From NCBI GenBank assembly GCA_902538225.1, contig CACBEF010000007.1:1-52195 (forward strand): DNA of 52,195 nt, written 5' to 3'. Numbering within the stretch: the stretch's first letter is position 1; every line of letters starts with the position of its first letter. The notes beneath the pieces are model-generated. The model saw nothing but the letters and a program-made list of their open reading frames with translations. It searched no databases and had not been told where the DNA came from. Positions 1 to 52,195 of this stretch are shown piece after piece. The DNA comes from an uncultured Prochlorococcus sp. (GTDB lineage Bacteria > Cyanobacteriota > Cyanobacteriia > PCC-6307 > Cyanobiaceae). The translations under genes and the position numbers were made by a program.

Positions 1-115
1 TTAATAGTTTTTTAAATAATAAGAAACCTTTTTCAATTCTTTTTGGACCTAAAATTGAAAGCAAAATTACTAAAATTATGAATATTTCAGGTGAATTTAA
101 ACCTAATAGTTTCAT
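1..115 (-). CDS. TatA/Hcf106-like membrane protein, partial
   Basis: The reading frame opens with ATG at 115 on the minus strand and runs off the left edge, so only the N-terminal 38 residues are visible. They read like a TatA/Hcf106 N-terminus: a short lead, a PEIFIILVILL membrane helix, then GPKRIEKG, which resembles the GPKRLPELG hinge of TatA. TatA forms the pore of the twin-arginine export system. The amphipathic helix is off the window, so a different small one-helix protein cannot be excluded. Confidence 0.55.
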   Translation of the reverse strand, partial: MKLLGLNSPEIFIILVILLSILGPKRIEKGFLLFKKLL

Positions 116-162
116 AAAATTTTATATTCTATTTATATTTTAGTACATGCTAAAACTTTAAT

Positions 163-555
163 CTAATTATTCTCAAAAGTTGGTAAATAAAGTTCCCTAT
201 TTGATGCAATTAAACCTTCTTCTTTAAAAAAAATCTCTAGGTCTTTTAGATCATTTATATCTACAAATTCACCACAATTATCTAATATATTATTATGGGT
301 GAAATTCCATAAATTATCCAAATATTCGTCATCGTCTGGAAATGCTACAAATTTTAAATATGTATTATTCAAAGCATATTCACTAGCAAAATCAGAATCT
401 AATCCTTCCCTCTTGGCATCACAAAAAACCTTAGCAAATCTTTTGCCTACAGAAGTTTGAGCACTAGATAGATCTAAATTACCTTCTATAGCTTTTACAT
501 TTATGGGTGCAATAAAAATAATTATTGGAAGAAAAAAAGATACTAATATAAACAA
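163..555 (-). CDS. hypothetical secreted protein, 130 aa
   Basis: I do not recognise this family. The N-terminus has a hydrophobic stretch ending in APINVKA, which looks like a signal peptide cleaved near residue 22. The mature part is acidic, with two Cys (in FCDAK and NCGEF) that could form a disulfide outside the cytoplasm. The only usable start in this frame is TTG at 555; a stop lies six codons upstream and no ATG is available. It lies on the same strand as the TatA-like gene on its left, 47 bp away. Confidence 0.5.
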   Translation of the reverse strand: MFILVSFFLPIIIFIAPINVKAIEGNLDLSSAQTSVGKRFAKVFCDAKREGLDSDFASEYALNNTYLKFVAFPDDDEYLDNLWNFTHNNILDNCGEFVDINDLKDLEIFFKEEGLIASNRELYLPTFENN

Positions 556-726
556 GAAAAAATTTCCTTTTTAAATTTAAACTCAATATAAACTAGCAAA
601 AAAAGTAATCAATTAGGCCTATTTAAGTAAAAGCACTTCTTATAAATTAAGAAATAAATAGAAAACATAAAATGAGCTCCATATCTGAATTTATAATAAA
701 GAAAGATTAAATAAATTAAAAATTAT

Positions 727-1734
727 ATGTCTTCAAATATAAAAATAAGAGGAAGGGGAGTTAGCAGAATAATTACGAGTAAGGTCATGCTATCTCCATT
801 AGCAGGAGTTACAGATAACATTTTTAGGCGACTTGTACGTAAATGGGCTCCAAACTCTTTACTTTTTACAGAAATGATAAATGCTACAAGTCTTAAAAAA
901 GGATTTGGAACACAAAAAATCAATCAAATAGATTTAGAAGAAGGTCCAATTGGAGTACAAATATTTGATAATAGGCCATATGCTGTTTCTGAAGCCGCGA
1001 AACAAGCTGAGGACTCTGGAGCATTCTTAATTGATATAAATATGGGATGTCCAGTAAAAAAAATTGCAAGGAAAGGTGGAGGCAGTGCCTTAATTAAAGA
1101 CCGAAAACTTGCTATAGAATTAGTCAAAAATGTAGTAAAAGCTGTCAAAATACCAGTCACAGTAAAAACAAGACTCGGATGGGATAGTAAAGAAGAAAAT
1201 ATAGAGGATTTCTTATTAAAGCTTCAGGATGCGGGAGCAACAATGATCACACTTCATGGAAGAACCCGAAAGCAGGGGTTTTCAGGCAAGTCAGATTGGG
1301 AAATGATCGGAAGACTTAAAAGGTTATTAGAAATCCCAGTAATTGCTAACGGAGATATCAAAAATCCAGATGACGCTCTTAATTGTTTAAAAAAAACAAA
1401 TGCTGATGGTGTAATGATTGGACGAGGAATTTTAGGATCACCATGGAAAATAGGAGAAATAGATTATGCCATTAGAGAAAATAAAAATTTTAAAGAACCA
1501 AACACTGAAGAAAAACTATATTTAATTATTGAGCATCTTGATGAATTAATAAAAGAAAAAGGGGATCACGGCTTGCTTATTGCCAGAAAACATATCTCAT
1601 GGACATGTAAAGACTTTAAAGGAGCATCAAATTTGAGAAATAACTTGGTTAGAGCTGTTGATAAAAATGAAGTTAAAAAATTAATAAATAAAATGATTAA
1701 AACTTTGAATAATGAAAAAAATACATTAGCGTAA
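727..1734 (+). CDS. dus: tRNA-dihydrouridine synthase (DusB-type)
   Basis: FMN-dependent enzyme that reduces uridine to dihydrouridine in tRNA D-loops. The TIM-barrel signatures are in order: PLAGVTDN near residue 24, the NMGCPVKKIARKGGG block with the catalytic Cys near 108, TVKTRLGW, the HGRTR phosphate-binding motif, NGDI, and GVMIGRGILGSPW. The length of 335 aa is normal. The first 20 residues are less conserved, so the true start could be slightly downstream. A DUF2470 gene follows 18 bp later on the same strand and may be co-transcribed. Confidence 0.93.
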   Translation: MSSNIKIRGRGVSRIITSKVMLSPLAGVTDNIFRRLVRKWAPNSLLFTEMINATSLKKGFGTQKINQIDLEEGPIGVQIFDNRPYAVSEAAKQAEDSGAFLIDINMGCPVKKIARKGGGSALIKDRKLAIELVKNVVKAVKIPVTVKTRLGWDSKEENIEDFLLKLQDAGATMITLHGRTRKQGFSGKSDWEMIGRLKRLLEIPVIANGDIKNPDDALNCLKKTNADGVMIGRGILGSPWKIGEIDYAIRENKNFKEPNTEEKLYLIIEHLDELIKEKGDHGLLIARKHISWTCKDFKGASNLRNNLVRAVDKNEVKKLINKMIKTLNNEKNTLA

Positions 1735-1752
1735 AACAAATCTATTTTTTAA

Positions 1753-2007
1753 ATGAAAATAATTAGTAAAGAGACAAGTAAAAGAGTTTGTGATCATATG
1801 AACAATGATCACATAGATTCAGTTCACAAATATCTTATTCATTATGGAAAGATATCAAGATTTGAGAATGCTTATATGGAAGAAATTAATAATAGTTATA
1901 TAAAAATAAATTACGACGGCCTGTCAGCAATTATCAACTTTAAAAAGGAAATATCTGAAGAAGAAATTCATTCAACCCTAGTAACAATGATTAAAGAGAT
2001 TAAATAA
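1753..2007 (+). CDS. DUF2470-domain protein
   Basis: This 84-aa protein matches the DUF2470 fold found as the C-terminal domain of HugZ-type haem-utilisation proteins and as a stand-alone protein in cyanobacteria and plastids. The visible signature is the CDHMNNDHIDSV block near residues 13-24, whose His residues are the conserved part of the family, followed by a DGLSAIINF strand. It directly follows dus and probably shares its transcript. A tetrapyrrole-related role is known for some relatives; here it is only an inference. Confidence 0.75.
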   Translation: MKIISKETSKRVCDHMNNDHIDSVHKYLIHYGKISRFENAYMEEINNSYIKINYDGLSAIINFKKEISEEEIHSTLVTMIKEIK

Positions 2008-2028
2008 TAAATAATTTACATAAAAAAT

Positions 2029-2193
2029 CTAATTTTTATTTTCATAGTAATCAGTTATCTTTTTACATTCTTCAAATGAAAGCATGCTTAATCTAGATGT
2101 GGCTTTTATTTTTAGAATCGCACAAACAGCTAATAAATCTGAAATATCAACATTAATTGCTTCAGAAATCTCTAATACCCTAAGACCTTTCAT
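2029..2193 (-). CDS. small IF2_N-like protein, 54 aa
   Basis: A short complete frame with an ATG start at 2193 and a TAG stop at 2029. The peptide (MKGLRVLEISEAINVD..., then ISDLLAVCAILKIK... and RLSMLSFEEC) has the rhythm of the IF2_N helical domain found at the N-terminus of initiation factor IF-2: a hydrophobic opening, a DLL/LKIK core, then an SxLSxEE helix. It lies just upstream of nothing on its own strand and converges on the DUF2470 gene. The similarity is pattern-based, so the function is not assigned. Confidence 0.5.
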   Translation of the reverse strand: MKGLRVLEISEAINVDISDLLAVCAILKIKATSRLSMLSFEECKKITDYYENKN

Positions 2194-2238
2194 TTGTATG
2201 AAAAAAAATCTTTTTCTAAATTAACAGGGACTTTGAAA

Positions 2239-2478
2239 TCAATGGGCTGCATTTTTTCCTAAACCTGCAACAAATGGAAAAGTTTGTTCATCTCCAAATA
2301 TATCTTCTGCCGAAGAATTAGAAATATTATTTTTTTTATTTTTATCAGGTTTAATCTCTTCAATTTCATTAGAAATATTATCTTTAATGTTATTTCCAAT
2401 TTCTTTTGCTAATAAATTATTCGTATTAGAGAATATTGAAAAAACAAATACACATAAAAACAAAATAATTTTCTTCAT
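2239..2478 (-). CDS. small secreted protein with conserved C-terminal tail
   Basis: This 79-aa protein has a clear signal peptide (MKKIILFLCVFVF through LLAKE, cleavage near residue 25). A low-complexity acidic/Asn/Lys linker follows, then a distinctive C-terminus, DIFGDEQTFPFVAGLGKNAAH. That tail is the only part that looks constrained, and I associate it with small cyanobacterial proteins of unknown function. It is probably periplasmic or lumenal. It lies in the same direction as the IF2_N-like ORF, 45 bp upstream of it. Confidence 0.65.
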   Translation of the reverse strand: MKKIILFLCVFVFSIFSNTNNLLAKEIGNNIKDNISNEIEEIKPDKNKKNNISNSSAEDIFGDEQTFPFVAGLGKNAAH

Positions 2479-2578
2479 AAAAAAAATTCATCTAATAATA
2501 TTGTCATATACCAATAAAGTTATTTAAAAAAATTAAACTTTTTTAAAACAATTCTAAATAAATCAAAGTAAAAAGTAT

Positions 2579-2815
2579 TCATCTTCCTAACTTATTTCTA
2601 TTTTTGAATCTAATTAAAAAATAAAGACCTAATAATAAAAGAATTGCTAAGGAATACTGATTAAGAAAAACATAAACTATATATACGAGAAATGGGAATA
2701 AACATGCCCTCTTGAAATTTAATTTCTGTTCTTTTGACATATTTTTCCAATTTAAATATTCTTCCCATTGAAAAATCTTCTTCATTTTTCTACTTCTATT
2801 ATTACGATTAAACAT
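2579..2815 (-). CDS. hypothetical membrane protein, 78 aa
   Basis: Family not recognised. A basic, aromatic N-terminal half is followed by two closely spaced hydrophobic segments (about residues 38-52 and 53-68) and a basic tail, KNRNKLGR. That predicts a small helical hairpin with both ends in the cytoplasm. ATG at 2815 is the first start; an internal Met at residue 11 (MKKIFQWEEY) would give a slightly shorter protein and is equally plausible. Confidence 0.5.
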   Translation of the reverse strand: MFNRNNRSRKMKKIFQWEEYLNWKNMSKEQKLNFKRACLFPFLVYIVYVFLNQYSLAILLLLGLYFLIRFKNRNKLGR

Positions 2816-2919
2816 AAATTTATAAATATAGTTTTAGTGATTCTTATATTAATAAACAATATTAATCTACAATATCAAAATTATTTTTTTATTGAATAAA
2901 AATAATTTTTAAACAAAAA

Positions 2920-3339
2920 ATGAAATCAAAACCAGTTTGGAAAATAGAAAAAATTGTTTTACCTCAACATGCCGACCATGCAGGAGTAATGTGGCACGGC
3001 ACATATTTCAATTGGCTTGAAGAAAGCCGAATAAATGCACTTTTAGAAGTAGGTACAAGTTATTTTGAACTTACTAAAAAAGGCTTAGATTTACCTTTAA
3101 TCAATACTTCAATAAAATATAAATCTCCTTTATTACTTGGTGAAAAAATAACAATAGAAAGCGAATTTAATATTGAAAAAAGTCCACGGATTAATGTAAT
3201 TTCAAAATTTCTTAATGAGAGAAAAGAAATCTTAACGATTGCTGAAGTCAATTTAGTCTTAATAAATAAACGAAATTTTTCTATAATAAGAAAAAGGCCA
3301 GATTTCCTATCGGAAGCATTTATTAAATTAAACGGTTGA
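2920..3339 (+). CDS. hotdog-fold acyl-CoA thioesterase (4HBT family)
   Basis: This 139-aa protein has the classic 4-hydroxybenzoyl-CoA-thioesterase active-site block HADHAGVMWHGTYFNWLEE near residues 17-35, including the catalytic Asp and the helix that follows it. Later strands carry IKYKSPLLLGEKI and IAEVNLVLIN, typical of YbgC-like enzymes. In cyanobacteria a member of this family (Slr0204) hydrolyses 1,4-dihydroxy-2-naphthoyl-CoA in phylloquinone synthesis. That role is likely but not proven here, so I leave the symbol empty. It is probably cytoplasmic. Confidence 0.85.
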   Translation: MKSKPVWKIEKIVLPQHADHAGVMWHGTYFNWLEESRINALLEVGTSYFELTKKGLDLPLINTSIKYKSPLLLGEKITIESEFNIEKSPRINVISKFLNERKEILTIAEVNLVLINKRNFSIIRKRPDFLSEAFIKLNG

Positions 3340-3381
3340 AATTATTATCAGTTAATTTAAAGATTTATTAAATTATTAATT

Positions 3382-3579
3382 ATGAATATATTTCAAGTTA
3401 TTGACTATTACCAATATGAAATGGAATCAAGATATCAAGAAAAATCAATGCTAACAAATCTTTTTACAGAGCATAAATTCATAGGATGGTTAGGTTTGTT
3501 TATAGTATTTTTCTCTATTTTTATAATTTTTGTTTTTCAATTTCTTGAGTGGGAAAGTAATGACAATAATAAAAGTTAA
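3382..3579 (+). CDS. small single-span membrane protein, 65 aa
   Basis: No family recognised. A polar N-terminal third (residues 1-28) is followed by one strong transmembrane helix around FIGWLGLFIVFFSIFIIFVF and a short acidic/Asn-rich tail. It lies 42 bp after the thioesterase gene and 40 bp before the next small gene, all on the plus strand, so it may be part of a loose cluster. Confidence 0.45.
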   Translation: MNIFQVIDYYQYEMESRYQEKSMLTNLFTEHKFIGWLGLFIVFFSIFIIFVFQFLEWESNDNNKS

Positions 3580-3619
3580 GAAGATTTAATGCTTATAATT
3601 CAACTGAATAACATAAACA

Positions 3620-3871
3620 ATGGCTATCTACCTAAAAATAACTAACCCTACAGAGGTTGTAAAAAAAAAGACCTCAAAATGGCTTACAGATATTACACCT
3701 GAAAGGATTGATAGGAAATTGGTCGAGGATGAAGTAATAAAAGGAATTATCGAACAATTAACATTAGAAGGCATTAAAGGAGAAATTTCAGCAATTAATG
3801 GGTTTGAAGTAAATGAATCTTCAGTAATAACAAAAAATAATTTTGTTATTAGAAAAACAAAAATTTTTTAG
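3620..3871 (+). CDS. hypothetical soluble protein, 83 aa
   Basis: Not recognised. The sequence is soluble and charged (MAIYLKITNPTEVV..., then WLTDITPERIDRKLVEDEVIKGIIEQL). The predicted content is a short strand, a long amphipathic helix and C-terminal strands. No signal peptide or membrane segment is visible. It ends 20 bp before the Mrr-like nuclease gene on the same strand, so the two may be co-transcribed. Confidence 0.5.
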   Translation: MAIYLKITNPTEVVKKKTSKWLTDITPERIDRKLVEDEVIKGIIEQLTLEGIKGEISAINGFEVNESSVITKNNFVIRKTKIF

Positions 3872-3891
3872 ATCGAAAATAAAAATCATTA

Positions 3892-4758
3892 ATGAAAATT
3901 TTTATATTAATCATTTTTATCATTTTTTTAATTTTAATAATCTTAAGGAATTATCAAATTAAAAAGAAAAAGTTCAAATTAAATAATGCTTTAAATTCCA
4001 ATTTCTTTATTCAAACAATTAATAATTTAATAGAAGAAAACAAATACAATTTGTTAGAGGAAAGGATTAGATTAAGGGAAATAGATGCTTACGGTAACGA
4101 GGATTATAAAAAATGGATTGGCAATCCACCGCTTGATGAAAAAGCTATAGAGAAAAATATATTTAATGGATCTAAGAGATTTAAAGAGGGAATTCCATAC
4201 TTTTGGGAAAAAGTAATTTTAAAAAAATTTGGAAGTATGGAATTATTTTTTGAAAAGTGGAGATCGTATTGTAATGAAAATCCTACTATTGATGATGAGA
4301 TAATTGGATCTATTAGAAAGCTCGAAACTGAAGATTGGTATGTATTTATAGCAAGTCAAATAGAGAAATCATGCTTAAACCTAATAGAAAAAAACTACTC
4401 AAGTAAAAACAAGGAAAACTACAAAAAAGGTATTAGATTTGAAAATCATTGTATGGAAATTCTCAAACAAAATGGCTGGGAAGTAAAAGAAACCCCTAAT
4501 ACAGGAGATCAAGGGGTTGACTTAATTGCTTCAATAAATGATTTGAGAATATGTATTCAATGCAAAGATCATGAAAAAGCTATTGGAAATAAAGCAGTTC
4601 AGGAAATTTCAGCTGGCAAATTATTTTGGAAAGGTACACATGCAATAATAGTCTCAAAATCTGGCTTTACAAAGTCTGCCCATCAACTAGCAAAATCAAA
4701 TAAAGTTGAACTAATCAATGAATATCAATTAAAAGATTTAGAAAAGTTTATTGTTTAA
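3892..4758 (+). CDS. membrane-anchored Mrr-type restriction endonuclease-like protein
   Basis: A single N-terminal transmembrane helix (residues 1-19, almost pure Ile/Leu/Phe) is followed by a charged helical region of unknown fold (about 30-170) and a C-terminal Mrr_cat PD-(D/E)xK domain (about 180-288). The catalytic pattern is visible: Glu184 in RFENHC, Asp210 in GDQGVDL, and the Gln223-x-Lys225 pair in CIQCKD, then the usual KAVQEISAGK helix and HAIIVSKSGF strand. Mrr-family proteins cleave modified DNA; membrane-anchored versions of unknown target exist. No partner methyltransferase is in the window. Confidence 0.82.
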   Translation: MKIFILIIFIIFLILIILRNYQIKKKKFKLNNALNSNFFIQTINNLIEENKYNLLEERIRLREIDAYGNEDYKKWIGNPPLDEKAIEKNIFNGSKRFKEGIPYFWEKVILKKFGSMELFFEKWRSYCNENPTIDDEIIGSIRKLETEDWYVFIASQIEKSCLNLIEKNYSSKNKENYKKGIRFENHCMEILKQNGWEVKETPNTGDQGVDLIASINDLRICIQCKDHEKAIGNKAVQEISAGKLFWKGTHAIIVSKSGFTKSAHQLAKSNKVELINEYQLKDLEKFIV

Positions 4759-4763
4759 ATAGT

Positions 4764-5168
4764 TTATATCAATTGTGTTAAGCCCTCTTTGTAAAGCAAA
4801 AGTGTTGTAAAAATACCTGAGGCCCACATTAAACCTCTAGCTGTTGGGATATTAAATACATATGCACCAATATATAAAAAACGAAAAATAGGATGAATCA
4901 ATGCTGCAATTATTGCAATATTAGATTCTGTTAAAGTAATCAAACAAAGAAGACATGCGGGTGCATGTAGGGAAATACTTTCCCAACAATTTTGATGACA
5001 CCAAACTGCTCTTTTACCAAAAGAAGGTAATTCATCGAATAAAGCTCTTGGAGCAGACATATTTTCAACAGAATATCCCGCTTTAACTCTCCCTATAGTT
5101 AATGGAATAATTGATAATAAAACAACTCCAACTGATAGACAAAGGCTCCAGGCAAAAGCAACTTGCAT
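4764..5168 (-). CDS. MAPEG-family membrane protein
   Basis: This 134-aa protein has four hydrophobic segments in the MAPEG arrangement and its characteristic central motifs: an RA-FDELPSFGKRA stretch in the first loop, the ESISLHAPACLL helix, and HPIFRFLYIGAYVFNIPTARGLMW toward the end. The family includes glutathione-dependent enzymes of eicosanoid metabolism; the bacterial members are mostly uncharacterised. ATG at 5168 is the natural start. It converges on the Mrr-like gene with only 5 bp between the stops. Confidence 0.85.
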   Translation of the reverse strand: MQVAFAWSLCLSVGVVLLSIIPLTIGRVKAGYSVENMSAPRALFDELPSFGKRAVWCHQNCWESISLHAPACLLCLITLTESNIAIIAALIHPIFRFLYIGAYVFNIPTARGLMWASGIFTTLLLYKEGLTQLI

Positions 5169-5287
5169 ATGATTTAAATAATATTATTAGCTTAATAATT
5201 GAAGCTCGTTATCGTGATAAATGAAAAATCATTACCATAGATAAAACTTTTCAAAAAATGCTGTAATTTATATTAAAAAAATCATTT

Positions 5288-5413
5288 ATGGATATTTCCA
5301 AGATAGTTTTAATTTTTGGCATAGGTTTACTAATATATTTCGCTTTTCTGTTTTTAGGATTTTTTCTTAAGAATAAAAATTTAAAGGCACAGAATCAAAA
5401 AAAAGAAGAATAG
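5288..5413 (+). CDS. tiny membrane protein, 41 aa
   Basis: ATG at 5288 to TAG at 5413. The peptide starts MDISKIVLIFGIG, continues as one transmembrane helix rich in Leu, Ile and Phe (to about residue 26), and ends in a strongly basic and polar tail (KNKNLKAQNQKKEE). This is the shape of many small thylakoid or plasma-membrane proteins. No family is recognised; existence is supported only by composition and the clean frame. Confidence 0.45.
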   Translation: MDISKIVLIFGIGLLIYFAFLFLGFFLKNKNLKAQNQKKEE

Positions 5414-5546
5414 ATTATTAATGCCACGAAATTTTACTCTTTTATCAATATCTTTATATCTTTTTGGATATATTTCATGGAAATAAAGTTTGATCCAATT
5501 AATAATAATAAGAGATATTTGAAATAAATAAGACAGTTGCTGGTAT

Positions 5547-5840
5547 ATGAAAAAATTTTATAAATTTCTTAAAAGTTTTCTATTTATATCACTTTGGCTT
5601 ATTTTATCCTCATTTTTAACCCAATATTGGAATACCTTTCATTGGGAATATATCTACTTAAATTTCAGAATTATATTTGATAAAGAATTTTGGTTTGTTG
5701 TAGAAAAAATTCTTTTAGGATTTGATATTGGTTACTGGTTAGAAGAAGCACTTAAATTCTTAAGTTATGAAATACCTAAAGAATCTTTTAAATATTTACC
5801 AATTTATTTCGTATTAAAGTCTATTTGGATAAAGAATTAA
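5547..5840 (+). CDS. hypothetical membrane-associated protein, 97 aa
   Basis: No family recognised. It has one N-terminal hydrophobic helix (about residues 10-27), then an aromatic-rich region with many Trp, Tyr and Phe (WNTFHWEYIYLNF, FWFVVEKILLGF) that could lie on a membrane surface, and a short hydrophobic segment near the end. It is flanked by 130 bp of AT-rich DNA on the left, and it converges on the PAP/fibrillin gene 9 bp downstream. Confidence 0.45.
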   Translation: MKKFYKFLKSFLFISLWLILSSFLTQYWNTFHWEYIYLNFRIIFDKEFWFVVEKILLGFDIGYWLEEALKFLSYEIPKESFKYLPIYFVLKSIWIKN

Positions 5841-5849
5841 TTTATATTT

Positions 5850-6392
5850 TTAATAGATTTTAATAAATTCCTCAAAATTCTTGAATAAAGTCGGTGAATT
5901 TATTTTTCTTAAAACAAATAAAGTTCCTTTATCACCTCTGCAGATTCTAAGCTTATTACTTAAATAAGTTATCTCTAACCACCCTAATTGTTCATTATTT
6001 ATTTCTTTCATAGCCTTTATATTTTTTCTTCCAAATTTAGGACCTATAACACCAGCATGTGTAAATTTGACCCCAATTTTTTTTTCATTTATGTAATTAA
6101 GTCTTAATAAAATACCAGTACCAATAATTGATTTTATTCCTCTAGGTTTAAGTAAATTAAGACCATTTAAATTTAAGGGATCAAGAATTTGAAGATTATC
6201 AATAAAAGGAGAATATTTTAAAAAAGGACTATTAGAACTACTCCACCTAAGCTCCCAAACACCCTTTAAATCATTTCTATCTTTGCTGAACGAAAAATTA
6301 TGATCAATTTCAAGTTGTTCGGCAATAGTCTCTATACTCTCTGAATTTTGAGATTCAAGAAGTAAATTTAATAAATCATCTTCGGATTCCAT
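5850..6392 (-). CDS. PAP/fibrillin family protein
   Basis: This 180-aa protein fits the plastid-lipid-associated protein (fibrillin) domain: an N-terminal helix, then GVWELRWSSSNSPFLKY, the hallmark opening strand of the lipocalin-like barrel, and near the C-terminus GWLEITYLSNKLRICRGDKGTLFVLRK, the family's signature ending. Fibrillins bind lipids or prenylquinones at thylakoids and plastoglobules. It starts 18 bp from the divergent DUF1330 gene, so the two share a very compact promoter region. A second member lies at 8821-9591. Confidence 0.82.
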   Translation of the reverse strand: MESEDDLLNLLLESQNSESIETIAEQLEIDHNFSFSKDRNDLKGVWELRWSSSNSPFLKYSPFIDNLQILDPLNLNGLNLLKPRGIKSIIGTGILLRLNYINEKKIGVKFTHAGVIGPKFGRKNIKAMKEINNEQLGWLEITYLSNKLRICRGDKGTLFVLRKINSPTLFKNFEEFIKIY

Positions 6393-6410
6393 TTAATAAC
6401 CGCTGAGTAT

Positions 6411-6755
6411 ATGGCTAAGGATAAATACTTACCTCCGTGTGCTATATTCTACCCAGAATATGTTGATTTGATGACAAAGAGTTATTGGCTAAAGAAAATT
6501 TCAATTCCAAATGCTGATTTATTTCTTGAATATATAAGAACAGTTTTACCTTGGATTAAATCTGTAGGAGGAGTAATAGTAAAAAGAGATTTGATACAAG
6601 AATCAACCTCAAATGAATGGGATGGAGGGCAGCTTGGATTAGTAATAGAATTCGAATCAAAATTTGCTGCTAAGAAAGCATTTTATTCTGAAGTATTTCA
6701 AAAATATCTTCAGTCCAGAGATTTAATGGAACTAGTTACAATAAGTACTCTTTAA
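6411..6755 (+). CDS. DUF1330-family protein
   Basis: This 114-aa soluble protein has the DUF1330 (dimeric alpha-beta barrel) pattern: a YPEYVDLMTKSYWLKK start, a helix ending in VLPWIKSVGGVIVKRD, and a LVIEFESKFAAKKAFYSEVFQKYLQSR segment equivalent to the conserved FPSxExAxAWYxSPEYQ region. The function is unknown across the family. It is divergent from the fibrillin gene with an 18-bp gap. Confidence 0.7.
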   Translation: MAKDKYLPPCAIFYPEYVDLMTKSYWLKKISIPNADLFLEYIRTVLPWIKSVGGVIVKRDLIQESTSNEWDGGQLGLVIEFESKFAAKKAFYSEVFQKYLQSRDLMELVTISTL

Positions 6756-6891
6756 AAAATAAACCAATAGCGATCATATACCAACAACTTATAAGTATTT
6801 ATTACTATTAAATTATTTATGTAATATTTATAACTTCACTAACAATCGTATATTTTGCAAAATTTAAATGTAAAAGTAATCGGTTAATCAA

Positions 6892-7071
6892 ATGAACTAT
6901 TCAACAGAAAAAGATGATTATTTGATGACAACTCCATATACAAAAAAAATTCAGCAAAAATTTGAAAAGGTTAAATCTTTTTTAGAGCAAAATGGATTTA
7001 ATCCTTCATCAGAGAGCTTAATGCAAGATATAGTTAGTTCAGAAGAATATATTGCTAAAAATGGCTTATAA
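6892..7071 (+). CDS. small soluble protein, 59 aa
   Basis: ATG at 6892 to TAA at 7071. It is soluble and helical, with an FEKVKSFLEQNGFNPSSESLMQDIV core. No membrane segment, Cys or signal peptide is present. Its stop lies 4 bp from the stop of the convergent Psb34-like gene. The family is not recognised, but codon use and the charged, balanced composition look like a real gene. Confidence 0.5.
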   Translation: MNYSTEKDDYLMTTPYTKKIQQKFEKVKSFLEQNGFNPSSESLMQDIVSSEEYIAKNGL

Positions 7072-7075
7072 AATA

Positions 7076-7255
7076 TCAGAATATATTCAGAGTCCTTAAA
7101 TAATAAAAACCGCCTATTAGAAAAGGTAATAATATTCCAATAAATAAAAATATAGATTTTTTTGATTCGCCTTCTGATATAGGGTTGATTTCTGGTTCAA
7201 TTGCGAAACCATTCTGTCTACCACCGCTTTCGGTTGTATAACCTTTTTTATTCAT
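7076..7255 (-). CDS. Psb34-like / ssl1498-family light-harvesting-like one-helix protein
   Basis: ATG at 7255, 59 aa. The N-terminal half contains GYTTESGGRQNGFAIEPE, which parallels the EGRLNNYAVEP signature of the cyanobacterial ssl1498 family (Psb34). The second half is a single transmembrane helix (IFLFIGILLPFLIGGFYYL). Psb34 and related HLIP-like proteins bind the CP47 module during photosystem II assembly. The assignment rests on the short GRxNxFAxEP motif plus one-helix topology, so it is probable rather than certain. It converges on the 59-aa gene at 6892. Confidence 0.65.
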   Translation of the reverse strand: MNKKGYTTESGGRQNGFAIEPEINPISEGESKKSIFLFIGILLPFLIGGFYYLRTLNIF

Positions 7256-7343
7256 AAGAAAAATAATCTATGCAGATTATCTCATGTAAAAACTTATTTA
7301 AAAAAATTTTTTACATTTAGAATTAAACTAATTTTTAGATCTA

Positions 7344-7475
7344 TTAATTGATTTCAATCTGAGATTTCAATTTGGCAGCTTTCTTTAAAAGACCTACAAC
7401 TTCCTTACGGCCAGTAGCAAACTCAGCCCTGTTGAGTAACTCACTATATTTTTTTGTGATTTCTCTATGATTCAT
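7344..7475 (-). CDS. small basic helical protein, 43 aa
   Basis: ATG at 7475 and TAA at 7344. The peptide begins MNHREITKKYSELLNRAEF and continues through GRKEVVGLLKKAAKLKSQ, a highly basic, amphipathic helical sequence with no membrane segment. The family is not recognised, but the frame has a balanced, protein-like composition that stands out in this AT-rich context. Confidence 0.5.
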   Translation of the reverse strand: MNHREITKKYSELLNRAEFATGRKEVVGLLKKAAKLKSQIEIN

Positions 7476-7560
7476 TATTAGTTAGTATTATTAATATTAT
7501 AAAGTTACTAAAAAAAATTTTTGTATAAAGGATATCAAAATAGAGTTTAAGTAACTTTAC

Positions 7561-7863
7561 TTATTTAAACCAACCTTTTTTCTTTGGTTTAATCTCTTCT
7601 TCAATAACTTCTTTTTTTCTCCCAAATAACCCCTTTTTTTGGACTGGTAAATTCTCTTCAACAGGTTTAGATTTTCTGTTAAATAACCCTTTTTTAGGTT
7701 CTTTTTTAATTGATTCTTTTGTTTCGGAAATCTTTGTTTTTTTAGGATTTAATTTTGAATTATTGGGTTTGCTATCTGCAAATAAAGTTTGATATACAAA
7801 AAAACCAAAAACTGCAAAGAATCCTAATGCCTGTACTAAAGCAGTTCCAAGATTATCAAACAT
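7561..7863 (-). CDS. one-TM protein with repeated KKGLF-type motifs, 100 aa
   Basis: No named family. One N-terminal transmembrane helix (about residues 8-28, ALVQALGFFAVFGFFVY) is followed by a long basic, disordered tail. The tail repeats a short motif three times: KKGLFNRK, KKGLFGRK and KKKGWFK at the very C-terminus, spaced by acidic/Pro linkers. The repeats suggest a flexible tether with short docking motifs. Its ATG (7863) directly abuts the stop of the upstream secreted-peptide gene (7864), so the two are probably translated together. Confidence 0.55.
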   Translation of the reverse strand: MFDNLGTALVQALGFFAVFGFFVYQTLFADSKPNNSKLNPKKTKISETKESIKKEPKKGLFNRKSKPVEENLPVQKKGLFGRKKEVIEEEIKPKKKGWFK

Positions 7864-8049
7864 TTAGGCCTCAACTTTATATAGTGATTCTTTTTGTTTC
7901 GTATCAATACATTTTTTATCATCAGACAAGCATTCAATTTCTGCCTTCTTCTCAATATGAGAACTGCAGCCACCTGCATTTGCATTAGATATTGAAAACA
8001 AAGTTATTACACCTAAAATTAAGGCAGATGAGGTGTTAATCGGTTTCAT
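7864..8049 (-). CDS. small secreted Cys-containing protein, 61 aa
   Basis: A signal peptide (MKPINTSSALILGVITLFSISNANA) ends with an ANA cleavage site near residue 25. The mature peptide starts GGCSSH and has two further Cys (ECLSDDKKC), so a disulfide-bonded periplasmic or lumenal peptide is likely. A protein with a similar GGC start and late Cys pair is at 21698-21919. It abuts the downstream KKGLF-repeat gene without a gap, suggesting an operon. Confidence 0.55.
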   Translation of the reverse strand: MKPINTSSALILGVITLFSISNANAGGCSSHIEKKAEIECLSDDKKCIDTKQKESLYKVEA

Positions 8050-8135
8050 AAGTTTTATTTTTATTATGGAAAATTAATTTCACAATTGCGAAGATAATCT
8101 TTTCTTCTGCAAAAAAATATCGCCTTTTTATTAAT

Positions 8136-8315
8136 CTATTTGTAGTAATTAACTAAATCGATAATTAATATTGCTAGTAATAAAAAACCTAAAATGAAAG
8201 GTAAATAAGGATATTTATTTAAAATTTTGTTTAGTTGATTTTTCGATGTTTGTTTTTCCTTTTTCTTTTCTCTAGGGGGTAAGCCTAAGTCTTCCCTCCT
8301 CTTAGCTTCTCCCAT
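8136..8315 (-). CDS. DUF2839 membrane protein
   Basis: ATG at 8315, TAG at 8136, 59 aa. The N-terminus MGEAKRREDLGLPPRE is the diagnostic DUF2839 opening. A Lys-rich linker follows, then one transmembrane helix (YLPFILGFLLLAILIIDLV). The family is found across cyanobacteria and its function is unknown. Confidence 0.8.
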   Translation of the reverse strand: MGEAKRREDLGLPPREKKKEKQTSKNQLNKILNKYPYLPFILGFLLLAILIIDLVNYYK

Positions 8316-8440
8316 AATTTTTTAATCTATTTAAGACTATTTTATACTCTTAGCAAAAGTAGTGAATTAATCTATATTTAAATTATTAATGATTAATTTA
8401 TTGTAAATTTCGGATATATTAAAAATATAAAAAAAATTAC

Positions 8441-8548
8441 ATGATAGAAGTAGTTTGGTCAGTAAATATAATGATTGCAATTCTAATTTTTGGTGTTGCC
8501 TGGGTTCTTTATTACATATTTACTTATGATCAAAAATTTAGTTCCTAG
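8441..8548 (+). CDS. tiny membrane peptide, 35 aa
   Basis: ATG at 8441 to TAG at 8548. It is almost entirely one transmembrane helix (VNIMIAILIFGVAWVLYYIF) with a short polar tail, TYDQKFSS. The next gene starts 4 bp after its stop, so the two are probably co-transcribed. The size is like that of small photosystem or cytochrome b6f subunits, but I do not match it to one. Confidence 0.4.
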   Translation: MIEVVWSVNIMIAILIFGVAWVLYYIFTYDQKFSS

Positions 8549-8552
8549 ATAA

Positions 8553-8735
8553 ATGTCAGATAAAGATCTAAGTAATTTTCTAAAAAAAATAGAGCAACTT
8601 AATCAAATTGCTGAGCTAATAAAAAATAATCCTAGAAAAAAGTTATCCCTTTCAAAATGCAAGAATCATGATGAAGTAATTAAATTAACCACTGAATGGG
8701 GTTTTGATATTGATAAAAGGTGGGGTGAATATTAA
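8553..8735 (+). CDS. Nif11-like peptide, 60 aa
   Basis: The sequence MSDKDLSNFLKKIEQL...IAELIKNN is the opening helix of the Nif11 domain, and the second half (NHDEVIKLTTEWGFDIDKRW) matches its conserved ending, in which an A/T-x-x-x-GFDI element precedes an aromatic. Nif11 peptides serve as leader regions for ribosomal peptide natural products in some marine picocyanobacteria, but stand-alone Nif11 proteins are also common. No Gly-Gly-type cleavage site, Cys-rich core peptide or modifying enzyme is nearby, so this is probably the stand-alone kind. Confidence 0.65.
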   Translation: MSDKDLSNFLKKIEQLNQIAELIKNNPRKKLSLSKCKNHDEVIKLTTEWGFDIDKRWGEY

Positions 8736-8820
8736 TTGAATTTATTACCAGCATTATTAAAATATCCATCAACTTCAAATTAAATTCCTAAGATTAATTA
8801 GTATTTCTTGTATTGGAGTT

Positions 8821-9591
8821 ATGAAAGAAATTGGAGAGATAAAGTCAAATATATATAAAATAGCTGCTGTTACAGATAGAGGGCAAAGATTAAATAAATT
8901 AATTTCTCCTATGTATGAGGAAAAAGCTAATGAAATGGATGAATTAATTGATGCTCTTAAAGACTTTAGTTTTGAAATATCAGAAAAATTATTGTCTGGA
9001 GAGTGGGAATTGATTTTTTCTAATGTTGAATTATTTCGAAGTTCTCCTTTCTTTCTTGCTATTGAAAAGGCATTAAATGATGAATTTAAAAGTAATCTTT
9101 TTTTTAAATTACATCAATTACAAGTAGGATCCTTTGGCATTTCAACAATTGGGAGAATTGCTCAAAAGATTGATTTTGACAAAAAAGAATTTATATCTAC
9201 TTTTGACACTACAATATTTGGGCTCACAACAATTCCTATATTAGGTTGGTTCAAACTATTGCCTACTTTTGGTGGAAGAGTAATAACTCTAGCAAGTAAT
9301 TTAGTTTTAAGAAATAATTTGCTTGATATGAACTTACAAAAGACAAAAGTTTCCAAAGTTGATGGACTTAATAAGATTCCATTATTTAGTGAATTACTTA
9401 TGGATAGATGGTATCCAGTTAAAGAGGTTTGGAATAAGTTACCTTGGAATAAAGAATCGCCAAATTGCCAGGTTTTAATTGTATATTTAGACGAAGAAAT
9501 GAGAATTATGCAGGATATGTATGGGTCTATTTTTATTTATATAAGGCCTTCAATTTCCTTGTTAAATTCAAATACAATCTCTAATGATTAA
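8821..9591 (+). CDS. PAP/fibrillin family protein
   Basis: This 256-aa protein has the fibrillin layout: an N-terminal helix, GEWELIFSNVELFRSSPFF as the barrel-opening strand, a middle region with FDTTIFGLTTIPILGWFKLLPTFGGRVI, and the C-terminal LIVYLDEEMRIMQDMYGSIFIYIRP ending. These proteins bind lipids or quinones at thylakoid membranes. It is longer than the member at 5850-6392 and clearly a different subfamily. No signal peptide is visible. Confidence 0.78.
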   Translation: MKEIGEIKSNIYKIAAVTDRGQRLNKLISPMYEEKANEMDELIDALKDFSFEISEKLLSGEWELIFSNVELFRSSPFFLAIEKALNDEFKSNLFFKLHQLQVGSFGISTIGRIAQKIDFDKKEFISTFDTTIFGLTTIPILGWFKLLPTFGGRVITLASNLVLRNNLLDMNLQKTKVSKVDGLNKIPLFSELLMDRWYPVKEVWNKLPWNKESPNCQVLIVYLDEEMRIMQDMYGSIFIYIRPSISLLNSNTISND

Positions 9592-9725
9592 TTAGAAGAC
9601 TGACTAATATTTTTTAGTAATTTATAGAATAAACCCATTCAAAATTTATTTTAAAGATTAATTAATAAAAACATCTCACATCTTGAATACAAATAGGTTA
9701 AGTTCAGAATGAACATTTTTTTAAT

Positions 9726-10039
9726 ATGCTAAGAAATCAAGAAAAATATTCAGTTGTTTGAGGAATATTCTTAATTTGAGGATGGGGCTTAGGTCTAGAC
9801 AGATTCTACTAAGGAGATAAAAAAGGTGGATTTTTATCAATCATTGGTTGGAGTATCTTATTTTTAGCTTTATCTTTCTTAAATGTTCAGGTTATGAATA
9901 TGTTGAGGGTGTGAAAAATTATTCAGGTTATTCCCCTAACCCATTAATAATACTACCTTTACTTGCAGGAGCATATGGTGGCTTTCTAATAATTAAGAAG
10001 GCATTTAGATTAGCAAAGCAATTTGAAAATGCTGAATAA
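9726..10039 (+). pseudogene. decayed TM2-domain protein gene
   Basis: Read from ATG 9726, the frame gives a recognisable protein interrupted by stops: a short start, two TGA codons where Trp would fit (before GIFLI and before GWGLGLDRFY), a TAA after DRFY, then GDKKGGFLSIIGW. GLGLDRFY plus GDKKGGF is the GxGxHRFYLG-type core of the TM2 domain. After about 9870 the frame is lost, but a frame one base earlier continues as KCSGYEYVEGV and a transmembrane end to TAA at 10039. Three nonsense changes plus one frameshift indicate a dead gene. The intact C-terminal frame (from ATG 9848) could still be expressed as a 63-aa fragment, but I consider that unlikely. Confidence 0.7.
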
Positions 10040-10057
10040 TACTACCAGCAGGCAAAT

Positions 10058-10219
10058 TCAATATAATAATCCAGATCCTTTCAAATAAAATTTAAATAAA
10101 AGAATTACTAAAAGGTTTACTATTGCTAGGGCTACTAAGCCATTTCTGTTTTTTACATCTAATTTCTTGACTAAATTAGAAAGATAAACGACTGGATTTT
10201 CTGGCTCTTTATTATCCAA
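10058..10219 (-). CDS. small one-TM protein, 53 aa, TTG start
   Basis: TTG start at 10219 and TGA stop at 10058. The peptide begins DNKEPENPVVYLSNLVKKLDVKN, then has one transmembrane helix (GLVALAIVNLLVILLF) and a short tail. An in-frame stop two codons upstream of the TTG rules out a longer start. The family is not recognised. The frame is convincing because of its charged N-terminus and single clean helix. Confidence 0.5.
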   Translation of the reverse strand: MDNKEPENPVVYLSNLVKKLDVKNRNGLVALAIVNLLVILLFKFYLKGSGLLY

Positions 10220-10315
10220 ATTTTATTTAAATATTAATTTGACAAAAAAATATCACAGTTTCATTTGAAGAATCAAAATTGTAAAGATGAATATCCAAAA
10301 AGAAATAAATAATTT

Positions 10316-10690
10316 TTAACCCATAATTCCTGCATTTCTTAAAAACGCTTTACCCATATTGCCAATTACAAAAAATAGAGACAAATTAATTAAAAGGATT
10401 ATTAATAATGCCAACATTTTATAGTTTGGATTAGTTGAAATGCCATCAAATCCATTATTAAGAAATCTTTTAAAAAGTGATTTGTTAATTTTTGGTTTTT
10501 GTTGCTCAGAATCAAGTTTTACTTTTTCTTCTGAAGAATCTTGATTACTTGCTTTCTCTAGAAATTCTGTAAATGCCTTAACATTTTCTTCTTTTTTTGT
10601 CCCCTCATTAAGATCTTTATTGTCTTCATTCAAATTGGAGGCCGATTCGATTGAATTATTCTCCTTAGGATTAAGTTTTGAATCTTCCAA
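10316..10690 (-). CDS. tail-anchored hypothetical protein, 124 aa
   Basis: No family recognised. The first 75 residues are extremely polar (Glu, Asn, Lys, Ser, Asp) and probably disordered. A single transmembrane helix follows near the C-terminus (about residues 92-111, LALLIILLINLSLFFVIG) with a short tail. The only available start is TTG at 10690. A candidate sRNA or attenuated leader ends in a terminator only 34 bp upstream on the same strand, which could control this gene. Confidence 0.5.
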   Translation of the reverse strand: MEDSKLNPKENNSIESASNLNEDNKDLNEGTKKEENVKAFTEFLEKASNQDSSEEKVKLDSEQQKPKINKSLFKRFLNNGFDGISTNPNYKMLALLIILLINLSLFFVIGNMGKAFLRNAGIMG

Positions 10691-10723
10691 ATTAGTAGTA
10701 AATGCTAGGAATATATTACACCA

Positions 10724-10759
10724 TAAAAAAAACCCACTCGATCAATTGAAGAGAGGGTT
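10724..10759 (-). terminator. rho-independent terminator
   Basis: Read on the minus strand, AACCC-x-CTC pairs with GAG-x-GGGTT (one A-A mismatch in the middle, 11-nt loop), followed directly by a run of eight U. This is a clean intrinsic terminator pointing left, with no protein gene immediately upstream of it on that strand. Confidence 0.7.
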
Positions 10760-10834
10760 AGCTAAGGTTAAAGTTCTTAAATAAATAATAATTTATTTTA
10801 ATTAAATTTGCGGTGGTAGAATAATGAAGTTTTA
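10724..10834 (-). ncRNA. candidate small RNA or attenuated leader
   Basis: On the minus strand a consensus TATAAT lies at 10846-10841, about 7 nt before a possible start near 10834. About 110 nt downstream comes a rho-independent terminator at 10759-10724. The transcript between contains no convincing ORF. It is either a stand-alone sRNA or the terminated leader of the gene at 10316-10690. The sequence does not match Yfr families I recall. The 5' end is inferred from the promoter only. Confidence 0.45.
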
Positions 10835-10869
10835 ATTTAAATTATATTCAAGCTGATTTTTTCGTCCAA

Positions 10870-11076
10870 ATGTTAGATGCGAATACTAAAAAAGCATGTA
10901 AAGATGATCCCTCAAAAAGAGAAATTAAAATTAGAAATATAGAATATGCTATTGAACAAGCAGAATTGATGATAAAAGAATCAAAAATGAGCCAAGAAGA
11001 ATTAATCTTCTTAAAAAGAAAAATATCGGACTCAAGACAGGATTTAGAGATACTTTATTTAATGAATATTCAATGA
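10870..11076 (+). CDS. small coiled-coil protein, 68 aa
   Basis: Not recognised. ATG at 10870. After a polar start the protein is one long charged helix with heptad-like spacing (EIKIRNIEYAIEQAELMIKESKMSQEELIFLKRKISDSRQDLEIL), consistent with a coiled coil or helical hairpin. There is no signal peptide or membrane segment; cytoplasmic. Confidence 0.55.
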   Translation: MLDANTKKACKDDPSKREIKIRNIEYAIEQAELMIKESKMSQEELIFLKRKISDSRQDLEILYLMNIQ

Positions 11077-11192
11077 ATATAAATTTGTTAATCTTTTAAA
11101 AGAATTGAATTTTTGAAAAGAAAATTAATTTGTATATTTGAAGACTTATAAAGTTTAAAGGGAATGTAATAGTTATTATAAAGGCTCTAGAT

Positions 11193-11294
11193 ATGTCTAA
11201 AAATAATCTATATATACCTTTAAAGGTTGTTCCATACATCTTCATTTCAATTACTGCTATTGCATTAACAGCAGCTACATATGTAATTACATAG
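11193..11294 (+). CDS. tiny membrane peptide, 33 aa
   Basis: ATG at 11193 to TAG at 11294. MSKNNLYIPLKVVPY leads into one helix (IFISITAIALTAATYVI). The size and single helix resemble the many tiny membrane proteins in this region. No family match; existence is uncertain. Confidence 0.35.
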   Translation: MSKNNLYIPLKVVPYIFISITAIALTAATYVIT

Positions 11295-11358
11295 TTCTAT
11301 CTGCTTTGTAAAGTTTTTAGATATTAAATAAATTAAAATATTTGTATTAATTAATTAT

Positions 11359-11598
11359 ATGAATAAAGTCAAAATAGCAATTTTTACACTATCAATAATC
11401 ATTTCCCTTATTGGGATTAAAAAATTAATATATATAAATCAATTTAAAGATTTAAAAAATAAAGAAGAATCATACTTAAATGAATCTATACGTGTTTTAG
11501 ATGAATGCTTCGATCTAGAAAATAAAAACAAAAGAACTCTTAATAAATCAATTGAATTAATTGAGTATTGCTTAGAGGAATATGGATATAAAAACTGA
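11359..11598 (+). CDS. hypothetical one-TM protein, 79 aa
   Basis: Unrecognised. An N-terminal hydrophobic helix (about residues 5-24, KIAIFTLSIIISLIGIKKLIYI) could be a membrane anchor. A charged helical domain with two Cys follows (DECFDLEN and EYCLEEYGYKN). There is no obvious cleavage site, so a signal anchor is more likely than a signal peptide. Confidence 0.45.
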   Translation: MNKVKIAIFTLSIIISLIGIKKLIYINQFKDLKNKEESYLNESIRVLDECFDLENKNKRTLNKSIELIEYCLEEYGYKN

Positions 11599-11725
11599 TT
11601 TCAAAACTTGAATGATGAATTTCCTTAATACTCCACTAATATGCAAATAAAAAATTTCTCATCAATAATCTTGTTATGTTCCATAATTTTTTATTAATAA
11701 TATTTTCCTAATTTAATTTTTTAAA

Positions 11726-12133
11726 ATGACTAAATTAAAATGTTCTTATTTAGGAAATTTAAACTGTGAGGCTATTCATCTACAATCTGGAAGTTTAATT
11801 AGAACTGATGCACCTTTAGATCACTGCGGTAAAGGTGAAAGTTTTTCCCCAACTGATCTATTAGCAACATCTCTAGGTACTTGCCTGCTAACCATTATGG
11901 CAATCAAAGCTAAATTGAAAGGATTTGATTTGAAAGGTATATATTTAAATATTGAAAAACTAATGACACAAAATAGCGAGAGGAAGATAAAAGAACTAAT
12001 AATAGATATTTTTATACCAGAGCACACTTCTAATGAAACTATTGATTTTTTGAAAAAAGCTTCCAAAGAATGTCCAGTTACAAGAAATTTATCTCAAGAA
12101 ATAGATATTAAAATTAGTTGGCATCATGAATAA
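11726..12133 (+). CDS. OsmC/Ohr-family protein
   Basis: This 135-aa protein shows the OsmC family layout: an N-terminal beta region with the GKGESFSPTDLLATSLGTCLLTIM helix carrying Cys53, and a second conserved Cys116 in KECPVTRNLS. These two Cys form the peroxidatic/resolving pair that reduces organic hydroperoxides in OsmC and Ohr. The length and both Cys positions fit the OsmC-like (YhfA) branch rather than classic Ohr. It is probably a cytoplasmic thiol peroxidase. Confidence 0.88.
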   Translation: MTKLKCSYLGNLNCEAIHLQSGSLIRTDAPLDHCGKGESFSPTDLLATSLGTCLLTIMAIKAKLKGFDLKGIYLNIEKLMTQNSERKIKELIIDIFIPEHTSNETIDFLKKASKECPVTRNLSQEIDIKISWHHE

Positions 12134-12163
12134 ATCTCAAACATAGTAATTACATAAAAAATA

Positions 12164-12286
12164 ATGAAATACTTTTTTGGAATAGTCATTCTTTTATTTG
12201 GAATATATATAATGACAGACTTGGCATTAAAGACTAGGTATACAAGAAAAAGACTTTCAAAAGGAAAAAAATCTTATAAATTTTAA
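12164..12286 (+). CDS. tiny membrane protein with basic tail, 40 aa
   Basis: ATG at 12164 to TAA at 12286, 30 bp after the OsmC gene on the same strand. One transmembrane helix (YFFGIVILLFGIYIM) is followed by a strongly basic tail (KTRYTRKRLSKGKKS), which would keep the C-terminus in the cytoplasm. No family recognised. Confidence 0.45.
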   Translation: MKYFFGIVILLFGIYIMTDLALKTRYTRKRLSKGKKSYKF

Positions 12287-12344
12287 AATTTCAGATTAAG
12301 GAAATAGATTTATTTTGTACTAAAAATTAAGGCATATTTTAGTT

Positions 12345-12629
12345 TTATTTTTTCACTATTTTTTGGTCAATCAAACTAATCAAAGGGATAATGAAATTTA
12401 CATTTATTCCAACAGTGCACCATGTATAAATAATAAGAAAAAATATTTTTATAAATAAATTAGGTGGTAAGTTGAAAAATATTTTGAAAAAACCTCCAAT
12501 GAATAATACTAATATTCCAATTTGAAAAAGACCTTTGATTATCCATTTAAGTCCATTTTTTTTAATGTTTATATAAAACCAGAAAAAAACAAAACTAGAT
12601 AACAATAAATATATAAAATTTATGATCAT
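12345..12629 (-). CDS. hypothetical three-helix membrane protein, 94 aa
   Basis: Unrecognised. Three hydrophobic segments are visible (about residues 2-19, 34-54 and 58-84) with a basic KKNGLKWIIKG loop between the first two and a basic end (KIVKK). A TGATAATTATCA palindrome lies 45 bp upstream of its ATG, so metal- or iron-responsive control is conceivable. Confidence 0.45.
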   Translation of the reverse strand: MIINFIYLLLSSFVFFWFYINIKKNGLKWIIKGLFQIGILVLFIGGFFKIFFNLPPNLFIKIFFLIIYTWCTVGINVNFIIPLISLIDQKIVKK

Positions 12630-12673
12630 CTTTTTAGAGAAAATCTAATAAATTTGCCATTATCAAGGCATGA

Positions 12674-12685
12674 TGATAATTATCA
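12674..12685. promoter_or_regulatory. TGATAATTATCA palindrome, possible Fur/Zur-type site
   Basis: A perfect 12-bp palindrome lies in the intergenic region 45 bp upstream of the 94-aa membrane protein gene. It resembles half of the Fur/Zur consensus. The same 12-mer occurs once more, inside a coding region at 21645. In AT-rich DNA such a palindrome can occur by chance. Confidence 0.3.
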
Positions 12686-12773
12686 CTTTTTTATCTGCTA
12701 ATTTTTTTTTAAAATGGAAAAGTTATACAAAAAACAATAAAAATAAATTAATTTTTTTTTTTAACTTTTTATC

Positions 12774-13157
12774 TTAGAACATTTTCGATTTTAGTAAATC
12801 AACTCTTTTTTGATTCACTCCCAAATCACTTTCTCCAACTCTTGATTCTGATCTTATTGATAAGATGTTTGATTCAGGTAAAAAGGATACTTCTATGTCG
12901 TCTACATACTTCATCCATTTACTGGTTGCTTCAGCATGAAGATAATCGCCATCAACTTCTACAATCTCAGTTCTTGGAGTATTTTCGATAAATGTTTTAA
13001 TCTCTTCAAAAGGTTTCTCAATATTGTTAACCTCCCACTCTTCTCTTACACAATGAGCAATCTCTACACAAGGTTTTAGTTCTACATGTGAGGCAAATGA
13101 TGAAGAAGGGAATAAAAAGCTTGAACAAATTAAAATTGCTAAAAAAAGTATTTTCAT
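12774..13157 (-). CDS. DUF1499-domain secreted protein
   Basis: The protein has a signal peptide (MKILFLAILICSSFLFPSSSFA, cleavage near residue 22) and a DUF1499 domain, seen in EIVEVDGDYLHAEATSKWMKYVDDIEVSFLPESNILSIRSESRVGESDLGVNQKRVDLL. The RSxSRxGxSDxGVNxxRV ending is the family hallmark. A Cys pair (KPCVEIAHC) sits near the N-terminus of the mature protein. The family is common in cyanobacteria and chloroplasts; its function is unknown. The likely location is thylakoid lumen or periplasm. Confidence 0.85.
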   Translation of the reverse strand: MKILFLAILICSSFLFPSSSFASHVELKPCVEIAHCVREEWEVNNIEKPFEEIKTFIENTPRTEIVEVDGDYLHAEATSKWMKYVDDIEVSFLPESNILSIRSESRVGESDLGVNQKRVDLLKSKMF

Positions 13158-13287
13158 TAACAGAAGAATTTAACAAACAATAATCTAACGAATTTAATTA
13201 CTAATTTGTAATGACGTTTCTCATTATTTTTGAAGAAACTTATATGTTTCTATATTAAGGATTTAATGTGTATTTCTAATAATCCCC

Positions 13288-13315
13288 AAAAAAAAAGACC
13301 CCTCAGAGAGAGATC
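13288..13315 (-). terminator. intrinsic terminator of the Yfr2-family RNA
   Basis: On the minus strand GATCTCTC pairs with GAGGGGTC across a 3-nt loop, using two G-U wobbles, and is followed by nine consecutive U. The wobbles only work in this orientation, which supports minus-strand transcription. Confidence 0.7.
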
Positions 13316-13386
13316 TTTAAAAATTGATTTAAATCAAGTGTTTCCTTGTTTCCACTGAAATAAATCAATTCCTCCTACACACTTTT
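13288..13386 (-). ncRNA. yfr2: Yfr2-family small RNA
   Basis: Read on the minus strand: a 5' segment AGTGTGTAGGAGG; a 10-bp stem (AATTGATTTA / TAAATCAATT) whose large loop displays the duplicated GGAAACA motif (GGAAACAAGGAAACA, 13353-13339), typical of Yfr2-type RNAs; then a terminator stem (GATCTCTC / GAGGGGTC with two G-U pairs) and nine U. A TGTGATATT -10-like element lies just upstream of the presumed start near 13386. Family membership is recalled from cyanobacterial literature; which copy it is cannot be told. Confidence 0.75.
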
Positions 13387-13452
13387 CTAATATCACATCG
13401 AAATTCAAAATATGTAATGCCTAATAGACCTCTATCTTAACTGTCACATCGC

Positions 13453-13495
13453 AAAAAATACAAAAAGTACTCAAACATTTCGGACGAGTACTTTT
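13453..13495 (-). terminator. terminator of the Yfr10-like RNA
   Basis: A perfect 10-bp inverted repeat (13463-13472 with 13486-13495) is followed on the minus strand by T-rich sequence with two T runs (TTTTTGTATTTTTT). The same stem also ends in four T on the plus strand, but nothing upstream on that strand needs it. Confidence 0.65.
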
Positions 13496-13536
13496 AAAGT
13501 TATCAGAAAAAAGTGTGTGAGGAGTTTCTGATGTAT
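13453..13536 (-). ncRNA. yfr10: Yfr10-family small RNA (Yfr1 motif in a hairpin loop)
   Basis: On the minus strand ATCAGAAA and TTTCTGAT (13532-13525 and 13509-13502) form a hairpin. Its loop carries ACTCCTCACACAC (13525-13513), the ultra-conserved Yfr1 motif. A terminator follows: AAAAGTACTC / GAGTACTTTT, a perfect 10-bp stem, then T-rich sequence. The flanks differ completely from the Yfr1 gene at 41373, which fits what is known of Yfr10: same motif, different structure and synteny. The 5' end is uncertain and could reach about 13563. Confidence 0.65.
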
Positions 13537-13606
13537 TTAATTTACAGCGTAAGTAATTTAAAAGGCTACAGTATAAATTACTAATTATTTAAATCTTTCA
13601 GAAAAA

Positions 13607-13783
13607 TTGTCAGTTGATGAAAAAAATAATCAAAAACATAAAAAATTCATGAAAAGCATTTACAAAAAAATCATTTTTATTATTTCGGCAATTGCTCTTT
13701 TTTCAGTAATAGTGGGTGTTGTCAAATATTCGCTAACTTATATTGAAAATAATCCCGAAAAATACTTACCTACACAAAGCTAA
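13607..13783 (+). CDS. small one-TM protein, 58 aa (TTG) or 44 aa (ATG)
   Basis: From TTG 13607 the frame reads SVDEKNNQKHKKFMKSIYKK, then a transmembrane helix (IIFIISAIALFSVIVGVV), then a polar tail. ATG at 13649 is the alternative start and would leave only four residues before the basic KSIYKK lead. I prefer the TTG because the charged, protein-like N-terminal extension is in frame and many genes here use TTG. No family recognised. Confidence 0.5.
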   Translation: MSVDEKNNQKHKKFMKSIYKKIIFIISAIALFSVIVGVVKYSLTYIENNPEKYLPTQS

Positions 13784-13860
13784 GACAAAAATTAAGTATA
13801 AATTCACTTCAAAAAATCTATAAAGTGTCTTAAATAGGTTTTACATAGACAGCTTGAGTC

Positions 13861-14004
13861 ATGAAAATCAAAAATACTTCAGTTCTTAATCAGAATAATA
13901 TTCATTTAAGTCAATTTAAAAATAAGCATAAATATCAATTACTTGAGAATTACTGGAAGAAACGAAAGAAAGAATGTGAAAAGAATCTTTCAAAATTTTG
14001 CTAA
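13861..14004 (+). CDS. small basic protein, 47 aa
   Basis: ATG at 13861, TAA at 14004. The second half is a strongly basic helix (ENYWKKRKKECEKNLSKFC) with two Cys. It ends 9 bp before the next gene, with which it may share a transcript. Not recognised; could be nucleic-acid binding judging by charge alone. Confidence 0.45.
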   Translation: MKIKNTSVLNQNNIHLSQFKNKHKYQLLENYWKKRKKECEKNLSKFC

Positions 14005-14013
14005 CCGATAATT

Positions 14014-14262
14014 ATGAATTTTATTTTTTCTTTTTTATTAGCATCTGTATTGTGGGTACAAGTTCCACAATGGGAAGCTGACTGGTCAAAATGTGCTGTA
14101 GATGTTCCCGATTCATCATGTCACTGGTACGTAGCTGCTCCCGATAATACTTTTGGGGAAGGATTTAATTGGGAAAACGCTCCTTGGTTTGATGCTAATG
14201 GATTACAGGATGTAGCTAAGATTGAGAAAGAATCTGTAGTAGAAAAACTTCAAAATAACTAA
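14014..14262 (+). CDS. hypothetical protein with hydrophobic N-terminus, 82 aa
   Basis: ATG at 14014. A short hydrophobic lead (MNFIFSFLLASVLWVQV) may be a signal peptide or anchor. The rest is acidic and Trp-rich (WEADWSKCAVDVPDSSCHWYVAAPDNTFGEGFNWENAPWFDANG) with a Cys pair that could form a disulfide. The conserved look of the Trp/Cys pattern suggests a real family, but I cannot name it. Confidence 0.55.
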   Translation: MNFIFSFLLASVLWVQVPQWEADWSKCAVDVPDSSCHWYVAAPDNTFGEGFNWENAPWFDANGLQDVAKIEKESVVEKLQNN

Positions 14263-14345
14263 AGTTTCTATTTCATCAATTAACTTTTAAAAGTATTTAA
14301 ATCTAGTTGCTTAGTGGTTAACTTTTGATTAATTAAAAAATTTTT

Positions 14346-14492
14346 ATGCGTTTCAAAGTAAGTCTCAAAAAAAATGGAAAGGAATTTGATGAAGTTGTTA
14401 TAGCTAATAATAAAAAAGAGGCTATGGAAGTAGCTTTAAAAAACAATCCAGAATCTCAAGCATTAAACTCTGATTGGACATTTAAGATTTAA
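14346..14492 (+). CDS. small protein, 48 aa
   Basis: ATG at 14346, TAA at 14492, exactly abutting the stop of the convergent znuB. The sequence MRFKVSLKKNGKEFDEVVIANNKKEAMEVALKNNP... reads as a beta hairpin followed by a helix, like small cyanobacterial proteins of the same size. There is no membrane segment. The function is unknown. Confidence 0.55.
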   Translation: MRFKVSLKKNGKEFDEVVIANNKKEAMEVALKNNPESQALNSDWTFKI

Positions 14493-15278
14493 TTATTTGC
14501 GAAGCCTAGGAATCAAAAGAGATGCAACACAAATAACACTAATTGCAGGTCCAGGCGAAAGATTAAAGACTATAGAGAGAATAAATCCCAGAAGCGAGAT
14601 GCATAATCCAAAAAATGAAGACCTCATCATTGCAATCCTTAAACTATGAGCCTTATTTAGCCCTAACAAAGTTGGAGTAGAAAGAAGAGCAATTACAAGA
14701 ATTACTCCCACTGCTGACATTGAACTAACAATTACTAATGCCGTTGTAAAACTCAAAGCAAGGTTTAATAAAGAAACGTTTATACCACTTGCGGATGCAC
14801 CTTCTGGATCTAATCCAACATAAACAACCTTTTCATATCCAAAAGTCATTAAAGTTATAAATACTAAAAATGCAATTATTGTTCTAAGTAAATCTCCAAA
14901 ATTTGCTGTCAACAAATCCCCAAATAATACTGCCTCCAAATCAATCCTTATTCCGAGTATAGGAATAATAAGGACTCCAAACCCAAGCATTCCAGCAAGA
15001 ATTGTATTCATAACTGCTTCATAATTTTCACTTTTTCTATTAGTTAAACTTTCCGCAATTACTGAGCCCAAAAGACCACTTATAACACCACCAATTGAAG
15101 GGTGAATTCCAAGCGCTAATGCGAGAGCAAGTCCAGGCAACACACAATGAGAGATTAAATTAACTTGTAATAATCTCTTATGGGTGATTAATACAGTTCC
15201 CATAGCTGGACATAAAATTCCTGAAAATATAGTTATTATTAATGGAACCAACCACCAATTGTTATTAATAAAAGACAT
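14493..15278 (-). CDS. znuB: zinc ABC transporter permease (ZnuB-type, ABC-3 family)
   Basis: This 261-aa integral membrane protein has about eight hydrophobic segments and ABC-3 family features: the CPAMGTVLITHKRLLQVNLISHCVLPGLALA segment near the N-terminus, the conserved NTILAGMLGFGVL region, LDPEGASASGI before the central helix, and LLSTPTLLG toward the end. With ZnuC (15750-16514) and ZnuA (16652-18169) it forms a Zn(II) uptake system in the inner membrane. Unusually, zur separates it from znuC. The start is 17 bp from the divergent zur start. Confidence 0.9.
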   Translation of the reverse strand: MSFINNNWWLVPLIITIFSGILCPAMGTVLITHKRLLQVNLISHCVLPGLALALALGIHPSIGGVISGLLGSVIAESLTNRKSENYEAVMNTILAGMLGFGVLIIPILGIRIDLEAVLFGDLLTANFGDLLRTIIAFLVFITLMTFGYEKVVYVGLDPEGASASGINVSLLNLALSFTTALVIVSSMSAVGVILVIALLSTPTLLGLNKAHSLRIAMMRSSFFGLCISLLGFILSIVFNLSPGPAISVICVASLLIPRLRK

Positions 15279-15295
15279 TATTCGAAAGATTCGGT

Positions 15296-15730
15296 ATGAT
15301 CAAAAATACGGGACAAAAAAAGATTTCGGAAACAATGGTAACTAAGTCTGACATTACCAAAAGACAGGAACAACTTCTTGAAGAACTTAATAAATGCGAG
15401 GATGAATTGAGTGGTCAAGAGTTGCATAGACAATTGATAGAAAGCGGAAAGGCTATGGGACTGACGACTGTTTACAGGAATCTTCAAGCTCTGATAAAGC
15501 ATGGCTTAATACGTTCTAGACATCTCCCAACAGGAGAGGTTCTGTACACTCCCGTAGATAGAGATATTCATCATTTGACCTGTGTTCAATGTGGTGAGAC
15601 ATCAAAAATGGAAGGATGCCCGGTAAAAGATATTCATACACCCAAAAAAAGTCCAAAAAAGTTTCAACTTTTGTTTCATACACTCGAATATTTCGGCCTT
15701 TGCCAAAACTGTTATCAAGCTCAAAATTAA
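15296..15730 (+). CDS. zur: zinc uptake regulator Zur (Fur family)
   Basis: A 144-aa Fur-family repressor. The winged helix is at about 20-85 (RQEQLLEELNKCEDELSGQELHRQLI, TTVYRNLQALIKHGLI). The dimerisation domain contains HHLTCVQCGETSKMEGCP and ends GLCQNCYQ; these two CxxC pairs form the structural Zn site. Placement among znuB, znuC and znuA makes Zur far more likely than Fur. ATG 15296 is the first start, but ATG 15338 (MVTKSDITKRQEQLL) is equally plausible and would enlarge the znuB-zur spacer to about 60 bp. Confidence 0.9.
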   Translation: MIKNTGQKKISETMVTKSDITKRQEQLLEELNKCEDELSGQELHRQLIESGKAMGLTTVYRNLQALIKHGLIRSRHLPTGEVLYTPVDRDIHHLTCVQCGETSKMEGCPVKDIHTPKKSPKKFQLLFHTLEYFGLCQNCYQAQN

Positions 15731-15749
15731 TAAGGAACATTTTCTAATC

Positions 15750-16514
15750 TCAGAAATTATTTTTCTTTATTGCGCTGATGTTTATTGCCTCTAATTTATC
15801 TTTTATTTGATAAGGACTACCAACTGCTAAAACACTTTTATCAAGAACTATTACTTGATCGTAGTTATTTAGAGACTCACCCCAATCATGGCTACTTACT
15901 AGTAAAGAAAGGCCCGAATCTGCAAGTTGACGAACAATTTTTAGAAAATCCTCTTTTGCAGGGGGATCCAATGCCGCACAAGGTTCATCTAAAAGAAATA
16001 TTTTTGCAGGGGACATAAGCGTTTTTGCTAATAGAGCTCTTTGTTGCTGTCCCCCTGAAAGAGAATCGAGTCTTCTATTAGCCAAATTTGCAATGCCTAC
16101 TCTTTGCATTGTCGCCTCTAATTCACAACATTTATTAATCCAAGAATTAGGATATGCTAGAAGAGCCTTGATTTGAAAGGGGTTGTTACTTCTTGATTTT
16201 GAATATTTTATTTGACCTAGAGATACCAATTTTTCAACTGTTATGGGAAACTTCCAATTCATAGAACTTCTTTGAGGCATAAGTGCTACAAGAGATCTAG
16301 ATATATATAAATTTTTACCGTCAATTTTTATTTCGCCTTTATCTGGAGTATTTTGTCCTTGCAATATCCTCAAAAGAGTGGATTTACCGGCCCCGTTTGG
16401 ACCTACTAGCGCTGTTAGAGTTCCAGGTTTAATCTCAACCGATACCTTATTTAAAGCTGGCTTACTTTTTTTTGTGTATGCAAAGGTTAAATTTTCAGCG
16501 ACTAAAGTAGCCAT
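15750..16514 (-). CDS. znuC: zinc ABC transporter ATP-binding protein
   Basis: A 254-aa ABC ATPase with Walker A GPNGAGKST (38-46), ABC signature LSGGQQQR (from 152), Walker B IFLLDEP (about 172-178) and the switch His in SSHDW. It energises uptake through ZnuB. It reads away from znuA, sharing a 137-bp divergent promoter region that contains the Zur-type palindrome, and converges on zur. Confidence 0.93.
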   Translation of the reverse strand: MATLVAENLTFAYTKKSKPALNKVSVEIKPGTLTALVGPNGAGKSTLLRILQGQNTPDKGEIKIDGKNLYISRSLVALMPQRSSMNWKFPITVEKLVSLGQIKYSKSRSNNPFQIKALLAYPNSWINKCCELEATMQRVGIANLANRRLDSLSGGQQQRALLAKTLMSPAKIFLLDEPCAALDPPAKEDFLKIVRQLADSGLSLLVSSHDWGESLNNYDQVIVLDKSVLAVGSPYQIKDKLEAINISAIKKNNF

Positions 16515-16614
16515 TAAATAATCTTCATGAAAAAGTCACTTTACAAGCTTACCAATAATACAAGATGCGTATTATTTTCATAACATTTGATACCTTTTCT
16601 TGTCAGTTGTAATG

Positions 16615-16631
16615 AAAATGATTATCATTTT
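16615..16631. promoter_or_regulatory. Zur box between znuC and znuA
   Basis: AAAATGATTATCATTTT is a perfect palindrome with 8-bp arms around a central T, and it matches the Fur/Zur-type operator pattern. It lies 20 bp before the znuA ATG and about 100 bp from the znuC start, so one site could repress both divergent genes when zinc is plentiful. Binding by the adjacent Zur is inferred. Confidence 0.8.
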
Positions 16632-16651
16632 TAGATATCTAATAATTTTTT

Positions 16652-18169
16652 ATGTCAATTTTTAAAAGACTAATAACAAAAAAAACAGGTTCAAGTAAGT
16701 CAATTATTAAAAATTCTTTGATCGCTGGAACGATAATATTTTCTGGTTTTGGGCAGGATGCGATAGCTAAAGGAAAGTCATATGTAGCAGTTGAACCACT
16801 AGTTTGTGATTTAGTTAAATCAATTGCATTACCTTCTGACGAAGTTACATGCCTAGTAGATAGAAAACAGGATGTTCATGATTTAAAGATAAATCCAAGA
16901 CAAGCTCAATTACTTGATAGCGCAGACAAAGTGTTCACTCTTGGTAAAGAAATGACTCCAACTATGAGAAATTGGGAAAATAAAAAGAATACTGTTGTTG
17001 TAGGTGTTAGTGCAATAGACGTAGATGATCATTCTGATCATGGAGGACACGATGATCACTCAGATCATGGAGGACATGATGATCATGCTGAACATTCGGC
17101 TAAGGTAGATGATCATTCAGACCATGGTGGACATGATGATCATGCTGAGGGTGCTTTCGAATGGGCAGGTAAATTCCAACTTTCTAAGGGTTCATACAAA
17201 TGGTCATTTGAAAAAGTGGATGGAGAATATGCAGATCCTGCAATGAAGATGGTAATTCTTAAGTCTAATGATATAGAAGGATCTGAAGATTTAGCTAAAG
17301 AATTATTAGGATCTAAAGACTCAATAAGCAGAAAAAATAATGGTACTTTGATCGCAAGTAATAAAGCTTTTATTCTTAACTTTGATCAAAGAAAAGAAAG
17401 CACTGTTTTTAATGTGGATATCAAAGAAGATGGTGAATATATATTTTTTACAGAACACATGCCTTTTGAGTTTGAAGCAACTCAACACTTCTTTAAAGAC
17501 GTTTTAAATAGTGATGTCGAGCCAATAGCACAAGTACCAGACGAAGGCGAGGGACATCATCACCATCATGACCATGGAGGTCTAGATCCACATGTATGGC
17601 ATGATCCACATAACATCATAAAAATGGGAAATGTTATAAGCAAAAGTTTAAAGAAAGATATTTCAGTTTTTAATAGAGGGGACAGAAAATTAATTAATGA
17701 AAGATTCGAAAAAGCTGATTCACTCTTAGAAGGCTTAGATAGTTGGATCGTCGAACAAGTAAACTCTATTCCTGAGGAAAACAGAGTAATTGTTTCTAAA
17801 CACAAAGCAATGGAATACTACGGTGATGCTTTTGGTTTTGAAACTATTAGTTTACTTGACTTTCTTGGAGACTCCTCAAGCTTAAGACCAGAGAACATAA
17901 GTTCTACTTTGAAAATGTTAGATGAAGAGAAAGTCCGGGCAATATTTCCTGAACAAATTCCAGCATCTAAGTTATTAAGAAATTTAAGTAGACAAAGTTC
18001 GGTTCCTTTAGCTTCTAATCAAATATTCGTTGATGGATTGATGATGGACGGGAATACGGTTTCAGTAGCTGTTCACAACACTTGCACAATTGTTGATTCA
18101 TTAGGAGGAAGTTGCGATAAAGAATCTGGCTCCAATCTTGAGACTGAATGGTACAAACTTTCAGATTAA
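16652..18169 (+). CDS. znuA: zinc ABC transporter substrate-binding protein with inserted domain
   Basis: A 505-aa periplasmic Zn-binding protein, much longer than the usual 300-330 aa. The N-terminal export signal ends near AIAKG (about 40). Lobe 1 has VHDLKINPRQ with ligand His76. A His/Asp-rich loop of DDHSDHGGH repeats follows (125-165), then an extra domain (about 169-290, FEWAGKFQL...FFTEHMPFEF), a second His run (302-308), and DPHVWHDP (His314). Lobe 2 carries SKHKAMEYYGDAFG (His383). The extra domain resembles one in the neighbouring COG0523 protein. A Zur box lies just upstream. Confidence 0.93.
   Translation: MSIFKRLITKKTGSSKSIIKNSLIAGTIIFSGFGQDAIAKGKSYVAVEPLVCDLVKSIALPSDEVTCLVDRKQDVHDLKINPRQAQLLDSADKVFTLGKEMTPTMRNWENKKNTVVVGVSAIDVDDHSDHGGHDDHSDHGGHDDHAEHSAKVDDHSDHGGHDDHAEGAFEWAGKFQLSKGSYKWSFEKVDGEYADPAMKMVILKSNDIEGSEDLAKELLGSKDSISRKNNGTLIASNKAFILNFDQRKESTVFNVDIKEDGEYIFFTEHMPFEFEATQHFFKDVLNSDVEPIAQVPDEGEGHHHHHDHGGLDPHVWHDPHNIIKMGNVISKSLKKDISVFNRGDRKLINERFEKADSLLEGLDSWIVEQVNSIPEENRVIVSKHKAMEYYGDAFGFETISLLDFLGDSSSLRPENISSTLKMLDEEKVRAIFPEQIPASKLLRNLSRQSSVPLASNQIFVDGLMMDGNTVSVAVHNTCTIVDSLGGSCDKESGSNLETEWYKLSD
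17024..17146 (+). repeat. in-gene tandem repeat encoding the ZnuA His-rich loop
   Basis: A degenerate 27-base unit encoding DDHSDHGGH is repeated three times, with two shorter DDHAE variants (residues 125-165 of ZnuA). His-rich loops in ZnuA proteins are thought to help capture zinc. Such repeats commonly vary in copy number between strains. Confidence 0.8.
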
Positions 18170-18246
18170 ATTTTTCCATTAAAAACGGTTTTCATTCCTT
18201 ATTTTTATTATTATTAAACTATTATTTATTTTGTAAAAATCAGTAA

Positions 18247-19602
18247 ATGAGCATCAAAGATAGAGTTCCCGTAACAATCCTCACTGGATTCCTTGGTTCA
18301 GGGAAAACGACTCTTCTTAATAGAATATTAAGTGAAGAGCATGGTAAAAGAATAGCTGTAATTGAGAATGAATACGGAGAAGTGGGTATAGATCAAGGGC
18401 TCGTAATTAATGCAGATGAAGAAGTATTTGAGATGTCAAATGGGTGCATTTGTTGTACTGTTCGCGGAGATTTAATAAGAGTACTTGGCAACCTTATGAA
18501 AAGAAGAGATAAGTTTGACTATGTTTTAGTAGAAACCACAGGATTAGCAGATCCAGGCCCAGTTGCTCAGACTTTTTTCATGGATGAAGAAATTAGTTCC
18601 GAATTTACTCTCGATGGAATTGTGACTTTAGTTGATGCTGCTCATATTGATCAGCAATTAGGAAGAAGTGATGAAAGTTCAGAACAAGTTGCGTTTGCAG
18701 ATGTTCTTGTCCTAAATAAAACTGATTTAGTTTCTGATGATGCTCTAGATACTCTTGAATCAAGATTGAGAGATATGAACCGAATGACTCGAATTATTCG
18801 AGCCGAGAATGCCCAAGTACCCATCGAAACAGTCCTAAATCTAAGTGCATTTGATCTCGATCAAATCCTTAAACGCAGACCAACATTTCTTGAACCAGAA
18901 TATCCTTTTGAATGGACAGGTGTTTACGACCTTGCTGCAGGTAAATATGAATTAATGCTAGAAGAAGGTCCCGATCCAGAAATGTCATTAGTAGCTTTCG
19001 CTAATCAAAATGAGAGTGAAGAAGAACTTAAAGATGGCGCTGAAACCTGCGTAAGACTTTATGCAGAAAAGGCTAAAAGCTTAGAACCTGGGAATATCAT
19101 TCCATTTGGAGAACATATAAACCTTAAATTGGAGGATAAAGGAAATAAATCATTCATATTAGATATCGAAAAGGGCTCAAAGATAGGTTTATATACACAG
19201 CACACTGCTGAAGAATTCAATATGAAAATCATTAAAAGTGAAGACAATAATTCAAAAGAGATCCCATTTAATATTGAAAGATTCTGGCAAGCCGAGCACG
19301 AGCACGATGATGAAGTAACGTCAATTGCAATTGAACGATTTGGAGATGTTGATCCAGAAAAACTTAATACTTGGTTGGGCAGACTTCTTTCTGAAAAAGG
19401 GGTGGATATATTTAGAACTAAAGGTTTCATTAGCTACTCAGGGAACCCACAGAGAATTGTTTTCCAAGGGGTACATATGTTATTTACAGCGCAACCTGAT
19501 AAAGAATGGGGTAACGAACCTCGTAGAAACCAACTTGTTTTTATAGGTAGGAATTTGAATGAGAAAGAGATGCAAGAAGGTTTTGAAAAATGCCTGATAT
19601 AG
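18247..19602 (+). CDS. COG0523 (CobW/ZNG1-type) GTPase, putative zinc metallochaperone, with inserted domain
   Basis: G3E-family GTPase. P-loop GFLGSGKTT (14-22), ENEYGEVGID switch, the metal-binding CICC motif (67-70), ETTGLADPGP, and NKTD (157-160) for guanine specificity. The C-terminal CobW_C domain starts after the HEHDDE run (341-346) and includes VDIFRTKGFISYSG. Between the two halves lies an insertion (211 to about 320: FEWTGVYDLAAGKY, GPDPEMSLV, YTQHTAEEF) like the one in ZnuA. Family members deliver metals; the znu context indicates zinc. The end overlaps the next gene by 13 bp. Confidence 0.9.
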   Translation: MSIKDRVPVTILTGFLGSGKTTLLNRILSEEHGKRIAVIENEYGEVGIDQGLVINADEEVFEMSNGCICCTVRGDLIRVLGNLMKRRDKFDYVLVETTGLADPGPVAQTFFMDEEISSEFTLDGIVTLVDAAHIDQQLGRSDESSEQVAFADVLVLNKTDLVSDDALDTLESRLRDMNRMTRIIRAENAQVPIETVLNLSAFDLDQILKRRPTFLEPEYPFEWTGVYDLAAGKYELMLEEGPDPEMSLVAFANQNESEEELKDGAETCVRLYAEKAKSLEPGNIIPFGEHINLKLEDKGNKSFILDIEKGSKIGLYTQHTAEEFNMKIIKSEDNNSKEIPFNIERFWQAEHEHDDEVTSIAIERFGDVDPEKLNTWLGRLLSEKGVDIFRTKGFISYSGNPQRIVFQGVHMLFTAQPDKEWGNEPRRNQLVFIGRNLNEKEMQEGFEKCLI

Positions 19603-20648
19603 AGTCATTTAGCCCAAGAGGTATGTTCCACGAGGGATGGAAAGCTGAAGTTAATGATTATGCCATAGTCTGTGGTTGGGCTATTAAAGGAAAGTTATTC
19701 ATTGTTGGGGATGTAGCAGGAGGTATTTTTGCCTTTGAAGGAGATACTGGGAAAATTATTTGGAAAAAAGAAAATACACACTCTGCTGGTCTATTAGCAA
19801 TGTCCATTCATCCAGAAGGAGAGATTTTTGCAACTTCAGGTCAAGATGGAAATATTCAAATATATAATTGCCACGAAGGTAAAGTAATTAAAACTCTCGA
19901 TCTTGGCAAGGCTTGGGTAGAGCACCTTAAGTGGTCAAATGATGGCTTATTTCTTGCAGCAGCTTCTTCAAAAAAAGTATATGTTTTTAATGAAATTGGT
20001 GAAGAAAAATGGAAATCAGATGATCATCCAAGCACAGTGAGTGCAATAAAATGGTCAAATAATAATGAGCTAGCTACAGCCTGCTACGGGAGAGTAACAT
20101 TCTTTGACATAGTAAATAATAAAACGAATCAAAAGCTCGAGTGGCAAGGATCATTAGTCTCAATGGAATTAAGTCCTGATGGTGATATAGTCGCTTGCGG
20201 GAGTCAAGACAATTCAGTTCATTTTTGGAGAAGATCAACCGGAATTGATGCTGAAATGACAGGATACCCAGGAAAACCTAGTCACCTTTCTTTTGACGAT
20301 AGTGGAAAATTACTGGCAACTAGTGGCAGTGAAAGAATTACAGTGTGGAGCTTTATAGGTGACGGTCCCGAGGGAACTATGCCGGGAGAGCTATGGCACC
20401 ATACCGAACCTATTTCTAGCCTAGCCTTTTCAAATAAAGGCATGCTTGTAGCTTCCGGATCTAGAGATGGTTCTGTTGTCGCAAGTTTTCTAAAAAAAGA
20501 CGGTAATGGTGATCCAGTTGGGGCTGCATTCGCAGGCGATTTAGTGGGTGCACTTTCGTGGAGACCTGATGATTGTGCACTAGCTGCAGTTAACGCAAAA
20601 GGTGTGGTAAATGTTTGGAAATTTAAAGTTCGTACTAATTCTTTTTGA
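19590..20648 (+). CDS. WD40-repeat beta-propeller protein linked to the COG0523 GTPase
   Basis: 352 aa composed of WD40 repeats, with blade ends such as DGNIQIYN, KKVYVFN, DNSVHFWRR, ERITVWSF, DGSVVASF and NVWKF; six to seven blades are likely. There is no signal peptide or membrane segment, so it is cytoplasmic. ATG 19590 lies 13 bp inside the end of the COG0523 gene, which suggests translational coupling and a shared job. WD40 propellers are scaffolds; a role in presenting metal acceptor proteins is inference. Confidence 0.88.
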   Translation: MPDIESFSPRGMFHEGWKAEVNDYAIVCGWAIKGKLFIVGDVAGGIFAFEGDTGKIIWKKENTHSAGLLAMSIHPEGEIFATSGQDGNIQIYNCHEGKVIKTLDLGKAWVEHLKWSNDGLFLAAASSKKVYVFNEIGEEKWKSDDHPSTVSAIKWSNNNELATACYGRVTFFDIVNNKTNQKLEWQGSLVSMELSPDGDIVACGSQDNSVHFWRRSTGIDAEMTGYPGKPSHLSFDDSGKLLATSGSERITVWSFIGDGPEGTMPGELWHHTEPISSLAFSNKGMLVASGSRDGSVVASFLKKDGNGDPVGAAFAGDLVGALSWRPDDCALAAVNAKGVVNVWKFKVRTNSF

Positions 20649-20682
20649 AGGAATTTAAGCAGGAAAATAAAAATCATTCAAA

Positions 20683-20838
20683 CTACCAATAGTTTGCTTT
20701 TAAATGTCTTTCCATACAAATGACCTCACAGTCATTATCTATACCTTTTGGGTGAATATCGCAATATGAGAGACATTGAAAATATTCGTCTATAGGATTA
20801 GATTTATCAGTCTTACTAACTTCTTTTGAATGATCCAT
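20683..20838 (-). CDS. small Cys-containing soluble protein, 51 aa
   Basis: ATG at 20838, TAG at 20683. After a polar start the peptide has DEYFQCLSYCDIHPKGIDNDCEVICMERHLK, with four Cys in a C-x3-C ... C-x3-C arrangement that could form two disulfides or bind a metal. It is soluble, with no signal peptide, and lies directly behind the zinc cluster on the opposite strand. The family looks conserved, but I cannot name it. Confidence 0.6.
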   Translation of the reverse strand: MDHSKEVSKTDKSNPIDEYFQCLSYCDIHPKGIDNDCEVICMERHLKANYW

Positions 20839-21050
20839 AAAAGAGTTCCTCAATTATTTAAAATCAAGATAGTCGAATTAAATATCAAAAGAAATAAGCA
20901 AAACTTACTAAAAATATCTCAAAAAAATTAACGCGATTCATTAATACTCTCGGACATTTTTAATAAAAAAGCAATGCGTATAAAAACGGATTGTCTTAAG
21001 AGAAATATTCTCCTAATTTTATATTGTTGAGTTCTAGGAGGTCTTTCAAA

Positions 21051-21083
21051 ATGATCGATAGCCTGCCTGAAATTTCGGAATAA
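21051..21083 (+). other. 10-codon ORF with strong Shine-Dalgarno
   Basis: AGGAGG at 21036-21041 sits 9 nt before ATG 21051; the ORF encodes MIDSLPEISE and then stops. A full anti-SD match is rare in this AT-rich genome. It may be a leader peptide or part of a structured RNA. A hairpin (TTCGG/CCGAA) overlaps its stop codon. Confidence 0.35.
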
Positions 21084-21312
21084 ACCGAACTAATTTAATT
21101 AACTGCTCCAATTATTTTTTATTAATGTCTAAGCTTCCTTCTTCTGCATCGTTTAGGTGCCCTTTAAGAAACAAGCTTAATTCTAGAGTTTTTGCCCCAG
21201 TTAAAGACAATTAGTTAATTTTGGTGATCATTAGCTTAAAAGAAGTTAGCAACAAGGATCCATGATTTAGGTGCGTTAATAACTTCAGTAAAAAATATAA
21301 ATAAGAGATAAA

Positions 21313-21340
21313 AGAGGGCTTAGATTAGCCCTCTTTTTTT
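21313..21340 (+). terminator. rho-independent terminator
   Basis: AGAGGGCT and AGCCCTCT form a perfect 8-bp GC-rich stem around a 6-nt loop, followed by seven T. It is one of the strongest terminators in the window and closes the plus-strand unit beginning near 21000. Confidence 0.8.
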
Positions 21341-21397
21341 AATAAGATGACTTTCTTCTAGTTTTATAGATAATAATTAAAACAATTAAATTTAAAA

Positions 21398-21673
21398 ATG
21401 GTTCGATATTATTGCCCATATTGCAATCCTAAATATCAATTTCAAAAAAAATCCTCAAAAGGTAATTTGATTTGTGGATTATGCGGAGAGGATCTAGTAA
21501 AAAAACCATATATTAGGTTAAACCAGATAATCGCTTTAGTTGCTGCTTCATCATTACTTCTACCGTTGATATATACTTTTATTTTTTTAATTAAAAATCA
21601 AATAAATCCTCCTAATAAAAATTATCAAGCAAATGGTACTTTAATGATAATTATCAAAGAAAAAATTTCATAA
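21398..21673 (+). CDS. zinc-ribbon membrane protein, 91 aa
   Basis: The N-terminus holds a four-Cys zinc ribbon: YYCPYCNPK and ICGLCGEDL, i.e. CxxC ... CxxC spaced by 17 residues. One transmembrane helix follows (about residues 46-68, IIALVAASSLLLPLIYTFIF), then a short polar tail. The layout suggests a membrane-anchored ribbon facing the cytoplasm. The last codons contain a TGATAATTATCA palindrome (21645). The function is unknown. Confidence 0.65.
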   Translation: MVRYYCPYCNPKYQFQKKSSKGNLICGLCGEDLVKKPYIRLNQIIALVAASSLLLPLIYTFIFLIKNQINPPNKNYQANGTLMIIIKEKIS

Positions 21674-21697
21674 AACAATTTAAAAAATTTCAAGAGG

Positions 21698-21919
21698 TCA
21701 ACCTCTACAAATTGATTTATTTAAACAAGAATTTTTACTTTCAATATTTATTTGATCATCAATATTTTTTAATTTGTTTTTATTAATTATTACTTTAACT
21801 TTTTGCCCACAATGTTCTTTGCAACCACCATTAAATAAATTATGTGCATATAAAGTGGAACTATTCGAAAGTAATAAAAAAAAAATTATTTTATAAATTT
21901 GATTAAAATAAAAATTCAT
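21698..21919 (-). CDS. small secreted Cys-containing protein, 73 aa
   Basis: I start this at ATG 21919 (MNFYFNQIYKIIFFLLL), which gives a good signal peptide ending near LYA. The frame stays open up to 21973, but the extra residues would push the signal inward and overlap the upstream gene. The mature part begins HNLFNGGCKEHCGQ and ends NSCLNKSICRG, four Cys in two pairs. It resembles the GGC-start peptide at 7864-8049. Function unknown. Confidence 0.55.
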   Translation of the reverse strand: MNFYFNQIYKIIFFLLLSNSSTLYAHNLFNGGCKEHCGQKVKVIINKNKLKNIDDQINIESKNSCLNKSICRG

Positions 21920-21963
21920 TTTTATTATGATTTTTCCCAGAATTAGTAAATAAATAATATCAG

Positions 21964-22200
21964 TTAATTCCAAGGAGTGTTAATAAGTCCCCAGATATCG
22001 AAGAAGAAAAATAAAACTGCAATAACAACAAGATCCCATGCTCTTTCCCTAAAAGCCCAAGGCGCAATGAAAACTTCTCCAAGTCCGTGAAGTGCCGCTC
22101 CTACTGGTAGATGATCAAGAACCAGCAAACTGTGAGAGAGGATAAAAAGAAAGCTTGCGAAATATCTAAAAAAAACAAATTGCCAATTATTAGAACTCAT
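21964..22200 (-). CDS. hypothetical membrane protein, 78 aa
   Basis: ATG at 22200. Two hydrophobic stretches are visible (about residues 7-30 and 53-68) around a conserved-looking loop, DHLPVGAALHGLGEVFIAPWAFRERAWD. The lower use of Lys and Asn than in neighbouring hypothetical genes suggests stronger constraint and an old cyanobacterial family. The function is unknown. Confidence 0.6.
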   Translation of the reverse strand: MSSNNWQFVFFRYFASFLFILSHSLLVLDHLPVGAALHGLGEVFIAPWAFRERAWDLVVIAVLFFFFDIWGLINTPWN

Positions 22201-22328
22201 GCATTTTAGATTTTTAAGAAATATACTTCAATGATCAAGATAATGATATAGATCGAGTCAAGAGATATTTTTTTTGGTAGCCATAAATACGAATAAAGAT
22301 ATAAAGCTCAAGTAAAAGTTACTAAACG

Positions 22329-23771
22329 ATGAAATATATGTTTTCAAGTTATCAGCCTATAAATAGTTTTGATGAATACTTTAAGGATAATGTCAACTCT
22401 GCTAGAGAAATATTAATTCCACTTCTTTCATCTTTAGATAATATGGGACTTAAAGAATTAAATAGGAATCACTCTGCCGCAAAAAAATTATTACTAAGAC
22501 ATGGCGCAACTTTTAGATTAAACGATACTGGTTTAAAGGGTACTGAAAGAATATTACCTTTTGATCCACTTCCCAGAATAATTAGTAAAGATGATTGGGT
22601 AAAGTTAGAAAAAGGTCTGAAACAAAGGCTTGAGGCAATTGATTTATTCCTAGATGATATTTACAATTCTCAAAAAATAATTAATGATGGAATAATTCCA
22701 AGAGAATTAATAGAGAGTTCAGAAGGTTGGAGACCTCAGATGATAGGTTTCAAACCTCCACTAAGTAAATGGTGTCAAATTTCAGGACTTGATTTAATAA
22801 GGGATAGAAGAGGAGATTGGCATGTTCTAGAAGATAATTTAAGGTGCCCTTCTGGGGTTGCTTATTTTTTAGAAAATAGATTAGTTATGAAAAATATTTT
22901 TCCTAATCTTTTCTCTGGAAGAATAGTAAAACCAATTGATGAATATCCATCATATCTTTTAAAAACGCTTCAAGAACTTGCTGTTTGGACTGACACTCCC
23001 AAGATAGTGCTACTAACTCCAGGAATTTTTAATAGTGCTTATTTTGAACATAGTTATTTAGCTCAAGAAATGGGCATCCAATTAGTTCAGGGTCATGACT
23101 TAGTTTGCAGTGATGATTATGTATATTTAAAAACTACATCCGGATTAAAAAGAGTAGATGTAATTTACAGACGAATTGATGATGATTTCTTAGATCCTCT
23201 TAATTTCAGAAAAGATTCTTGCCTTGGTGTTAGCGGATTACTTGATGTTTTTAAGGCAGGTCATGTTGCTTTAGCAAATGCACCTGGGACTGGAATAGCA
23301 GATGACAAAATGATTTATTCTTTTGTTCCAAAAATGATTAAATATTATCTTGATGAAGAAATTATTATTAAAAATGTAGAAACGTATATTTGTCATTATC
23401 AAAAGGATCGAGAATATGTTCTAGAAAATTTATCAAAACTTGTTGTTAAGTCTGTCGCAGAAGCTGGGGGGTATGGAATGTTAATTGGCCCTCACTCAAC
23501 AACGAGTGAGATAGAGGAATTCGCTAATAAAATTAAAAATAATCCTAGAAATTTCATAGCACAACCAACATTAGAATTATCTACTGTGCCATCGTTATGT
23601 GAGGGAGAACTATATCCATGTCATGTTGATTTAAGACCATATATCTTAAGAGGGAAAGATTCTTGGGTTAGCCCAGGCGGGCTTACGCGGGTAGCATTAA
23701 AAAAAGGATCATTAGTCGTTAATTCTTCTCAAGGTGGAGGATGCAAAGATACATGGGTTGTAGGTGAATAA
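22329..23771 (+). CDS. circularly permuted ATP-grasp protein (type 2)
   Basis: A 480-aa protein of the CP_ATPgrasp_2 family (old DUF404/DUF407). Markers: RILPFDPLPRII near residue 75, GLKQRLEAIDLFLDDIY, HVLEDNLRCPSGVAYFLENR (ATP-site Glu/Asn), DVIYRRIDDDFLDP, ADDKMIYSFVPKMIKYYL, and near the C-terminus PCHVDLRPYILRGK with SPGGLTRVAL. It is predicted to form an amide bond on an unknown substrate. Alpha-E and transglutaminase-like genes follow immediately; this three-gene arrangement is widespread and implies one pathway. Confidence 0.92.
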   Translation: MKYMFSSYQPINSFDEYFKDNVNSAREILIPLLSSLDNMGLKELNRNHSAAKKLLLRHGATFRLNDTGLKGTERILPFDPLPRIISKDDWVKLEKGLKQRLEAIDLFLDDIYNSQKIINDGIIPRELIESSEGWRPQMIGFKPPLSKWCQISGLDLIRDRRGDWHVLEDNLRCPSGVAYFLENRLVMKNIFPNLFSGRIVKPIDEYPSYLLKTLQELAVWTDTPKIVLLTPGIFNSAYFEHSYLAQEMGIQLVQGHDLVCSDDYVYLKTTSGLKRVDVIYRRIDDDFLDPLNFRKDSCLGVSGLLDVFKAGHVALANAPGTGIADDKMIYSFVPKMIKYYLDEEIIIKNVETYICHYQKDREYVLENLSKLVVKSVAEAGGYGMLIGPHSTTSEIEEFANKIKNNPRNFIAQPTLELSTVPSLCEGELYPCHVDLRPYILRGKDSWVSPGGLTRVALKKGSLVVNSSQGGGCKDTWVVGE

Positions 23772-23772
23772 T

Positions 23773-24714
23773 ATGCTTTTAAGTCGTGTAGCAGAATCTC
23801 TTTATTGGATCAATCGTTATTTAGAACGTGCAGAAAACATATCTCGTTTCGTGGAAGTAAGTGAAGCAATGTCATTAGATTGTCCGCCAGGAAGTGCAGA
23901 ACCTTGGCTCCCCTTAATTGATGCTTCAAGTGATAGAGAATCTTTTGATAAAAGATTCCCAGAGAAAAAACCTGATGACGTTATTAATTTTTTAATAAGA
24001 GATCGTTTAAACCCAAATAGTATAATTTCTTGCATTCAAATGGCAAGAGAAAATGCACGACAAATCAGAGATGTCATGACCACCGAAATGTGGGAACAGA
24101 TAAATATTTTATATTGGAATATGCAAGAAGGAGAGGCAATATGGAATAAACCAAGACAAGAACAATTAAGTGAGATAAGGAGGGAATGTCAGCTTTTTTA
24201 TGGGATTACAGATGCGACTCTAAGCAAAGACCTCGCCTGGAGATTTAGCATTCTTGGAAGATTGATCGAAAGAGCTGACAAAACATCAAGAATTTTAGAT
24301 GTTAAATACTATTTACTTCTACCCAGCTTAAATGAGCTTGGAGGAGTTCTTGATGAGCTGCAATGGATTGCACTTTTACGCTCAGCTGGAGCTTATCAAA
24401 TGTTTAGGAAAGCAGTGCAAAATTCTATAAAGCCTAATTCAGTTGCGAGATTTCTTTTACTTGATCCAATTTTTCCGAGATCAGTAAGATACTGTCTTGA
24501 TGGTATAAGTAATACACTTAAAACGATAGATACCTCAACATCTACTGAAAATCCTTCAGAATTAGAATGCATGAGAGGTTTGCTTAAAGCAAAGTGGAGT
24601 TATATCAGAATTGAAGATATAATCAATGATGGTTTACATGAGGCAATCGATTCATTGCAAATGGATTTAAATAAATTAAATGATCTCATTCAAGAAAAAT
24701 ATTTTATTAATTAA
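23773..24714 (+). CDS. alpha-E domain protein (DUF403)
   Basis: A 313-aa all-helical alpha-E protein. The start MLLSRVAESLYWINRYLERAENISRFVEV is diagnostic, and I chose ATG 23773 because this motif normally begins the family; a GTG at 23764 would add three residues. Further marks are ENARQIRDVMTTEMWEQIN and a second RFSILGRLIERADKTSRILDVKY. It starts one base after the ATP-grasp stop, so the two are co-translated. Biochemical role unknown; known partner of the ATP-grasp and transglutaminase-like proteins. Confidence 0.92.
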   Translation: MLLSRVAESLYWINRYLERAENISRFVEVSEAMSLDCPPGSAEPWLPLIDASSDRESFDKRFPEKKPDDVINFLIRDRLNPNSIISCIQMARENARQIRDVMTTEMWEQINILYWNMQEGEAIWNKPRQEQLSEIRRECQLFYGITDATLSKDLAWRFSILGRLIERADKTSRILDVKYYLLLPSLNELGGVLDELQWIALLRSAGAYQMFRKAVQNSIKPNSVARFLLLDPIFPRSVRYCLDGISNTLKTIDTSTSTENPSELECMRGLLKAKWSYIRIEDIINDGLHEAIDSLQMDLNKLNDLIQEKYFIN

Positions 24715-24725
24715 TAAATTTATTA

Positions 24726-25583
24726 ATGAGAATTAAATACATTCACAAACTTGAATATAAATACGAAGACCCTGTTCAATTAGGCGAGCATAGATTATGT
24801 ATAAAGCCAAGATCAAATGGCTTCCAAAAACTAAAGAATTTTGAATTAAAAATAACCCCAGAACCAGAAATTATTTATCCATTACTTGCTGCTAGCGGAG
24901 AAGAGATTAATAGAATCAGATTCAATGGATTAACAGATAATTTAATTATTGAATCAATAAGCGAAGTTGAAACTATAAAACATCCAAACATTATTGATGG
25001 AGTTAAAAATAGAGATTTAACATTACCTTTTTGTAGAAGCATTATTAACAGAGATTTACAGGGAGCATTAGAGGGATGGATGCCAAATGGACAACACGAT
25101 CCCTCTGCCGTAGAACTTGCCCAAGAAGCCTTAGCAGGAAGCATTAATAACGCATTATCATTTACCTACCAACTTATAGAGATTATTCAAGATCGAGTTA
25201 AATATACCAAAAGACATACTGGTCCAGCATGGCCCGCTAGTAGAACACTTAGAGAACGTATAGGTTCATGCAGAGATTTAGCAATGCTGATGGTTGAATC
25301 TTGCAGGTCTATAGGTATCCCAAGTAGGTTTGTAAGTGGTTATCATTTTGAACATCCGTTACCCTCTGAATTGGATTTACACGCTTGGGCTGAATTATAT
25401 ATTCCAGGTGCTGGTTGGAGAGGTTTTGATCCAAGCGGAAAAGGATTAATAGATGATAGATATTTAACATTGGTATCCTCTTCAAAATCTAATCTAACCT
25501 CTGTAATTACTGGAAACTTTATAGGAAAAAATAATTTAGAAAATACTTTATCCTGGGAAATCAAACCTCTTGAAATTAAATAA
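24726..25583 (+). CDS. transglutaminase-like Cys protease-fold protein
   Basis: 285 aa: an N-terminal bacterial transglutaminase-like domain (YEDPVQLGEHRLCIKPRS) and a transglutaminase core. The triad is visible as Cys182 in IGSCRDLAML, His219 in LDLHAWAELYIP and Asp235 in GFDPSGKG. The family is predicted to act as a peptidase or amide-forming enzyme on the product of the ATP-grasp partner. It starts 11 bp after the alpha-E gene in the same operon. Confidence 0.9.
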   Translation: MRIKYIHKLEYKYEDPVQLGEHRLCIKPRSNGFQKLKNFELKITPEPEIIYPLLAASGEEINRIRFNGLTDNLIIESISEVETIKHPNIIDGVKNRDLTLPFCRSIINRDLQGALEGWMPNGQHDPSAVELAQEALAGSINNALSFTYQLIEIIQDRVKYTKRHTGPAWPASRTLRERIGSCRDLAMLMVESCRSIGIPSRFVSGYHFEHPLPSELDLHAWAELYIPGAGWRGFDPSGKGLIDDRYLTLVSSSKSNLTSVITGNFIGKNNLENTLSWEIKPLEIK

Positions 25584-25702
25584 ACACTAAATTTTTAATC
25601 TTTTAAAAAAAATTTAAATAATAATATGTTTCTTTTTTAGTGTTAATTGATACGTTCTTAGATATATATATCTGTTTTCATTTGTTTAATCTTTAAAGAA
25701 AA

Positions 25703-26224
25703 TTGAACTCAAGTTTAGAAATTCCAGTTATCAAATCAAATAAATCAAAAATGTTTGAATTGATAAGTTATGAAAAATTTCGAGATACAAAAGATGTCAG
25801 ATTTTTTGATATTAGTGTTAATGAATCAAATTATAGAGATCTAGTTATTCACAGTGGTCCTGCGGTTAGTCCTCCAAATGATGAAGATTATAATAATTGG
25901 CAATTTTACATACATCACAATCAAGAAGATAATCTATTAGCTATCTCTGGGGGTAGAACATTTTTTCTTGTCAATTTTGGTTGGGATTATCCTTTTTATA
26001 AAGTTAGATTAGAATCTTGCGGATATATTTTAAGGATACCTAGAGGAACTTTTCATAGATCGGTGTCTGATGAAAACGGTTCCATAGTTTTAAATCAAGC
26101 CATTAGAGATGAAGGCGGTACAGTTGAATCTGAATTCAAAGTTACCAATAGCAAAGATAACAAAAAACTTTTAGATTGTATAACTAATTTAGAGCCTAGA
26201 TTTAAAATTTATAGTGTTAAATAA
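25703..26224 (+). CDS. cupin-like protein, 173 aa
   Basis: The central region reads as a small beta-barrel of the cupin kind: NWQFYIHHNQEDNLLAISGGRTFFLVNF, then CGYILRIPRGTFHRSVSDENGSIVLNQAIRD, where PRGTFHRS resembles the second cupin motif with its metal His. No signal peptide. The first available start is TTG 25703; ATG 25751 (MFELISYEKF) is an alternative. The function is unknown. Confidence 0.55.
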   Translation: MNSSLEIPVIKSNKSKMFELISYEKFRDTKDVRFFDISVNESNYRDLVIHSGPAVSPPNDEDYNNWQFYIHHNQEDNLLAISGGRTFFLVNFGWDYPFYKVRLESCGYILRIPRGTFHRSVSDENGSIVLNQAIRDEGGTVESEFKVTNSKDNKKLLDCITNLEPRFKIYSVK

Positions 26225-26306
26225 TCTTAAAAAGGGATTCTAAATTTATTCAACGATTTAAAAAATTATCTATTTGTTATAAAATAAAACTAATTAAATT
26301 TTCAAA

Positions 26307-26825
26307 ATGAAATTTTTTAGGTTTTTAAAATATTTTTTATGCATAACTTTTTCTTTCTTAGTGTTATCCTCTCCAGTTTTTGCTGGGGCGAATGTTGCTG
26401 TTAAAGGAGAAGGAGATGAAGTACCAAGTTATGTAAGATCTAATATTACAGGATATAATTTTCATGGAGAGGATCTTCATTTGTCTTCTATAGCTGGAGC
26501 AGTGGCAAGAGACGCAGATTTTAGTGATGTTGATTTACATGGGACAACCTTAACCCTATCTGATTTAAAAGGTTCTAATTTAAATGGAATCGACCTGACC
26601 GATACTCTTTCTGATCGAGTTAATTTCCAAAAAACAGATCTTAGAAATGCTGTTTTAATAAATATGATCGCCTCAGGTAGCAGTTTTGCGGGAGCTCAAA
26701 TAGAAGGAGCAGATTTTTCTTACGCTATTCTTGACAGCGAAGACCAAAGAAATCTTTGTGAAATTGCTGAGGGGATCAATCCAACAACAGGCGTTTCAAC
26801 AAGAGAAAGTCTTGAGTGTAGTTAG
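26307..26825 (+). CDS. secreted pentapeptide-repeat protein
   Basis: The signal peptide (about residues 1-28, ending PVFAGA) targets the periplasm or thylakoid lumen. The mature protein has about ten A(D/N)LxX-type repeats ([54 protein letters not shown]), which form a right-handed quadrilateral helix. The end has a Cys pair (NLCEIAEG...LECS) typical of thylakoid-lumen members such as TL15/TL17-like proteins. Function unknown. Confidence 0.85.
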
Positions 26826-26833
26826 AAATAGAA

Positions 26834-27187
26834 TTATAAGTAAACTTTTTTTCCATTATTAAATTTATAAATTCTTTGTTCATCATCTTGAAATATCATT
26901 TCACCATTTAATTTGGATTTCTTAAATTTTGAAAGTCTTGCTCTGTGTATATTGGATTTTCTATTTATATTTTCTTCGTTGTCATAAACCCCAATATAAA
27001 TATTTATATTAGGATTTGAAAAGGTTTTTTCTTCCTCTCTTAAAAAAATCCTGTCAATATTTGTTTGCGTGCTCTGTAGTTTATTTTTAAATTTATCTAA
27101 TTTTAAGTTCTTTGTTTTTTTAAAATTAATTTTTTTGTAGCCCAAAAAAATAACTCCTAAAATTAGAAAAACAAAAAATATATTCAT
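26834..27187 (-). CDS. hypothetical one-TM protein, 117 aa
   Basis: Unrecognised. A short N-terminal membrane helix (MNIFFVFLILGVIFLGY) is followed by a basic region and a C-terminal domain of short strands (NINIYIGVYDNEENINRKSNIHRARLSKF, GEMIFQDDEQRIYKFNNGKKV). Its ATG shares the A of the upstream gene's TAA (TAATG), so translation is coupled. It converges on the pentapeptide gene 8 bp away. Confidence 0.5.
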   Translation of the reverse strand: MNIFFVFLILGVIFLGYKKINFKKTKNLKLDKFKNKLQSTQTNIDRIFLREEEKTFSNPNINIYIGVYDNEENINRKSNIHRARLSKFKKSKLNGEMIFQDDEQRIYKFNNGKKVYL

Positions 27188-27378
27188 TACTTAATTTTTA
27201 TTTTTATATCTACGCCTAAGTTACTTTTAGTAGTTAATATTTCTTTTTTTATGATTCCATAGGTAAAAATTTTAGATAAAGTTTTTAAAGATTTAAAAAC
27301 TAAAAAAACAGTAAATAAAAAGAAAACAATGATGTTTTCTATAAGTAGATTTTTATTTTTATTATCTAGATTGCTCAT
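27187..27378 (-). CDS. hypothetical one-TM protein, 63 aa
   Basis: Unrecognised. One transmembrane helix (about residues 13-29, NIIVFFLFTVFLVF) lies between polar and basic ends. It starts 16 bp downstream of the PfkB-kinase stop and overlaps the start of the next gene by one base, so the three genes probably form an operon. Confidence 0.5.
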   Translation of the reverse strand: MSNLDNKNKNLLIENIIVFFLFTVFLVFKSLKTLSKIFTYGIIKKEILTTKSNLGVDIKIKIK

Positions 27379-27394
27379 ATAAGTCTTAATTCAA

Positions 27395-28264
27395 TTATTT
27401 TTCATCACTATTTGCATATGGGCCGAAAAATTCACTGGCGTCTCTTCCCATTACTTTAGCAAGATTTAAACTTTTATCTATATCCCATTTAGATGCCATT
27501 CCATAAAGAATCCCAGCAGCAAAAGAATCGCCACATCCATAAGAATCAACCTTTAATTTTTTGTTTTTAAGAGCCTTATATCTTCCTCCTGGGAATAATA
27601 TGCCTCCCTTCTCTCCCTCGGTTTTAATAGTATATTGGGGTTTTAACGATAATTCAGAAAAAGAAAAAACTTCTCCGGGATCAAGATTACTGCCTATTAA
27701 TCCATCTAAAAGAACATTTGATTTATTAATTGTTTTTAATCCTACCCTTGGTGTTGTACACAGTATTGAAGCTGATCTAGCCATTTTAAAAATCTCTGAA
27801 TCAGATGCAGTAATAAAAATTCCGTCCATTTTTTTTAAAATGTTCCATTCTAAATTGTCTTTATGAGTTGGAGCTAATCTTTCTCCAATAACTGTAATTG
27901 CTCTTTCACCTTGAGAGTCAATTAAACTAAATCCTCTTCTAGTTGGTTTATCACGCCAAGCTACATGCAACTTAATTCCCATATTTGAGAGAATCTTAAA
28001 ACACTTATCTCCATAATCATCATTACCTAATGACGTAAAAAAATGAATTTGGTTTAAATTTAAATCAGAAAGTATTTTCGCAATAATAGATCCACCACCA
28101 GCTGGATACTCAAGGGACTTTTCAGAATGAGAAATGACTCCGGGTTTTGGTAATTGATCAACCTTTAAAAAATTTATCCACTCAACATGACCAACAACGG
28201 CAAAATTTAAATTTCCTTTTTTAAATTTATAGTCTTCAACTTTATTATTCTTTTCAACAACCAT
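27395..28264 (-). CDS. PfkB-family carbohydrate/nucleoside kinase
   Basis: 289-aa ribokinase-like enzyme: N-terminal GHVEWI... PGVISH and the Gly-rich AGGGSIIAKILSDL substrate-binding segment, FTSLGNDDYGDKC, RRGFSLIDSQGERAITVIG lid region, and the C-terminal signature VDSYGCGDSFAAGILYGM with the catalytic Asp in GCGDSF. It phosphorylates a sugar or nucleoside that the sequence does not reveal. Two small membrane protein genes follow in the same direction. Confidence 0.88.
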   Translation of the reverse strand: MVVEKNNKVEDYKFKKGNLNFAVVGHVEWINFLKVDQLPKPGVISHSEKSLEYPAGGGSIIAKILSDLNLNQIHFFTSLGNDDYGDKCFKILSNMGIKLHVAWRDKPTRRGFSLIDSQGERAITVIGERLAPTHKDNLEWNILKKMDGIFITASDSEIFKMARSASILCTTPRVGLKTINKSNVLLDGLIGSNLDPGEVFSFSELSLKPQYTIKTEGEKGGILFPGGRYKALKNKKLKVDSYGCGDSFAAGILYGMASKWDIDKSLNLAKVMGRDASEFFGPYANSDEK

Positions 28265-28305
28265 AAGCTTTTAAATACTATTATTAAAAAAAATATTTTT
28301 GACAA

Positions 28306-28677
28306 GTGAATTCATTTAACATTTTAAAAGATAATAAAAAGATACTATCTTATCTTTACCTTTTTCTATCAATTTTGGGGGCTGTCCTGCCAATGTTGGC
28401 AAATTTCGAATTTGCTAGGGAATATGGAAACAACTTTGATATAAATAACTTCATTTCTTTAGCGAATGCAAACCCTGCAGCTCAGTCAATTTCTAGAGAC
28501 TTATTAGTAGGTGCAAGCGCTATTTTTATATGGATAGTAAATGAATCAAAAAAACTAAAAATGAAGAATATGTGGATTGTATACATTGGAACTTTTCTTA
28601 TAGCCTTCGCATTCTCCGCACCTTTTTTCTTATTTCTAAGAGAGAGAAGAATTATTGAATTAGAAAAGATTAATTAA
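28306..28677 (+). CDS. DUF2834 membrane protein
   Basis: 123 aa with three to four hydrophobic segments and the DUF2834 pattern: LYLFLSILGAVLPMLANFEF, NPAAQSISRDLLVGASAIFIWIVNE (conserved D in the second helix), and FLIAFAFSAPFFLFLRERRI at the end. GTG at 28306 is the only good start. The 3' end overlaps the convergent MFS gene by four bases. Confidence 0.75.
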   Translation: MNSFNILKDNKKILSYLYLFLSILGAVLPMLANFEFAREYGNNFDINNFISLANANPAAQSISRDLLVGASAIFIWIVNESKKLKMKNMWIVYIGTFLIAFAFSAPFFLFLRERRIIELEKIN

Positions 28678-29903
28678 AATAATCTCTTAAATAGAATTGC
28701 AAATATAATAAAGCAACAACAAGAAATTGAAAGCCAAATTATTGAAGCATAACCAAATAGATCTAATATGCGTCCTGAAATAAATGGTCCCAAAAAATAA
28801 CCCATAGCGAAACATTGTGATAGTAGCGCAAGTGCAAAACCTTTTTTATTTGAAGGAGCTATTCTGAAAACTACATCTGTTGATGTTGGAAGAAATGAAG
28901 CAGTCCCTAAACTTACTAAAATCAATGCAAAAGAAATTAAATAAAAAGCTGGGATATTCAAATAACTAGAAATAAATAATAAAAATGAAGCTAAAGAGAA
29001 ATTTACTAAACTAAATTTCAAGCCAAATAATCTTTCTTTCTTAGATATCCAAGAACCGACAGGCCATTGTAAAAACAACAATAAAATTAACTGAATAGAA
29101 ATTATAAGACTAATAATTTCTTTGCTTAATGCATTACGATATACTCCACCTTTAACAAGATCCAGAGGCAAAGTTACTTGAATCAAAGCTAAAGAGGTAG
29201 TTATCAATAAAATAGATAAAATTATTATTGTTGAATTCTTATTCCATTTCAATTGTCTCTGCATCATTGGATTTACTAATTTTTTTTGGAAATTTTCTAA
29301 TTTTTTTTTAATAGAAGAACTATTTCTAGATATTAAATATGAGATAACTAACATGCAAAATATATCATTAATAAAAATTGATTTAGAATACAAAAAATTG
29401 GTCATATAACCCCCTAAGAATACCCCTAGAAATATTCCTAATGCCTCCGAACTTCTAACAAGAGCATAAGCTTTGCGTGTTTCGATAGGATGGCAAAAAT
29501 AGGGCACCCCAAACTCAGCAGCAGGCCAATATATTCCTGCCGCAGCCCCAACAAATGATTGTCCAATTATGTATAAAAAGGTATCTCTTGAAAAAATCAG
29601 GCATAAGCTAGCGGCAATACTTAGTATTGAAGAAGTAATTATTGGAAATTGTATTTTCCCTGTTTTATTAAGATAATTACCTGTAAATAGTCTTGTTACG
29701 GTTCCAATTATTGCTGAGATGGTAAACCCCAAGCCAATATCTGTTGCCGATAATCCAATGTTATCAAAAATAAGTGATGTTAAATAAATAACACCTCCTG
29801 CTCCAAATGCAGCGTAAAATCTTATCTTGGTTATTAACCTCAAATGATATGGAAATTGAATCCACCAATTTTTGCTAATTTGTAAACTATTTGGACTAAT
29901 CAC
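28674..29903 (-). CDS. major facilitator superfamily transporter
   Basis: 409-aa protein with twelve hydrophobic segments. Loop 2-3 shows GNYLNKTGKIQFP, a loose form of the MFS motif A, and its counterpart after TM8 is GSWISKKERLFG; other marks are GQSFVGAAAGIYWPAAEFG and FLGPFISGRILDLFG. The substrate is unknown. It starts with GTG at 29903, and the divergent hydrolase GTG begins after only two bases, so the two genes' promoters must lie inside each other's coding sequence. Confidence 0.85.
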   Translation of the reverse strand: MISPNSLQISKNWWIQFPYHLRLITKIRFYAAFGAGGVIYLTSLIFDNIGLSATDIGLGFTISAIIGTVTRLFTGNYLNKTGKIQFPIITSSILSIAASLCLIFSRDTFLYIIGQSFVGAAAGIYWPAAEFGVPYFCHPIETRKAYALVRSSEALGIFLGVFLGGYMTNFLYSKSIFINDIFCMLVISYLISRNSSSIKKKLENFQKKLVNPMMQRQLKWNKNSTIIILSILLITTSLALIQVTLPLDLVKGGVYRNALSKEIISLIISIQLILLLFLQWPVGSWISKKERLFGLKFSLVNFSLASFLLFISSYLNIPAFYLISFALILVSLGTASFLPTSTDVVFRIAPSNKKGFALALLSQCFAMGYFLGPFISGRILDLFGYASIIWLSISCCCFIIFAILFKRLF

Positions 29904-29905
29904 AA

Positions 29906-31456
29906 GTGAAATACATTTTTATAATTTTTTTTAGTTTTTGTGGTTTATTTTTTAATAATGGTTTAAAGGCTGCTGAAAAAATAAATATTAAATTTGAAGA
30001 GATGGAAATCCCTCTTACTATAGAACAATTATCAAAATTAGAAAAATACAAAGATGATTCAACAGAATTAATAGATTGGTTAAAAAAAAATAGATTAATA
30101 AGAGTTTTTGAAATATCAAAATTTTTAGAATTTCCAGTTTTCAAGGAAGAGGGATTAAATAGAGAAATATTAAGAAGTTGGATAGGGCGTAAAATTCTTA
30201 CAGAATTAAGCAAAAGCATTAAAGTTCCAAATGACAATAATGGAACAGAAATTTATAACACCATAGAAAATTTATTAGATCAAAAAAAAGAAGTTTCAAC
30301 TTTAGAAATCATAAAGGCATTACCATCAGAAGAAATTTCACTTGATATTGATAATTTAATTTTAATAATTTCGTCTTGGAAAAATGAATTATCAATGCAA
30401 CAAGAACTTTTATCCAAATTAAATAAACTTGAAAGAACAAACCAAAATGCCTTCAAAAATACTGAAAAAAAATCAACTCAAGATCTTATAAAAATTGATA
30501 AAAAAATTTATGCTCCTCACCGAGTGAAACCTTTTGAAATTGAAATATGGAAAAGCAATAAAACAAATGAAGATAAAGAACTGATAATTTTTATGCCAGG
30601 ACTTGGAGGCGAAATTAATAATTTCAAATGGATAGGCAACGAATTGGCTAAAAGAGGTTGGCCAATATTATTCATAGATCATAGAGGAAGTAATTTGGAG
30701 TCATTTATAGAAGTACTCGAAGGTAAGGAAACAATTCCAGGAAGTGCAGACTTTTTCTTATATAGAATTAAAGATTTAGATGCTGTATTAAAAGCTCATG
30801 AAAATGGAGAATTTGGTTTACCTAATGATTCTTATATTTTAATGGGGCATTCACTTGGTGCTTTAATAGCACTTTTATATGAAGGCAATAAACCTACTGA
30901 TCAACTAGAGGACAAATGTGATTCGGCATTAAAAGACTTTGCGGTAACAAATTTATCTAAATTACTTCAATGTCAGTTGAGCGAAATACCGTTTCCTAAG
31001 AAAAATAAAACTTATAAGGCAAGTGCGATTATAGGTTTTAATTCATTTGGCAGTTTAGTATGGCCAAAAGAAAATAGTACAGGCATTAAAACACCAACTC
31101 TTCTAATAGGTGGTACTTATGACCTTATTACACCATTAATGAATGAACAATTTAGAGTTTTTTCTGCTTTAAATAATCCATCAAATAGATTTCTAATTAT
31201 TGAAGGGGCAAGTCATTTCTCTCCAATAAGAATTAATAAAAGCTATGAAGAAAATAATGACGTCTTCAAAATAAATGAAACTTTTATTGGTTCAGATCCA
31301 ATATTAGTACAAGATTTATCTACAAAATTTATAGTTGAATTTTTAAAAAATATTAAAGACCAAAAGATCCCTACAGTAATAAAAAACCAAAGAGATTTGG
31401 GACTCGATTTCCATCTTTTAGATCTTGAAACTATAAAAGAAATTTCCGAAAATTAG
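29906..31456 (+). CDS. secreted alpha/beta hydrolase with N-terminal DUF1400-like region
   Basis: 516 aa. A signal peptide (MKYIFIIFFSFCGLFFNNGLKA) is followed by a helical DUF1400-like region (about 25-165, found in front of cyanobacterial hydrolases), and a hydrolase fold with LIIFMPGLGGE (oxyanion region), the nucleophile elbow GHSLG, GTYDLITP with the acid, and GASHFSP with the catalytic His. It is probably a periplasmic lipase or esterase. The signal peptide fixes the GTG start, since no earlier start is in frame. Its stop overlaps the convergent permease gene. Confidence 0.82.
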   Translation: MKYIFIIFFSFCGLFFNNGLKAAEKINIKFEEMEIPLTIEQLSKLEKYKDDSTELIDWLKKNRLIRVFEISKFLEFPVFKEEGLNREILRSWIGRKILTELSKSIKVPNDNNGTEIYNTIENLLDQKKEVSTLEIIKALPSEEISLDIDNLILIISSWKNELSMQQELLSKLNKLERTNQNAFKNTEKKSTQDLIKIDKKIYAPHRVKPFEIEIWKSNKTNEDKELIIFMPGLGGEINNFKWIGNELAKRGWPILFIDHRGSNLESFIEVLEGKETIPGSADFFLYRIKDLDAVLKAHENGEFGLPNDSYILMGHSLGALIALLYEGNKPTDQLEDKCDSALKDFAVTNLSKLLQCQLSEIPFPKKNKTYKASAIIGFNSFGSLVWPKENSTGIKTPTLLIGGTYDLITPLMNEQFRVFSALNNPSNRFLIIEGASHFSPIRINKSYEENNDVFKINETFIGSDPILVQDLSTKFIVEFLKNIKDQKIPTVIKNQRDLGLDFHLLDLETIKEISEN

Positions 31457-32475
31457 TACTCTATTCTTGGATCTAAATATGCGATTAAAATATCTACGAA
31501 GAGATTTAAAGATACTATGAGCATAGAGGTAAAAATTACAATACCTTGAACTAAGGTATAGTCTCTTTGAGAAATAGCTTCATGTAATCTTAAAGCTATA
31601 CCTGGCCATGAAAAAGTTACCTCGAACAATAGAGCACCTCCTGCTAATGAGGCCATAGTCAAGCCAGAAATAGTGACAATTGGCAATAGAGCATTGGGCA
31701 ATGCATGGTTTAAAAATATTTTTTTCCTTGATATTCCTCTACAAATAGCAGCATTTACATAATCACTTTTTAATGTCTTATCCAAATTTACTCTTAATGA
31801 GCGGCTGAATATACCACTTAATAAAAAGCCAAGAGTAATCGAAGGAAGTGCAAGATGATTAAGACTATCTTTCAAAGCAATAATATTATTTGAAAGAATA
31901 CTATCTAAAACTAGAAAACCTGTAATTTTAGGTTGTTGCTGAAATATTGGAAATCTACCTCCAATTGGGGAAATATTAAAGAATACAGAAAATAATAATT
32001 GCGCTAACATTGCACCCCAAAAAGGAGGGATCGCATATGTAGCAATTCCTAATATTCTCGCAATATAATCAGTCTTTTTCCCTCTATTTCTTAACCCAAT
32101 TAATCCCAATGGGAAGCCTATTAGTGTGGCACTTAATATTGAAAAGAATCCAAGTTCAAGACTTGCAGGCAATGACTTAATAATAATGTTTAGGACTGGC
32201 TCTTGGGTACTTAGAGATTGGCCAAAATCTAAGTACAATATATTTTTAATATAAGAAAAATATTGATTTATTAAAGGTTCATTTAGCCCCAATTTGTTTC
32301 TTAGAAATTCCCTAGAAACTTCATCTGCACCAGATCCAAGTATGGCATCGACAGGATCGCCGGGAGCAACTCTTAATAAAATAAAAACTAATGAAGAAAT
32401 TATCCATAACATTATCGGTATTAATGAAATTTTTAATAAGGAATAATTTAGTAATTTATTTAAATTTCTACTCAT
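31453..32475 (-). CDS. peptide-type ABC transporter permease (DppB/OppB)
   Basis: 340-aa inner-membrane permease with six hydrophobic segments. The N-terminus has VAPGDPVDAILG, typical of OppB/DppB, and the EAA loop is seen in NHALPNALLPIVTISG. It is encoded 8 bp inside the end of the binding-protein gene, so the two are translated together. I chose ATG 32475 over a TTG one codon upstream. No second permease or ATPase gene is in the window. Confidence 0.9.
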   Translation of the reverse strand: MSRNLNKLLNYSLLKISLIPIMLWIISSLVFILLRVAPGDPVDAILGSGADEVSREFLRNKLGLNEPLINQYFSYIKNILYLDFGQSLSTQEPVLNIIIKSLPASLELGFFSILSATLIGFPLGLIGLRNRGKKTDYIARILGIATYAIPPFWGAMLAQLLFSVFFNISPIGGRFPIFQQQPKITGFLVLDSILSNNIIALKDSLNHLALPSITLGFLLSGIFSRSLRVNLDKTLKSDYVNAAICRGISRKKIFLNHALPNALLPIVTISGLTMASLAGGALLFEVTFSWPGIALRLHEAISQRDYTLVQGIVIFTSMLIVSLNLFVDILIAYLDPRIEY

Positions 32476-34039
32476 CAATTAACTCAAGATCACTCAATGA
32501 AATTATTCCTGCACCATTAAAAATAGGTTTTGATATTTTATTTTGAGACCATGCTTTTTGAGACGATATCCAAATAGGAATATAAGGAATTGAACTTGCT
32601 GCTATTTTTTCAATTTCAACGAGTTTTTCTAATCTTTTAATTCCACTTATTTTTTCACTCTCAAGAAATAAACTTTCCACTTTATTAGATCCCCAAAAAC
32701 TACCGCTGTAAACTGATTCTCCTTTTTTACATATGCCATCAACTATTTCATTACAACTTAAAAGAGGGGTTAGATAAGCCTCTGGATCTGAATAAGCCCC
32801 AGTCCAATCGAGAAGAACTGCCGTATAGATTCCTAAACTTAGATTCTTATAAACTGTTGTAGATTCAACCCCATTGAGTTCAATATCAATACAATCTTTC
32901 AAAGAACTTTTAATTTCTTCTTGCCATGTCAGAGCAATAAGCTTGTCAGCTGGTACATTCGATCTATAAGTAAGGGGTATTTTTAAAATATTTCCATTGC
33001 AATAATTTTCTTTTTGCAATAACCTTCTCGCTTCTAAATAATCATATTTAGGCCACAGTTCTCGATTATCTTTTTTTAATATCGGAGGAATAATTGATCT
33101 AGATGGCTTTCTTAATCCATAACTTACTTTCTCACTAATCAATTTTCTATTAAGACTTTTTGCCAAGGCCAGTCTTAAATTAAGATTATTTAAAGGATAA
33201 GAACTAGTTTTAAGGCTGATAAAACTTAATTCAGTGAAAGGGCTATTCCCTTCATTAAACTGTTTATTTTTGCTTAAATTATTTAAACTTTTTCTCTGGC
33301 TATCATCAATTGAATTTGATAAAAGCACGTCAATTTGTTTACTTTTTAAAGCCCCAAAAAGAGAAGATGAATTTGAATATCCCACAAAATTAACGCCCTT
33401 ATTTAGGGGCTTTTCACCCCAATAATTCAAATATGGATCAATTGATTGAACTTCATTAGAAAAACTGGTCAGAAAATACTTACCAGTACCAACGAATTTT
33501 TCATTTAGAAACTTATCAGAATATTGTTTGTAAAATGTAGGAGATATAGGAGTTAAATTTACTGATGTGAGTAAACCATTTAAAGAACTTGATGGTTTAT
33601 TCAAATTTATTATGACTAAATATTCACCTGGCGTTTCTATTGATTTAATCTTATTTCCTAAAATATAATTCATCGTTCCAATTCTTTTGAATCTATCAAA
33701 GGTAAACTTTATTGCATTTGAGTTAAATGCAGTCCCATCGTGAAAAAAAACGTTCTTTCTTAAGTTTATAGTTATTTGAAGTCTATCCTTTGAAATAATT
33801 GGCATCCTCGAGGCCAATTCAGGGATTAATTCTCCATCAGAATTTAATTCATATAATGTGTCTCCTAGAGAACTGATTAATTGAATTGCTTTAAGAGTAT
33901 TAGCTCTAGCTGGATCTAAAGATTCAATTTTTCCAGAACTTGCTACTATGATTTTCTTAGATAATCTTTTTGAGCTGCAAGAATTCTGTAAAAAAGAAAT
34001 TAAAATAATAAATATTGATAAAACAACTTTTTTTTTCAT
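32468..34039 (-). CDS. ABC transporter substrate-binding lipoprotein, family 5 (peptide/nickel type)
   Basis: 523-aa SBP_bac_5 protein. The N-terminus is a lipoprotein signal ending in LQNSCSS with the lipidated Cys. Family marks include ESLDPARANTLKAIQLISSLGDTLYEL, the FHDGTAFNSNAIKFTFDRF segment and LNLRLALAKSLNRKLI. Ligand could be a di/oligopeptide or a related metal complex; the sequence does not decide. It lies in front of the permease and behind a small gene that overlaps it by four bases. Confidence 0.9.
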   Translation of the reverse strand: MKKKVVLSIFIILISFLQNSCSSKRLSKKIIVASSGKIESLDPARANTLKAIQLISSLGDTLYELNSDGELIPELASRMPIISKDRLQITINLRKNVFFHDGTAFNSNAIKFTFDRFKRIGTMNYILGNKIKSIETPGEYLVIINLNKPSSSLNGLLTSVNLTPISPTFYKQYSDKFLNEKFVGTGKYFLTSFSNEVQSIDPYLNYWGEKPLNKGVNFVGYSNSSSLFGALKSKQIDVLLSNSIDDSQRKSLNNLSKNKQFNEGNSPFTELSFISLKTSSYPLNNLNLRLALAKSLNRKLISEKVSYGLRKPSRSIIPPILKKDNRELWPKYDYLEARRLLQKENYCNGNILKIPLTYRSNVPADKLIALTWQEEIKSSLKDCIDIELNGVESTTVYKNLSLGIYTAVLLDWTGAYSDPEAYLTPLLSCNEIVDGICKKGESVYSGSFWGSNKVESLFLESEKISGIKRLEKLVEIEKIAASSIPYIPIWISSQKAWSQNKISKPIFNGAGIISLSDLELIDE

Positions 34040-34302
34040 ATTTCATAATTACTTAAATTTTCTGAAGAATTATTCGAGCAAAAAATTTGTAAGGTTATTT
34101 GACTTATTTCTAAAGCAAATGTTTTTTTAGAATTACAGGCAAAAGGCCACTCTCTCAACCAACAAATCTCTTTACCTATATTTAGACCAATTACTTGAAA
34201 AGTCTTATTGCTATTTTTAATTTTCACACAAGCTCCTTTATAAAGGTTTTCAGAAAAAATTAAATTATTATTTTCATTATCTAATAGTTTTGAATGAATC
34301 AT
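34036..34302 (-). CDS. hypothetical soluble protein, 88 aa
   Basis: Unrecognised. I start at ATG 34302 (MIHSKLLDNENN); a GTG seven codons upstream is possible. The middle reads FSENLYKGACVKIKNSNKTFQVIGLNIGKEICWLREWPF, a compact beta-rich core with two Cys and Trp residues, then FALEISQITLQIFC. It overlaps the start of the binding-protein gene by four bases and probably shares its transcript. Confidence 0.55.
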   Translation of the reverse strand: MIHSKLLDNENNNLIFSENLYKGACVKIKNSNKTFQVIGLNIGKEICWLREWPFACNSKKTFALEISQITLQIFCSNNSSENLSNYEI

Positions 34303-34372
34303 TAAGTTACTAAAACCAAACACTTACTTTCTTCGGTTTACCAAGCTATAAAGAAATTTGCAAACTATTTTT

Positions 34373-35674
34373 TTAAATACAACTTAATTGACTTGCAATA
34401 ATTTTGACTTCATTGAGCGAATTTATTTCATCTTTCGATCTCTCAAAATCTCCATTATTAACCTCATGAGTAATAACGACAATTTCAGCATTGTCCTCAC
34501 TTGCATCAAGTTGAACAATTGATTCGATTGATACATTATTCTTTCCAAAAATATCGCCAATCTTTCCTATGACACCTGGACTATCAAGACAAATAATTCT
34601 AAGGTAATTTTTTTTATTTATTTGTGAAGATTCGATGACATGACAGTTTCTCCAGAAATAAAAAGATAATAATGGATCGATTAAATTATTATTTTTTACT
34701 GAGGCGGCATACAGATTTAGTATATCTGATACTACTGATGCAGCAGTTGGGCCACTTCCTGCACCTGGACCATATAACATTATCTCTCCAAGAGGATCAG
34801 CCTCTATCAATAAGGCATTATTAACTCCCTTAACTGTTGCCAATGGATGAGATTTTGGAATCAAAGAAGGTCCTACCCAAATATTCAAAGCGAGTGAATC
34901 ATTACTATTAATTTGTCCCCTTTCGGAGAGAGCTAAAAGTTTTATTTCAAACCCTAATTTATTGGCATATTCGATATCCTTGAGATTAATTTTACTTATA
35001 CCCTCAGAATGTATAACCTCTCTGTTGATTTTCCCTCCAAATGCAAGTTCACTAAGAATTGAAATCTTATCAGCAGCATCATGACCCTCAACATCTGCAG
35101 TTGGATCGAATTCTGCATACCCAAGTCTTTGGGCTAATTTTAAGGTCTCCTTATAATCAGCCTTTTCATTAGTCATCTTTGAAAGAATAAAATTTGTTGT
35201 GCCATTTATTATCCCAACCATTTTTTTTATGCTGTTACTTTTTAATGATCTTTTTAAGGGTTCAATTATAGGAATCCCCCCGCAAACTGCCGCCTCTGAC
35301 AATATATAAACTCCTTCTTTAGATGCAGTTTTATATATTTCTTCTCCATATCTTGCAATGACTGCTTTATTTGCCGTAACAACAGATTTACCTAATTTTA
35401 ATGATTGCAGAATTATATCTTTCGCCAAATTAACTCCGCCCATTACTTCAACAATTACATCTATAGAGGGGTCATTAACTAATTTAAATGGATCATTAGT
35501 TAATAAATTATTATCTAGCTCAATATCCCTTTTTTTATTGAGATCTTTAACTGCTATTTTTGCAATTTCTATTTCTTTTAGAATTGGATGTGAATCAACT
35601 TCAGAACTTAATATTTTATAAACACCTGAACCTACAGTTCCAAAACCTACAATCCCAATTTTACATTTTCTCAT
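34373..35674 (-). CDS. hom: homoserine dehydrogenase
   Basis: NAD(P)H-dependent reduction of aspartate semialdehyde to homoserine, the branch point to Thr, Met and Ile. 433 aa: Rossmann start GIVGFGTVGSGVYKIL, VTANKAVIARYG, GIINGTTNFIL, the GYAEFDPTADVEGHDAADK catalytic block, and a C-terminal ACT domain (LRIICLDSPGVIGKIGDIFGKNNVSIESIVQL) for amino-acid feedback. It is first transcribed upstream of nothing visible and reads into the 34036 gene direction; sufE lies 44 bp upstream on the same strand. Confidence 0.95.
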   Translation of the reverse strand: MRKCKIGIVGFGTVGSGVYKILSSEVDSHPILKEIEIAKIAVKDLNKKRDIELDNNLLTNDPFKLVNDPSIDVIVEVMGGVNLAKDIILQSLKLGKSVVTANKAVIARYGEEIYKTASKEGVYILSEAAVCGGIPIIEPLKRSLKSNSIKKMVGIINGTTNFILSKMTNEKADYKETLKLAQRLGYAEFDPTADVEGHDAADKISILSELAFGGKINREVIHSEGISKINLKDIEYANKLGFEIKLLALSERGQINSNDSLALNIWVGPSLIPKSHPLATVKGVNNALLIEADPLGEIMLYGPGAGSGPTAASVVSDILNLYAASVKNNNLIDPLLSFYFWRNCHVIESSQINKKNYLRIICLDSPGVIGKIGDIFGKNNVSIESIVQLDASEDNAEIVVITHEVNNGDFERSKDEINSLNEVKIIASQLSCI

Positions 35675-35718
35675 TTTTTATTTCTTTTAACTTTGAGTTT
35701 AATTTTATATTATTAGGC

Positions 35719-36138
35719 CTACAAAAATTCATTAGCTTGAGACTGCATTTTTAATAATATGTTTAAAAAACCATTTGATCGAGAAGGAGTTAAGCTTGAT
35801 CTCAAACCAGTATCTTCAATAAATTTCTTATCTATTTTAATAACCTCATTTGGTGTTAATTCATTTAACCCAGTAATTAAAAATGCTAATAAACCTTTGG
35901 TTATTAGGGCATCAGAATATCCTTCCCAAAATAATTTACCGCCTTTAATATTTGCTTTAACAAAAACTTCTGAAACGCATCCCCTAACTTTATTTTCTTC
36001 AACAAGGATTTCACTATCTGGTGCTTTCAATTTTTTGCCTAACCATAAAATGTACTCATATTTTCTTTTTGGATCTTCTGATTTCTTCAATTTTTCTACT
36101 AACTTTGATAAATTATTGTATTTTTCCTGATTTTTCAT
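35719..36138 (-). CDS. sufE: cysteine desulfuration protein SufE
   Basis: 139 aa. SufE accepts sulfane sulfur from the desulfurase SufS for iron-sulfur cluster assembly. The active-site Cys54 is in NKVRGCVSEVFV; other conserved blocks are YEYILWLGKKL near residue 28, FWEGYSDALITKGLLAFLI and the FIEDTGLRSSLTPSRSNGFLNIL end. It belongs to the minus-strand run hom-sufE-FTCL-ruvC-chlI. Confidence 0.93.
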   Translation of the reverse strand: MKNQEKYNNLSKLVEKLKKSEDPKRKYEYILWLGKKLKAPDSEILVEENKVRGCVSEVFVKANIKGGKLFWEGYSDALITKGLLAFLITGLNELTPNEVIKIDKKFIEDTGLRSSLTPSRSNGFLNILLKMQSQANEFL

Positions 36139-36176
36139 TTTTAAAACTATAAATTAATCACTTTATTAGTTTTCTA

Positions 36177-36734
36177 TTATACAAATATTTCTTTTTCTGT
36201 GATAAAGCCCGATAAAGGAATATCCCACTCAGCTTTGTTTAATGGAATCGTACTTACACAATTAGAAGTTAATACTCCGATGCATGTAATATTTCTCCAA
36301 TCATTATCTCTCCTTAATTTATCAAAATAACCTCCTCCATAACCTAATCTTGTTAAATTTCTATCAACGGAAAGACATGGAACAAGTATCATGCTTATCT
36401 GCGAATGACTTAATGGCAAAGAGTTATTTGGACTTAGTATCCCCTCAGAATCTTTGGTAAGAGGATTTTCATCCCATGGATAAAATAACAACTCTTTTTT
36501 ATCCTTACATCTAGGCAAAGCTATAGCATATTTTTTCTTAAGACTTCTTATATCTACTTCATTTTTTAGAGGCCAATATATTGCTATATAACCAATATTT
36601 TTATATCCCTTAACAAATGAATCAACAAATAATCTTACATTCTTTTCTACATTTTTTCTTTGATTAAGAGAAATCTCATCTCTTAATTTTCTAAAAGTAT
36701 TCCTCTCAAATTTCTTATTTTCAAAGATACTCAT
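36177..36734 (-). CDS. 5-formyltetrahydrofolate cyclo-ligase
   Basis: 185-aa FTCL enzyme (MTHFS), which converts 5-formyl-THF to 5,10-methenyl-THF with ATP. Seen are the RKLRDEI-like N-terminal helix, IAIYWPLKNEVDIR, LPRCKDKKELLFYPW, and the signature RLGYGGGYFDKLRR, followed by GVLTSNCVSTIPLNKAEWDIPL near the end. It lies 9 bp downstream of ruvC in the same operon. Confidence 0.9.
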   Translation of the reverse strand: MSIFENKKFERNTFRKLRDEISLNQRKNVEKNVRLFVDSFVKGYKNIGYIAIYWPLKNEVDIRSLKKKYAIALPRCKDKKELLFYPWDENPLTKDSEGILSPNNSLPLSHSQISMILVPCLSVDRNLTRLGYGGGYFDKLRRDNDWRNITCIGVLTSNCVSTIPLNKAEWDIPLSGFITEKEIFV

Positions 36735-36743
36735 ATTAAATTT

Positions 36744-37217
36744 TCAGTCAAAGCCATCTTCATTTAGTTTTGTGAGTGCTATGGCCAATGCATCTGCTGA
36801 ATCATCAGGTTTTGGAGGTTTGTTAAGTTCTAAACTATACATAACAGCATCAAGAATATCTTTCTTAGATGCCTTTCCAGAACCAGCAATTGTTAATTTT
36901 ATCTGTGCAGGTGAATATTCACTAACATTAATTTTTTTAGAGGCCAATAACATCATAATCACGCCTCTAGCCTGCACCACACTTATGGTAGTGCTTGATC
37001 TGTAAAAGAAGAATTTTTCTACCGCCGCTGCAGTTGGTTTCCAATGATTTATTAATTCATTAAGATCTTGGAATATCTCATAAAGTCTATCTTCTTCTTT
37101 TTTTTCTTTACCTGTCTGGATAACGCCGCAATCTAATAATATCTTTCTTTCATTTTCTATTTCAATAATTCCATAACCAACTCTTGCTAATCCAGGGTCA
37201 ATCCCAATTATTCTCAC
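36744..37217 (-). CDS. ruvC: Holliday junction resolvase RuvC
   Basis: 157-aa endodeoxyribonuclease that cuts Holliday junctions. The acidic active-site residues are in [16 protein letters not shown] (Asp7), [12 protein letters not shown] (Glu near 66) and [13 protein letters not shown] (two Asp near the C-terminus). GTG start at 37217. It begins 5 bp after the chlI stop, so both are probably in one transcript. Confidence 0.95.
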
Positions 37218-37222
37218 TGTTA

Positions 37223-38311
37223 TTAAGCTTCAGCAGACAATTGAAATTTTGAAAGATTTTCTTTTTCATCTAAATCGAATACTTTACAAAAAGCTTGAAT
37301 TACTTTTTCACCTGAATCAACTTGTTCTAGAGGATCCTTTCTTAGTCTATGTCTTAAAGAACAAGAAATAACCCTTGCTATGTCATCTTCTTGCACTTCA
37401 GTTCTGCCCTCAAATGCTGCAATTGCCCTTGCCGACCTATTTGTGACAATATCTCCACGTAAACCATCAACATCTAGTTCTCCACAGATTGCAGAAATAT
37501 TCAATCTTAGGTCATCGTCCATTTGAACAGAATTTAACATTTCTTGTGCTTTAATAACTTTTTGTTGAAGTTCATCCTGTTGTTTCTCAACACTCAATGA
37601 AAACTCATCAGGATTATCATCAAAAGAAGTTCTTTGATCAACTACTTGAACTCTTAATTCAGCATCTCTAACTGTCTTAACTTCAACACTCATTCCAAAC
37701 CTGTCCAATAGTTGAGGCCTTAATTCACCTTCTTCTGGATTTCCTGAACCAATAAGGACAAATCTCGCAGGATGTCTAACTGAGACCCCCTCCCTTTCAA
37801 CAGTATTCCATCCGGAAGCGGCCGAATCTAAAAGTACATCAACTAAATGATCATCAAGTAAATTCACTTCATCAACGTATAGTAAACCCCTATTAGCTTT
37901 TGCTAATAGACCTGGTTCGAATGCCTTAACACCTTCACTCAAAGCCTTCTCTATATCAATGGTTCCACAAAGCCTGTCTTCAGTAGCCCCTAAAGGCAAA
38001 TCAACCATAGGCACTTGTTTTTGAATACTCTCTAGATTTTCTCCTTGAGTAATTTTTTCCAAAACTTCTTTACTTTGTAAATCAGGATCGATTAGTGAAC
38101 TATTATATGGATCGTCTTTAACAACATCGATTGCAGGCAACAAATCAGCTAAGGCTCTGATTGTAGTAGACTTTCCAGTGCCTCTATCACCCATTATCAT
38201 CACTCCACCAATTCTTGGATCAATAACATTTAACAAAAGAGCCAATTTCATTTCTTCTTGACCAATTACTGCAGTAAAAGGAAAAACTCTTCTTTTCTTT
38301 GTTGTAGGCAC
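37223..38311 (-). CDS. chlI: magnesium chelatase subunit ChlI
   Basis: 362-aa AAA+ ATPase subunit of Mg-chelatase, which inserts Mg into protoporphyrin IX, the first committed step of chlorophyll synthesis. Walker [10 protein letters not shown] (41-49), [20 protein letters not shown], Walker [13 protein letters not shown], the DRFGMSVEV block, sensor region [12 protein letters not shown]. The start is GTG 38311 ([12 protein letters not shown]). It heads the compact minus-strand operon with ruvC behind it; the 117-bp gap upstream is likely the promoter region. Confidence 0.96.
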
Positions 38312-38428
38312 AGTTTTAGTTTTCTTAAATATTCAAATAATCAATAGATGCTACTTCAGAAAATGTTTTTAGTAAATATCCCTATCAAATTAAAACAAGA
38401 AGTGAATAATAACTAATCAAATTTATAC

Positions 38429-39181
38429 TTACTTATTTTTTTTCGAATTGGTCAAAAACCAGTTTATTTGATGGACAACTCCTCTTAAAACATTTATTTC
38501 GTGATTTGATGTATTTGCCCTCAAAATAAAATTCTTAAATTTACTGATTTTTGCCTTTGAGGTATGTTTTAAGAGATATCCAACTTGCAAAAGCATTTCC
38601 TCTATTTCCACAAATGTATCATGTACTTCTTGCGATGATGCCAAGTTAAAAACTTTTAATTCATTATTCAAATTCTTTTTAGAAGCCTTTTTTAATTCAT
38701 ACAAAACTATTGAAACAGCGTGAGAAAGATTTAATGAAGGATTTTTCTGAGAAGTTGGAATATTAAAAGTTTTATTTGCTAGAAGCAATTCACTGTTAGT
38801 TAAACCTCTATCTTCTCTTCCGAATATAATTGCTAAATTATTTATCTTCTTAAAGGATAAAGTCCAATCAAATATATCTTCAGAAGATACAAAAAATGAA
38901 TCTTTTTTTACATCAATCCTTCCACAAGATGCTAGAACCAAATCACAATCAAAAATTGCTTTTTGAAGATCATCAAAAACCTTACAATGTTTAAGAAATT
39001 TTTGACCTTTAAGAGCCATTTTTTTTGCTTCTAAAGAAAATATGTCGCATTTAGGTGAAACAATTCTTAATTCATCAACTTCAAAATTACTGCATAATCT
39101 AGCAACGCTTCCTACATTTAAAGGGCCATTTGGTTCAACTAAAATTACCTTTAATTTAGAAAAATTTTTTCCCAAAATCAT
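38429..39181 (-). CDS. TrmJ-type tRNA/rRNA 2'-O-methyltransferase (SpoU family)
   Basis: 250-aa SPOUT methyltransferase: motif 1 LVEPNGPLNVGSVARLCSNF, motif 2 IIFGREDRGLTNSELLLAN, motif 3 IPTSQKNPSLNLSHAVSIVLYEL, the trefoil-knot SAM site. The closest match in pattern is TrmJ, which methylates position 32 of tRNA, but group members on rRNA cannot be excluded. It overlaps the upstream cytochrome gene by four bases (ATGA-type coupling). Confidence 0.85.
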   Translation of the reverse strand: MILGKNFSKLKVILVEPNGPLNVGSVARLCSNFEVDELRIVSPKCDIFSLEAKKMALKGQKFLKHCKVFDDLQKAIFDCDLVLASCGRIDVKKDSFFVSSEDIFDWTLSFKKINNLAIIFGREDRGLTNSELLLANKTFNIPTSQKNPSLNLSHAVSIVLYELKKASKKNLNNELKVFNLASSQEVHDTFVEIEEMLLQVGYLLKHTSKAKISKFKNFILRANTSNHEINVLRGVVHQINWFLTNSKKNK

Positions 39182-39564
39182 TCAAGGCTATGAAGATATT
39201 TTAATAAATTGGACATATTTACAGGATCAATTTCAAAACTTGGCATAGGAGGAGTGAGGCCTCCAGTAACTTGTTTTATTATCTCTTTATCATTCAAACG
39301 TTGAGTTATTGAGTGTAAGTCTGGGCCCACTAATCCTCTTGCTGTAATGCCATGACATCCAACACAATTTATCTTAAAAAGAGCATCTCCTTCCTCAGCA
39401 GAGCCATTAAGCTCAAGAGTTTCAATAATATATTTGTTATTTTCATGATGATTTACGAAAAATATTGAAAAACAAATCAATAAAACTCCAAATACAACAA
39501 AAACAATCTTTAAGAATTCTTTCTTAAAGTCTCTATCTGCTGCAGTTGATGAAGATGTTGACAC
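39178..39564 (-). CDS. cytM: membrane-anchored monohaem cytochrome c, cytochrome cM-like
   Basis: 128 aa with an N-terminal uncleaved helix (about residues 19-37, [19 protein letters not shown]) and one class I haem site, Cys67-x-x-Cys70-His71 in NCVGCHG. The axial Met is likely in TPPMPSFE. The TPPMPxF and LLKYLHSLE ending resemble cyanobacterial cytochrome cM. It would face the lumen or periplasm. GTG start. It is divergent from petG with 55 bp between. Confidence 0.75.
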
Positions 39565-39619
39565 AAAAAATAGTCTCTATGTAACAATTGTGAGTAAGAA
39601 ATTCAAAAAAGGCAAAAAA

Positions 39620-39739
39620 ATGATCGAGCCTCTTCTATGTGGAATTGTTTTAGGTTTAGTTCCAATAACTCTTCTTGGATTATTCGTAAGTGCATGGAAT
39701 CAATACAGAAGAGGTTCAGGGATGCTGGACATTGATTAA
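39620..39739 (+). CDS. petG: cytochrome b6f complex subunit V (PetG)
   Basis: 39 aa: [32 protein letters not shown], the well-conserved PetG helix with its EPLL start and QYRRG end, needed for stability of the cytochrome b6f complex in the thylakoid membrane. ATG 39620 is unambiguous. Its last 24 bases overlap the 3' end of the convergent rsmD gene. The tail after QYRRG (SGMLDID) is slightly longer than in many cyanobacteria. Confidence 0.95.
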
Positions 39740-40315
39740 AAATGTTAATCTTGATTGCCCATAATTTCTTACATCTATAGTTTCCCACAAAGTACTTTTT
39801 TTAATAAATAGGTTTGGAGAATGTTCACAAATAACTGTTGAATCTTTTTTTAAAAGATTACAATTAAATAATTGATTTAAAACTAATTCATGGAAATCAA
39901 CATCGTATGGAGGATCTAGATAAACAAAATCAAATTTTAATTTGTTTAAATCCATATTTCTAGATGATAAGTTTCTCTCATAATTAGGTTTTGTCCATTT
40001 CAAAACGTCTTTACAAATAACTTCAATATCATTTCGCCTATTATCTATATTCTCCAACGAGAGTAAATTTTCTAAGCAAATTTTTGAGTTGATTTTGTTT
40101 TTTTCAATTGCAATTATTTTGCTTGCCCCGTGATTATAGGCTTCACAAGATATGGCCCCTGTTCCACTAAATAAATCTAACCAGTTACTATTTTCAACTC
40201 TTTTGTTCAATATATTAAATATGGCCTCTCTCACTCTCAAAGTTGTAGGTCTGGTATAAGAATTATTTGGACTTTGGAGTTTTTTACCACCTATTAATCT
40301 TAAGTTAGTCTTCAT
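39716..40315 (-). CDS. rsmD: 16S rRNA (guanine966-N2)-methyltransferase RsmD
   Basis: 199 aa. N-terminal [14 protein letters not shown]...[16 protein letters not shown] is the RsmD start; the SAM-binding loop is [27 protein letters not shown]; the catalytic motif is FVYLDPPYD. It methylates G966 of 16S rRNA. hisH begins upstream on the same strand, 13 bp away. Its 3' end runs 24 bases into petG. Confidence 0.92.
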
Positions 40316-40328
40316 CCCTAAGAATCTG

Positions 40329-40946
40329 TTATTGAATATTACTCAGCCATCTTCTCAAAAGTTTTTCACCGGTTTTTCCAGATTTTTCCGGATGAAACTG
40401 ACAGGCCAATAAATTATCATTCTCTATCATTGCAGTTAATTTTTCAGCGCCATAATCAACCTGAGCTGCAATAATATTTAAGTCATTTGGGATTGCATGA
40501 TAGGAATGTACAAAATAGACCCAATTATTTAATTCTTCAAGCCCAAATAAAGTATTTTTTTTTGTGGGTAAAAGTTGGCACCAACCCATGTGTGGGATTT
40601 TTTGGTTAACAATGTTGGGTATTTTTTGTATTTTTCCTTTTAAAATTCCCAGCCCTTGAACTTTTCCTTCATCACTAGATTCAAAAAGGAGTTGTAGACC
40701 TAAACATATCCCAAAAAAGGATTTCCCACTTTTAATCCAATTTTTCAAATCAGTTATCAAATCTGTATTTATTAAATTATTCATCGCTGGATCAAATGCT
40801 CCAACACCTGGAAGTATTATCGCCTTACAAAGCTTGGAATCATTAAAGTTTTTAATTAATATAATTTCTTCTCCAAGACTTTCTAGAGATTTTTTTACAG
40901 AATGAATATTACCCATTCCATAGTCTATTAGTCCAATTTTATGCAA
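40329..40946 (-). CDS. hisH: imidazole glycerol phosphate synthase subunit HisH
   Basis: 205-aa glutamine amidotransferase that supplies ammonia to HisF in histidine synthesis. Nucleophile Cys81 in GICLGLQLLFE; His185 and Glu187 in CQFHPEKSG; oxyanion PGVGAFDPAM. The frame starts with TTG 40946 just before HKIGLIDYGMGN; no ATG is available upstream without running into trxA. It lies 11 bp downstream of trxA. Confidence 0.94.
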   Translation of the reverse strand: MHKIGLIDYGMGNIHSVKKSLESLGEEIILIKNFNDSKLCKAIILPGVGAFDPAMNNLINTDLITDLKNWIKSGKSFFGICLGLQLLFESSDEGKVQGLGILKGKIQKIPNIVNQKIPHMGWCQLLPTKKNTLFGLEELNNWVYFVHSYHAIPNDLNIIAAQVDYGAEKLTAMIENDNLLACQFHPEKSGKTGEKLLRRWLSNIQ

Positions 40947-40957
40947 AGCTTTTAAAT

Positions 40958-41281
40958 TTATAAATGCTTAGTCAAAGTACTCGAAAGAGTTGCTTTTGGA
41001 ACAGCACCAACGACGGTATCAACCTTTTGACCTCCTTTAAAGATCATTAATGTAGGAATACTTCTAATTCCGTATTGACTGGCTACATTTGGATTCTCAT
41101 CTGTGTTTAATTTAAAAACTTTAATTTTCCCTTCAAAGTCTTTTGAGATTTCTTCTACAACTGGAGCGACCATCCTACATGGACCGCACCATGGTGCCCA
41201 AAAATCAACCAATACTGGTAGATCACTTTGCAGTACATCCTTGTCAAATGAAGAATCAGTTACGGCTGGAGCTGATGACAT
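40958..41281 (-). CDS. trxA: thioredoxin
   Basis: 107-aa thioredoxin with the WCGPC active site (31-35), the buried Asp in VDFWAP, cis-Pro in [10 protein letters not shown], and a typical fold end [16 protein letters not shown]. It is the general disulfide reductant that links light to enzyme activity in cyanobacteria. The Yfr1 RNA lies 92 bp upstream on the same strand, and hisH and rsmD follow it. Confidence 0.96.
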
Positions 41282-41372
41282 AATTTAAGTATTCCTTTTT
41301 GAAAATTTAGCAGGCAATTCTTTTAAGTGATGATTTCATTACAGATTAAATAATATAAGTAACAAAATATCT

Positions 41373-41395
41373 AAAAAAGCCCGATTAAACGGGCG
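41373..41395 (-). terminator. Yfr1 terminator
   Basis: The minus-strand stem GCCCG / CGGGC with a 6-nt loop is followed by six U. It is an intrinsic part of Yfr1 and separates guaB3 transcription from trxA. Confidence 0.85.
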
Positions 41396-41427
41396 ATTTA
41401 GTGTGTGAGGAGTATGGGGTTTCCCCC
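41373..41427 (-). ncRNA. yfr1: Yfr1 small RNA
   Basis: On the minus strand: 5' stem GGGG-AAA-CCCC (41427-41416), an unpaired ACTCCTCACACAC (41413-41401), the family's ultra-conserved motif, then a terminator stem GCCCG / CGGGC and six U. The size of about 55 nt and the position between guaB and trxA match what is known for Yfr1 in Prochlorococcus. A TATTAT -10-like element lies just upstream of the start. It acts by base pairing with mRNAs. Confidence 0.95.
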
Positions 41428-41511
41428 ATCATTTCATAATAACTCTTAATTAGAAAATTTTTCAAATTAATACTTAATTCACTAGGGATTTATAATTTTG
41501 CTCTAATTGAA

Positions 41512-42675
41512 CTACTTACCCATTCCAAGCTGCTGAGCTTTTTGATAAACCTTACCTTCTGTAAGAAGCGATGGTGCGATAACTATTTCAACTTCTTGCA
41601 TTTCTTTAATATTTTTTGCCCCAAGAGTACTCATTGAGGTTCTAATGGCTCCTAATAAGTTATGTGTTCCATCATCAAGTAAGGCAGGGCCTTTAATTAT
41701 TCTTTCTAAGGATCCTGTAGAACCAACTTCAATTCTTGTGCCTCTTGGCAATACTGGACTTGGAGTAGCCATACCCCAGTGAAAACCTTTACCTGGAGCG
41801 TTTGAGGATTTAGCTATTGGGGATCCAATCATTACAGCATCTGCTCCACATGCTAAACATTTACAGATATCTCCGCCAGTAACAATTCCTCCATCACCAA
41901 TGATAGGAATATAACGACCACTTTCTTTAAAGTAATCATTTCTCGCCGCACTACAATCAGCAATTGCAGTAGCTTGGGGGATTCCAATTCCTAATACTCC
42001 TCTTGACGTACATGCCGCTCCAGGTCCAATCCCAACCATCAATCCTGCAACTCCAGCATCCATGAGAAGTTTTGCAACTTCGTAAGTAACACAATTACCT
42101 GCTACAACTGGGACATTCATGGATTGACAGAGATCTTTAATATTTAAGGTTTCTTTACCTTCCATACCAAGATGTTCAGTGGACACAACTGTTCCTTGAA
42201 GAAAAAATAAATCTATTTTGGAATTATTAAGAGTTTCTTTAAACTTAATGGCAGCTTGAGGAGTTCCACTAAAAGCTGCTATACCCCCGCTTTCTTTTAC
42301 CTCATTTATTCTTTGTACAATCAATCCCTCCTTAACCGGTTCACTATATATTTTCTGCATTAATGGAACAAAATCATTCTTTCCGACTGATGCTATTTGG
42401 TTCAATATTTCATTAGGATTTTCATATCTTGTTTGTATACCCTCCATATTAATAACCCCTATGGAACCTAATTTTGTGAGTTCTACAGCCGTATTGACAT
42501 CGACAACGCTATCCATAGCGCTAGCTACGATCGGAACTTCTCTTTTGATATCACCTATTGACCAAGAAGGATCAGTCAAATCGTAATCAAGTGTTCTATT
42601 ACCAGGGACTAAAGCTATTTCATCAATGCCATAAGCCCTCTTGACTTTTTTATTTAAACCAAGTTCAATATTCAC
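41512..42675 (-). CDS. guaB3: GuaB3-type IMP dehydrogenase-family protein
   Basis: 387-aa IMPDH-fold protein without the CBS (Bateman) domains of classical GuaB. It has DPSWSIGDIKREVPIVASAMDSVV, the GIGPGAACTSRGVLGIG loop with the catalytic Cys, IGDGGIVTGGDICK, and the special GFHWGMATPSPVLPRGTRIEVG flap near the C-terminus. This combination marks the GuaB3 branch known in cyanobacteria and actinobacteria; activity is likely IMP to XMP. GTG start. It is divergent from gyrA and ends 84 bp before Yfr1. Confidence 0.92.
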   Translation of the reverse strand: MNIELGLNKKVKRAYGIDEIALVPGNRTLDYDLTDPSWSIGDIKREVPIVASAMDSVVDVNTAVELTKLGSIGVINMEGIQTRYENPNEILNQIASVGKNDFVPLMQKIYSEPVKEGLIVQRINEVKESGGIAAFSGTPQAAIKFKETLNNSKIDLFFLQGTVVSTEHLGMEGKETLNIKDLCQSMNVPVVAGNCVTYEVAKLLMDAGVAGLMVGIGPGAACTSRGVLGIGIPQATAIADCSAARNDYFKESGRYIPIIGDGGIVTGGDICKCLACGADAVMIGSPIAKSSNAPGKGFHWGMATPSPVLPRGTRIEVGSTGSLERIIKGPALLDDGTHNLLGAIRTSMSTLGAKNIKEMQEVEIVIAPSLLTEGKVYQKAQQLGMGK

Positions 42676-42855
42676 AGAATTTTTCTATTTGTTCTGATTA
42701 AATTAACAACTAAAGGGGTAATAAGCCAAGATTTAATCAAAAACAAAAGGTTTTATTTTGATTTGTGTGTAAATGTGAGTATTTGGGAATTAAATAAATA
42801 TTTTTTTTTATTCATTATGACAATCAGCGATTATTATTAAAAAAAGGATTCTTAT

Positions 42856-45453
42856 ATGTCTGATATTATAGATTCTGATAACTCAGGATTAAGCGAAGAT
42901 AACGACCGAATTATTCAGACTGACCTAAGAAACGAGATGTCTCGCTCATACCTTGAGTATGCAATGAGCGTTATAGTAGGCCGAGCTCTCCCAGATGTAA
43001 GAGATGGATTAAAACCTGTTCATAGAAGAATTCTTTATGCAATGTATGAACTTGGTTTAACTAGCGGTAGACCATACAGAAAATGTGCAAGAGTTGTTGG
43101 AGAAGTACTTGGTAAATACCACCCTCATGGCGATACTGCTGTTTATGATGCTTTGGTTAGGATGGCTCAGGATTTCTCTATGAGGATGCCACTCATAGAT
43201 GGCCATGGAAACTTTGGTTCTGTTGATAACGACCCACCAGCAGCAATGCGATATACAGAATCTCGTTTACAGTCTCTTACAGATGAAAGTTTACTAGAGG
43301 ATATTGAATCTGAAACTGTAGATTTCGCCGATAACTTTGACGGATCTCAACAAGAGCCAACAGTTTTACCTGCTAGGATTCCTCAACTACTACTAAATGG
43401 ATCATCTGGAATAGCAGTAGGAATGGCAACTAATATTCCACCTCATAACTTAGGGGAATTAATTAATGGTCTTAAATCAATCATCAATAACCCTTCGATT
43501 GAAGATAGAGAACTTTTTGAAATAATTAAGGGTCCTGATTTTCCAACAGGTGGTCAAATCTTAGGCAGAGAAGGTATCAGAGAAACTTTTAAGACAGGAA
43601 GGGGGTCAATAACCATGAGAGGAGTAGCAAATATAGATCAAATTAAATCTCCTGGCAGGGCAGAAAAAGATGCTGTCATTATTACAGAGCTTCCATTTCA
43701 AACTAATAAGGCGGCATTGATAGAGAGAATTGCTGACTTAGTTAATGAAAAAAAATTAGAGGGTATTTCTGATATTAGAGATGAAAGTGATCGAGATGGA
43801 ATGAGAATTGTTATTGAACTAAAAAGGGATGCCTATCCACAAGTAGTTTTAAATAATTTATTTAAGTTAACACCTCTACAAAATAACTTTAGTGCGAATA
43901 TCCTAGCTTTAGTAAAAGGAGAGCCCACAACACTTTCACTAAGAAAAACGTTAGATGTATTTCTAGACTTCAGAGTAGAGACTATAAGGCGAAGAACAGG
44001 ATTTTTATTAAAAAAGGCTGAAGAAAGGGATCACATTGTAAAAGGTCTTTTATTAGCGTTGGGTTCTATGGATGAAATTATCAATCTAATAAGATCTGCA
44101 AAAGATACAGCTTCGGCTAGAGAAAAATTACAAACTGATCATGAGTTATCTACCACACAGGCAGAAGCAATCTTACAAATGCAGTTAAGAAGATTAACAG
44201 CCCTAGAAGCAGATAAAATTAAAGGTGAACATAATGAGTTGACCCGAAAAATCAACCAATATCAGCAAATATTGAATAGTAAAGAGAGAATTTTTGAAAT
44301 TATTCTTGAAGAACTTAATAAAATCGATGAAAGATTTTCCTCTCCAAGAAAAACAGAAATACTTGATTTAGGAGGTGGTCTAGATGATATTGATCTTATC
44401 GCTAATGAAAGATCTGTAGTTTTATTTACAGAAGCAGGGTATTTGAAAAGAATGCCTGTTAATGAATTCGAATCGACAAGTCGTGGGTCAAGAGGTAAGG
44501 CTGGAACAAAGACACAAGAAGATGATGAAGTAAAACTTTTTATAAGCTGTAATGATCATGATACTCTTTTGCTTTTCAGTGATAGAGGCGTATCTTATGC
44601 TCTCCCAGCATATAGAGTTCCTATGAGTAGCAGAACAGCTAAAGGTACTCCATCAGTTCAACTTCTCCCAATACCAAGAGAAGAAAAGATAACATCACTA
44701 GTTGCAGTAGATTCATTTGATAACGATTGTTATCTATTAATGCTAACTAAGTCTGGATTTATAAAAAGAACTTCACTTTCTGCCTTCTCAAAAATTCGAT
44801 CAAATGGATTAATAGCAATAAATCTTGAGGATGGAGACGCTTTAACTTGGGTTAGATTATCAAGAGAAGGTGATAGTGTTTTGATTGGATCAAGAACAGG
44901 AATGGCTATTCATTTCAGATTAGATATTAACGAATTAAGGCCACTTGGTAGGACAGCGAGGGGGGTTAAATCTATGAACCTGAGAAAAGGAGACAATCTT
45001 GTATCTATGGATGTTTTAACATCTGATTTAGTTGATCAATTGGCTAAAAATGAAGATCTTAATAAGGAATTTGATGAAAATCATGAAGTTAACTCTTCAG
45101 AAGGTCCTTGGGTACTAATAGCCAGTGCATTTGGACTAGGTAAAAGAGTGCCTGTAACTCAGTTTAGATTACAAAAAAGAGCAGGCATGGGTTTGAGAGC
45201 AATAAAATTCAGAATTAAAGATGATGTATTAGTTTGTTTGAAGGTTCTTGGAGAAGGGGAAGAATTACTTTTTGTGACCGAAAAAGGCGTGATAGTAAGA
45301 ACAAATGCAGATAAAATTTCCCAACAATCTAGAGCCGCTACTGGAGTAAAATTACAAAGGTTAGACGAGGGTGATCATTTATCAGAAGTTGTCTTAGTTC
45401 CTCATGAACAAACAGAAGAAACAGACCAATTCAATGCAGGCGCAGAAAATTAA
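42856..45453 (+). CDS. gyrA: DNA gyrase subunit A
   Basis: 865 aa, normal length. [25 protein letters not shown] near the N-terminus, catalytic Tyr133 in AMRYTESRL, the coiled-coil tower with [13 protein letters not shown], and a C-terminal beta-pinwheel of about six repeats ([36 protein letters not shown] and similar). It introduces negative supercoils with GyrB. The gap to guaB3 is 180 bp, and the lycopene cyclase gene follows after 23 bp. Confidence 0.97.
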
Positions 45454-45476
45454 AAGAAAATGGTTTACTAGATCAT

Positions 45477-46688
45477 ATGGAAATACTTGATATTTTAATT
45501 CTAGGTTCCGGGCCTGCTGCGCTATGCTTGGCTTCAGAATTAGCCAAGCAAGATCTAAATATTAAAGGGATATCAACAAAATCTCCAAATGAAAAATGGG
45601 AGAATACATATGGTATTTGGGCTTCTGAATTAGAGGAATTAGGATTAGAGTCTTTGTTATCTCATCGATGGTGTAAAACAGTTAGTTTTTTTGGAAATGG
45701 GGAAAATGAAAAGGGAGATAATCCAACAAAACATAATTATGATTATGGTTTAATAAATCAAGAAGCCTTTCAAAACGAACTTTTAAAAAAGTGCAAAGGG
45801 ATTGAATGGTTGAATGAAACAGCAAAAGATATTAAAGAGAAAAATAAAATATCTGAGGTAATTTGTTTTTCAGGACTAAGGATAAAGGCAAGATTAGTCA
45901 TTGACGCAAGTGGTCATAAAAGTAATTTTGTAAAAAGGCCTGTCCAAAATGAAATCGCTCAACAAGCTGCGTATGGAATTGTCGGCAAATTTTCATCGCC
46001 ACCAGTCAATAAGGAACAGTTTGTTTTAATGGATTTTCGTCCAAATCATTTAAATATTCAAGAAAAGTTATCATCTCCATCATTTCTCTATGCAATGGAT
46101 CTTGGAAATGAAACGTTTTTTGTTGAAGAAACATCATTAGCTAGTTATCCTGCATTATCCCAAGAGAATCTTAAAAAAAGACTTTTTAAAAGACTTAATA
46201 GTAAGGGTATTGAGGTAAGTGAAATTTTTCATGAAGAGAATTGCCTTTTCCCAATGAATTTACCCCTCCCATTTAAAAAACAATTTGTACTTGGTTTTGG
46301 AGGGTCTGCCAGCATGGTTCATCCTGCATCAGGATACATGATCGGATCTTTATTAAGAAGAGCTCCACTTCTTGCAGAAAAATTAGCAATCTTTTTAAAA
46401 GAACCCCATCTAAGTTCTCTTGAACTAGCAACAAAAGGTTGGGGGATCCTATGGCCTTACGAGTTAATACAAAGGCATAAACTTTACCAATATGGTCTTA
46501 GAAGATTGATGAGTTTTGACGAAAGTAGATTAAGAAGCTTTTTCTCAAATTTCTTTAGATTATCAACCAATGAATGGGTAGGTTTTCTTACAAATACACT
46601 TCCACTCCCAAAACTAATTTACGTTATGAGTAAAATGTTTATAAATTCACCTCTAAAAGTAAAACTAGGAATGCTTAAATTAAATTAG
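45477..46688 (+). CDS. crtL: lycopene cyclase (CrtL type)
   Basis: 403-aa FAD/NAD-dependent enzyme of the plant-like CrtL family. Dinucleotide-binding ILGSGPAALCLASELA at the N-terminus; NTYGIWASELEELGL, the family's characteristic block; VIDASGHKS; FLYAMDLGNETFFVEETSLA; and GFGGSASMVHPASGYMIGSLLRRAP near the C-terminus. It forms beta and/or epsilon rings of carotenoids; Prochlorococcus carries both beta and epsilon versions, and I cannot be sure which this is. It follows gyrA closely and converges on the GH57 gene 4 bp away. Confidence 0.88.
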   Translation: MEILDILILGSGPAALCLASELAKQDLNIKGISTKSPNEKWENTYGIWASELEELGLESLLSHRWCKTVSFFGNGENEKGDNPTKHNYDYGLINQEAFQNELLKKCKGIEWLNETAKDIKEKNKISEVICFSGLRIKARLVIDASGHKSNFVKRPVQNEIAQQAAYGIVGKFSSPPVNKEQFVLMDFRPNHLNIQEKLSSPSFLYAMDLGNETFFVEETSLASYPALSQENLKKRLFKRLNSKGIEVSEIFHEENCLFPMNLPLPFKKQFVLGFGGSASMVHPASGYMIGSLLRRAPLLAEKLAIFLKEPHLSSLELATKGWGILWPYELIQRHKLYQYGLRRLMSFDESRLRSFFSNFFRLSTNEWVGFLTNTLPLPKLIYVMSKMFINSPLKVKLGMLKLN

Positions 46689-46692
46689 TTTT

Positions 46693-48276
46693 TTATTTTC
46701 GCCAATCATCAATATTAATATCTGGGAAAACTTTATCTTCTTCCTCAATATCTTCAAGAAATTTTAAATTAATATTGGAATGATTTTTAATCATTCCAAC
46801 TATTTTCCAGAACCTAAACAAATGTCTCTCTATCCTCTCTTTTGCAAGCTCAGTTGTAGTTCCAGCTCTTAGTATAAAACTCCAATCAGAGGACTCAGAG
46901 AGAAGTAATTCTCTTGCTGCTTGCTTGAAAAGTCTTGGAGATAAGTCATTATTAAAATTTTTAGAGCATAAATCAACAAAAGTTGAGCCTGCTTTAGTGA
47001 TTTCAGGAACAATCCACGCATTCGCATCATTAATCCAGTAGTTATGGTAACCACCTTGTCCCCAGCTTGATGGTGATGGATCGCAAATCTGAAGATTTGG
47101 CTTCTTAATTAAGAATTCTTTTAAATTTGTAAGCTTAATTGAATATTTACTAGAGTTTTTTAAAATATTTTCAATAAAAGAAGGTCCCTCATACCACCAA
47201 TGACCAAACAATTCTGCATCAAATGGAGCTACCAATAAGGGCTTAAAAGAAGAGGATAATGTTAATTTTTCTAATTGCTTGGATCTCGCGAGAAGATAAG
47301 AATCAGCATGTTCTGCAACCTTCTTTTTGGCTTCATTTTCTAAGTAAAAAGCCTTTTCACCTAATGGTACCTTATCATCTGTAATCTTATGAAACTTCAA
47401 ACCTAAAGGTCTTTTAGTTGAGATGCCTTTCTTTTGGAGTTTGGAGATAGGTAATTCCCATCCCAAATCTTTATGAAATTCCCTGTAAACTTTGTCTCCC
47501 GGGAACCCTTCCTTTGCAGACCATACTGGTAAAGTTGACTCACTATCTCTTCCAAAGAAGGCAACTCCTTTTTTCGAACATATTGGAGCGTACACACCAT
47601 ACCTAGGTCTTGGTGTAGCGTTTAGAATACCGTGACCATCTAAGATTGCATATCTAATTCCGCAATTAAATAGCATTTCATCTAAATTCTCATAATATGC
47701 ACATTCAGGTAACCAAATACCTAAAGGCTTAGTTCCAAAAATATTTTCATGGTTTCTAATGGCTGTATTAATTTGTCCTTTAACAGTTTCTGGATTCTCC
47801 CTTAGAATTGGCAAATATCCGTGAGTAGCAGCACAAGTAAGAATATCCAAATTTCCAGAGTTATTTAAAACTCTAAACTTCTCAATTAAATTGCCAGAAC
47901 ATTTTTGCCAATACAAGTATTTTTCATTAAGATTATTCATTAAAAATGCAGAGGCATTTTTTTCTTCTTTTGGCAGTTCGTTTAAGAAATCATTTCTTGT
48001 TTCAATCCAGCTTGGGAATGTTTCTTGAATTTTTTTATTATTAAGAAGTGATAACAATGTTGGAGACAAACTAATAGTAAGTTTGGTATTTAAAGGATTT
48101 TCATGTTTGGAAGATTCTATTGATTGAAGTAATGGTATATAACATTCCAAAATCGCCTGAAATAACCAGTCCTCTTCTAAGGAGTTTTTTTCATTTTTTC
48201 TTACATAAGGTAGATGAGCATGTAAAACTATCGCTAACTGGCCTAAGATATCGTTTTTAGAGTATTGCCCATTCAT
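46693..48276 (-). CDS. glycoside hydrolase family 57 glucan-branching-type enzyme
   Basis: 527-aa GH57 protein with a DUF1957 C-terminal part. GQLAIVLHAHLPYVRK is motif 1; GIWLPECAYY holds the catalytic Glu nucleophile; PFDAELFGHWWYEGP has the acid/base Asp; and a DPSPSSWGQGGYHNYWINDANAW segment is typical of 1,4-alpha-glucan branching enzymes of this family. It probably acts on glycogen. The start is ATG 48276; leuA diverges 225 bp away. Confidence 0.88.
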   Translation of the reverse strand: MNGQYSKNDILGQLAIVLHAHLPYVRKNEKNSLEEDWLFQAILECYIPLLQSIESSKHENPLNTKLTISLSPTLLSLLNNKKIQETFPSWIETRNDFLNELPKEEKNASAFLMNNLNEKYLYWQKCSGNLIEKFRVLNNSGNLDILTCAATHGYLPILRENPETVKGQINTAIRNHENIFGTKPLGIWLPECAYYENLDEMLFNCGIRYAILDGHGILNATPRPRYGVYAPICSKKGVAFFGRDSESTLPVWSAKEGFPGDKVYREFHKDLGWELPISKLQKKGISTKRPLGLKFHKITDDKVPLGEKAFYLENEAKKKVAEHADSYLLARSKQLEKLTLSSSFKPLLVAPFDAELFGHWWYEGPSFIENILKNSSKYSIKLTNLKEFLIKKPNLQICDPSPSSWGQGGYHNYWINDANAWIVPEITKAGSTFVDLCSKNFNNDLSPRLFKQAARELLLSESSDWSFILRAGTTTELAKERIERHLFRFWKIVGMIKNHSNINLKFLEDIEEEDKVFPDINIDDWRK

Positions 48277-48325
48277 ACTTTTTAAATTTATGCCAATAGT
48301 TCTATAAAAAATCGAAAATATTTTT

Positions 48326-48331
48326 TATAAT
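48326..48331 (+). promoter_or_regulatory. consensus -10 element upstream of leuA
   Basis: A perfect TATAAT is followed by GC-richer AGGGGAGGCC, plausible as a transcription start about 7 nt downstream. It would give leuA a 5' leader of about 165 nt. The -35 region is not recognisable, which is normal for this AT-rich group. Confidence 0.4.
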
Positions 48332-48501
48332 AGGGGAGGCCTTAATCCTAAAAGAATACTTTAAAAATTTAAGTATTTTATTTTTTTTTCAGAATTTTAA
48401 CCAATATTATTTAAGTTATAAACTTTCAGCAAATTATTATTGAACCAAATCTAGTCAAATTTTTTTAATTAGCTTAATATAAGTTTAGATTGTGCCCTCT
48501 G

Positions 48502-50142
48502 ATGTCAAAAGATCCCGGAAGAATTTTGATATTTGATACAACTCTTCGAGATGGAGAGCAATCTCCTGGTGCCAGTTTAAATCTTGAAGAAAAACTTGCT
48601 ATCGCCCATCAATTAGCAAGATTAGGAGTAGATGTTATTGAAGCTGGATTCCCTTTCGCAAGCCCAGGAGATTTTAAAGCTGTTAATAAAATTGCTAATG
48701 CCGTAGGGAAAGAAAATGGCCCTATAATATGTGGTTTAGCTAGAGCGTCTAAAGGAGATATAAAAGCATGTTACGAAGCAATAAGTCCAGCTCCTAAGAA
48801 AAGAATACATACTTTTATTGCGACAAGTGATATTCATCTTAAACATAAACTTAAAAAATCAAGAAAAGATGTTCTTCAAATAGTTCCAGAAATGGTTAAT
48901 TATGCAAAATCCTTAGTAGAAGATATTGAGTTTTCTTGTGAAGATGCCTCAAGGAGTGATCCTGAATTTTTATACGAAGTGATTCAACTAGCAATTACGG
49001 CAGGAGCGACAACTATAAATATCCCTGATACTGTTGGATTTACAACTCCTAGTGAATTTGGCAAACTAATTGCCGATATAAATAAAAATGTTCCAAATAT
49101 TGATGAGACAGTAATCTCAGTTCATGGTCATAATGATTTGGGTTTAGCAGTAGCCAATTTTCTTGAGGCAGTAAAAAATGGAGCAAGACAACTGGAATGT
49201 ACTATTAATGGAATTGGTGAAAGAGCTGGGAATGCCTCTCTAGAAGAATTAGTTATGGCACTTCATGTTCGGAAAAGTTTTTTTAATAGTTTTTTCGAAA
49301 GAAATTCAAATTCCCCAACTCCTCTTACAGCTATAAGAACAGAAGAAATAACAAAAACCTCTAGACTTGTTTCTAACCTAACTGGAATGACTGTACAACC
49401 AAATAAAGCAATTGTGGGGGCTAATGCTTTTGCACATGAGTCAGGGATTCATCAGGATGGTGTTTTAAAAAATAGACTAACTTACGAAATTATCGATGCA
49501 AAAACTGTTGGTTTGAGTGACAATAAAATATCTTTAGGGAAACTTAGTGGGAGAAGTGCGGTAAGAGCAAGATTAGAAGAGATGGGATATGACTTGAGCC
49601 GAGAAGATTTAAATGATGCTTTTGCTCGTTTTAAGGATTTAGCTGACAGGAAAAGAGAAATTACTGAAAGAGACTTAGAGGCAATTGTTAGTGAACAAGT
49701 TCAGCTCCCAGAAGCTAAATTTCAATTAAGTCTTGTACAAGTAAGTTGCGGTAACGCCTCTAAACCTACTGCAACCATTTCTCTTCTAAACACTGAAGAT
49801 AATAGTGAGGATACTGCTGTATCAATAGGGACTGGGCCCGTTGATGCTGTATGCGAGGCTTTAAATAAATTAGCTAAAGTTCCTAATGAATTAATTGAAT
49901 TTTCTGTTAAGTCGGTAACAGAAGGAATTGATGCTTTGGGCGAAGTAACAATAAGAATAAGAAGGGATAATAAAATATATTCTGGTCATTCTGCAGATAC
50001 AGACGTTGTAGTTGCAGCAGCGAATGCTTACGTAAATGCTTTAAATAGACTTGTGTTTTCTGAGAAAAAAAATTCAATTCATCCACAATTTGATAACTTA
50101 GAAAATTCTGATAATAAATTTCAACCTAATCCTGCAAATTAA
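48502..50142 (+). CDS. leuA: 2-isopropylmalate synthase
   Basis: 546 aa. It condenses acetyl-CoA with 2-oxoisovalerate in leucine synthesis. Catalytic start [16 protein letters not shown], the metal-binding [57 protein letters not shown], and a C-terminal LeuA_dimer regulatory domain for leucine feedback (from about residue 395). I prefer ATG 48502 ([12 protein letters not shown]) over a TTG four codons upstream. Confidence 0.96.
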
Positions 50143-50225
50143 ATTATTTTCTTAGGATTATTAAGTAGTATAAAAAAATAGTCTCTTAATACTGTAGATT
50201 AAACTAATAGTTAAAGCAGTAAATA

Positions 50226-50618
50226 ATGAGAGAAAGGGTAATTGGATATTGGGTACTTTCGTGGGTTGGTTTAATCGGCAATATAATTGCACTTCCAATA
50301 ATTGCATTAATAATAAGTTATGGGCCTCCACTAAAAGTTGCGAATATAACTCTTGCCATAAGTCTTGGATGGCCTGCTGCAATCGTTGGAATTGTGTCTT
50401 CAGCAGCTCTTTTAGCAGAGAGAAAATGGGGCGTAACTTTAACTCTGGTGTCTTTATCAATGGTAATTTCTGGTATGGGTCCTTATTCAGTTGTAAGGCT
50501 CATAACTCTTCAAGACATTTATGGAGTTGGTGGTTTTACTCTTTTAACAACATTATTAAGTACGCTAGCTCTTCTTTATTGGTGTAATCCGAAACATCGA
50601 AGAAGTATTAGGTTATAA
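50226..50618 (+). CDS. conserved hypothetical membrane protein, 130 aa
   Basis: Four hydrophobic segments make up nearly the whole protein (RVIGYWVLSWVGLIGNIIALPIIALIISYG, AISLGWPAAIVGIVSSAALL, WGVTLTLVSLSMVISGMG, GGFTLLTTLLSTLALLYW), ending in a basic KHRRSIRL. Its composition is balanced and well conserved in look. It lies 83 bp after leuA and converges on the HD gene with 9 bp between stops. The function is unknown. Confidence 0.75.
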   Translation: MRERVIGYWVLSWVGLIGNIIALPIIALIISYGPPLKVANITLAISLGWPAAIVGIVSSAALLAERKWGVTLTLVSLSMVISGMGPYSVVRLITLQDIYGVGGFTLLTTLLSTLALLYWCNPKHRRSIRL

Positions 50619-50627
50619 AATTAAAAA

Positions 50628-52100
50628 TTAAGAAAAGGTATTATTCTTGCTAGTTGGATACTGGATTCTTCTATGTCTAATTCTTTTCCAAACATTCAAG
50701 AATGCCCTTTTTATTAGAAAAATTTCTCCTTTCGATAAGTTACTATCATCTAATTGCCCATCTTTTTCACGCGAGTAGATAATATTAGAAATCGTTTTCA
50801 AAGCTTCTTTATCAGATGCATTAATATTCATAGCTCTTAGAGCTGCTTCACATCCATCGGCAAGCATTAAAATAGCCGTTTCTTTGGACTGAGGAATAGG
50901 TCCTTTGTATCTAAAATAATTTTCATTGATTTCTAGATTTTTTTCTTTAGCTTTTTGAAAAAAATATCCCATTTTAAGGGTACCTTGATGTTCAGGAATA
51001 AAATTAGATATCAGTTTAGGTAGTCTATTTTTTCTTGCAAATTTCAATCCTTCATCAACGTGAGCCTGTAATACTTCTGCACTTTTAATCGGATCATCTA
51101 ATTCGTCATGAGGATTTTTTGAACCATCCTGATTTTCAATAAACCAATTAGGTGCATGTAATTTGCCAACATCATGATATAACGCTCCAGTTTTAATAAG
51201 ATCAATATCACCCCCAATCATTCTTGTTGCTTCCTCTGCTAAACCACATATAAGTAAGGTATGTTCAAAAGTACCAGGAGCTTCTAAAGACAATCTTCTA
51301 ATTAGAGGTTTCTCCTTATCAGCCAATTCGAGTAATCTTGCTTTAGTTAATAGTCCGAATATAGATTCAAAAATAGGAATAAATAAAATTGTAAAAAGCA
51401 TAGCTATTGCCAATACCAAGGAATCAGAAAATATATCCCCATTAGCTAAAACAAAATTTTGATTATTAATAAGAGATATTTTATCTTTACCTATCAATAT
51501 CCATTGACTCAAGAACGATCCTATAGGGACAAAAATTGATAGTTGAAGTAACTGAGCTCTACTTCTTATTCTTCCTCCAAGAAGAGATACTATTGAAGCA
51601 CAAACTAATAAAATAAAAAATAAATTGTTATTAATAACAATTTCTGGGTCAGGCCAAATAAGACTCGCTATTGCTACCCAAGCTAAAGCTGTTATGCTTC
51701 CCATTCCTTGAGATATTATTAATGCCGGTGGAATTATCATAGATAATGGACTTATTGTTGAAGCTAAGGCTAATTTGGTAACTTGTACTGCTAAAAGAAG
51801 AGTAATGATCAAGAAGATCTGTCTTGAAGAAATTGTGGGATTCTCTTTTTTTGAAACTAATATCAAAACTCCGGAACTTATAAGTATTTCAGTAAAGCTC
51901 AAAAACCAAGAAAAAATATCTGCGATATTTAAAGACGAGATAAGAAGTAATTTATAAGAAGAAATTATTGATATTAAAATGCATACTAAAAAAATTATGA
52001 GATTATCTATTCTTGAAATTTTAATGGGTTGTTTTACTGGGACTTGACTTCGCCTCCAAAGATAAAACAATTTTTTTAGGGTAGTTATGATGTTTTGCAC
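50628..52100 (-). CDS. membrane HD-domain phosphohydrolase (PgpH/7TMR-HD type)
   Basis: 490 aa: seven or more hydrophobic segments (about residues 30-250) and a cytoplasmic HD domain. The HD motif is in GALYHDVGKL, with FEHTLLICGLAEEA before it and FIPEHQGTLKMGYF after. This is the PgpH layout; PgpH enzymes hydrolyse the second messenger c-di-AMP. The large extracellular domain of typical PgpH is absent, so the protein is shorter than usual. GTG start at 52100. It is divergent from folD. Confidence 0.85.
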   Translation of the reverse strand: MQNIITTLKKLFYLWRRSQVPVKQPIKISRIDNLIIFLVCILISIISSYKLLLISSLNIADIFSWFLSFTEILISSGVLILVSKKENPTISSRQIFLIITLLLAVQVTKLALASTISPLSMIIPPALIISQGMGSITALAWVAIASLIWPDPEIVINNNLFFILLVCASIVSLLGGRIRSRAQLLQLSIFVPIGSFLSQWILIGKDKISLINNQNFVLANGDIFSDSLVLAIAMLFTILFIPIFESIFGLLTKARLLELADKEKPLIRRLSLEAPGTFEHTLLICGLAEEATRMIGGDIDLIKTGALYHDVGKLHAPNWFIENQDGSKNPHDELDDPIKSAEVLQAHVDEGLKFARKNRLPKLISNFIPEHQGTLKMGYFFQKAKEKNLEINENYFRYKGPIPQSKETAILMLADGCEAALRAMNINASDKEALKTISNIIYSREKDGQLDDSNLSKGEIFLIKRAFLNVWKRIRHRRIQYPTSKNNTFS

Positions 52101-52156
52101 AGAATATAGATAAATCTATTTGAATAATTTAAAATTATAGGCATGCTAGGTGTAAA

Positions 52157-52164
52157 AAGGAGAT
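52157..52164 (+). promoter_or_regulatory. Shine-Dalgarno site of folD
   Basis: AAAGGAGA lies 10 nt before ATG 52175. It is one of few strong ribosome-binding sites in the window and decides the start of the partial gene. Confidence 0.7.
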
Positions 52165-52174
52165 GTTTTTCTAA

Positions 52175-52195
52175 ATGTCATTAAAATTAGACGGT
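52175..52195 (+). CDS. folD: FolD, first seven codons only
   Basis: The right edge shows ATG and MSLKLDG before the window ends. That opening matches the N-terminus of cyanobacterial methylene-THF dehydrogenase/cyclohydrolase (FolD), and a strong ribosome-binding site precedes it. Seven residues are few, so the identity is probable rather than certain. Confidence 0.6.

Follow-up and report, generated by a model that had tools for sequence, protein, structure and literature searches.

Two neighbouring genes at a zinc locus of an uncultured Prochlorococcus sp. encode homologous copies of one inserted domain of about 108 residues: residues 169–277 of a ZnuA-type solute-binding protein correspond to residues 221–327 of the adjacent COG0523 (CobW-family) GTPase. 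The DNA analyzed, referred to below as the window, is a stretch of 52,195 nucleotides (contig CACBEF010000007.1), and the features of the locus are the following.

14493..15278, minus strand: znuB-type ABC permease (Pfam ABC-3, E 5.2e-42; znuB label from its place)
15296..15730, plus strand: FUR-family regulator, likely Zur (Pfam FUR, E 1e-18; Zur label given from its place)
15750..16514, minus strand: znuC-type ABC ATPase (Pfam ABC_tran, E 1.3e-30; znuC label from its place)
16613..16627, plus strand: Zur-box-like palindrome, 24 bp upstream of znuA (1 mismatch to a Zur-box consensus)
16652..18169, plus strand: znuA, 505 aa, zinc-type ABC solute-binding protein with the inserted domain (ORF; Pfam ZnuA PF01297, E 2.5e-42, in two stretches)
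17027..17146, plus strand: His/Asp-rich stretch N-terminal of the domain in ZnuA, residues 126–165 (sequence)
17156..17482, plus strand: shared domain, ZnuA copy, residues 169–277, with the quartet E170, D195, H269 and E273 (searches, alignment, profiles; model pLDDT 86.1, pTM 0.78)
17555..17575, plus strand: HHHHHDH stretch C-terminal of the domain in ZnuA, residues 302–308 (sequence)
18247..19602, plus strand: COG0523 (CobW-family) GTPase, 451 aa, with the inserted domain (ORF; cobW, E 2.2e-61; CobW_C, E 5.7e-25; YjiA 1nij, Z 17.4)
18445..18456, plus strand: CICC (CxCC) motif of the GTPase, residues 67–70 (sequence)
18907..19227, plus strand: shared domain, GTPase copy, residues 221–327, between cobW and CobW_C, with the quartet E222, D243, H319 and E323 (searches, alignment, profiles; strands in model)
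19297..19305, plus strand: HEH, residues 351–353, C-terminal of the domain in the GTPase (both His present in all 31 GTPases aligned)
19590..20648, plus strand: WD40-repeat protein, the gene after the GTPase (Pfam WD40)

In ZnuA, PF01297 covers both parts of the protein in two stretches (Pfam scan), and the GTPase has the cobW nucleotide-binding domain, CobW_C, a P-loop and the CxCC motif of COG0523/CobW proteins. The genes of COG0523 subfamily 5, which is described as tied to zinc limitation, lie in clusters with WD40 genes and znuABC (Haas et al., 2009; PMC2770081), and these are also the neighbours of the window GTPase; a WD40 gene adjoins the domain-bearing GTPase in three further loci as well (L098, L096, and L229). 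Judging by family and N-terminus, ZnuA would be exported and the GTPase cytoplasmic. From its sequence, the locus looks Zur-controlled. Two Zur-like boxes with at most one mismatch to the consensus were found in the window, at distances of 24 and 41 bp, when 0.05 were expected; with up to three mismatches to that consensus, the window showed no enrichment (20 versus 16.3 in shuffles). In Synechococcus WH8102, a cluster with divergent znuC and znuA (synw0968-0973) is described as repressed by Zur (PMC9337993).

Homology of the two inserts

The homology of the two segments was confirmed by several comparisons. The whole ZnuA and the whole GTPase matched each other by blastp with E 7e-5 (two-sequence comparison), and ZnuA residues 161–300 aligned to GTPase residues 206–345 with a Smith-Waterman score of 76, compared with a mean of 30.6 (sd 5.4, maximum 56) in 2000 shuffles. 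When the ZnuA insert was used as the lone query, the GTPase insert was recovered in 21 of 60 genomes, that of the window included (E 4.6e-5 to 0.0096), at the same places as those given by the GTPase-insert search; the reverse genome search, with the GTPase insert as the lone query, returned 16 ZnuA rows. Profiles built from ZnuA copies only and from GTPase copies only were matched by hhalign with a probability of 99.4 and E 1.7e-21, the controls reaching 0.1 for a reversed profile and at most 0.9 in 40 column shuffles. The AlphaFold models of the two inserts agreed closely in the order of their strands and helix (b-b-b-helix-b...b). The pair had been found by eye and its identity is 20–26% in the alignments, as might be expected of a chance likeness between two low-information inserts; this explanation was rejected by the shuffles, the reciprocal searches and the profile match with its column-shuffle controls, and it keeps virtually no weight.

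The preliminary description of a similar extra domain in ZnuA and the neighbouring GTPase was therefore borne out, as was the idea that a single zinc locus has homologous copies of a module in two proteins, one exported and the other cytoplasmic, with the compartments assigned as above. The start proposed at ZnuA residue 169 holds, but that at GTPase residue 211 was about 10 residues early, the core beginning at 221. It had also been stated that neither canonical family has the insertion. This is correct for E. coli YjiA (PDB 1nij, 4ixm), where the profile passes over the insert between chain residues 214 and 220, and for the ZnuA of a syntenic locus in another genome (G024). The statement is nevertheless incomplete, because COG0523 GTPases of many phyla and some other ZnuAs, from picocyanobacteria, haloarchaea and one verrucomicrobium, carry the domain. 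YjiA has the GTPase and CobW_C domains of the window GTPase and gave the best match to it in structure (Z 17.4, rmsd 17.6, 260 residues aligned), the large rmsd suggesting a different domain arrangement. In G024, ZnuA has a plain His-rich loop at this position and the GTPase retains its copy; the domain is thus dispensable in ZnuA.

Predicted fold, hosts and history of the domain

According to the models, the domain is a beta-sandwich. No significant match was obtained in Pfam, NCBIfam or PDB sequences (best PDB-sequence E 0.28), and in the fold search every match was below Z 5, with none at Foldseek E 0.001 among the matches listed. Most of the 50 Foldseek matches listed were influenza haemagglutinins (E 0.014 or worse), which were read as noise. 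In the comparison with GOLD domains, 1olm, whose matched part we take to be its GOLD domain, gave Z 4.9 (rmsd 3.1, 85 aligned) and 5azw, which is named as GOLD, gave Z 4.1 (rmsd 3.5, 78 aligned), both in a Z range that the tool deems uninformative; the CBM35 sugar-binding module 2w1w showed a weak likeness (Z 3.8, rmsd 3.7, 85 aligned). Among 42 domain copies compared with Pfam, Cupredoxin_1 matched two weakly (best E 0.052) and ZinT, for which Pfam holds a profile, matched none at E up to 1, so an identity with ZinT/YodA was discarded. Weak library matches of whole hosts overlapping the domain, such as TmcD_fam in L182 (E 0.005), were far under the curated cut-offs and were disregarded.

A total of 225 unique copies were assigned to hosts: 145 in GTPases, 67 in ZnuA and 13 in others. 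Inspected by eye, the latter comprised five further ZnuAs, one broken GTPase piece, two membrane proteins with the domain internal and His-rich stretches present, one CDF exporter with the domain at its end (Pfam Cation_efflux, E 1.6e-40) and four stand-alone proteins. The stand-alone domain proteins include lipoproteins, and two of the four lie beside nickel/cobalt genes, one directly upstream of CbiM, CbiQ and an ABC ATPase and the other directly downstream of ureF in a urease operon; for the remaining two, from haloarchaea (L086 and L087), no metal-transport genes were annotated within about 4 kb. No recognisably unrelated host was found among the 225 copies, which are not a random sample, since the domain itself was the query by which the loci were collected. 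Later-found loci carried the domain in a GTPase in 38 of 39 cases. Two tandem copies were observed in G032 and G023. No match to the domain was found in phages, and the 44 pattern matches in viral contigs included no relative of it.

The relatives thus occur almost only in metal proteins. As the nickel/cobalt neighbours and the CDF exporter show, the module, although present in both proteins of the window locus, is not special to it. Since the hosts are almost exclusively metal importers, chaperones and exporters, the domain is probably a reusable metal-handling part.

The phylogeny separated the ZnuA and GTPase lineages of the domain, and the ZnuA copy of the window clustered with verrucomicrobial and haloarchaeal copies (95/92), apart from the copy in its neighbour. 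Although the two genes are adjacent in the window and its relatives, the pair probably did not arise by copying from neighbour to neighbour, an origin that the tree makes exceedingly improbable. Monophyly of the ZnuA copies (p 0.438) and monophyly of the GTPase copies (p 0.362) both survived the AU test, so the domain may have entered ZnuA once or several times.

Conserved residues and possible function

Four residues, an E, a D, an H and a second E, are kept in nearly all copies. Among the 209 copies in which at least 80% of the model was covered (of 266 unique copies, 57 fell short and were excluded, many of these being drifted verrucomicrobial ones), the H was present in 207, the D in 204, the first E in 204 and the last E in 201. 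The full quartet was found in 67 of 74 non-redundant near-full-length copies; of the other seven, four lacked it by gaps alone, L231 and L241 by a gap and a change, and L236 by three changes. L231 is a broken gene. A Gly (204/209) and a Trp (202/209) are conserved as strongly, so a metal site cannot be picked out from conservation alone. His-rich flanks are a further feature of the hosts. In the 67 ZnuA copies, the mean His content was 18% in the 40 aa before the domain and 20% after it, versus 2% elsewhere; the GTPase copies are not preceded by a His-rich stretch (0.5% His). An HxH motif lies within 45 aa after the domain in 97% of the ZnuA copies and in 85% of the 145 GTPase copies, and is absent there from the other 15%.

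The explanation that we favor, by a modest measure, is that the inserts are copies of one undescribed movable transition-metal domain that putatively relays zinc from His-rich arms to the metal site of its host. On the periplasmic side the domain sits within the His-rich loop of ZnuA, and on the cytoplasmic side it separates CobW_C from the GTPase domain in a zinc-type chaperone GTPase. The quartet may form one metal site, if its members lie close together in space; the His-rich arms, represented in most GTPases by the HxH shortly C-terminal of the domain, would collect zinc and load this site, and the domain would then pass the metal to the host's own site, the cleft of the solute-binding protein or the CxCC/GTP site. 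Such a relay would be useful under zinc scarcity. In exporters and stand-alone lipoproteins, the domain would collect zinc, nickel or cobalt. Three acids and one His are not a classic high-affinity zinc site, which counts against this explanation. At best reading, the domain would be a reusable unit at which zinc or similar metals dock, working together with His-rich arms, and metal sensing, buffering or hand-over are all plausible roles. Given that the hosts come from unrelated families and occur both outside and inside the cell membrane, a common protein partner appears less likely than a common ligand.

The strongest competitor, clearly less probable than the relay, is a protein-interaction or structural spacer in which the E/D/H/E residues serve to stabilise the fold or a contact, leaving metal binding to the His-rich neighbours alone. 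The quartet sits at the ends of predicted strands, beside the equally kept Gly and aromatic residues, as in a folding core; the adjoining WD40 gene hints at protein contacts, and the absence of the domain from the G024 ZnuA also fits a spacer. On the other hand, unrelated families in both compartments would have no plausible shared partner except a ligand, and L182 retains the quartet though other well-kept positions have changed. Rather improbable is the binding of a small molecule or metal complex, such as a sugar, an organic acid or a metallophore, instead of free metal: the faint likeness to GOLD domains and CBM35 and the stand-alone lipoproteins would suit it, but a GTPase also contains the domain, as does a CDF exporter at its end, and none of the fold matches stood above the levels given earlier. 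A role as a zinc sensor gating the host protein, for instance in GTP hydrolysis or in hand-over, seems very unlikely. It would agree with the placement between the GTPase domain and CobW_C, the conserved residues and the apparent Zur control of the locus, but no switch is visible, and the ZnuA, CDF and stand-alone hosts have no activity in common on which one kind of gating could act.

Known zinc systems and significance

Accessory metal-recruiting segments of transporters, such as His-rich loops and the second domain of AdcA, are already known. AdcA is a ZnuA-type lipoprotein whose second, C-terminal domain is ZinT-like. Its accessory domain and His-rich loop are reported to aid zinc recruitment jointly under restriction, and the loss of both, not of either alone, hurt growth in low zinc (PMC7858048). 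The window ZnuA resembles it as a zinc-type solute-binding protein with an extra domain plus a His-rich loop, but here the domain lies inside the loop, has no significant Pfam match and belongs to a type that also occurs in GTPases and exporters. The available account of COG0523 subfamily 5, which holds most eukaryotic COG0523 homologs, mentions no inserted domain (PMC2770081), unlike the window GTPase. The genes for the cyanobacterial zinc exoprotein ZepA are often found near ZnuA and COG0523 genes, and ZepA shares with the window system a Zur-linked zinc acquisition outside the cytoplasm (PMC10957091). As described there, its site is H-X2-9-H-F/Y-H; no such motif exists in the conserved columns of the shared domain, and ZepA was discarded as a relative. 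The diatom ZCRP-A was also set aside, no such domain being mentioned in the portion of its description available. In the literature, no description of the domain was recognised by title or abstract start among the matches listed, and it is called undescribed in that sense.

More tentatively, bacteria and archaea may own a dedicated movable metal-docking domain, placed in importers, chaperone GTPases, exporters and free lipoproteins, that offers the same putative receiving site for zinc (or nickel and cobalt) outside and inside the cell. If true, one domain common to an importer, a cytoplasmic chaperone and an exporter would link these steps. The domain provides a handle on the zinc role of the COG0523 group near the eukaryotic ones, and on zinc scavenging by picocyanobacteria in zinc-poor oceans.

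Homology and predicted fold of the inserts

The zinc locus of the window contains the following genes:

14493-15278, minus strand: znuB-type permease
15296-15730: FUR-family regulator
15750-16514, minus strand: znuC-type ATPase
16652-18169: znuA, with PF01297 in two stretches
18247-19602: COG0523 GTPase, with cobW at residues 8-184 and CobW_C at 358-450
19590-20648: WD40 gene

The resemblance between the extra domains of ZnuA and the GTPase, previously noticed by eye, was confirmed as homology. The aligned cores comprise residues 169-277 of ZnuA and 221-327 of the GTPase, in which the insert is located between cobW and CobW_C. Their Smith-Waterman score was 76, whereas the highest of 2000 shuffled scores was 56. 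Used alone as the query, the ZnuA insert retrieved its GTPase counterpart in 21 of 60 genomes, the window genome counted, and the reverse query with the GTPase insert returned 16 ZnuA rows, these single-query matches being individually weak (E about 1e-5 to 0.01). Moreover, separately built profiles of ZnuA copies only (13) and GTPase copies only (20) matched with a probability of 99.4% and an E value of 1.7e-21, while a reversed profile gave 0.1% and 40 column shuffles gave at most 0.9%. Insert searches detected only these two copies in the window genome, which is about 67.5% complete. Its nearest named neighbours in the domain tree are Prochlorococcus, and it is presumably a picocyanobacterium of this type.

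The ZnuA insert was modelled from a 44-row alignment (pLDDT 86.1, pTM 0.78) and the full-length GTPase from a 31-row GTPase alignment (pLDDT 81.6, pTM 0.64); since the 44-row alignment includes GTPase rows, the models are independent only in part. Both models have three strands followed by a helix and more strands, with an extra short strand (67-69) in the ZnuA insert. Fold matches to known structures were weak. The best VIA match was 1olm (Z 4.9, rmsd 3.1, 85 aligned), whose C-terminal part we take to be a GOLD domain, and Foldseek gave no match to the predicted fold at E 0.001 or better. The models suggest a beta-sandwich, and the assignment is taken no further. The domain had no significant match to Pfam, NCBIfam or PDB sequences.

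Host proteins and distribution

A motif-based census of 225 unique copies, gathered using the domain itself and enriched in near-identical picocyanobacteria, assigned 145 to GTPases, 67 to ZnuA and 13 to other hosts. Inspection by eye resolved these 13 into five further ZnuA (three truncated at the end of the locus, one disrupted, one from a verrucomicrobium), a fragment of a broken GTPase, two membrane proteins that have His-rich stretches and belong to no known family, a CDF exporter and four stand-alone proteins. Thirty-nine later loci added 38 GTPases and one ZnuA, the latter from the same verrucomicrobial sequence as locus L149, where the domain is present in both GTPase and ZnuA, as in the window. 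Two stand-alone copies were found beside nickel/cobalt genes, one next to CbiM, CbiQ and an ATPase and the other next to a urease operon; the annotated neighbours of two stand-alone copies, L086 and L087, included no metal-transport genes.

Two loci (L222:4744-5904 and L085:3779-4690) encode a membrane protein with the domain inside a His-rich loop, close to metal transport genes. Pfam and curated NCBIfam gave no significant match to a known family, and the protein is possibly a metal exporter of an undescribed type. Separately, an Acidobacteriales MAG (L166) carries a domain-bearing GTPase and a WD40-like stretch, recognized by eye, in one open frame, apparently fused. Broken genes were seen on plasmids of Pantoea soli (L231, GTPase) and Haloarcula halophila (L084, ZnuA), and in Verrucomicrobiota (L237-L257) many GTPases have a strongly drifted or interrupted domain that matches the profile only partially. 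Locus L067 of genome G215 has a ZnuA frame of more than 800 aa, two ZnuA halves with a run of N between them, which may reflect assembly or masking instead of a real tandem gene.

The domain was detected in 24 of 291 genomes of the class Cyanobacteriia and, with a broader profile, in 3 of 299 of the class of Paenibacillus. The same broader profile gave counts for the phyla of Rubrobacter (at least 7/246), Methylocaldum (at least 2/349) and Granulicella (at least 12/199), and for one verrucomicrobial phylum (at least 27/288), which are lower bounds because candidates were only partly scored in many genomes. A scan of a species-genome collection, with a GTPase-led query, yielded 288 relatives; among the best 80, whose hosts were examined, 79 were GTPases (four truncated at a contig end) and one was a Paenibacillus CDF exporter. 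Searches of plasmids contributed further hosts: ZnuA copies and stand-alone lipoproteins from haloarchaea, a membrane protein of Alicyclobacillus, and GTPases of Pantoea, of which one is broken.

Gain, loss and regulation

In a genome of the same genus that is 99% complete (G024), the ZnuA at the same place has 365 aa and only a His-rich loop, without the domain, and the GTPase retains it. ZnuA of G032 and G023 carries two tandem copies. A tree of 53 chosen copies, rooted by midpoint only and with three very long end branches, separated ZnuA and haloarchaeal stand-alone copies from GTPase and exporter copies (95/92); the two window copies therefore come from different lineages.

Using what we take to be the Zur-box consensus, a Zur-like palindrome was found 24 bp upstream of znuA. 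A second such palindrome, with one mismatch, is located at 12671-12685, 41 bp upstream of a 94-aa ORF (12345-12629, minus strand). Two sites of this quality were found in the window, where 0.05 were expected. PMC9337993 describes synw0968-0973 of Synechococcus WH8102, including divergent znuC and znuA, as Zur-repressed, and labels synw0972 and synw0973 uncharacterized.

Conserved residues and a putative metal-docking role

Conservation was counted in 209 of the 266 unique copies, those with a model coverage of 80% or more. The best-kept polar residues were H (207), D (204), the first E (204) and the last E (201), with one Gly (204) and one Trp (202) kept equally well. The full E/D/H/E quartet was present in 67 of 74 non-redundant copies, and in the window it corresponds to:

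ZnuA: E170, D195, H269, E273
GTPase: E222, D243, H319, E323

Additionally, 97% of the ZnuA copies and 85% of the GTPase copies have an HxH motif no more than 45 residues after the domain. In ZnuA, His accounts for 18% and 20% of the two 40-residue flanks, compared with 2% elsewhere; the stretch before the domain in GTPase copies has almost none. From these sequence patterns we infer that the domain would be a metal-docking site loaded by His-rich arms, from which the docked metal would then be handed to the site of the host protein.

Clustering of COG0523 subfamily 5 genes with WD40 and znuABC genes has been described (Haas et al., 2009; PMC2770081), and the domain is not named in the portions consulted of that paper or of the other literature examined. 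According to a review (PMC8786288), the annotated ZnuA cluster is nearly missing from Prochlorococcus, whereas domain-bearing ZnuA is common in the Prochlorococcus genomes covered here, occurring in 23 Prochlorococcus-titled loci (within L103-L158); this form may therefore be filed elsewhere. Accessory metal-recruiting domains are of a known kind, and what appears to be new here is a putative one that is common to unrelated metal proteins.
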